Shown piece by piece: positions 1 through 33,409 of a stretch of DNA of 33,409 bases. Both the position numbers and the translations under genes were made by a program. This DNA is from Magnetococcales bacterium. GTDB lineage: Bacteria; Pseudomonadota; Magnetococcia; Magnetococcales; JADFZT01. The first letter of the stretch is position 1. Every line of letters starts with the position of its first letter. The notes beneath the pieces are model-generated. The model did no database searches. It was not told the origin of the DNA and saw only the letters and a program-made list of their open reading frames with translations. The stretch lies in NCBI GenBank assembly GCA_015232395.1, contig JADFZT010000056.1, positions 1-33,409 of the forward strand. Reading direction: 5' to 3'.

Positions 1-7
1 GCTTGGC

Positions 8-187
8 TCAATCCTTCTTGGAAATGACCTGAACCGGCTTTTTGGGTGGCAGAGAGACAGTCTTGCGCCCCGACTCCCTCTCCAGCCGTTTCAGGTCCTT
101 GAACATCGCATCCAGATCATGATCGAACCGGGCGGCGTATTCCTTACGGATTTTGTGAATTTCTTCAACGATGGGATCACTCCACAT
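8..187 (-). CDS. Small conserved-type hypothetical protein (59 aa)
   Basis: The product is a short, charged, probably helical protein. It begins MWSDPIVEEI, has a basic/acidic middle (HKIRKEYAARFDHDLDAMF, KDLKRLERESGRK), and ends in a Pro/Lys-rich tail (LPPKKP). I recall similar small proteins as common companions of short PIN/DUF-type partner genes, which would suggest an antitoxin-like role, but that is recollection, not a search. The reading frame is open further upstream to 304. I chose the ATG at 185-187 because AGAGG lies about 6 nt before it and the first 39 codons of the longer version look non-coding. A second ORF (177-284) overlaps its start, as in a two-gene unit. The function is unknown. 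Confidence 0.6.
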   Translation of the reverse strand: MWSDPIVEEIHKIRKEYAARFDHDLDAMFKDLKRLERESGRKTVSLPPKKPVQVISKKD

Positions 188-284
188 GGCCATCCTCTGT
201 CCGCTCATCGATTTCCGGCTGGAAGAAAAAGTCGTGGACCATTTTTTCTTGTTTCCGCCTTGCCAGAATAACCCATGAGCCCAC
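177..284 (-). other. Short ORF overlapping the start of the small protein; possible gene remnant
   Basis: Reading from a GTG at 282-284, or an internal ATG at 240-242, this frame gives a plausible peptide tail that ends EIDERTEDGHVE and stops at 177-179. The stop lies inside the first codons of the downstream 59-aa gene, the geometry of translationally coupled partner genes. A TGA lies five codons before the GTG, so no full-length partner is present. It may be the 3' remnant of a deleted partner (for example the toxin half of a pair) or a chance ORF. I cannot assign a family. Confidence 0.25.
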
Positions 285-337
285 GCTATGCCATCATCAT
301 CCACCCCAATGAATGGTTTGAAACGCTCGCAGCCTCT

Positions 338-366
338 TTGCGGGGGAAGGCCCGTTGTGATATAAA
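338..366 (+). promoter_or_regulatory. Candidate sigma-70-type promoter for secA
   Basis: TTGCGG (338-343) and TATAAA (361-366) are separated by 17 bp, about 48 bp before the secA ATG. The -10 box matches the consensus at five of six positions and the -35 at three of six. It is the best pair I could find between the divergent small gene and secA, and is a pattern call only. Confidence 0.35.
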
Positions 367-413
367 AGCCTGTTTTTTCTTGCCCATACCCTCAAGGATT
401 GGATTGAAGCCTC

Positions 414-3113
414 ATGTTTGGAGCCATAGCCCGCAAGGTTTTCGGATCAAGCAACGACCGCTATCTACGGAAATTGCGGCCCATTACCGATAAAATCAAC
501 GCCCTGGAACCCGACTTCGAAAAATTAACCGCCGAAGAGATCCGGGCTAAAACCGAAGAATTCAAAAAACGTGTCGCCGATGGGGAAGATCTGGACCATA
601 TTCTCCCGGAAGCCTTCGCCCTGGTGCGGGAGGCCAGCAAACGCACCACCGGCATGCGCCACTTCGATGTTCAGCTCATCGGCGGTATCGTCCTCCACGA
701 GGGCAAAATCTCCGAGATGAAAACCGGTGAGGGTAAAACCCTGGTGGCGACCCTCGCCCTCTACCTCAACGCCCTGACGGGTAAAGGCACCCACCTGGTC
801 ACGGTGAACGACTATCTGGCCAAGCGTGACGCCGAATGGATGGGGCAGATCTATAACTATCTGGGGCTCACCGTCGGTGTCATCGTCCATGGCCTCGACG
901 ACGCCCAGCGCCAGGAAGCCTACAAAGCCGACATCACCTACGGCACCAACAACGAATTCGGCTTCGATTTTCTCCGGGACAATATGAAATTTACCCTGGA
1001 GGAGATGGTCCAGCGGGAGCTGAACTTTGCCATCGTCGACGAGGTGGACTCCATCCTCATCGACGAATCCCGCACACCGCTGATTATCTCCGGCCCCACC
1101 GAAGACAACACCGATAAATATTACAAGGTGGACCGGCTGATCTATCAGATCACCAAGGAAGAGCACTATACGGTGGACGAAAAGGCCAAGAGCGTGGTCT
1201 TCACCGAAGAGGGCAACGAAAAGATCGAAGAACTCCTGACCGAATTCAATATCCTGAAGGAGGGGGGGCTCTACGATGTGGGCAACGTCGAAACCGTCCA
1301 CCATGTCAATCAAGCCCTGCGCGCCCACGCCCTCTTCGAGCGGGATACCGACTATATCGTCAAAGATGGCGAGGTGGTGATCATCGATGAGTTTACCGGC
1401 CGCATGATGCCGGGTCGCCGCTATTCCGACGGGCTCCACCAAGCCCTGGAAGCCAAGGAGCAGGTGGTGATTCAAAACGAATCCCAAACCCTGGCCTCCA
1501 TCACCTTCCAAAACCTCTTCCGCATGTACAACAAACTCGCTGGCATGACCGGCACCGCCGACACCGAAGCCGCCGAGTTTAAATCCACCTATAATCTGGA
1601 CGTGATCCTCATCCCCACCCATCGGGATATGGTGCGGATTGATCACGACGACGTGGTCTATCGCACCCTGGATGAAAAGCTCGATGCCATCGTTGAGGAT
1701 ATCCGGGATTGCCACGAGCGGGGCCAACCGGTTCTGGTGGGTACCATCTCCATCGAAAAGTCGGAGCTGCTGGCCAAAATTCTCAAAAAACACAAAATTC
1801 CCCACAACGTGTTGAACGCCAAATATCACGAAAAAGAGGCGGAGATCGTCTCCCAGGCCGGACGCAAGGGGGCGGTGACCATCGCTACCAACATGGCCGG
1901 GCGGGGCACCGATATTCAGCTGGGGGGTAACCCCGATATGCGTGTTCGCAACGAAATTCCCATCGGCATCCCCGAGGAGGAGCGCGCCAGCCGGGAAGCC
2001 AAAATTCGCGCTGAGTGTGAAGAGGAAAAGGTGGCGGTGCTGGCAGCGGGTGGATTGCATATTCTCGCCACAGAGCGCCACGAAGCCCGGCGCATCGACA
2101 ACCAGCTTCGGGGCCGCTCCGGTCGCCAGGGAGATCCCGGCTCCAGCCGCTTTTTCCTCTCCCTGCAAGACGACCTCATGCGCATTTTCGGCTCCGACCG
2201 CATGGACGGTATGCTGCAAAAACTGGGGCTGCAAGAGGGGGAGGCGATCATCCACCCCTGGATCAACAAAGCCATCGAATCCGCCCAGAAAAAGGTTGAG
2301 GGACGCAACTTCGACATCCGCAAAAATCTCCTCAAGTTTGACGACGTCATGAACCAACAGCGCAAGGTGATCTATGACCAGCGCTGGGAGCTGATGGAAG
2401 CCAAGGAGATTACCGAATTTCTCACCGACATCCGGGGAGAACTCCTGGATGACATGATGGGTACATATATCCCCGAGGAGGCCTATCCCGAGCAGTGGCA
2501 GGCCAAAGAGTTCCACGATGCCGCTTTGAAGCAGTTCGGCGTGACGCTGCCCATCGAAGAGTGGCAGGTGGAAGATGGGGTGATCGCCAAAACCGTCCGG
2601 GATCGCACCTGGGAAGCGATTCAAGCCCACAACCAGGAGCGGGAAGAGCGTATGGGGGGTGAACTCCTGCGCTATCTGGAAAAATCAATCCTCCTGCAAA
2701 TTCTCGACTATCTCTGGAAAGAACACCTCCTCAACATGGATCACCTGAAGGAGGGAATCCATCTGCGGGGCTATGCCCAAAAAGACCCCCTGAACGAATA
2801 CAAGCAGGAAGCCTTTCAGCTTTTTGATGGCTTGATGGAGCGCATCAAGTCCGAAACCGTGGAGGTGCTCTCCCGGGTGGAGGTGAAGCAACCCGACGAA
2901 GTGGCCCGCCAGGAAGAAGAGCGCGCCGCTGCCCGGGATCGCCGCCTGCAGATGAGCCACGCCAGCGCCGAAGCCATGGCCGGGGAGGCAGGGGAGGAAG
3001 ATGAATCCCAAAAAACCCCCTACCGCCGCCAAGCCGCCAAAGTAGGCCGCAACTCCCCTTGTACCTGCGGCAGCGGTAAAAAATATAAGCACTGCTGCGG
3101 CCGACTGAGCTGA
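414..3113 (+). CDS. secA: Preprotein translocase ATPase SecA
   Basis: SecA is the cytoplasmic motor that pushes unfolded preproteins through SecYEG using ATP. The 899 residues match the normal family length. Visible landmarks are the Walker A motif MKTGEGKT near residues 101-109, the [10 protein letters not shown] Walker B/DEAD region near 209, the preprotein cross-linking region after it, the second RecA-like fold with [10 protein letters not shown] and the [11 protein letters not shown] arginine-finger motif, the helical scaffold/wing domain, and a C-terminal SEC-C zinc motif ([14 protein letters not shown], about 882-894) that binds SecB and lipid. The start at 414 gives the canonical MFGxxxRKVFGS opening, preceded by an AAGGA-like site. 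A HEPN gene follows 18 bp after the stop, on the same strand. Confidence 0.98.
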
Positions 3114-3131
3114 TCCGGGCTTGGCCGGGCC

Positions 3132-3527
3132 ATGTTGAGCCGGGATACCCTCTTGGAAATGGCCAGAGCCCGACTGGAGGATTCAGTCGTGTTATTGAAG
3201 GCCGAACGCTTCGAGGGGGCGGTTTATCTCTGTGGTTATGCCCTGGAAATGGCGCTTAAGGCGCGTATCTGCAAAACCTTGTCATGGCAGGGTTTTCCCT
3301 CCACACCCAGTGAGTTCAACAAGTATCGGAGCTTCAAGGTGCATGATCTTGATGTTTTGCTTCATCTTTCCGGTGTTGAACAAATGATAAAGGGAAAATA
3401 TAATAAACAATGGAGTGAGGTGGCCTCCTGGACACCGGAATCCCGATATGCCCCAAGCGGGAATGTGTCTGGTGAGGATGCTCAGAGGATGATTCGTTCC
3501 ACGAGGAATCTTCTGGAGGTCTTATGA
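3132..3527 (+). CDS. HEPN domain protein, likely toxin-type half of a two-gene cassette
   Basis: The 131-aa protein fits the all-helical HEPN fold (PF05168 type). An N-terminal helix (ARARLEDSVVLLKAERF) is followed by GAVYLCGYALEMALKARI, which resembles the family's conserved second-helix pattern. Next comes the KVHDLDVLL segment, matching the family HDL motif, and near residues 104-106 a SRYAP segment leads into the last helix. HEPN proteins are often RNases paired with MNT-type nucleotidyltransferases in toxin-antitoxin or abortive-infection systems. An R-x4-H pattern is visible at R66/H71, but it sits at the HDL motif, so I do not treat it as proof of the RNase RX4-6H motif. The stop overlaps the next start as ATGA, so the two genes are translationally coupled. 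Confidence 0.75.
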   Translation: MLSRDTLLEMARARLEDSVVLLKAERFEGAVYLCGYALEMALKARICKTLSWQGFPSTPSEFNKYRSFKVHDLDVLLHLSGVEQMIKGKYNKQWSEVASWTPESRYAPSGNVSGEDAQRMIRSTRNLLEVL

Positions 3528-3913
3528 AACAATTGGTAGAAAAACTCACTGTCATGGAACGGGAAATTTCCGAGGAAAAAGGGAACCTGTTTCTTTTCGG
3601 TCTTTTCCTGCGCGAAAACGCACCCAACCGGTGGGATCTCCTTGTCGGAGCGGACTGGGTAGAAGCGGATAAAGATGCCGCCATGACCTACCTCGTCGAC
3701 CATCTCAATGCCTGCCTGACGATGGATGAGTTGATTCTATTGTCCAAGGTGGTTCTGATCACATCGGATAATCCAGGCCTGAAGGCCATTAACGCCACCC
3801 AAGTTGAACATGGTATGATAGAAATAGCCGGAGTGGTGTTTTCCGGGCTTGAAATCAAACAGGCCTACATCATCACTGCCAAGCGTCCCGGAGGCCACTC
3901 CAAGGCGGCGTGA
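3524..3913 (+). CDS. Partner of the HEPN protein; resembles a degenerate MNT-type nucleotidyltransferase
   Basis: This 129-aa protein overlaps the HEPN gene by four bases. Residues 21-42 read NLFLFGLFLRE then NAPNRWDLLVG. They line up by eye with the core of minimal nucleotidyltransferases, whose pattern is roughly LFGSRARG-x-SDxDLLV. The helix-strand-strand-helix order is also similar. The usual GS is replaced by G26-L27, and only one of the two catalytic carboxylates (D38) is obvious, so the enzyme may be inactive or differently catalytic. By position it would be the antitoxin or regulatory half of the cassette. The family assignment is my inference from pattern alone; the coupling to the HEPN gene is seen directly. 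Confidence 0.55.
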   Translation: MKQLVEKLTVMEREISEEKGNLFLFGLFLRENAPNRWDLLVGADWVEADKDAAMTYLVDHLNACLTMDELILLSKVVLITSDNPGLKAINATQVEHGMIEIAGVVFSGLEIKQAYIITAKRPGGHSKAA

Positions 3914-3992
3914 TGGGCCTGTTTTTTCTCCTGTCTTTGTACTCTACCCCATCCTCCTGGATCTCTCTGTTTCGATCCACCGGTAACACCCC

Positions 3993-5267
3993 ATGAGCAA
4001 ACGGGTTCTCCTGATCGCTTTCCACTTTCCCCCGGTGCGGGGAGCGAGTGGTATGCAGCGGACCCTCAAGTTCAGCAAACACCTGCCCGATTTTGGCTGG
4101 GAGCCTCTGGTTTTGACAGCCAATCCCAGAGCCTACCTGCAAACCGGGACGGAGCAGTTGGGGGAAATTGCCCCAGAGACCATCGTCAAGCGCGCTTTTG
4201 CCCTGGATTCCGCACGGCACCTCTCCATCCTGGGAAAATATCCCCGGTTTCTCGCCTGGCCTGATCGCTGGTCCAGCTGGTGGCTGGGGGGGGTGATTTC
4301 GGGGTTGGGGATGATTCGGCGCTTTCGACCCCAGGTGATCTGGTCCTCCCACCCCATCGCCACAGCCCACCTGATCGGCCACACCCTCCACCGCTTGAGT
4401 GGTATCCCCTGGATGGCGGATTTTCGGGATCCCATGCACTCCCCGGCCTATCCCGAGGATCCCACCGTACGCCGAGCCTACCAATGGATCGAGGAAAAAG
4501 CGGTTCGCAACAGCACCCGAAGTGTGGTGGTAACTCCCGGTATGGGGCGGCTTTTTCGCACGCGTTATCCCGAGCTGGATCCTGGGCGATTTACGGTGAT
4601 TCCCAACGGCTATGAGGAGAGCGATTTTCCCCCCGGATTGGATGCGGAGATTCCAGAAAAAAAACCCACCGACCCCCTGGTTCTCCTCCACAGCGGCCAC
4701 CTCTATCCCAACCACGTCCATCGGGATCCCGGCCCCTTTTTGGCAGCGCTGTTGATTCTGCAAAAACAGGGAATCATCGGGTCAAAAACCAGCCCCGACG
4801 GTACCACCCAGGGACTGCGGGTGATCTTGCGGGGCTCGGGTCATGAAGGAATGCTCCAGGCGCTGGTGGAGAAGATGGGCATCGACGATATGGTCAGGAT
4901 AGAACCCCTCATCCCCTATCGGGAGGCGCTGGCAGAAATGCTTCGGGTGGATGGCCTGCTCCTCTTCCAGGGGCCAGATCTCAGCACCCAGATTCCTGCC
5001 AAGCTATTTGAATATTTCCGGGTACAACGTCCCATCCTCGCCTTGACCGGGCCGGGGGGGGATACGTCAGACTTGATGGCCCGGGCGGGTCTCGAACCTT
5101 TGGCGGAAATGGGGGATCGGAAAGGGATTGTGCGGGGGTTGCCGGTGGCTCTCGATGCAATTCGGCAAGGGGGTTATCCCATTATCTCCCGGGAGGAAGC
5201 CCAACGCCATTCACGTCATGCGCGTTGCCGGGAGCTGGCTAAAACGTTGGATGAAATGATTTCCTGA
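3993..5267 (+). CDS. GT-B glycosyltransferase, family 4-like (424 aa)
   Basis: This is a probable cytoplasmic sugar transferase of surface-polysaccharide synthesis, using a nucleotide-activated donor. The N-terminal Rossmann half opens KRVLLIAFHFPPVRGASGMQR, with the Gly-rich loop typical of GT4 enzymes. A WMADFRDPM segment follows near residue 140, the kind of acceptor-domain motif found in these proteins. The C-terminal half has VLLHSGHLYP, ending strands, and QIPAKLFEYFRVQRPILAL, the usual donor-binding E-containing helix. Donor and acceptor cannot be read from sequence. It heads a block of carbohydrate genes but converges on the next glycosyltransferase, so it is not in one operon with the later genes. 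No clear Shine-Dalgarno site precedes the ATG. Confidence 0.85.
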   Translation: MSKRVLLIAFHFPPVRGASGMQRTLKFSKHLPDFGWEPLVLTANPRAYLQTGTEQLGEIAPETIVKRAFALDSARHLSILGKYPRFLAWPDRWSSWWLGGVISGLGMIRRFRPQVIWSSHPIATAHLIGHTLHRLSGIPWMADFRDPMHSPAYPEDPTVRRAYQWIEEKAVRNSTRSVVVTPGMGRLFRTRYPELDPGRFTVIPNGYEESDFPPGLDAEIPEKKPTDPLVLLHSGHLYPNHVHRDPGPFLAALLILQKQGIIGSKTSPDGTTQGLRVILRGSGHEGMLQALVEKMGIDDMVRIEPLIPYREALAEMLRVDGLLLFQGPDLSTQIPAKLFEYFRVQRPILALTGPGGDTSDLMARAGLEPLAEMGDRKGIVRGLPVALDAIRQGGYPIISREEAQRHSRHARCRELAKTLDEMIS

Positions 5268-5302
5268 TCGATTGGCCTGATCGATTGGTCTGATCGATTG
5301 GC
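5264..5302. repeat. Three tandem copies of a 13-bp unit between convergent genes
   Basis: The unit CTGATCGATTGGC occurs three times in direct tandem (5264, 5277, 5290), with one base difference in copy two. Each copy contains the palindrome ATCGAT. The first copy includes the stop codon of the upstream glycosyltransferase, so slippage here would leave that reading frame unchanged up to the stop. The array fills the gap between two convergent genes. Confidence 0.9.
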
Positions 5303-5306
5303 CAGG

Positions 5307-6521
5307 CTATCCCGAAATCACCTCCCCAAGCCATTTTTCCAGCGTATCCACCCGGTTGTCCCAACTGTTGGCCAGCGCCACCTGAATCCGTGATGCCGGG
5401 GTGCCCACTCCGCCACTGGTGAGGGCGTGCTCAATCGCCTGGCTCCACTGGGCCGGGGTGTTGGCGATGGCGGTGACGTGGGAAAAGAGATTTTGCACTG
5501 ATGTTTGGGGGGCGGCGACCAGAGGCTTGCCGGTAGCGAGACATTCATGGAGCTTCACCGGATAGCCGTGCACTACCCAATCGGCGGGCTCGCCAGCGGC
5601 GGTGTCGGCAATGCGATAGCAGATGGTGTTGAGATCCATGTGGTGAAGATAGGGGGGGATTTCGGTGCGGTGCTTGATGCCCAAACTGTGGACATTGGGG
5701 AGGCGTAGACAGGACTCCCAAAGGGCGCGGGCTTGGCGGTCCCGCTCTCGGCTTTCCGAAAACATCACCGGGCCGATAAAAATCCAGTGCCACGCCGGGT
5801 GAGTGGTGGCCACATGGTGGACCATCTTCAGGTCGATCTTGGCGTTGACCGTGCCCACATAGCCGATGCGGGGGTGGGGGATTTTGGCGAGATCCTCCGG
5901 GCAGGGAGAATCCGACGCAGCCACCACCGATTGGCCGTCGGCACCATTATAGAGGGGGCGGGCTTTTTGGGGGCCGATGCCGGGCAGCCCCTGGGCCATG
6001 CCATCCGACGAGGTGGTGATCAGATCCGCCCGCGCCACCAAGCCAGCTTCCATGGCGGCCAGCTGTGGGGTCCAGTGGTCCATGGCCGAAAACAGATCGT
6101 AGACGTGATAGACCACAAAGCGGGGGTTGAGCGCCTCGACATAGGGATAAAAGAGGGGGTGGAAGAGAATCAGCCCCACCTCTCCTCGAAATGAGCCGGA
6201 TATTTTTTTGTTGAGCCAGCGGCCATGATGCCCCACCGTCAAGCCATCCCAGCGGGGGGAGCCGGGTCGGCGGAGCAGGAGCCGCCCGGGTTGATCGAGC
6301 AGCACTCCGTCCGAGGCTTGGGGGCTGTTCAGCCAGGGGGAGAGCCACGGCGCTCCTTGCCAGACAGGCTTTTGGAGATCCCAAATGGAGAGCGCCCCAG
6401 GGCTATAAATCACCGGCCAGCCTCTCTGGGCCAAGCGGGAGAGCAGCTGTTGGCGGCTCAGCCAGCGGTCGTGCCAGCCGTGGGGGGCGAGAGCGATGAG
6501 AGGGATTTTGGGAAGAGGCAT
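5307..6521 (-). CDS. GT-B glycosyltransferase (404 aa), divergent from the deacetylase gene
   Basis: This is a probable surface-polysaccharide glycosyltransferase. The first half carries IALAPHGWHDRWLSRQQLLSRL and, near residue 165, RADLITTSSDGMAQGL, a typical link into the second Rossmann fold. The second half has the RIGYVGTVNAKIDL turn, HWIFIGPV, and VKLHECLATGKPLVAAP, whose E and G-K-P-L-V pattern is the donor-binding region of GT4/GT1-like enzymes. The length is normal. It is transcribed opposite to its carbohydrate neighbours and shares the intergenic region 6522-6669 with the deacetylase gene. AAGGG lies very close to the chosen ATG, so initiation may be weak. The sugar specificity is unknown. 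Confidence 0.82.
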   Translation of the reverse strand: MPLPKIPLIALAPHGWHDRWLSRQQLLSRLAQRGWPVIYSPGALSIWDLQKPVWQGAPWLSPWLNSPQASDGVLLDQPGRLLLRRPGSPRWDGLTVGHHGRWLNKKISGSFRGEVGLILFHPLFYPYVEALNPRFVVYHVYDLFSAMDHWTPQLAAMEAGLVARADLITTSSDGMAQGLPGIGPQKARPLYNGADGQSVVAASDSPCPEDLAKIPHPRIGYVGTVNAKIDLKMVHHVATTHPAWHWIFIGPVMFSESRERDRQARALWESCLRLPNVHSLGIKHRTEIPPYLHHMDLNTICYRIADTAAGEPADWVVHGYPVKLHECLATGKPLVAAPQTSVQNLFSHVTAIANTPAQWSQAIEHALTSGGVGTPASRIQVALANSWDNRVDTLEKWLGEVISG

Positions 6522-6605
6522 GGCCCTTGGAAGATCGATAATTTAAAAATTTTTTAAAGTGTAGGCAGCCTAACCTATTCTGGCCATCCTTGGGAACGAT
6601 ATGAT

Positions 6606-6620
6606 ACACACAGCATGTGT
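6606..6620. promoter_or_regulatory. Short inverted repeat in a divergent intergenic region
   Basis: ACACA-CAGCA-TGTGT forms perfect 5-bp arms around a 5-bp centre, in the 148-bp gap between two divergent carbohydrate genes. An AT-rich stretch (6540-6560) lies next to the minus-strand gene. Together they could form a shared operator and promoter region, but the arms are short and chance is possible. Confidence 0.3.
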
Positions 6621-6669
6621 TGATTGATGAGATGTTTGATCCGTTTGAACGCTGGGATTTTTGGGGAAT

Positions 6670-7734
6670 ATGCATGAGAGAGGGCAGAACCAACTGGTGA
6701 AGGCCAATAGACCCATTCGGTTTTCCCGGGAGAGAACCCCCATCCTCCTGGTGGTGGTGGATACCGAGGAGGAGTTTGACTGGAACCAGCCCTTTTCCCG
6801 GGAGGCGGTTGGAGTCAGGGCGATGGATTCGGCCCACCTGGGGCAGGAGCTGTTCGACTCCTTTGATATTCAACCCACCTGGGTGGTGGACTATCCGGTG
6901 GCGAGCCAGGAGTCCGGGTTTGCCCCTCTGAAGGATTTTGCCCATTGTGGGCGTGCTGTCATCGGTGCCCACACCCACCCCTGGGTCACTCCCCCCTTTG
7001 AGGAATCCCTCTCTAGCCAAAATGCCTATCCCGGCAATCTGCCCCGCCATCTGGAAGAGCAAAAGCTGCACCATGTCTCCCGTGCGATTCAATCCTGGCT
7101 GGGGCAGGCTCCCCTGATCCACAAGGCGGGGCGTTATGGCGTGGGTGTCAATACCACCGGGATTTTGCTGGAGCAGGGTTTCCAGGTGGATTTGAGCCCT
7201 GCACCCCCCTTTGATTTTTCTTCGGATGGGGGGCCTGATTTTTCCCATGGGAGCAATCATCCCCACTGGTTGAATCCTGAAAAATCCCTCCTCTGCCTCC
7301 CCACCTCCGGGGGGTATGCCGGGCTTTTGCGTTCCCAGGGGAGATGGCTTTATCCCATGAGTCGTGGGCCGGGCCTGCAGCGACTGCGGGTTCCGGGTAT
7401 ATTATCCCGTTTGGGGCTTCTTGAGAGGTTGCGGCTTTCGCCGGAAGGGTACACCCTTGAAGAGATGAAGCGCATCACCCGGGTGCTTCTGGAGGCTGGG
7501 GTGGGAGTGGTTTCCCTGACCTTTCACTCCCCCTCTTTGCAACCGGGCCACACCCCTTATGTGGCGGGTGAAAACGACCTGGAACAATTTTTGGAAAGGC
7601 TGCGGCGCTACTGTGATTTTTTTCTGGGTGAGCTGGGGGGCAAAGCCATGACCCCCCTTGATGTGGCAGCCATGATTCGGGCCCAGGGTGATGGCGTTCA
7701 TCAGGGTGGATTGATGCGGGGAGAGCAGTCATGA
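6670..7734 (+). CDS. WalW-like polysaccharide deacetylase family protein
   Basis: This probably removes N-acetyl groups from, or otherwise modifies, a cell-surface polysaccharide. The NodB-type motifs appear in a WalW-like form: VDTEEEFDWNQ near residues 28-38 (the metal-binding Asp region), GAHTHPW near 101-107 (the metal-binding His pair), KAGRYGVG near 153-160, and LTFHSPS near 280 (the last motif with its catalytic His). I see no signal peptide, so a cytoplasmic or precursor-level role is possible. The frame is open to a TTG at 6661; I prefer the ATG at 6670, though the purine-rich stretch sits very close to it. Its stop overlaps the start of the GT-2 gene as ATGA, which indicates an operon. 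Confidence 0.83.
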   Translation: MHERGQNQLVKANRPIRFSRERTPILLVVVDTEEEFDWNQPFSREAVGVRAMDSAHLGQELFDSFDIQPTWVVDYPVASQESGFAPLKDFAHCGRAVIGAHTHPWVTPPFEESLSSQNAYPGNLPRHLEEQKLHHVSRAIQSWLGQAPLIHKAGRYGVGVNTTGILLEQGFQVDLSPAPPFDFSSDGGPDFSHGSNHPHWLNPEKSLLCLPTSGGYAGLLRSQGRWLYPMSRGPGLQRLRVPGILSRLGLLERLRLSPEGYTLEEMKRITRVLLEAGVGVVSLTFHSPSLQPGHTPYVAGENDLEQFLERLRRYCDFFLGELGGKAMTPLDVAAMIRAQGDGVHQGGLMRGEQS

Positions 7735-8660
7735 CGGAAGATGAACAGAGCTGCCTGAAGGTGATCGTGGTGGTGCCTGCCTTTAACGAAGGGGAGATCA
7801 TCGGTGAGACCATCGCCTCGTTGCGGCAACTGAGCGAGGAGTTTGCCGAGGAGGGGTATCGGTTTGCGGTGTATGTGGTGGATGACGGCTCTACGGATAA
7901 CACCCGGGAGCAGGCTGAAGCCGCTGGGGCTGATCGGGTCGTCAGACACCGCCACAACATGGGGCTGGGGGCGGCTGTACGCAGCGGTTTGCAGGCAGCC
8001 CGCAAGGACAAAGCCGACATTGTGATCAAGTTTGACGCTGATTTTCAGCACGACCCCAAGGATATTCCGGTGTTGGTCCGCACGCTGGTGGAAGATGAGC
8101 TGGATGTGGTCTATGGCGCCCGCTTTGATCGGATCGAATATCGCATGCCCCCGGTGCGGCGTCTGGGTAATTTGGTTTTCACCACCCTCATGCGTTGGCT
8201 GACCGGTTGGCCCCTGCGGGATAGCCAGCCGGGCATTTTTGCCATCAGCCGCAACTATCTGGAAGTGTTCTATCTTCCCGGGGATTACAACTATACCCAG
8301 CAAATCTTGATGGACTCCTACCGCAAGGGAATGCGCTTTGCCCACGTGCCGGTCACCTTCCGGCAGCGCTCCACCGGTCGGTCTTTTGTCTCCCTGCGCT
8401 ATCCCTTCAAGGTGCTGCCGCAAATTTTCATGGTGCTGGTGGCGGTGCGTCCCATGAAGGTGTTCGCGCCCATCGGCATGACCTTTTTGCTGACGGGAGC
8501 GGGGCTGCTTTTTTGGGAGCTTGGTCAGTGGTTTATGGGGGATTATCCCAAGCCGGTGCAGCATGTCAATCTGGTGATGGGATTGATTCTTTTTGGTATT
8601 CAAACCCTTTTCTTTGGGGTGCTTGCTCATTTGATTGTGGAGTTCAAGGGCAAGGAGTGA
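7731..8660 (+). CDS. GT-2 glycosyltransferase, dolichyl-phosphate-mannose-synthase-like, with C-terminal membrane anchor
   Basis: This is a GT-A fold enzyme that probably transfers a sugar to a polyprenyl phosphate or a growing glycan at the inner membrane. The sequence shows VIVVVPAFNEGE (residues 9-20), VVDDGSTDNT (near 47-56), HNMGLGAAVRSGL, and KFDADFQHDP, which contains the metal-binding DxD region. This order is characteristic of the DPM1-like branch. Two hydrophobic segments at the C-terminus (about 245-265 and 278-300) would anchor it. The start overlaps the deacetylase stop by four bases. The 75-bp gap to the next gene has no obvious terminator. Confidence 0.9.
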   Translation: MTEDEQSCLKVIVVVPAFNEGEIIGETIASLRQLSEEFAEEGYRFAVYVVDDGSTDNTREQAEAAGADRVVRHRHNMGLGAAVRSGLQAARKDKADIVIKFDADFQHDPKDIPVLVRTLVEDELDVVYGARFDRIEYRMPPVRRLGNLVFTTLMRWLTGWPLRDSQPGIFAISRNYLEVFYLPGDYNYTQQILMDSYRKGMRFAHVPVTFRQRSTGRSFVSLRYPFKVLPQIFMVLVAVRPMKVFAPIGMTFLLTGAGLLFWELGQWFMGDYPKPVQHVNLVMGLILFGIQTLFFGVLAHLIVEFKGKE

Positions 8661-8735
8661 AGACGCTTCTCGGGGGTTGGGGGTGGATTCAAGGGGGCGG
8701 TGAGGGGTTTGGTGGGGTAAAGGAATGCCGGGAAG

Positions 8736-9950
8736 ATGACTGATACGGGCCGAAAGGGGAAAATCCTCATCGTCATCCATAGCCTGGCACCCGGTGGGGC
8801 GGAGCGGGTGGCAGCGATGCTCTCCCTGGGGTTTGAAGCCCGGGGGTATGAGGTGGTTTTTGCCCTGTCGGAAAATATTTTTCATTTTCCCCATGGCGGG
8901 CGTGTGGTCGATCTCAAGACCCCGTCTTCTCCCAACTGGTTGATTCGTCTGCCCCGGCAGATCTTACGGGTGATACGGCTCAAAACAGCCATCAGCCGGG
9001 AGCAGCCCGATGCGGTATTGAGTTTTTTGCAGGGCTCCAACCTGGCCAATGCCATCGCCAGCGGTCGCCAGGCGGTTCTTTCCATTCGCAATGTGATGAG
9101 CCAGGAGCGCCCTTCGTTGCAGTGGATTGGGAGTGTGCTTTTTAAGCGCGCCCGTCGGATCATCACCCCTACCCGGGGGGTGCGGGCGGATTTGATCAAC
9201 ACCTTTGGCTTCCAACCGGAGCCTATCGTTCACATTCCCAATCCCGTGGATCGATCCTGGATCAAACAACGCGCTCAAGAAAAACTTCCAGAAAAATGGC
9301 AGGCTTTTTTTCAAAACCGGGTTTTTATCAATGTGGGTCGCTTGACTCCCCAAAAAGGTCAGGCCGGGCTCATTCGGGCCTTTGCCAAGCTTCACGAGAG
9401 TCAACCTGACACCAGGCTCTTTATCATGAGCGAGGGGGAGTTGCGGGGGGAGCTGGAAGCGTTGGTCCGCTCTCTGGGATTGGCCGATGTGGTGGCTTTG
9501 CCGGGATATCAGGACAATCCCCATCGCTTTATGGCCAGAGCCCAGGGATTTATCCTCTCAAGCCTCTATGAGGGGTTGCCCAACGTGGTGCTGGAGGCGT
9601 TGGCTTGTGGGCTGCCGGTGGTTGCCTTTGATTGTCATGGTGGGGGGGTGGGGGAGATCATGACCGCTTTTGGCAAGCACCCTCTCAAGTCCATCGAAGG
9701 CTCCAGGCTACAGAGGAGCCCCGGGGGATTTTTTGCGCCGTTGCCTGGGGAGATCAGCCCCGGGGAAATTGATGCCGGGGGGGAGGAGATGTTGGTGGAG
9801 GGGATGGGGCGGCTTTTGGCCAGTGACCGGGAGCTGTTTGATTTTGAGGCGGTGCTGACTCCTTTTGATCGGGATACCATTGTTGGGCGATATTGTCAGG
9901 TGCTGTTTGAAGGAAAAGCGGTAACGAACAAAACAGAGGAGGCCGGGTGA
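8736..9950 (+). CDS. GT4 family glycosyltransferase (404 aa)
   Basis: This is a retaining-type GT-B sugar transferase of glycan assembly. The N-terminus has ILIVIHSLAPGGAERVAAML, the classic GT4 opening. The middle has RNVMSQERPS and RIITPTRGVRADL. The C-terminal half has FINVGRLTPQKGQAGLIRAF and the EGLPNVVLEALACGLPVV segment, with the E-x7-E motif that binds the donor. A Gly-rich insertion around residues 298-345 is longer than usual. The stop overlaps the radical SAM start as TGATG, so the two proteins are probably made together. Donor and acceptor cannot be assigned. Confidence 0.9.
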   Translation: MTDTGRKGKILIVIHSLAPGGAERVAAMLSLGFEARGYEVVFALSENIFHFPHGGRVVDLKTPSSPNWLIRLPRQILRVIRLKTAISREQPDAVLSFLQGSNLANAIASGRQAVLSIRNVMSQERPSLQWIGSVLFKRARRIITPTRGVRADLINTFGFQPEPIVHIPNPVDRSWIKQRAQEKLPEKWQAFFQNRVFINVGRLTPQKGQAGLIRAFAKLHESQPDTRLFIMSEGELRGELEALVRSLGLADVVALPGYQDNPHRFMARAQGFILSSLYEGLPNVVLEALACGLPVVAFDCHGGGVGEIMTAFGKHPLKSIEGSRLQRSPGGFFAPLPGEISPGEIDAGGEEMLVEGMGRLLASDRELFDFEAVLTPFDRDTIVGRYCQVLFEGKAVTNKTEEAG

Positions 9951-11452
9951 TGCGTGATCGCAGGGAAAAAAGAGTTCTCTTGATGGAGCCCCCGTTCTGC
10001 CGCCTCTATCACGACAACTATGCGCTGATCAAATATCCCCTGGCGTTGGGCTATCTCAGTGGTGCGGTGGAAAAATGGACCGATTGGCGGGTGGAGACCT
10101 ATAACGCTGATTTTAACACCGACAAATGTATCGTTGTCGCCAACAGCTTTCTCATCGGCCCGGGCTATCAAAACTATCTGCAGCAGCTTGAAAACCCCAC
10201 CGCCCCGGTGTGGGATGAAATCAGGGCGACTTTAAAGGCCTTTCAGGCTGATGTGGTGGGGATTTCCGCCAAGTCCCAAAATTTTATGGCTGTGGCCCAA
10301 GTGGCGGCCATGGCCAAGGAGTTGCTGCCTGGGGTCACGGTCGTAGTCGGGGGGGCTCACCCCTCCATGGCTGGCGAGAAGGTGTTGGAGGTTGGTGAGA
10401 TCGATGTGGCGGTGGTCGGGGAGGGGGAGGAGACGTTGGTGGAACTCCTCAAAGCTTTGGAAAAGGGCGCTCCCTTGGTGGATGTTCCGGGATTGATCTT
10501 TCGGGGGGAGAAAGGCATTGTCCGCACCCCGCCCAGGCCCTTTATGGCTGATCTGGATATCCTGCCCTTTCCCATGGCCAATGCCCGGAAGGTGTTGAAG
10601 GATTATGACCGCTACCCACCGGACGCCTTCAGCCGGGTTTTTGCTGCCCGAGGCTGTCCCTACTCATGTACCTTTTGTGGCTCTCGCAACATCTGGAGCC
10701 AAAAAGTACGGTTCCGATCCGCTCAAAATGTCATCGATGAAATCAAGATGCTCCAGGGAATGGGTATCCACTATATCCATTTTGATGACGACACCTTTGG
10801 GGTAAAAATTTCCTTCATCCGGGAGTTGTGTAACGGCATGATCGAGCAGTGTCCGGATTTGACCTGGAGCTGTGAGATTGTGGTGGGGCTGATCCGGGAA
10901 GAGGTGGTTGATCTGATGGCGCGTTCCGGCTGCAAGATGGTGATGCTGGGGATCGAATCCGGCAACGACGGGATGCTGAAAAAAATTCGCAAAAATATCA
11001 CCATGGATGAGGCCCACCAAGCGGTGGATCTTCTGAAATCCCGGAATATCGAGGTGCAGACCTTTTTTATGGTGGGTTTTCCGGACGAGACCGAGGAGAC
11101 GTTGCAGGATACCCAGGTGGCGATGAAAAATATTCGTTCCGACAAAATTGCCTTTTCCATTTTTACCCCCTATCCCGGCACCGAACTTTTTCAGGTGTGT
11201 CATGAGCGGGGGCTGGTGGAGGATGATTTTAACGTTTCCCTCTACAACCACCAAAGCCCGGAAAACCACTTCACCCCCCACATTCCCAAAGCGCGGTTTC
11301 AGCAGCTGGTGGCTGAAACCGTCCGCATCGTTGACCGCAAAAACACCCTCAAGCAGTTCCGCCGTGTGCTGAAACTCCTCAAAGAGCAAGGTGTTGCCTA
11401 TACCGCTTCCCAAATATTTCGGTTTGTCTGGGGGCGGCTCAAAGCCCGTTGA
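9950..11452 (+). CDS. B12-binding-domain radical SAM protein
   Basis: The 500-aa protein has an N-terminal cobalamin-binding-like Rossmann domain (about 5-165, with VVGISAKSQNF and VVVGGAHPS) followed by a radical SAM core. The 4Fe-4S cysteines are in AARGCPYSCTFCGS (C235, C239 and C242 by my count), and the glycine-rich SAM-binding LGIESGNDGML lies near 335-345. The usual DxHxxG cobalamin motif is not visible, so B12 may not be bound. Such proteins methylate or rearrange unreactive carbons in natural products, lipids and glycans; the exact reaction is unknown. I chose the ATG at 9950 over the GTG at 9947 because GAGGAGG lies 7 nt upstream of the ATG. Its position last in the polysaccharide run suggests it modifies that product. 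Confidence 0.88.
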   Translation: MRDRREKRVLLMEPPFCRLYHDNYALIKYPLALGYLSGAVEKWTDWRVETYNADFNTDKCIVVANSFLIGPGYQNYLQQLENPTAPVWDEIRATLKAFQADVVGISAKSQNFMAVAQVAAMAKELLPGVTVVVGGAHPSMAGEKVLEVGEIDVAVVGEGEETLVELLKALEKGAPLVDVPGLIFRGEKGIVRTPPRPFMADLDILPFPMANARKVLKDYDRYPPDAFSRVFAARGCPYSCTFCGSRNIWSQKVRFRSAQNVIDEIKMLQGMGIHYIHFDDDTFGVKISFIRELCNGMIEQCPDLTWSCEIVVGLIREEVVDLMARSGCKMVMLGIESGNDGMLKKIRKNITMDEAHQAVDLLKSRNIEVQTFFMVGFPDETEETLQDTQVAMKNIRSDKIAFSIFTPYPGTELFQVCHERGLVEDDFNVSLYNHQSPENHFTPHIPKARFQQLVAETVRIVDRKNTLKQFRRVLKLLKEQGVAYTASQIFRFVWGRLKAR

Positions 11453-11543
11453 ATGATCGGGTTTTGCTGAGGTGTTTTTTTTGGCCTGTTGGCAGCTTTC
11501 CTCAAGGTTGACCTCTTAATATATAATTTGATAGAAGTATTAT

Positions 11544-11563
11544 GACCAAACATGGTTTGGGTC
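11544..11563. promoter_or_regulatory. Inverted repeat upstream of the 289-aa membrane protein
   Basis: CCAAAC-ATG-GTTTGG is a perfect 6-bp inverted repeat, extended by GAC/GTC with one bulged base (GACCAAAC ... GTTTGGGTC). It lies about 60 bp before the gene, shortly after an AT-rich stretch containing TATAAT (11522-11527). No -35 box sits at correct spacing to that TATAAT; TTGACC at 11508 is too close. An operator is possible but unproven. Confidence 0.35.
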
Positions 11564-11624
11564 ATCTATCACGTATAAGGTGATTTTATTCTCAATGAGA
11601 CTGTTTGATTAAAAGGGGGAAATA

Positions 11625-12494
11625 ATGGCTGAGACGGGGAAAACCAAAGGGGCAGAGACGGTTAAACCGTCTGATGGGGGGAGTGGGAAAGATAAGATGG
11701 CAGAGAGTGGCAACACCAAACGGGTGGATGCCATTCTGGAAGAGATAAAAACCAACCTTAAACCGGGTCTGAGTGAGGATGTTCAATTGGGGTTGGGCCA
11801 GCTGGTGGGGACTATGCACTCCCTTAAAAAGAGCGACAATTCGGTCTTGATTGGCGCTGCGGAAGTAGCTTCAAAAGGGCTTTTGCAAGATCCACCCAAC
11901 ACCAAAATGGCGGATACCATTCTGGTGAGTATCCAGCAAACCATGGTCTACACCCTGGGGCCTCTCAGGAAAAGATTATCCAAATATTCCAAACCCCTCC
12001 GGGCTATTTTTGGACTGACGGCCTCTCTGTTTTTGGTCTACATCGTTTTGTTGCTTGTTAGACATGCAACGTTTACAGATGGTTATTGGACACAAGAGGG
12101 TTGGGTCTATCTGGTGGTGGGTATGTCGGGAAGCGTTGGGGCGGTTACGAGTGTTTTGGTGCGTATCCGGGAAATTGTTGCTTCTGAGGATGCTGATCCT
12201 TTAACCCCCTTTCTAACCGGATTCGTTAAACCTCTGATTGGTCTTTCCTTTGCGGTGTTCGTAGCCTTTGCCATCCAATCCCAGGTGATTCCCATCACTC
12301 CCCCGGAGCTGGTGAACTCCTCGGCTGTCACACAGCCAGCGAGTTCCTCTGATTCCATGGAGCCCGTGAATCTTCCCTCTCCCAAAAAGAGTGACCCGAT
12401 CAATTTTTATATCGCCATCTCTTTTGTGGTGGGGTTTAGTGAGCGATTTGCCCGGGATCTGATCAGCAAGGTGGAAAGCACCCATACCAAGTAA
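11625..12494 (+). CDS. Hypothetical membrane protein, four predicted TM segments (289 aa)
   Basis: I do not recognise the family. The first 120 residues are soluble, charged and low in aromatic residues, and open with a Lys/Gly-rich, probably disordered stretch. Hydrophobic segments follow at about 130-152, 164-184, 204-224 and 262-278. Between the last two lies a Ser/Pro-rich loop (about 230-260). The final segment contains ISFVVGFSERFARDLI, a motif shape I associate with uncharacterised membrane proteins in which GFSERF sits at the end of the last helix. A GGGGG-type ribosome site precedes the ATG. The gene stands alone between the polysaccharide block and a convergent hydrolase gene. Confidence 0.75.
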   Translation: MAETGKTKGAETVKPSDGGSGKDKMAESGNTKRVDAILEEIKTNLKPGLSEDVQLGLGQLVGTMHSLKKSDNSVLIGAAEVASKGLLQDPPNTKMADTILVSIQQTMVYTLGPLRKRLSKYSKPLRAIFGLTASLFLVYIVLLLVRHATFTDGYWTQEGWVYLVVGMSGSVGAVTSVLVRIREIVASEDADPLTPFLTGFVKPLIGLSFAVFVAFAIQSQVIPITPPELVNSSAVTQPASSSDSMEPVNLPSPKKSDPINFYIAISFVVGFSERFARDLISKVESTHTK

Positions 12495-12543
12495 CCGGTT
12501 GGATGGTTTGATATCGGAATAGACCCAACCGCTGACAGCTGGT

Positions 12544-12590
12544 GGTGGGAGAGGGGACAAAAGGGGTCGATCACCCCATCCTCTCCCACC
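12544..12590. terminator. Nested hairpin between convergent genes
   Basis: The outer arms are a perfect 11-bp inverted repeat, GGTGGGAGAGG (12544-12554) with CCTCTCCCACC (12580-12590). Inside, GGGGT (12563-12567) pairs with ACCCC (12573-12577). Read on the minus strand, the inner hairpin is followed by TTTT, so it could terminate the DUF457-like gene, whose last codons it overlaps. The T-tract is short. Confidence 0.45.
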
Positions 12591-13599
12591 CCGCATCCTC
12601 TCCTGTGAGCATCTCCATAAAGGCATCGATGGTGGCTTTGCTGGTATCCCGGAAATTTTTAAACTCGACGTGGTTTTCAGGATTGTTCTGATCCAGCTCA
12701 ATGCCCCAGAGGGGGAGGGGGCTGGTGGGGAGGAGGGCGTAGCGCACATCCCCCAGCACGTTCATCCGCTCCGGGTGCCAGGAGAGATAGCCGTCGGAAA
12801 AGCGATTGAAGCGGACGATATCCTGGGCGGTAGTCGAAGAGATATCGATCCCCGGGGGAGGCGTGGCAGCATCAAATTTAGCCACGGAGCCTCCCGCCTG
12901 ATATTGGGGAGATTCGATATAACAGACCCGTACGGCATCGATATAAAACCGCGCTTGATGCTCGTAGACCCCCCGCCAGAGAATCAGATTACCCATGGTG
13001 GGCTTGACCACCAGGCGTTCGATGGTGTGCCCCCGCTTTTGGGCCAGATCCCGCACCACCGCCTCAGCCCGCCCCTGTTGAACCACTCCCAAAACCAAAT
13101 AGGATAGCCCTAGTACCATCCCGATTTGCGCCATTCGGGGGGCGGTTTTTTTCCAGCCCAATATCAAACAGACGATCAACAGGCCGGTAAAAAGAGGGTC
13201 CACCACCGAGACGATGGACCAGGCGATGCGGGCGTCACTGAAGGGCCAGAGAAGCTGTGTTCCATAGCTGGTACAGGCATCGAGCAGGCCGCTGGTGGCA
13301 TATCCCGCCAGGGCGAACCGAAAGACCGTTTTAAAATCGACAGGCTGCTTGCGAAAATAGAGCTGCCACAGCACCCATCCCACCAGCAGCCCACCCAAGG
13401 GAATGAACAGGAGGCTGTGGGTAAATTGCCGGTGAAATTCCAAAACCAGCAGGGAATCAGCGTTGGAACGAATCAGGATGTCAGCATCCGCTGGCAGTCC
13501 GGCGATAAAGCCGATGACGGTGGCTTTGCGGCTGTTTTCTTTGTTAGCCACCGCTTGGGCTGCTACCGCCCCCACGATGCCTTGGGTCAAGATATCCAT
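12571..13599 (-). CDS. Membrane-bound metal-dependent hydrolase, DUF457/YdjM-like
   Basis: The 342-aa protein starts MDILTQGIVGAVAAQAV, the standard opening of the DUF457 (LexA-regulated YdjM-like) inner-membrane family. It continues with IGFIAGLPADADIL and FHRQFTHSLLF, which hold the conserved Asp and His residues thought to bind metal. Several hydrophobic segments follow, then a soluble C-terminal part of about 150 residues. The substrate is unknown for the family. The frame is open upstream to a TTG at 13666-13668; I chose the ATG at 13597-13599 by family match, though its nearest purine-rich site (AGAGGG) is about 14 nt away. It converges with the membrane-protein gene. Confidence 0.82.
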   Translation of the reverse strand: MDILTQGIVGAVAAQAVANKENSRKATVIGFIAGLPADADILIRSNADSLLVLEFHRQFTHSLLFIPLGGLLVGWVLWQLYFRKQPVDFKTVFRFALAGYATSGLLDACTSYGTQLLWPFSDARIAWSIVSVVDPLFTGLLIVCLILGWKKTAPRMAQIGMVLGLSYLVLGVVQQGRAEAVVRDLAQKRGHTIERLVVKPTMGNLILWRGVYEHQARFYIDAVRVCYIESPQYQAGGSVAKFDAATPPPGIDISSTTAQDIVRFNRFSDGYLSWHPERMNVLGDVRYALLPTSPLPLWGIELDQNNPENHVEFKNFRDTSKATIDAFMEMLTGEDAGWERMG

Positions 13600-13686
13600 T
13601 TGGTTGGTTGAGATCCCTCTGCAAAATGTGATTCCAGCCAGAAAATTCACCGGAAACTCTACCAGCAAGGCAAGCGATAATCCATT

Positions 13687-13853
13687 ATCCTGGATCCGGT
13701 AGTTGGGCGTGTGCGGCGGCTGTAGCCTATCGGTTCGTATAGTGAATTGGAAAAAATTGTGGTGACCTGATTGGTCATGAGATTTTTTTCCAGTTTGCTT
13801 GACGGATCAAGAGGCTGCGGATCGTGTGCACGCCCAACTGCCGGATCCAGGAT
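13687..13853. repeat. 167-bp element bounded by 25-bp imperfect inverted repeats (MITE-like)
   Basis: The left arm is 13687-13711 and the right arm 13829-13853; they are reverse complements with one mismatch over 25 bp. The shared core reads ATCCTGGATCCGG on the left. About 117 bp lie between the arms and hold no convincing gene. The element fills the divergent gap between the DUF457-like gene and the FeoC-like gene, a stretch of about 360 bp without genes. It could be a miniature inverted-repeat element without its transposase, or a large cruciform or regulatory structure. I could not define a target-site duplication. Confidence 0.6.
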
Positions 13854-13960
13854 TATCAGCCAGAAGAAGGGGGAATCGGTGGTGCAGGAAGGAAGGCCGA
13901 ATGGTAAACTCGTTTTGATGAGGGGTGAATCCCTCTGCCAAACCCCTTGGGGAGTCCGCC

Positions 13961-14215
13961 ATGAACGACGGAATCATCCTGGAAACGGTTAAAGCACTCT
14001 TGCGGGATAAAAAAGAAATATTGCTGACGGATTTGGCCACTCACCTGATGTTGGATCCGGTGGAAACCCGGTTTTTGTTGGATCCCCTGATTCAATCAGG
14101 CCAGGTGGAGCGGATCTGGAAAGCCCCGGAGCAGGGGATATCCTGCTATTGTGAGCGGGACGAGGCGTTGCGCTGGGTGGGGGGTGGTGGGGCATATCCT
14201 GACGGTTTTGGTTGA
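13961..14215 (+). CDS. FeoC-like winged-helix protein (84 aa)
   Basis: Residues 1-60 give a winged-helix pattern like that of FeoC: a first helix (IILETVKALLRD), then EILLTDLATHLMLDPVETRFL, then PLIQSGQVERIWK. FeoC proteins normally have a C-terminal cysteine cluster. Here only two cysteines remain (SCYCERDE, about residues 67-70), so Fe-S binding is doubtful. No feoA or feoB is in the window, so it may be a general small DNA-binding or protein-binding regulator. I chose the ATG at 13961 because GGGGAG lies about 7 nt upstream; the frame is open back to 13925. The C-terminal tail is Gly-rich. It is 158 bp upstream of mfd on the same strand. Confidence 0.55.
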   Translation: MNDGIILETVKALLRDKKEILLTDLATHLMLDPVETRFLLDPLIQSGQVERIWKAPEQGISCYCERDEALRWVGGGGAYPDGFG

Positions 14216-14270
14216 AGTGACACCTCTGGCTACATTTGGTTTGGTTATCTCTTATAATCTTTTTTAATCT

Positions 14271-14299
14271 TTGACAAACGCGTCTCTCAGGCGAATAAA
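14271..14299 (+). promoter_or_regulatory. Candidate sigma-70 promoter for mfd
   Basis: A perfect TTGACA (14271-14276) and AATAAA (14294-14299) are separated by 17 bp, about 75 bp before the mfd ATG. The -10 is weak (four of six), but the spacing and the position in an AT-rich gap support it. Confidence 0.5.
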
Positions 14300-14373
14300 G
14301 ATTACTCTTTTCTGGTGCAGCACAGGCCCATTACCCCTCAGACGATCGAACCTCTCCGGATATTTTCTTCACC

Positions 14374-17300
14374 ATGACCCAGTCACACCCAGGTAACACA
14401 TTTTTTGCCCAGTTGCAGCCCCATCTTGAACGTACTGGTGCGCCCTATACCCAAATCGGGGCACTGCCGGAGGGGGGGATCTCCTGGTTTATTGCGCAGT
14501 TGGCCGCTGAACGTTCGGCACCGGTGGTTCTGGTAACAGATCGCCCCTCCCGAGCGGAAGCACTCCATCGGGAGCTGATGTTTTTAACCAGCGGTGAGGC
14601 CCGTCCGCCATCGATGCTGCCTTTTCCCGCCTGGGAGGTGCTCCCCTTTGAAGGGCTCTCCCCCTTTGGTCCACTGGTGGCGGAGCGGTTGGCGACTCTC
14701 TTTCGCTTGACTCAGATGAGTGGTCTGGGGCCGGTGTTGGCCGGGGATGAATCGGGCCACACCCGGGGAATTGTGATCACCACCCCAGCCGCACTCATGC
14801 AGCGGGTGATGCCCCGGGAGGTGTTGGCTCATCACGGCTTTGCCATCCGGGTGGGAGATCAACTGGACCTGCCCCAATTTCGGAAATTTCTCGCGGTCTC
14901 CGGCTATCACCCGGCGACCCAGGTGGCGGAGCCGGGAGAGTTTGCGGTGAGAGGGGGGATTGTCGATTTTTTTCCACCCGGTGGCGAGGAGCCGGTGCGC
15001 ATTGAGCTGTTTGGCGACGAAGTGGAAACTCTGCGCCATTTCGACCCCATGACCCAGCGCTCCACCGATGCCATTCCCCGGATTCAAGCCCTGCCCATGT
15101 GCGAGGTAATCCTGAACGAGGAGACCATCCGCACCTTTCGTAAAAATTTTCGCGCCGCCTTCGGGGGCAATGCCGCAGAAGATCCTATCTATAAATCCAT
15201 CTCCCAGGGGGAGAGCTTTCAGGGGATGGAGCATTTTCTCTCTCTCTTTCACGATGGGCTGGAGACTGTTTTTGACTATCTGCCGGAAGGATCCCTGTTT
15301 TTATTGGAAGCCAACGCCCTGGAAGCCGGGGTACGCCATGGGGGGGAGATCGCCGAGCGGGCAGGCCACGTGGGGGAAAACGAAACCGGCAACCGTCACT
15401 TGCCCCCAGATGCCCTCTATCTCTCTGGAGATGAGTTGAGCGCGTGTTTGAATCGCTTTTCGGTATTGTTGCAAGGTCCGGAAAAGGAGGTGGGGGATCT
15501 GGCTGCCGGATTCCTGCCCTTGCCGACATTTCGGGAAGCCGCCACCGATGAACAGAGCGAGGTGGTCGCCCGTGGGGTGCGCTATCTGGATGGCTTGAGA
15601 AATGCCGGGGTGAGGATTGGGGTCGCTGCACGCACTGTGGGGCAGCGGGAGCTTTTGCGGGATCTGCTGAAGGACCATAAAACCCACGCCGACGACACCC
15701 CCTCCTGGAAAGAGATCGCCCAGGCTTCCCCCGGCACCCTGGGGCTGGCGGTGGGGGATCTTGCCGGGGGATTTTATCACCCGGGCCAAAAGATTGCGTT
15801 GATTCCGGAAGGGGCCTTTCTCGGCAACCGGGTGCGCTCACGGGAGATGGACCGCCGGCAGTTGGATCAGCTGATTGCCTCCTTTGCAGATCTCAAGGAG
15901 GGCAACCTGGTGGTTCATGCCGATCATGGCGTCGGTCGCTATGGGGGGCTCCACACCCTGGATGTGGGGGCGCTGAAGAATGACTTTTTGCTGGTGAGCT
16001 ATGCCGGGGAGGATAAGCTCTACGTGCCGGTGGAAACCCTGGACCGGGTGAGTAAATATACCGGTGGGGAAGGGGCGGTGCTGGATAAGCTGGGGGGCCC
16101 CCGGTGGAAGCGGACCAAACAGAAAGCCCGGAAAAAAATTCTCGAAATGGCCGATGAGCTGGTACGGCTGCAAGCAGAACGGGAGGCGCGCAAGGGGTTC
16201 GCCTTTGCCGGTCCAGATCCCCTCTATCAGGAGTTTGCTGCGGCATTTCCCTTTGAGGAGACCCCCGACCAGTCCCAGGCGATCCAGACCGTGCTGGAAG
16301 ATATGGCCTCCCCCCGGCCCATGGATCGGCTGGTGTGCGGGGATGTAGGCTTCGGCAAAACCGAGGTGGCGCTGCGGGCGGCCTTCCGAGCGGTGATGGA
16401 TGGTAAGCAGGTGGCGATTTTGGCCCCCACCACCATTCTGGCCCAGCAACATTATGAAACCTTTGCCCGCCGCTTGGTCAACTATCCGGTCCGGGTAGCC
16501 TCTCTCTCCCGTTTTCGTTCCACGGTAGAGCTGCGAAAATCGATCACGGCACTGGCCCAAGGTCAGGTGGATGTGGTGATCGGTACTCATCGCTTGCTGC
16601 AAAAGGATGTGATTTTTAAAGATTTGGGGCTGCTGATCGTCGATGAGGAGCAGCGCTTTGGGGTGACCCATAAGGAAAAAATCAAAACCCTGCGTTCGAC
16701 GGTGGACATTCTCACCCTCACCGCCACCCCCATTCCCCGCACCATGCACATGGCCATGGCCGGAGTACGGGATATCTCCATCATCGCCACCCCCCCTGTG
16801 GATCGATTGGCGATTCGCACCATGGTGACCCACTATCGGCCAGAGCGGGTGCGGGAGGCGATTCTCAGGGAGGTCTATCGGGGGGGGCAGGTGTTTTATC
16901 TCTATAACCAAGTGCGGGATATCGACGCCTTCGCCTCCAAGTTGGCCAAGCTCGTTCCCGAAGCCAAGGTGGGGGTGGCCCACGGCCAGATGCGGGAAAA
17001 CCGCCTGGAGCGGGTGATGCTTTCGTTCTATCGCCAGGAGTTTAACGTCCTGGTATGCTCCACCATCATCGAAAACGGCGTGGATATCCCTTCCGCCAAC
17101 ACCATCCTGATTCACCGGGCGGATAAGTTTGGCTTGGCTCAGCTCCATCAGCTACGGGGCAGGGTCGGGCGCTCCGGGCGTCGGGCTTATGCCTATCTGC
17201 TGATTCCCCATCGGGAGCGGCTCAGCCGGGATGCCGCCAGGCGTTTGGAGGCCATCGAAACCCTGGGGGATCTGGGGGCGGGATTTTTGCTGGCCACCCA

Positions 17301-17919
17301 CGATCTGGAAATTCGCGGGGCGGGAAATATTTTGGGCGATGAGCAGTCCGGGCAGATCAAGGAGGTGGGGTTTGAGCTCTATAACCAGATGCTCAATCAA
17401 GCCATCCGGGCGCTGAAGGGAGAGATTTCCCAAAAAGAGTCAGATCAGGAGATCCCAGAGGAAGAGGAGATTGTACCAACGATCAATCTTTCCCTCTCGA
17501 CCTTTATCCCCGAGGATTATGTCCCCGATGTTCACCAGCGCCTTTCCCTCTACAAGCGGATGGCGGGATTGAAGGGGTTGGAGGAGATCCGGCAGATGGG
17601 GGCGGAGTTGGTGGATCGCTTTTCCAAGCCCCCCCAATCGGTGACCAATCTATTGATGGTCATGCGCTTCAAGTTTTTCTGCCGGGAACTCAAAATCACC
17701 AAGCTCGAAGCGGGGCCAAAAGGGGGCGCGATCCAGTTCCACCCGGAGCCCAACATCGACCCCGGGGTGCTCTTTCAGTTGATTCAAAAAGGGGCGGGCA
17801 AACACCGCTTCAACCAGGAAACCCGCACCCTGGGACTGCGAGAGCGGGATTGGGGTGAGCCGGAAAAGCGTCTGGCCGAGCTGGAAGCGGTGATCAAGGA
17901 GCTGAAAGGGAAGAAATAA
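14374..17919 (+). CDS. mfd: Transcription-repair coupling factor Mfd
   Basis: Mfd removes RNA polymerase stalled at DNA lesions and recruits UvrA. The 1181 residues match the full-length family. Domains in order are the UvrB-like N-terminal module (about 1-350, with LPFPAWEVLPFEGLSPF and FAVRGGIVDFFPPG), the RNA-polymerase-interacting CarD-like domain (about 510-570, VVHADHGVGRYGGL), a RecG-like SF2 translocase with Walker A GDVGFGKTE near 654 and Walker B DEEQRFG near 756, the second helicase fold with STIIENGVDIPSANT and QLRGRVGRS, and the C-terminal regulatory TRCF domain (about 1030-1140). The ATG has no strong Shine-Dalgarno site. A long hairpin lies just after the stop. Confidence 0.98.
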   Translation: MTQSHPGNTFFAQLQPHLERTGAPYTQIGALPEGGISWFIAQLAAERSAPVVLVTDRPSRAEALHRELMFLTSGEARPPSMLPFPAWEVLPFEGLSPFGPLVAERLATLFRLTQMSGLGPVLAGDESGHTRGIVITTPAALMQRVMPREVLAHHGFAIRVGDQLDLPQFRKFLAVSGYHPATQVAEPGEFAVRGGIVDFFPPGGEEPVRIELFGDEVETLRHFDPMTQRSTDAIPRIQALPMCEVILNEETIRTFRKNFRAAFGGNAAEDPIYKSISQGESFQGMEHFLSLFHDGLETVFDYLPEGSLFLLEANALEAGVRHGGEIAERAGHVGENETGNRHLPPDALYLSGDELSACLNRFSVLLQGPEKEVGDLAAGFLPLPTFREAATDEQSEVVARGVRYLDGLRNAGVRIGVAARTVGQRELLRDLLKDHKTHADDTPSWKEIAQASPGTLGLAVGDLAGGFYHPGQKIALIPEGAFLGNRVRSREMDRRQLDQLIASFADLKEGNLVVHADHGVGRYGGLHTLDVGALKNDFLLVSYAGEDKLYVPVETLDRVSKYTGGEGAVLDKLGGPRWKRTKQKARKKILEMADELVRLQAEREARKGFAFAGPDPLYQEFAAAFPFEETPDQSQAIQTVLEDMASPRPMDRLVCGDVGFGKTEVALRAAFRAVMDGKQVAILAPTTILAQQHYETFARRLVNYPVRVASLSRFRSTVELRKSITALAQGQVDVVIGTHRLLQKDVIFKDLGLLIVDEEQRFGVTHKEKIKTLRSTVDILTLTATPIPRTMHMAMAGVRDISIIATPPVDRLAIRTMVTHYRPERVREAILREVYRGGQVFYLYNQVRDIDAFASKLAKLVPEAKVGVAHGQMRENRLERVMLSFYRQEFNVLVCSTIIENGVDIPSANTILIHRADKFGLAQLHQLRGRVGRSGRRAYAYLLIPHRERLSRDAARRLEAIETLGDLGAGFLLATHDLEIRGAGNILGDEQSGQIKEVGFELYNQMLNQAIRALKGEISQKESDQEIPEEEEIVPTINLSLSTFIPEDYVPDVHQRLSLYKRMAGLKGLEEIRQMGAELVDRFSKPPQSVTNLLMVMRFKFFCRELKITKLEAGPKGGAIQFHPEPNIDPGVLFQLIQKGAGKHRFNQETRTLGLRERDWGEPEKRLAELEAVIKELKGKK

Positions 17920-17942
17920 CCGGGCAGGTGATGCTGTTTTCA

Positions 17943-17983
17943 GCATGAGGCTGTTTACGACAAACATGCAAACAGCCTCATGC
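17943..17983. terminator. Perfect 14-bp hairpin between convergent mfd and SLH genes
   Basis: GCATGAGGCTGTTT (17943-17956) and its exact reverse complement (17970-17983) flank a 13-nt loop. It sits between two convergent genes, 24 bp after the mfd stop, the usual place for a bidirectional transcription end. Neither strand has a T-tract after the stem, so it may act as an mRNA 3'-end-stabilising structure or a factor-assisted terminator rather than a classical intrinsic terminator. Confidence 0.6.
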
Positions 17984-18004
17984 CCAGCTGGTTTCAGTCC
18001 AAAT

Positions 18005-19381
18005 TCAAGGGGTGATTCTGGTTGCAGTGCCGGTGCCATCCGCCCCTTCAACACTGAGTGTTGCCGTGTCGCCGGAAACGGTCAACGTGGCTGCACCGGT
18101 CAGATGGGAAAGCCCCCACTCACCGTTGGTGTCTGTCAGTATATTGGGTGAAAGAAGGCCTGACGTTTCATTCCAGGTATAGGTGCCTACCTCCATGCCA
18201 TCCTGACCGCTGGGATCATCCACAGAGTCGCCATCTTGGACGTGGATTACGTTGGTCTCATCCAAAAACAGCAGGAAAGTGGCGTTGTCGGCTTCTCCGG
18301 CAGTGCCCATCAGCCAGCCTCCCACCAGCGTGTTTGAATCATCCGTGATACGAGAGCCCGAGCTTGTGCCGTCGGCGCCTGCCACACTCAGGGTCAATGT
18401 ATCCCCTGAAACAGAAATCGAAGCCGTACCCGTCAGATGAGAAAGCCCCCACTCGCCGTTGGTGTCGGTGATCACATTGACTGTGAGAACACCGCTGGAT
18501 TCCTCCCAGCCATAGGTTCCCACTTCCATGCCATCCTGGCCGCTGGGATCATCAATTGAGTCGCCATCCTGGACCAGCATAAAGTGGGAATCATCCATGA
18601 ATGTCAGAACAGTCACGCCATCTGCGACCCCTGGGGTACCCAATGTCCAACTACCCACCAGAGAGGCTTCAGAGCCGTCAGAGATGTTGTCATCCGTATC
18701 ATCCGACGCCCCCAACTCAAAGGTTTGCACCAGAAAGACCGCCATCTCCGCCCGGTTGATGGTCAGGCTCGGACAGAAATAACCCTCTCCTTCACACTCT
18801 CGGCCAGGCTCGATGGTGCCATCAAGATATCCATCGTTTGCCAGTGTTTCGATGTAGGCCCCGGCCCAGTAGTCGGAGGAGATGTCGCCATAGACCGTGC
18901 CGGTAGCGGCGGAGGGAACATAGTCGGTACCATATTTGGCTCTCACCAAAAAGATGGCCATCTCTGCCCGGGTGATCTCCCGGCTGGGGCAATAGTTGCT
19001 GGCGTCACAGCCGCTGGTGATGCCCAGATCGGCAAACTTTTCGACATAGCTGCCAGCCCAATAGCTGCTGGAAACATCCTCAAAGACTGTTCCGGTGCCG
19101 GTGGGTGGGGCATAGTCCGATCCATACATCGCCCGCAGCAGAAAGATAGCCATCTCCGAGCGTTGCAGGGTGTTGTCCGGGCAATAGTTTTCCGAGTCAC
19201 AGCCACTGGTGATCGAGGTGCTGGCCAAGGTGCCGATATCGTCGTAGGCCCAGTGGTCGCTGGTTACATCTGTAAAGGCTGACCCTTGGCCGGGAAGCAT
19301 CACCAGAAAGGTGGTCATGATCAGGATGAAACGAAGGGAAAGAGTGGGTGGAGAAATGCCAGAAAGCCTATTTTGATTCAT
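18005..19381 (-). CDS. Secreted protein with three SLH repeats and a duplicated C-terminal domain
   Basis: A signal peptide occupies about residues 1-35 (hydrophobic RFILIMTTFLVMLP, cleavage near GSA). Three S-layer-homology repeats follow, at about 36-85, 98-150 and 163-222. Each has the F.DV...WA...I..L pattern and the R.EMA.FL segment, and all contain the paired cysteines usual in proteobacterial SLH proteins (GCD...YCP in the first two). An acidic linker (226-240) leads into two copies of a roughly 106-residue domain (241-346 and 352-457) that share DDPSGQDGMEVGTY and DTNGEWGLSHLTG. It is probably an outer-surface or cell-wall-associated protein; the function of the duplicated domain is unknown to me. 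The ATG has an AAGG site upstream and a plausible promoter. Confidence 0.85.
   Translation of the reverse strand: MNQNRLSGISPPTLSLRFILIMTTFLVMLPGQGSAFTDVTSDHWAYDDIGTLASTSITSGCDSENYCPDNTLQRSEMAIFLLRAMYGSDYAPPTGTGTVFEDVSSSYWAGSYVEKFADLGITSGCDASNYCPSREITRAEMAIFLVRAKYGTDYVPSAATGTVYGDISSDYWAGAYIETLANDGYLDGTIEPGRECEGEGYFCPSLTINRAEMAVFLVQTFELGASDDTDDNISDGSEASLVGSWTLGTPGVADGVTVLTFMDDSHFMLVQDGDSIDDPSGQDGMEVGTYGWEESSGVLTVNVITDTNGEWGLSHLTGTASISVSGDTLTLSVAGADGTSSGSRITDDSNTLVGGWLMGTAGEADNATFLLFLDETNVIHVQDGDSVDDPSGQDGMEVGTYTWNETSGLLSPNILTDTNGEWGLSHLTGAATLTVSGDTATLSVEGADGTGTATRITP
18011..18661. repeat. Two direct copies of a ~318-bp coding repeat inside the SLH gene
   Basis: The DNA for residues 241-346 (18344-18661) and 352-457 (18011-18328) is repeated, with long near-identical stretches such as the segment encoding DDPSGQDGMEVGTY. 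The period is about 333 bp. It looks like a fairly recent internal duplication and a possible recombination or copy-number site. Confidence 0.8.
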
Positions 19382-19436
19382 GTGTTTTACCTTGCACTTG
19401 AATTGTTTTTATTGGGAGTTTTTTTGTTTATGACGC

Positions 19437-19466
19437 TTTGTATTCCCATTCTTGGCAAGGTGTCAA
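19437..19466 (-). promoter_or_regulatory. Candidate sigma-70 promoter for the SLH gene
   Basis: On the minus strand a perfect TTGACA (19466-19461) and TACAAA (19442-19437) are 18 bp apart, about 55 bp before the SLH start codon. The surrounding DNA is AT-rich. Confidence 0.45.
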
Positions 19467-19595
19467 GTAGTAAAAAAAATGATACTGGCATTGCGTTCAA
19501 GTCATTGCCATCGGATTAAACGTGAATGATATCTCGTTGGATTGTATTTATTTTATTGCCGATTGCAGGTTATTCCAGCAGTGATTTCAGTCTAT

Positions 19596-19638
19596 AAAAA
19601 AAACGCCTGGGACCGTGATAGGGCCGGTCCCGGGCGTT
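19596..19638 (-). terminator. Strong intrinsic terminator on the minus strand with no gene in front of it
   Basis: Arms 19602-19614 and 19626-19638 pair over 13 bp with one G-T wobble (AACGCCTGGGACC / GGTCCCGGGCGTT) around an 11-nt loop. On the minus strand the stem runs into eight T residues (A8 at 19596-19603 on the plus strand). This is a textbook Rho-independent terminator. The nearest upstream minus-strand sequence (19639-20270) holds no convincing minus-strand gene. It may shield the SLH promoter from read-through, or end an unannotated RNA. Confidence 0.75.
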
Positions 19639-19903
19639 GGCATTACCGATCATGGTGGAAAAATGGTTTTCCTTTCTTCATTTTAGTCCTGTCCAAAGAA
19701 TCAAAGTTCCGGCCCTGGAAAGAAAGGGTCAAATTGGCCTGATAATCATCACGCCAGGAGATACAATGAACCGCCAATGGGTCTGGCATCGAAGGATCGG
19801 TGTGTGGGAAAATTTAGGCTTCTATCTTGCAAGAAAAAACAGTCGGCGTTATCCCCCGGAGAGCGCATCCAACCATCCACTATCTTTTCCTGGATCACAG
19901 GCC
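19639..19903. other. Gene-free stretch before the sulfotransferase group
   Basis: About 265 bp separate the orphan terminator from the first gene of the sulfotransferase group. The plus-strand frame is open through much of it, but the peptide looks non-coding. I found no promoter pair at good spacing; GATAAT at 19741 lacks a -35. It should contain the promoter of the plus-strand group and possibly a minus-strand RNA that ends at 19596. Confidence 0.4.
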
Positions 19904-20182
19904 ATGATTTTCGATTTTCGACAGTTGACCGCTAAGCTTGTCCTTTTGATGGGGGGCGTCGCCTGTTTCACTTGGGCCTCCCCCGCTTATGCCTATGTGG
20001 GGCCGGGAGCCGGGCTCGGGATGGTGGGGAGCCTGGTTGCGGTGGTGGTGGCAGTTGTGCTCGGGGTAGTGGGATTTGTCCTCTATCCGATCCGGCTCAT
20101 CATGAAAAAAAGAAAGCAGGCCTCCGAAAATCAGGCCAAGGAAGCCTCGGCGGTGGATCCGGAATCTGATCAAAAAGAGTAA
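19904..20182 (+). CDS. Small membrane protein of the YVGPGAGL type (92 aa)
   Basis: The product has a signal or first TM segment (about 10-28, LVLLMGGVACFTWASPAYA), then YVGPGAGLGMVGSLVAVVVAVVLGVVGFVLYP as motif plus second TM (about 30-62), then a basic, charged tail. I recall small proteins with a YVGPGAG opening after the signal as frequent first genes of exopolysaccharide or sulfotransferase clusters; their role is unknown. The frame is open much further upstream, but I chose the ATG at 19904 because the signal sequence starts there. The ribosome-binding site is weak. It lies 92 bp before the next membrane gene on the same strand. Confidence 0.7.
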   Translation: MIFDFRQLTAKLVLLMGGVACFTWASPAYAYVGPGAGLGMVGSLVAVVVAVVLGVVGFVLYPIRLIMKKRKQASENQAKEASAVDPESDQKE

Positions 20183-20274
20183 ACGCCCAAAACACACCTG
20201 ATCTTGAGCGGGTCATAACGATCTCTTGACTCCCCAGCCGGTTGGCTGACAGCGACCTTTTTCGACCTCATCCC

Positions 20275-20991
20275 ATGATGCCACTCTACATCATCACCAT
20301 CCTGACAGGGCTGCTCCTGGGCTGGCTGTTCATGGTCATCTGGCGAAAAGTGCTGCCAACTGGTATGAGCCGGGCTTTTTGGAGCTATCTGGCCACCGCC
20401 TCCCGGGAGCTTTTGACCCAGGTGGATGCCGATGAGTTTCCGCGCCTCTATTGGAACCTGGTGGTGCGAACCTTTCGCTATTCTGGGCGCAATATGCTGG
20501 CGGTGGGGTTGGGGGTGATGCCAACCCTTTGGGTGCTCTTTTTCGCCATGCCAACCGCTCTGGAGCGCTACCATGCCCAGGCCCCCTGGTTGGAACTCTA
20601 TCCTTCCGGTTCGGCCCGGCTGCTGGTGGATGGCGCGGTTATTTCCCCTGGGGAATCCGGAGAGGGTGCCCGCTATCGCCTTGATGAAAACCAGGTCCGG
20701 GGCGTTCTCCAATTGGATAAAATATCCCTCAACCTCGACCCTCTGGCCCAGCGATACGCTCTTTGCCGCACCACCCTGGATTGCCTGCTTTTCATGGGGC
20801 TCGATTTTTCGGTGAGGGATCTCTCCCCATCGGTTCTTCCTGAAGAAAGCCTCTCCTATGTCGTGGTGCGCCCCTCCCATGGGGATGACAATCTGTTGTG
20901 GCCTTTTTTGAGTGACCTGGAATTTCTGTTTTTCCTGAGCCTCATTTTGGCCACCATGGGGAGCTATTTTTTCCAACGGAAAAGTGCGTGA
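20275..20991 (+). CDS. Hypothetical membrane protein of the sulfotransferase group (238 aa)
   Basis: I do not recognise a domain. TM segments are visible at about 3-24 (YIITILTGLLLGWLFMVIW), 82-103 (NMLAVGLGVMPTLWVLFFAM) and 213-232 (LEFLFFLSLILATMGSYFF). The part between the second and third segment (about 105-210) has a beta-rich look and would lie on one side of the membrane. Two adjacent ATG codons (20275 and 20278) are possible starts; a TTG at 20242 is open but unlikely. Its stop overlaps the GTG start of the sulfotransferase gene (GTGA), so the two proteins are translationally coupled and may work together. Confidence 0.75.
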   Translation: MMPLYIITILTGLLLGWLFMVIWRKVLPTGMSRAFWSYLATASRELLTQVDADEFPRLYWNLVVRTFRYSGRNMLAVGLGVMPTLWVLFFAMPTALERYHAQAPWLELYPSGSARLLVDGAVISPGESGEGARYRLDENQVRGVLQLDKISLNLDPLAQRYALCRTTLDCLLFMGLDFSVRDLSPSVLPEESLSYVVVRPSHGDDNLLWPFLSDLEFLFFLSLILATMGSYFFQRKSA

Positions 20992-22076
20992 AGCTGACCC
21001 CCTTCGATTATGGTTTGGCCCGCTTCAGCCACACCCTGGCAGCCCCCTTGCGCAACATGGGGGAAGCTGAATCACTCTTCCTGGAAAAAAAGCTGGCTGA
21101 CCTCACCATCGATCGACCGATCTTCATCACCGGTCTGGCCCGCTCTGGCACCACCATTTTATTGTCGATTTTAAGTTCGATCCCGGGTGTGGCGACCCAT
21201 CGCTACCGGGATTTTCCCTTTTTGATGACCCCCTATTTTTGGAACCGGCTGCAGAATTTATTCAGCCGTGAAGAACAGCCGGTAGAGCGGCCCCATCAGG
21301 ATCGGATCCGCATCACCCGGGAGAGTCCGGATGCCTTTGAAGAGCCCCTCTGGCACCATTTTTTTCCCCATCTCCACGATCCAGGAAAAAACCATCTCCT
21401 GGATGCCAGCCAGGAGAGCCCGGAGTTTGAGCGGTTTTTTGTCGATCACCTCAAAAAAATAGTCCTGATTCGAGGTGGGCAACGCTACCTCTCCAAGGGA
21501 AACTATAACCTGACCCGAATCGCCTATCTGGCCAAGCTCTTTCCTGATGCCCGGTTTTTGGTGCCTGTCAGGGATCCCGTGAGCCATGTCCACTCCCTGG
21601 TGCGCCAGCATTGCTTGTTTGAGGGGTATGCCCAGAGTGACCCCCGGGTGCCCCACTATCTGGAAGCGGCGGGTCATTTTGAGTTTGGCCCCCAGCGGGT
21701 TCCCATCCATCTTTCCCGGAGTCGAACGAATGATATCTTGGGGGCTTGGCAGGGTGGAGATGACTATCGGGGCTACGCTATGCTGTGGGCGGATCTCTAC
21801 GGCTATCTGGATGATCTCATGGCCCGGGAGGAGAGCTTGGCCCATCAAATTCGATTGGTTCGGTTTGAACAGCTTTGCCAGGATCCCGGGGGTGAGATGC
21901 AGAAAAATTTGGCTTTTGCCGAGTTGGAAGGCAAGGGGGCGGCGTACGCCAAAAGTGTCGCTGCCATCAGTCCACCCCCTCCAGGGACCCTTTCCGCCGT
22001 CACTGATCGGGAGAGAGAAATGATTTGGCAGGAGACAGGGGTGGTGGCGGCCAAACTGGGCTATCATCCGCTATAA
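20988..22076 (+). CDS. Sulfotransferase family protein (PAPS-dependent type)
   Basis: It would move a sulfate group from PAPS to a carbohydrate, lipid or protein acceptor in the cytoplasm. The 5'-phosphosulfate-binding loop appears as FITGLARSGTTILLSIL (about residues 46-62), and the 3'-phosphate motif as FLVPVRDPVSHVHSLVRQH (about 188-206). Both are characteristic of the Sulfotransfer_1/_3 families. The 362-residue length is normal. The start is GTG, fused to the stop of the previous gene. The ASST-like gene follows after 36 bp. The acceptor is unknown; the neighbouring membrane proteins suggest an envelope component. Confidence 0.87.
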   Translation: MKLTPFDYGLARFSHTLAAPLRNMGEAESLFLEKKLADLTIDRPIFITGLARSGTTILLSILSSIPGVATHRYRDFPFLMTPYFWNRLQNLFSREEQPVERPHQDRIRITRESPDAFEEPLWHHFFPHLHDPGKNHLLDASQESPEFERFFVDHLKKIVLIRGGQRYLSKGNYNLTRIAYLAKLFPDARFLVPVRDPVSHVHSLVRQHCLFEGYAQSDPRVPHYLEAAGHFEFGPQRVPIHLSRSRTNDILGAWQGGDDYRGYAMLWADLYGYLDDLMAREESLAHQIRLVRFEQLCQDPGGEMQKNLAFAELEGKGAAYAKSVAAISPPPPGTLSAVTDREREMIWQETGVVAAKLGYHPL

Positions 22077-22112
22077 TGGACCGTTAGCCCCTGGGATCGA
22101 TCTTGAGCGTTT

Positions 22113-23567
22113 ATGCCTCTTGAGGGAAACACCCCTGAATTATCAACCATCACCATCCAGCCTGTGGCCAAGCCTACCATGATCCGTTTCCTGAAAGAAA
22201 ATTACGACCGTCTGCTCTTTTTTTTCGCCCTTCTGTTTATGGCTTTTGGCTATGGGGTGGCGACGGTCACCTTTGAAATTTTTCCCTATTCGGTATTGAA
22301 AGCCGCCCGGGCGAGTTTGGAGGCGGTACAGAGCATCACCATCGATGTCAAACCGGAAATCGCGGTTCGTTTTGATCTGCCCGAGACGGAAGGCTATACC
22401 CGGCCGACGGTGAGCAGCTTTTCCAAAAAGCAGGGGCAGGAGCTGATTTTGGTGGGGGCGGTCACCTTTGGCCAGCTGCCGGAGCACTGCCCGGAATATG
22501 GCTGCATCGCCTGGCTGATGGATCGTGATGGGGAGATCAAATATACCTGGAAATACAGCCCGGAGCTGTGGGCGGATGTGACCAAAATCAGCGGCTCTTT
22601 TTTGGGGGATAATTTTTATCCCATCGCTTTCCACCTGTTTGATAACGGTGATCTGCTGGTGAGCTTCCAGGGCAAGGATTCCTGGCCCTATGGGGTGGGG
22701 ATGGCCCGCTTTGATAAACATTCAAAGCTGCTCTGGAAGCAGGAAATTCTCACCCACCACTGGTTTTCAGTGGATGCTGCCGGCCGTATCCATACCCCCT
22801 CATTTGAAATTGTCGAAAGCCCTGTTGCCATCGGTAAAACCTCTACCGATATTGAGTGCGAACAGGTGCGCTTTTCCATCTCCACCATCAAAATTTTGGG
22901 GCCTGACGGGGAGATCGAAGAGGAGATTCCCATACTCGATGCCTTTGCTGACTCCGGTTATGAGGGGGTGCTGTTTTCCCCCGGAGAAAACCTCCTGGAA
23001 GTGCATAGCTGCGACCCCTTTCATCTGAACGATGTCCGGCTTCTGCCCCCGGAAATGGCCGACAACTATCCGGGGCTTGAAGCCGGAGATCTGCTCCTCT
23101 CCCTGCGTTCCATCAATGGGGTGGCGGTCTACTCCCCCAAGCATCAAAAAATGCAGTGGGTCTCGGTAGGCACCACCATCAAGCAGCACGCCCCCCGCTT
23201 TGATGGCGAGGGAGGGATCTATATTTTCGATAATCTGGGAGGGGACAAGGAGATCGCCAAAGGGACGCGGATTGTCCGTCTGGATCTGGAAAGCCGAGTG
23301 CAAAAAACCATCTTTCCCCGCCCGGGGGTCACCCTGCCGGGCAAAGGCCGAGGCCATGCAGCCCACAGCGGCCACATTGAGCTGAGCCGGGATGGCAAGC
23401 GCCTGCTGGCAGCATATACAGGCCAGGGGGTGCTCTGGGAGATCGATATCGAGAGCGCTGAAGTGCTCTGGGAATTCATCAACACCCACCCCTTCCAGGA
23501 TCGCGCTTCCAGGCTGTCGATCTATACCGCCAAATATGTCTATCCAGAGCAATTTCCCTTCAGGTAG
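22113..23567 (+). CDS. Membrane-anchored arylsulfotransferase (ASST)-like protein
   Basis: The 484-aa protein has one TM segment near residues 32-53 (LLFFFALLFMAFGYGVATV), followed by a large extracytoplasmic domain with the blade pattern of the ASST beta-propeller. Visible elements include HLFDNGDLLVSFQG, HHWFSVDAAGRIHTPS, HAPRFDGEGGIYIFDN, GHAAHSGHIELSRDGKRLL, and the closing EVLWEFIN. ASST enzymes transfer sulfate between phenolic compounds through an active-site histidine; I cannot identify that histidine with certainty here. Its position directly after a PAPS-type sulfotransferase suggests a shared sulfation task, but some ASST-fold proteins of this type may have lost catalysis. Confidence 0.75.
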   Translation: MPLEGNTPELSTITIQPVAKPTMIRFLKENYDRLLFFFALLFMAFGYGVATVTFEIFPYSVLKAARASLEAVQSITIDVKPEIAVRFDLPETEGYTRPTVSSFSKKQGQELILVGAVTFGQLPEHCPEYGCIAWLMDRDGEIKYTWKYSPELWADVTKISGSFLGDNFYPIAFHLFDNGDLLVSFQGKDSWPYGVGMARFDKHSKLLWKQEILTHHWFSVDAAGRIHTPSFEIVESPVAIGKTSTDIECEQVRFSISTIKILGPDGEIEEEIPILDAFADSGYEGVLFSPGENLLEVHSCDPFHLNDVRLLPPEMADNYPGLEAGDLLLSLRSINGVAVYSPKHQKMQWVSVGTTIKQHAPRFDGEGGIYIFDNLGGDKEIAKGTRIVRLDLESRVQKTIFPRPGVTLPGKGRGHAAHSGHIELSRDGKRLLAAYTGQGVLWEIDIESAEVLWEFINTHPFQDRASRLSIYTAKYVYPEQFPFR

Positions 23568-23636
23568 AATTGGTGATGGAAAAGAGGGAAGGTCTTCTGA
23601 TTTGGGAATAGTCGTTCAGGGGAAGTTGTCAAAACA

Positions 23637-24029
23637 ATGCTGAAAACAGTACAGGGACCACTCTTGAGGGTTTGGCTGGTTGTCGGCTTCGGTGTGTTGA
23701 GCCTGCTCTCCGGATGTGCCTTGCCGCTTCCCTGCGGAGCCCCAGGCAATCAAGCTGGCGTCAAATGTTGGACGGGGATGATGCGGGATGATTTTTTTTC
23801 ACCCTTTGAGCAGGAAACCGACAGCCAGGTGATCTTTCAGAGGGTCTGTCGGGAGATGCAGGTGGAAGCTGAAACCGCCTGCAACCAGTATGGCCTGTCA
23901 GCCCGCTTCCGGGTCTTTCCAAAGTCGATATTCCAACCATGCGATTGTTTTTTGGAACCAATGTGGTCACGCCCAGAAATTCCAAGATGCGATATTGAAT
24001 TTCGATGTATCCTTCCGACTAAAGATTGA
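23637..24029 (+). CDS. Cys-rich putative lipoprotein (130 aa)
   Basis: A hydrophobic N-terminal segment ends in the lipobox LLSGC (Cys27), so the mature protein should be lipid-anchored at the membrane. Besides Cys27, the mature part has cysteines at about 33, 44, 71, 81, 101, 103, 119 and 124, many for its size, which suggests disulfides or metal binding. I do not recognise the family. The last 50 residues are encoded in DNA of lower GC than the first part, like the next gene. The ribosome site (GGAAG) is about 12 nt from the ATG. The TPR gene starts 10 bp after its stop. Confidence 0.6.
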   Translation: MLKTVQGPLLRVWLVVGFGVLSLLSGCALPLPCGAPGNQAGVKCWTGMMRDDFFSPFEQETDSQVIFQRVCREMQVEAETACNQYGLSARFRVFPKSIFQPCDCFLEPMWSRPEIPRCDIEFRCILPTKD

Positions 24030-24039
24030 ATTTATCGCC

Positions 24040-26439
24040 ATGAATTTTTCAAATATGCTAAAACGCGGCTTGAAACACCACCAAGCAGGCCAACTGCAGC
24101 AGGCTGAAGCCATTTATCGGCAAATGTTGAGCGTTAATCCGGATCATGCAGATGCCAATCATTTTTTGGGGGTTTTGGCGAGTCAGGTGGGGCGTCATGA
24201 ATTGGCAGTTCCTTTGATTCGGAAAGCGCTTCAGTTTAGACCTGCCTTTCCCCAAGCTCATTTCAATCTAGGCCAAGCCTTGAAGGAGAGCGGTAAACTG
24301 GCTGAAGCTATTGGCAGCTATGAAAAAGCCTTGAGCCTCCAGCCAAATTTCCCTGAGGCTTTCAGCAATTTGGGCTGTGTACATGAGAAAATTGGCAACT
24401 TGGATGAAGCTATTCTCTGTCATCAGAAAGCCTTGCAGCTCAGGCCAGATTATGTTGAAGGACATTGCAATCTTGGGAATACCCTGAAGGCCCAGGGGAA
24501 ATTGAAAGAAGCCGTTGTCAGCTATCGGACGGCCCTGGGTTTGAAACCTGCTTTTTTCATGGCTCATAACAACCTGGGCCAGATTTTGATGGCGTTGGGG
24601 GCGCTGGAAGAGGCCGTTGGCCATTTCAAACAAGCTCTGGCGCTCAATCCCGATCTTCCGGAATCACTTGGAAATCTGGGAAACGTTCTTCAAAAACAGG
24701 GAAAATATGATGAGGCTGTAGCCCATTACCATCAAGCCATTGCCATCAGAGCTGATATTCCAGAAATATTTAACAATCTTGGCAATGCACTGTGTGAACA
24801 GGGAATGCAGGCGGCAGCTATTTCAAATTATCAAAAAGCGCTAAAACTCAAACCAAATTATCCCGAAGCATATAATAATCTGGGCAGTGCATTGCAAGCT
24901 GTAGATAAACTGGATGAGGCCATTGCCAATTATCAAAAAGCCTTGGCACTCAAACCTGACTTTTCTGACGCATTGGGTAACTTGGGGGTGGCTTTGCATC
25001 AGCAGGGGAGTTGGAAGGAGGCCTTTGACTGTTACAGGCAGGCCTATACCTTGAATCCTACACCAGGGCTTGAGGTCAGCTTGGCAACCCTGCTGCCTCC
25101 TATCCCGGCCTCTTCAGAGGAGATCACCAAGGCGCGGGATCGGTTGATTCGGAAAGTCCATGACCTTCAGGGGAAAGAGATTTCCATAAGTGATCCATAC
25201 AAAGAGGTGAGGCTGCCCAATTTTTATCTCGCCTATCATGGTCTGAATGATCGGGAGATTCAAAAAGAGCTGGCAAAATTTTACCTGAAGGCCTGCCCAT
25301 CACTGGCTTGGACCAGCCCCCATGTATCCAAGTGGCGGCCTCCTTTGAAAAAGATCCGGATCGGATTTGTCTCCAACCATCTCCACGGCCACACCATTGG
25401 AAAATTAAATGAGGGGGTGATCGGCCTGCTAAACAGGGATCGTTTCGAGATATGTGTTTTTCGACTACCTAGGCAGCAGGATGACATCTCCCAGCGAATC
25501 GACCAATCTGCCGACCATGTGATTTTTATTCCAAAACATTTGGAAATGGCACGCGAAATCATAGCAGAAGCCAAACCTGATATTCTTTTTTATCCGGATA
25601 TCGGCATGGAGCTGTTCACCTATTTTTTGGCCTTTGCGCGTCTTGCCCCGATTCAGTGCACGACATGGGGTCATCCGGTGACGACAGGTATTCCCAATAT
25701 GGATTATTTTATTTCATCCCGGGATTTGGAACCTGATCAAGCCAACGCACATTACACGGAACAGTTGGTCTTGATGAAATATCTTTCCAACTATTATCTG
25801 AGGCCGGAAATTCCCCATCATCAAGCCACCAGGAGTGACTTTGGGCTGCCAAAAGAGGGGGCGCTTTATGTTTGCCCCCAAAGCTTGTTCAAATTTCATC
25901 CAGATTATGACTTTCTTTTTGCAGAGTTGCTTCGAAAGGATTCCAATGGCTGGTTGGTTTTGATAGAGGGCAGTGTCGCTCACTGGACCCAGCTATTGAA
26001 ACAGCGTTTGGTCAAAGCTATGCCTGATGTGGCGGATCGCATCCTTTTCCTGCCCAGATTGTCCTTTGAACGTTATATCCAATTGATACGCTTGGCGGAC
26101 GTGATGCTGGATTTGACCAATTTTGGTGGTGGGAATACCTCTTATGAAGCTTTTGCGGTGAATACACCCATCGTGACGTGGCCTGGAGATTATCTGCGTG
26201 GCAGGATCACCCTGGCTTGTTATCGACGTATGGGTATTCTGGATCTGGTTGCCCAAGATGGACAGACCTATGTGGAGTTGGCGGTTCGCCTGACTCGGGA
26301 TTCAGCCTGGCGGGAAAAGATCGTTTCCAGGATTCGCAAAAATTCTCCATTGCTTTTCAATAACATAGAAGCGGTCCGGGAGTTGGGAGTTTTTTTTGTT
26401 TCCGCAGTGGAAAATATTGGCGATACAAACGATATCTGA
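24040..26439 (+). CDS. TPR protein with O-GlcNAc-transferase-like (GT41, SPINDLY-type) catalytic domain
   Basis: The 799-aa protein has about ten tetratricopeptide repeats in residues 1-340 (the recurring pattern NLG..L...G..dEA...Y.KAL.L.P). A short linker leads to a GT41-like GT-B domain at about 435-760, with IRIGFVSNHLHGHTIGKL, PDILFYPDIGME, APIQCTTWGHPVTTGIPNMDYFIS and FGGGNTSYEAFAVNTPIVTWPG. These are the hallmark segments of bacterial OGT/SPY-like transferases, which add a sugar to Ser/Thr of proteins. The gene is AT-richer and its codon use looser than its neighbours, which suggests horizontal transfer. The open frame extends upstream to 23890; I chose the ATG at 24040, where the first TPR begins. 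No clear Shine-Dalgarno site is present. Confidence 0.9.
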   Translation: MNFSNMLKRGLKHHQAGQLQQAEAIYRQMLSVNPDHADANHFLGVLASQVGRHELAVPLIRKALQFRPAFPQAHFNLGQALKESGKLAEAIGSYEKALSLQPNFPEAFSNLGCVHEKIGNLDEAILCHQKALQLRPDYVEGHCNLGNTLKAQGKLKEAVVSYRTALGLKPAFFMAHNNLGQILMALGALEEAVGHFKQALALNPDLPESLGNLGNVLQKQGKYDEAVAHYHQAIAIRADIPEIFNNLGNALCEQGMQAAAISNYQKALKLKPNYPEAYNNLGSALQAVDKLDEAIANYQKALALKPDFSDALGNLGVALHQQGSWKEAFDCYRQAYTLNPTPGLEVSLATLLPPIPASSEEITKARDRLIRKVHDLQGKEISISDPYKEVRLPNFYLAYHGLNDREIQKELAKFYLKACPSLAWTSPHVSKWRPPLKKIRIGFVSNHLHGHTIGKLNEGVIGLLNRDRFEICVFRLPRQQDDISQRIDQSADHVIFIPKHLEMAREIIAEAKPDILFYPDIGMELFTYFLAFARLAPIQCTTWGHPVTTGIPNMDYFISSRDLEPDQANAHYTEQLVLMKYLSNYYLRPEIPHHQATRSDFGLPKEGALYVCPQSLFKFHPDYDFLFAELLRKDSNGWLVLIEGSVAHWTQLLKQRLVKAMPDVADRILFLPRLSFERYIQLIRLADVMLDLTNFGGGNTSYEAFAVNTPIVTWPGDYLRGRITLACYRRMGILDLVAQDGQTYVELAVRLTRDSAWREKIVSRIRKNSPLLFNNIEAVRELGVFFVSAVENIGDTNDI

Positions 26440-26545
26440 TGTCGGTGGGTGATCCGTTGATTAACATGTCGCGGCCATTCATGGCAGCTGCTCCTCATCT
26501 GTCATATCCATTTATAATCTGATGATCTGCTTGATGTATCTTCTC

Positions 26546-26588
26546 AAAAAAAAGGCCCCCCTGGATGAGACGTTATTCCAAGAGGGCC
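26546..26588 (-). terminator. Intrinsic terminator of the cytochrome operon
   Basis: On the minus strand, arms 26588-26577 and 26565-26554 (GGCCCTCTTGGA with TCCAGGGGGGCC) pair over most of 12 positions, and the stem runs straight into T8 (A8 at 26546-26553 on the plus strand). It lies 48 bp after the stop of the octaheme gene and closes the four-gene operon. Confidence 0.8.
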
Positions 26589-26636
26589 AAAGGAGGTTGG
26601 GTTGCGGGATGACTCCCGGTTAATCAAGGTGAATCA

Positions 26637-28799
26637 TTACTTGACATCTCCACCCAGCTCTCTGAGGTTTTGCAGATCCTGGATCCGCTCTTCGGGATAG
26701 CCCAGGGCCTCAAAGTCGAGGATACCATCGGCAGAGTGGCACTCTTCACACTGCCTGCCATCCTTTTCAATGCCGTGGTTGATCATCAGGGTACCCATCT
26801 GTCGCATCCAGTGGGTCTCGATGTTTTGCAGAGTACCGTCCTCTTTGATGGGATATTCGTTGGACCACTCATCCACGCCAAAGTAGTTCATGAATTCATC
26901 CATCATGTAGGCCTTGAAGGGGGCCTCGTACATCCGCTTGACGATGGGGTTCTGGATCGCCTCTTTCATCGATGCCTTGGGGTCTCCCGTCTCATAGTAG
27001 GTGGGATAGTCGAAGGGCAGAATCATCGCTCCGAAGGCCCCCTGGTTGGACATATCCTCAAACATGATGGCGTTGAAGATCTTGAAGGGATAGATCCTGG
27101 ACTTGCCCTGATCCATCAAGGGGCGAATGTTGTCCTGGATCATCTGTTTGCGTTTGGCCAACATTTCCGGCGTGAGGGCCGACAGCGGATCGGTGGCCTC
27201 TTTGACATATTGATCCACATCCAGCTCCGGATAGTGCTCTTTGAGCTTCACCGCCGCCGCGCGGATTTCAGCCAAGGCTTCGGGATCGTCGATCTTCACC
27301 ATCTGGTTCATCAGCGGGTCGTATCTGTCACCACCCAGGGGATTGTTGCCCAGGGCGTTGGCCAGGAAGGTGCCGTTGCCGTTGAACCAGAGAAACTTGA
27401 ATCCCTTGTTCACCTCACCCGATTGGTAGACATCGACAAAGGTATAAGCCCCTTCCTCTTCGTTCCACACCGGGTGGACCCAATCCCTCAGCACCACGTT
27501 ATCATCCCGCAGATGGGTGATGTGGCAGGTTTCGCACGCCAGGCGGTCGATATGGCCGTTCAGAATCGCCCGGTTTTCAGCCTTCACATGGGGGGCTGCA
27601 GTGTGGCAATTTTCGCACGCCACCTCTTGCCCGGGAATGTCGTTGGCCACCAGGTCCACTCCTTTGGTCCCCCGGGGAATCTTATGTCCGGTGGGGATGT
27701 GACAATCGGTGCAGGTGAGGCCAGCAGCTGCGTGGACATCGTTGTCGGCGGTGATGGAGTTACCCCGCTTGGAGCCCGGGTGCAGCAGACGCGGATGTTT
27801 GTAGCCCAAATTGTCCGGTGCTGAGCCTTCCGGCAGATCCTTTTCCAGATCCCCGCCCATGTTATGCTGATGGCAGCTCAAACAGGTTCGATTGTTGGGC
27901 TGACCCACGGTGAGGGCGGTTTTCAGGGTCCGATCCTGATTCCAGCGCATGCCCCCTTCATCCTCGATGACGTAGCGATAGTTCATGTCATAGTCCGGTG
28001 CATGGCAGATGAGGCAATCGACGCCATTTTTGACCTCTTTCGGGACATCTCCCATCGGCATCATTTTTTCAGTCGCCGGGTGGTAGCCGCCGCCGATGTG
28101 GCACTGACCACACCCTTCGCTGCGCAGTTCAATCTCTTCACCCCCCAGATGGTGGGGCTTGGTTTTGACCAGATCCGCCCAGCCGGTCCAGGAGAAGGAG
28201 CCGGGAACACCACAGGCGCGGTCGATCTTGCCCACCGGAATGGGGCGGGTGCCGGGAGCATTTACCTCGCGGCCATCATAGCCGTAGGTGGAAAAGCCGG
28301 AGGCGGTTTGTTGAAACTTGAAGTGAACGCTTTCGATGATATCGTCCAGGGTATTGACTGTTTTGACCTTGCCATCCGGACCGGCCACTTCCATGGTTTC
28401 ATGGCATTGCAGACAGGTTTCCGGCCCCTTGTATTGACGGATTCCAGCTTTGCGGAAATAGTCAATGTGGGGATAGGGGGAGGCTGATATGAACGAACGG
28501 GTCTTCATCAGCATCTCCACCTTCACCCGCCGGGCAAAGGGGTCGGTCTCGCTATCGGTAATCTTGAGTGCCTGCTCCCGGCGATGTTGATGGGTCAGGG
28601 ATTCGGCCAGGGCCTCGAACTCAGCTTCAGAAAGAACCTCACTGGAGTCATAGGTAAGGGGACGATTGACCACGCCGGTATAGCTTTCGAAGAAGAGAGG
28701 GTAACCCCAGTAGGCGAATATCACTCCCAAAAACGTGACCGTTGAGGCGGCGATAACCGTTTTCCCCCATTTGGTACGGCTGAAATTGGGCCTGTTCAT
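26637..28799 (-). CDS. Membrane-anchored octaheme c-type cytochrome
   Basis: The 720-aa protein has an N-terminal TM anchor (about 10-37) and eight CXXCH heme sites, at Cys129, 230, 262, 306, 363, 395, 422 and 684. Seven sites sit in the first 430 residues; then come about 257 heme-free residues before the last one. The general plan recalls the octaheme OTR/HAO/nitrite-reductase group, but all eight sites are CXXCH, with no CXXCK catalytic heme, and the protein is longer than OTR as I remember it. The late segments GKSRIYPFKIF and MILPFDYP recall conserved parts of OTR-like proteins. It probably acts in the periplasm as an oxidoreductase or electron-transfer protein; the substrate is unknown. 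AGGAG lies about 7 nt before the ATG at 28799, and the gap to the cytochrome b stop is one base. Confidence 0.85.
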   Translation of the reverse strand: MNRPNFSRTKWGKTVIAASTVTFLGVIFAYWGYPLFFESYTGVVNRPLTYDSSEVLSEAEFEALAESLTHQHRREQALKITDSETDPFARRVKVEMLMKTRSFISASPYPHIDYFRKAGIRQYKGPETCLQCHETMEVAGPDGKVKTVNTLDDIIESVHFKFQQTASGFSTYGYDGREVNAPGTRPIPVGKIDRACGVPGSFSWTGWADLVKTKPHHLGGEEIELRSEGCGQCHIGGGYHPATEKMMPMGDVPKEVKNGVDCLICHAPDYDMNYRYVIEDEGGMRWNQDRTLKTALTVGQPNNRTCLSCHQHNMGGDLEKDLPEGSAPDNLGYKHPRLLHPGSKRGNSITADNDVHAAAGLTCTDCHIPTGHKIPRGTKGVDLVANDIPGQEVACENCHTAAPHVKAENRAILNGHIDRLACETCHITHLRDDNVVLRDWVHPVWNEEEGAYTFVDVYQSGEVNKGFKFLWFNGNGTFLANALGNNPLGGDRYDPLMNQMVKIDDPEALAEIRAAAVKLKEHYPELDVDQYVKEATDPLSALTPEMLAKRKQMIQDNIRPLMDQGKSRIYPFKIFNAIMFEDMSNQGAFGAMILPFDYPTYYETGDPKASMKEAIQNPIVKRMYEAPFKAYMMDEFMNYFGVDEWSNEYPIKEDGTLQNIETHWMRQMGTLMINHGIEKDGRQCEECHSADGILDFEALGYPEERIQDLQNLRELGGDVK

Positions 28800-28800
28800 C

Positions 28801-29430
28801 CTACTTCTCCTCGGGTTGAATGGTGGAACCAAACACCATTTTTTTAAACTCGCCGATGACCGTTTCACCGGCAGTAGCCAGATAGATGTGACCGATCAGA
28901 AAAATCATGAGAAAAAGACCGGTGATGTAGTGCAGAATCGCCAGGGGCCAAAGCCCGTCGAATCCAAGAAAGCTCTCCGGGGCATATTCCGGGAAGAAGA
29001 ACAAAATACCCGTCACGATCAAGACCGGCATCGCCACGAACATCACCCCCAGATAGGTCAGCTGCTGCAAGGGGTTGAACTTGGAGCGGGCGGTTGCCGG
29101 AAACGGATGGTGGGCGTCCTGAAAGATGCCGACAGCATAAAAACGGGTCTGTTCGATCAGGCGTCCTATGAGCCCCTTCAACTCCGGAACATAATGCCGC
29201 CAGTTGCCGGAAAGAATGTTGCCCACAAACCAAGCCACATAACCCACAGCGAGCAGTATGCCGCAGCTGTTGTGGAGCAGCCGGGCGGTGTTGAAGGGAA
29301 TCCAGGGAATGGCGCCGCTACCGGCAAACCGCATGGACATCCCTGAAAAGGTGAGGGCCAGGAAAAGCAGCGCATTGGTCCAGTGCCAGATGCGGATCCA
29401 AACCGGATAGAGTTGAATGTGTGTGTTCAT
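28801..29430 (-). CDS. Cytochrome b561-type / hydrogenase-FDH-PhsC-like di-heme membrane subunit
   Basis: The 209-aa protein has four TM helices with histidines placed as in the cytochrome b subunits of formate dehydrogenase, NiFe hydrogenase and thiosulfate reductase: RIWHWTNALLF (helix 1), RLLHNSCGILL (helix 2) and LHYITGLFLMIFLIGHIYLA (helix 4). It probably binds two b hemes and passes electrons between the quinone pool and the periplasmic multiheme cytochromes encoded on either side of it. AGGAGG stands about 9 nt before the ATG. The start overlaps the stop of the heptaheme gene (ATGA), so production of the two is coupled. The frame is open upstream to 29670 in another gene, and I reject that longer start. 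Confidence 0.88.
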   Translation of the reverse strand: MNTHIQLYPVWIRIWHWTNALLFLALTFSGMSMRFAGSGAIPWIPFNTARLLHNSCGILLAVGYVAWFVGNILSGNWRHYVPELKGLIGRLIEQTRFYAVGIFQDAHHPFPATARSKFNPLQQLTYLGVMFVAMPVLIVTGILFFFPEYAPESFLGFDGLWPLAILHYITGLFLMIFLIGHIYLATAGETVIGEFKKMVFGSTIQPEEK

Positions 29431-30356
29431 TGTTTCCGCCTCCTGGCAGCAAGCCAGCGTCCGATACCGTGACCCATCACTCCCAGCAGGGTGAGCGCCA
29501 AGGCCGCAATTCCCGCCCCATCCAAAAAGCGGTGGCGGGTCATGCCGATGATGTAGGATTCGTTCATCACGATGCTGTTGATGAACCCCGCCTTTTGCCG
29601 TTCCTGGCTGACCCGATGCTGGTAGAGCTTGGTCAGGAGGAGGGAATCCTTGGTGTGGCAGGCGACACAATTTTTTTCCGCCCGGTCTGCCGTGAGGATC
29701 ATATGGGAAGCGTCACTGCGATGGGTGGTATGGCACTCCACGCAACGGACTGATCGCCAGTGATGTTCTCTATTGGGCAGCCAGCTGTGGGCGACATCCA
29801 GATCGGCCAGGTCGGTAAAGTTGACCTGGGCTACGTGGGGTTTGTCGATCGTACCTGCACCGTGACAGGAGAGGCAGACCCTGTTGTGGTCGGCGACGAT
29901 GTTGGATATCTTTTCGATCCGTTCCGCCCGTTGAAAGGCGTGGGGATCGTGACAGGAAAAGCAGTCGAAATTTTCCGGTTGGCGTTGGGCGTGCACGCTG
30001 CGATTGAACGACCGCTCGATCGCTTCGAACTGCTGGCGATCAAAGTTTTGGTTGGCGTCGTGGCACTCCAGACAGTGGAGAGATTCGAGCTTTGCTTGAG
30101 AGCCGTGGGGAATCTGCTTGAAACCGCTGCCGTGGCAGTCAAGGCACTCAAGTTGGCCGTGGTTGGAGGCAGCCATTTTTTTGGGGTCCACGGAGAGGTC
30201 CACCAGGCGACCGGTTTCCCGGTCCCGGTGGGCCAGGGTCTCCATGGCGTGACAGCGTAAACATTGATCGGATGGGTGAGGGGACTCATTGGCCCATGAA
30301 GGGCCTCCCCAGAAGAGGAGGCCCAGGACCAGAGCTGCTGTAAGCCTGGCGTTCAT
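29427..30356 (-). CDS. Heptaheme periplasmic c-type cytochrome with C-terminal anchor
   Basis: The 309-aa protein has a Sec signal (1-22, cleavage after SWA), then seven CXXCH motifs at Cys32, 71, 95, 132, 161, 205 and 230. One TM helix lies near the C-terminus (about 280-297), followed by a basic tail, so it should be held at the outer face of the inner membrane. Spacing and extra histidines (for example HGS, DPHAF, THRSDASH) fit a cytochrome c3/NrfB/DmsE-like electron carrier. It is the likely redox link between the cytochrome b and the octaheme protein. The start at 30356 has AAAGG about 11 nt upstream. Confidence 0.88.
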   Translation of the reverse strand: MNARLTAALVLGLLFWGGPSWANESPHPSDQCLRCHAMETLAHRDRETGRLVDLSVDPKKMAASNHGQLECLDCHGSGFKQIPHGSQAKLESLHCLECHDANQNFDRQQFEAIERSFNRSVHAQRQPENFDCFSCHDPHAFQRAERIEKISNIVADHNRVCLSCHGAGTIDKPHVAQVNFTDLADLDVAHSWLPNREHHWRSVRCVECHTTHRSDASHMILTADRAEKNCVACHTKDSLLLTKLYQHRVSQERQKAGFINSIVMNESYIIGMTRHRFLDGAGIAALALTLLGVMGHGIGRWLAARRRKQ

Positions 30357-30451
30357 TGTGGATGGCGCCTTTCATCGCGCTTCTTGTATCCAGTGTCAGT
30401 CGTTTAGCCACGGTTCCACTCGCTTTGCGGGTTCATGGAGTCGTGCTCAGA

Positions 30452-31390
30452 TCAGATGTCATGGCCCACCCGGCTGGGATCAACATAATCCCGGGCGGTC
30501 TTGCCCTCTTGATCTTGACGATCCAGGTCCGCTCCCCGGCTTACCAGCATTTTGAAGATCTCATGATGGTCGTTGCGGGCGGCAAACATCAGGGCGGTAG
30601 TGCCGTCTTCGTTGGTCTCGTTGGGATCGGCCCCGTGGTTCAGGATGGACTGTACCACATTGGTGTAGCCATTCTCAGCGGCCAGCAGGAGTGCTGTGCA
30701 GCCGCAGACGTGGCGGTAGTCCACCTTGGCACCGCTGTCGAGCAGGTTGGCGACGATATCCAGATGGCCACCTTGGGCTGCCCGCATGAGGGGGGTGTAG
30801 CCTTCGCGGTTTTGATGGTTGGGATCAGCCCCTTGCTCGAGGAGGACCGCGACCACTTCACCGAAGCCACGCTTGGCGGCATGAATCAGTGCGGTTTCGC
30901 CCTTCTTATCCATCAGGTCGGTGGCGGCACCGTTATCGATCAGTTTTTTGACCACCTCGGGATAGTTGTAGCGGGCGGCCAGCATCACCGCATCCTGGCC
31001 ACTTTGGGTGGTGGCGCGGACGTTGGCGCCATTTTCGATCAGGGTGGTCACCTGATCACTCCGGCCCCACTGGGCGGCCAGCATCAGGGGGGTGAAGCCG
31101 TAGGGATCCTGGGCGTTGATATCGGCACCCGCTGCGATCAATCGATCCATCACCGCAGCTTGTCCCTCTTCTGCGGCCCACAGCAACGGTGTCCAGCCCA
31201 CCCGACCCCGGGCATTGACTTGAGCGCCGGATTCCAGGAGGGCATCAACTTGTTTGATGTCGCCATTCATAGCCGCAACGGTGAGTTTTTCCCCAGTGGC
31301 TTCGGCAACGGTTTGGCTGGGGGTCATGTAAATCGCAACACCTGCGATGGTGAGCATGGTGGCGAGCACTTTGAGATGGGTGGCTTTCAT
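30452..31390 (-). CDS. Periplasmic ankyrin-repeat protein, first gene of the cytochrome operon
   Basis: The 312-aa protein has a signal sequence (about 1-30, LKVLATMLTIAGVAIYMT with a VAEA cleavage-type end) and then about eight ankyrin repeats with the usual G.TPL..AA..G...V..LL..GAD..... pattern. One repeat carries a CGC pair (HVCGCTALLLAAENG), unusual in an ankyrin repeat and possibly redox- or metal-related. Ankyrin proteins act through protein binding, so it may scaffold or chaperone the cytochromes. AAGGAGG lies about 7 nt before the ATG. It lies directly behind the sigma-54 promoter and 95 bp before the heptaheme gene. Confidence 0.88.
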   Translation of the reverse strand: MKATHLKVLATMLTIAGVAIYMTPSQTVAEATGEKLTVAAMNGDIKQVDALLESGAQVNARGRVGWTPLLWAAEEGQAAVMDRLIAAGADINAQDPYGFTPLMLAAQWGRSDQVTTLIENGANVRATTQSGQDAVMLAARYNYPEVVKKLIDNGAATDLMDKKGETALIHAAKRGFGEVVAVLLEQGADPNHQNREGYTPLMRAAQGGHLDIVANLLDSGAKVDYRHVCGCTALLLAAENGYTNVVQSILNHGADPNETNEDGTTALMFAARNDHHEIFKMLVSRGADLDRQDQEGKTARDYVDPSRVGHDI

Positions 31391-31475
31391 GGCGTGTCCT
31401 CCTTGGTGTTGATTCCGGGGCTTGAATCTGGACCTCCCCGTTATCAGCTGTTTATAATATTCTTACCTTCTAAAT

Positions 31476-31493
31476 AAGCATCTTCCGTGCCTA
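31476..31493 (-). promoter_or_regulatory. Sigma-54 (RpoN) promoter of the ankyrin-cytochrome operon
   Basis: Read on the minus strand the sequence is AGGCACGGAAGATGCTTA. GG (31491-31490) and GC (31479-31478) are exactly 10 bp apart, and GGCACG at -24 and TGCT at -12 match the RpoN consensus (TGGCACG-N4-TTGCW) at nearly all positions. The predicted start of transcription is near 31466, about 75 nt before the ankyrin start codon. The divergent neighbour encodes a sigma-54 activator, which makes the call stronger. Confidence 0.8.
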
Positions 31494-31600
31494 TTCAACT
31501 CTTTCCCTGAATTTTTTTGAAATGCCCATTAAGCCTGGGTTGAGGAGGGCTGGAGGGGAACAAACCGGATCGGCTCTCTTGGTTTGTTTTAGCGGATGAA

Positions 31601-31639
31601 ACAGTTTGTCCGGACAGTTTGTTTCATGGAACAATCTGT
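31601..31639. promoter_or_regulatory. Cluster of three ACA-N3-TGT sites; putative activator binding region
   Basis: ACAGTTTGT occurs at 31601-31609 and 31614-31622, and ACAATCTGT at 31631-31639. Each is a dyad of the form ACA-N3-TGT. They overlap a larger palindrome (TGAAAC at 31597 with GTTTCA at 31621) and another (31619-31634). They lie 110-150 bp upstream of the sigma-54 promoter, the usual distance for enhancer-type sites of RpoN activators, and between that promoter and the activator gene. Confidence 0.55.
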
Positions 31640-31755
31640 CTCACAAAAAGGTCTCTGTCAGGAGGGGGAAGGGTTTGCTCCGGGAAAGTCAGGTTGGGAG
31701 AGCCATCCAATACTGGCAGATGTTGTCTGGCGGATCACAGTACTTGATAGGATTA

Positions 31756-31804
31756 TTGTGACATTTCAATCTGTTATCTTATAAACGAACGCCCAATCAT
31801 TGGG
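31756..31804 (+). promoter_or_regulatory. Promoter and possible operator of the sigma-54 activator gene
   Basis: TTGTGA (31756-31761) and TATAAA (31780-31785) are 18 bp apart, a good sigma-70-type pair. Just after the -10 lies the perfect palindrome CCCAAT-C-ATTGGG (31792-31804), about where transcription would begin. This position suits a repressor or autoregulation site. The coding start is 65 bp downstream. Confidence 0.5.
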
Positions 31805-31868
31805 TTTGGAATGATCTGGACCGCCCTCACAGGCGCTCTGAGGGTCTGTTCATTTTGGAGAATAACCG

Positions 31869-33254
31869 ATGTCGAAGATGCCAACCTCAGCGGTAGGCGT
31901 AGCGTTGGAGTCCGGGGATTTTTTGCAGGATACCGCCGTAGGGGAAAAAATCGTCAACCTCCTTTTGGGACGGGTCGAGGAGGGGGTGGTGATTCTGGAT
32001 ACCCAATGGCGGGTCCGGGGGATGAATCTGGCTGCCCGGGAGCTTACCTTTTTGGGACCACTGGCGATGGGTCGCGTATTTGCCGGAGACCGGGAGGAGT
32101 GCCAGGAAAAACTCCGGACGGTTTTGAATCGAATCGCCCACACGGGGGTGGGGGAAGAGCTGATCGACTTGAGCTGCCGCAATAGTGGCAACGAGGCGTT
32201 GAAGATGGGCTTGGCAGCCATTCCCATCGGCGGCAGAGGCCAACCCTTCCAAGGGGTGGTACTGCTCTTTGCCGAAGGCACCCGTCTGGCTAATCTGACC
32301 GCCTCCCGACAGGCGGCTGGACGTTTTCACCGATTGATCGGCGGCAGTCCGGTGATGGGGGAGATTTATGCCCAGGTGGAAAACCTGGCCAACGTCGCTA
32401 CCACCGTGCTGGTAACCGGTGAGAGCGGTACCGGTAAGGAGCTTGTGGCTGAAGCGCTGCACTTTCAGGGTCAGCGCAGCCATCGGCCACTGGTGCGGGT
32501 CAACTGTTCGGCTCTTTCGGAAACCCTGCTGGAGAGTGAGCTGTTTGGCCACGTCAAAGGGGCCTTCACCGGGGCGGTGCGGGATCGGATCGGGCGTTTC
32601 AAGCTGGCGGATGGGGGAACGCTCTTTTTGGATGAAATCGGTGAAATTTCCCTGCACATGCAGACCCGGCTTTTGCGCACCCTACAGGAGCGGGAGTTTG
32701 AGCCGGTGGGCTCCTCCAGAACAGTCAAGGTGGATGTGCGCATCGTGGCGGCCACCAATCGGGATCTGCGCAAGCGGATTAAGGAAGGGGCTTTTCGGGA
32801 GGATCTTTTTTATCGTCTGAACGTGGTGGAGGTGGCCATTCCCCCTTTGCGGCAGCGTCGGGATGATATTCCCCTGCTGATCAATCATTTCCTGCGTAAG
32901 TTTAACACCAAATATCAAAGCAACATCAGTGGGGTGGCTGATAGCGTGCTGGAAGTGTGCATGACCCACCCTTGGCCCGGAAATGTCCGGGAGTTGGAAA
33001 ATGTCATTGAGCACGCCTTTGTCACCTGCCGACGGGCGGTGATCAAGATCAAGCACCTGCCCAAGGAGTTTCTCAAAGGTAAGATGCCCTGTGGGGATGC
33101 CCTGCCTCCCGTGGTGCAATCCTCCGATCCAGAGCGGGATACCATTTTGCGGGCGTTGGAAACGACCCATTGGAAAAAAAATCTGGCGGCAAAGCTATTG
33201 GGTATCAGCCGGAGTACGCTCTATCGGAAAATGGAGGTTTTCAAGATTCAGTAG
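31869..33254 (+). CDS. Sigma-54-dependent transcriptional activator with PAS-like sensor domain
   Basis: The 461-aa protein has an N-terminal sensor of about 150 residues that looks PAS-like (RVEEGVVILDTQWRVRGMNLAA). The AAA+ domain contains Walker A GESGTGKE (184-191), GAFTGA (231-236, the sigma-54 contact loop), Walker B TLFLDEIGE (251-259) and the RLNVVEVAIPPLRQRRDDIP sensor-2 region. A Fis-type helix-turn-helix closes the protein (about 425-461). There is no receiver domain, so it is probably controlled by a ligand or redox signal, not by phosphorylation. It is divergent from the cytochrome operon and is the natural activator of its sigma-54 promoter. GGAG precedes the ATG by 9 nt. Confidence 0.93.
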   Translation: MSKMPTSAVGVALESGDFLQDTAVGEKIVNLLLGRVEEGVVILDTQWRVRGMNLAARELTFLGPLAMGRVFAGDREECQEKLRTVLNRIAHTGVGEELIDLSCRNSGNEALKMGLAAIPIGGRGQPFQGVVLLFAEGTRLANLTASRQAAGRFHRLIGGSPVMGEIYAQVENLANVATTVLVTGESGTGKELVAEALHFQGQRSHRPLVRVNCSALSETLLESELFGHVKGAFTGAVRDRIGRFKLADGGTLFLDEIGEISLHMQTRLLRTLQEREFEPVGSSRTVKVDVRIVAATNRDLRKRIKEGAFREDLFYRLNVVEVAIPPLRQRRDDIPLLINHFLRKFNTKYQSNISGVADSVLEVCMTHPWPGNVRELENVIEHAFVTCRRAVIKIKHLPKEFLKGKMPCGDALPPVVQSSDPERDTILRALETTHWKKNLAAKLLGISRSTLYRKMEVFKIQ

Positions 33255-33409
33255 GGCTTCTACCATGTGTGTTGAATATGGAGGGTTGTAGCGGGGCTGG
33301 CCTCTTGCCTCGATCAACCATGATATTGGACCGGTCACCTCTTCCGGTGTGAGGCCGAGATTTCCCACCCCATCATACCCCTTGCTCCAAACCACAAAGG
33401 CAACATTGT
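33195..33409 (-). CDS. Partial ORF running off the window; possible pilin-like C-terminus
   Basis: From the window edge the minus strand reads NVAFVVWSKGYDGVGNLGLT and continues to a stop at 33195. NVAFVVxSxGxDG is a pattern I associate with the C-terminal sheet of type IV or type II secretion pilins. No start codon is visible because the gene would begin beyond the window. The ORF overlaps the 3' end of the activator gene by 60 bp in convergent orientation, which is a reason for doubt; its last 15 codons may lie beyond a genuine stop lost by mutation, or the whole ORF may be chance. Confidence 0.35.
   Translation of the reverse strand, partial: NVAFVVWSKGYDGVGNLGLTPEEVTGPISWLIEARGQPRYNPPYSTHMVEALLNLENLHFPIERTPADTQ

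Follow-up and report, generated by a model that had tools for sequence, protein, structure and literature searches.

Does this locus encode a new kind of cytochrome, or a known respiratory enzyme in altered form? The window, by which we mean the whole 33,409-nucleotide stretch of a contig from the magnetotactic-type Magnetococcales that was analysed, carries on its minus strand a gene for an octaheme c-type cytochrome. The initial annotation singled the gene out for two traits, heme motifs that are all CXXCH and a 257-residue region free of hemes before the last of them, and suggested a new branch. We conclude that the protein is probably a respiratory enzyme whose active site has been remodelled, and not a wholly new kind of cytochrome. 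The family is a branch of its own; the two traits are already known from octaheme tetrathionate reductase (OTR). The distinctive part of the family is heme 2 with its surroundings, residues 172-246 and 311-345. The gene has the following features.

26637..28799, minus strand: octaheme c-type cytochrome P0001, 720 aa, probable N-terminal membrane anchor, OTR-related (open reading frame, profiles, fold)
28677..28772, minus strand: N-terminal hydrophobic helix, residues 10-41 (helix in structure models and hydrophobic stretch)
28401..28415, minus strand: heme 1 motif CLQCH, Cys129
28062..28286, minus strand: heme-2 module, residues 172-246, holding heme 2 and His240 (alignment)
28098..28112, minus strand: heme 2 motif CGQCH, Cys230, counterpart of the catalytic heme of OTR (profile and MAFFT alignment)
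28002..28016, minus strand: heme 3 motif CLICH, Cys262
27870..27884, minus strand: heme 4 motif CLSCH, Cys306
27765..27869, minus strand: loop 311-345 with His312, His340 and Lys344, where OTR has GGxxDxxKHGD with the presumed heme-2 lysine (alignment)
27699..27713, minus strand: heme 5 motif CTDCH, Cys363
27603..27617, minus strand: heme 6 motif CENCH, Cys395
27522..27536, minus strand: heme 7 motif CETCH, Cys422
26751..27521, minus strand: 257-residue heme-free stretch between hemes 7 and 8, equal to the OTR stretch plus about 80 extra residues (profile alignment)
26736..26750, minus strand: heme 8 motif CEECH, Cys684

The reading frame runs from an ATG at 28799 to a stop codon that ends at 26637; the longer frame called mechanically begins with a GTG at 28868. 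The eight motifs are confirmed, every one of them CXXCH and none CXXCK, and the count of 257 residues between His426 and Cys684 is exact. We collected 34 family rows, among which two pairs are identical (L033 with L005 and L034 with L012). The family alignment and its profile, A1, hold 30 of them, with L014, L029, L033 and L034 left out; the family matches in genomes G020, G025, G027 and G045 are absent from the family alignments (the neighbourhood in G020 is L084). The other 29 rows are 57-71% identical to the window protein, and all 30 have the eight motifs and a last gap of 254-258 residues. Since motifs and spacing recur in every row and the protein has matches in Pfam (generic multiheme ones), NCBIfam and the PDB, the frame is neither a chance nor a spurious one. 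In the DNA fold of the 3' end there is no notable structure (z -0.91). The helix at residues 10-41 is probably an uncleaved membrane anchor, and it falls outside the match to the OTR structure 1sp3, which begins at residue 108. Elsewhere in the family, the octaheme gene at L032:592-3207 (G004) encodes a protein whose hemes 1 and 2 are about 75 residues further apart than usual, a gap of 170 against a median of 95, and those of G020 and G025 are probably alike.

To what is this protein related? It is a far-diverged sister of OTR (TIGR04315), and the two have a common descent. The OTR set comes from the 40 of 299 Pseudomonadota genomes with a protein above the TIGR04315 cut-off; 30 OTR loci (L037-L066) gave alignment A3, of 29 rows (L065, a long frame, was left out), and alignment A2, of 24. 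When the 30 family rows were compared with the 24 OTR rows, hhalign returned a probability of 99.95 and an E-value of 8.6e-38 over 394 columns that span hemes 1 to 8. The distance is equally plain. TIGR04315 is the best NCBIfam model for the window protein, yet it scores 76.7 bits where its cut-off is 375 and covers residues 226-432 only, and neither this protein nor the other family members met in the 299 genomes reach that cut-off. The tree places the family on one side of a branch with an SH-aLRT of 100, and the stem branches that separate it from OTR measure 3.26 and 5.39 changes per column. With no NCBIfam model claiming the family, the suggestion of a new branch is borne out.

The OTR of S. 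oneidensis (SO4144, PDB 1sp3) is also the top PDB sequence match (E 1.8e-14) and, in Foldseek, the sole PDB fold match standing out (E 9.2e-15). The fold comparison gives a Z of 16.4 and an rmsd of 3.6 over 375 aligned residues, covering model residues 108-714. The octaheme model thus has the fold of OTR, though OTR rows were in its input alignment: the AF2 model from the family alignment alone was poor (mean pLDDT 55.7) and was set aside, and the one with 29 OTR rows added reached a pLDDT of 80.7 and a pTM of 0.84, residues 191-203 staying below 50 even there. As AlphaFold2 was, in addition, trained on PDB entries, the match to 1sp3 cannot count as evidence separate from the sequence argument. 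The profile comparison, for its part, owes nothing to the OTR rows in the model's input.

The likeness to OTR extends to the order of the eight CXXCH motifs, to a long stretch without hemes ahead of the last one, to the alignment columns of six distal-type histidines, to the fold and to a b561 partner gene. All-CXXCH therefore loses its standing as an unusual trait: each of the 29 aligned OTRs has at least eight plain CXXCH motifs, which agrees with the description of OTR in PMC11024163. The premise that CXXCK marks the known octaheme reductases is right for ONR and wrong for OTR, the nearest relative. One OTR-family protein, at L066:1360-3009, has nine CXXCH motifs.

The initial annotation also proposed that the long region forms a substrate pocket or a partner-docking domain. 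In OTR the corresponding stretch has 164-183 residues (median 178, counted in 28 of the 29 rows, those whose motifs number exactly eight). Because the motifs WF(N/D)G, SRI(Y/W)PFK and NH/TH-M occur in it in both profiles, we regard the two stretches as the same part of the protein, and the profile alignment runs through it. Only about 80 residues are extra, a helical piece near 501-562 in the AF2 model; it is poorly conserved (3 of the 60 positions of 501-560 are invariant) and unlikely to be a substrate pocket, so that the proposal of a new domain does not hold. Elsewhere the family does differ from OTR: hemes 1 and 2 are 94-170 residues apart compared with 44-52, the anchor is N-terminal and not C-terminal, and there is an extra heptaheme subunit. 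The remaining difference is at heme 2.

The catalytic heme of OTR is the second one, whose ligand is a highly conserved lysine, while the other seven, hemes 1 and 3-8, are bis-His and need seven distal histidines (PMC11024163). The lysine of the KHGD motif is present in 29 of 29 OTR rows and in 0 of 30 family rows. By our count in the alignment with 1sp3, this lysine is chain residue 153, and Lys153 is the published number; conservation and this number together suggest that the KHGD lysine is that ligand. Two signatures, EGCGQCH.GG.YHP at heme 2 and CHQHN.GGD after heme 4, are found in all 30 family rows and in none of the 29 OTR rows. The heme-2 module, with the pattern GKI.RACG.PGSF.WTGWA ... 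RSEGCGQCH.GG.YHP, is among the most conserved parts of the protein, 34 of its 72 non-heme positions being invariant. Ten histidines outside the motifs are invariant in the family. At six of them (His159, 356, 372, 404, 416 and 675) OTR has a histidine in the same column in 27 to 29 of 29 rows, and His111 is probably the equivalent of the first histidine of OTR, which MAFFT places two columns off. The remaining three, His240, His312 and His340, have no OTR counterpart (in the column of His312 a histidine occurs in 3 of 29 OTR rows). Read from these alignments, the heme-2 site of the family is remodelled: the OTR lysine is lost and three invariant histidines stand instead. Heme 2 may be catalytic here too, and one or more of these histidines may bind or guard its iron.

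It could be asked whether the lysine has simply moved, so that Lys344 reaches heme 2, only the loop is rebuilt and the chemistry is that of an ordinary OTR. Lys344, four residues after His340, belongs to the same loop, the one that joins hemes 4 and 5, and is invariant in 34 of 34 rows. It faces a gap in 29 of 29 OTR rows, however, and the three invariant histidines nearby are better candidates; we consider this quite unlikely.

Nature has provided a deletion of just this site. Two genomes of one genus, G019 and G033, carry a copy with seven motifs (L085:3221-5212 and L083:7450-9456). The copy lacks the loop 313-339 and most of residues 174-240; His240 is gone, and other residues stand at the positions of His312 and His340. 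The other seven motifs remain, as do His111, 159, 356, 372, 404, 416 and 675, which equal in number the distal histidines of hemes 1 and 3-8 in OTR. Since the three histidines went together with heme 2 and the seven others stayed, the simplest reading is that His240, His312 and His340 serve heme 2. Lys344 is kept in one copy and is Gln in the other, and so it is not strictly held once heme 2 is gone, a point in favour of the moved lysine.

Constraint is weakened in the octaheme copy without heme 2. Its dN/dS (NG86) is 0.46, compared with 0.05-0.18 in seven eight-heme pairs, several of which have a dS above 0.8, where the estimate is rough; its stem branch has 0.39, and the terminal branches of five eight-heme sister rows 0.06-0.12. 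At the same locus the b561 gene is gone and the heptaheme neighbour is somewhat relaxed too (0.24). Both genomes have a second heptaheme-b561 pair on another contig (L086:7366-8933 and L087:847-2414), strongly constrained (0.11 and 0.09) and with no octaheme gene beside it. The seven-heme copies look like one event in one genus, and as heme 2 and b561 were both lost at one locus, the two losses are inseparable as causes of the relaxed selection.

Might the family be a pure electron conduit, with heme 2 made bis-His by His240, His312 or His340 and electrons passing from the quinol pool to a periplasmic or outer partner? The histidines are on hand, and the seven-heme copies have kept both an open reading frame and every other ligand. 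There is also a precedent in MmcA (TIGR04314), the heptaheme conduit of Methanosarcina, an OTR relative without the OTR lysine and without heme 2, which the seven-heme copies have lost in parallel. As MmcA works as an electron conduit (PMC11024163), loss of heme 2 need not end function. The window protein, in contrast, keeps the heme 2 motif, scores 32.7 bits against the TIGR04314 cut-off of 250 and has no Rnf context. Residues 172-246 and 561-605 are more strictly conserved than a conduit should require, and constraint falls in the copy that has lost heme 2. By our estimate, 720 residues for eight hemes amount to about 10 kDa per heme, more than the 7 kDa at which PMC7096707 puts catalytic "peptide-replete" cytochromes. 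On balance a conduit is unlikely, though less so than a moved lysine.

The neighbouring genes and sites are these.

28801..29430, minus strand: cytochrome b561-type membrane subunit P0003, 209 aa (PF01292, E 5.7e-24)
29427..30356, minus strand: heptaheme c-type cytochrome P0002, 309 aa, with a C-terminal hydrophobic helix
30452..31390, minus strand: ankyrin-repeat protein of 312 aa with the look of an exported protein, at the head of the presumed operon (PF00023)
31477..31492, minus strand: sigma-54-like site AGGCACGGAAGATGCT, 86 bases before the ankyrin gene
31869..33254, plus strand: divergent sigma-54 activator, AAA+ and Fis-type HTH (PF00158, E 2.5e-70)

The arrangement recurs. The heptaheme gene lies upstream of the octaheme gene in 20 of 22 loci, and b561 lies between them in 20 of 22 by clustering plus the window's own, where the clustering took a frame overlapping b561 instead (L033 and L068 come from one contig, truncated at its end). 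Among 48 Magnetococcales genomes the octaheme and b561 genes occur in the same 36, and the heptaheme gene in 35 of these plus G038. The ankyrin-repeat gene is first in 13 of the 22 loci; in the window its product has a signal-peptide-like start and leads the multiheme operon. On the other side, at 23890-26439 and convergent with the octaheme gene, is a gene for a TPR protein with a glycosyltransferase family 41 (OGT-like) C-terminal part. A sigma-54 scan of the whole window is at chance level, with 33 matches against 38.9 expected, so that the sigma-54-like site rests only on its recurrence before orthologous operons. Where a divergent regulator was called (17 of 22 loci), the weighted score, compared with mononucleotide shuffles, has p <= 0.05 in 10 loci and p <= 0.08 in 14, L074 and L081 being near relatives and the placements in L076 and L082 lying inside a called gene. 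No such site was found upstream in L067, L071 and L078.

A multiheme reductase paired with a b561 subunit is known from the two-gene module of OTR. A b561 relative, about 28-36% identical to P0003, adjoins the OTR gene in 27 of 30 OTR loci, and the three without it (L043, L048 and L053) are also without the C-terminal hydrophobic tail. This suggests that most of the OTRs that we fetched (L037-L066), having both tail and b561, form membrane-bound OTR-b561 modules and that the tail-less type is a minority here. In the window, by contrast, a separate heptaheme cytochrome bears the C-terminal anchor and precedes b561. Its C-terminal part weakly resembles that of OTR (E 7e-5 for L040). We infer that the heptaheme subunit has come to fill the position of OTR's tail next to b561, with the N-terminal helix anchoring the octaheme protein.

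Our proposal is therefore a periplasmic, N-terminally tethered, quinol-fed octaheme reductase that reduces a small inorganic substrate at a remodelled heme-2 pocket, and we give it about an even chance. In such a module the b561 subunit would oxidise quinol, and electrons would pass from it to the membrane-anchored heptaheme cytochrome and on to the octaheme chain. Heme 2 would be where the substrate is reduced; its pocket would consist of residues 172-246 and 311-345 and include the invariant His240, His312 and His340. Flow toward the octaheme protein is presumed in this scheme, and the same parts list permits the opposite: the octaheme protein would oxidise a reduced compound, and the heptaheme cytochrome and b561 would feed the quinone pool. 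HAO, of the same superfamily, works as an oxidase. Sulfur oxidation has moreover been reported for Magnetococcus species (PMC8359478). The nearest relative, OTR, is nonetheless described as a reductase (PMC4484225), and P0003 resembles thiosulfate reductase cytochrome b, at 180 bits against a cut-off of 204. We find a reversed module very unlikely.

Several suggestions can be made regarding the substrate. By analogy with OTR, and since none of the 48 genomes of the order has NrfA (PF02335, E <= 1e-20), it may be a small nitrogen or sulfur oxyanion or hydroxylamine. HAO-type PF13447 proteins are present in 35 of the 48; these two counts make nitrite or hydroxylamine plausible candidates. OTR and the family occur together in 17 of the 48 genomes, the family only in 19, OTR only in 3 and neither in 9. 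They do not replace each other, and so no substrate can be read from their co-occurrence.

Other multiheme enzymes are more remote. The initial annotation had proposed comparing the protein with profile models of OTR, HAO and ONR. There is weak similarity to NrfA/ONR around hemes 5-6 (best NrfA chain E 9.6e-5), though these have a CXXCK motif that the window protein lacks, and Pfam NrfA stays at 19.1 bits, below its cut-off of 24.1. Among the Pfam hits at E <= 0.1 the protein has no match to the HAO model PF13447 (Multi-haem_cyto); the genome's own match lies elsewhere, on C30. The MccA sulfite reductase has a CX15CH heme site (PMC7096707), whereas the octaheme count here consists of eight plain CXXCH.

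How widespread is the family? With the A1 profile it was found in 36 of 48 Magnetococcales genomes and in none of the 350 other Pseudomonadota sampled (398 genomes searched). A search of 100 genomes of relatives gave a match in 37, that in G002 being OTR-like only. A scan of 84,980 species genomes for close relatives only returned four loci: two in Magnetococcales, one titled Alphaproteobacteria and one titled Candidatus Latescibacterota. The last (L036:6319-10178) has the whole heptaheme-b561-octaheme module, and its flanking genes, which include those for a putative alanyl-tRNA synthetase and a putative HisF, do not recur at the other loci. It may hence represent either a transfer to another phylum or a wrong bin. 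Our search of open-licence papers found no description of the family and no paper on the combination of heptaheme, octaheme and cytochrome b561; the Magnetococcales papers with octaheme proteins mention them only in passing, in the text that the search covered.

A fuller reading, which we put forward tentatively and consider less probable than our proposal itself, is that a new family of the octaheme superfamily has exchanged the lysine of OTR for a three-histidine pocket, that it serves as a terminal reductase in bacteria without NrfA, and that the natural deletion of heme 2 shows what the site is for. With a lysine-ligated heme, a histidine-rich heme and no heme at one position, nature offers a series in which the role of the lysine can be studied. 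The family also points to a candidate respiratory module in the Magnetococcales, whose 48 sampled genomes have no NrfA.
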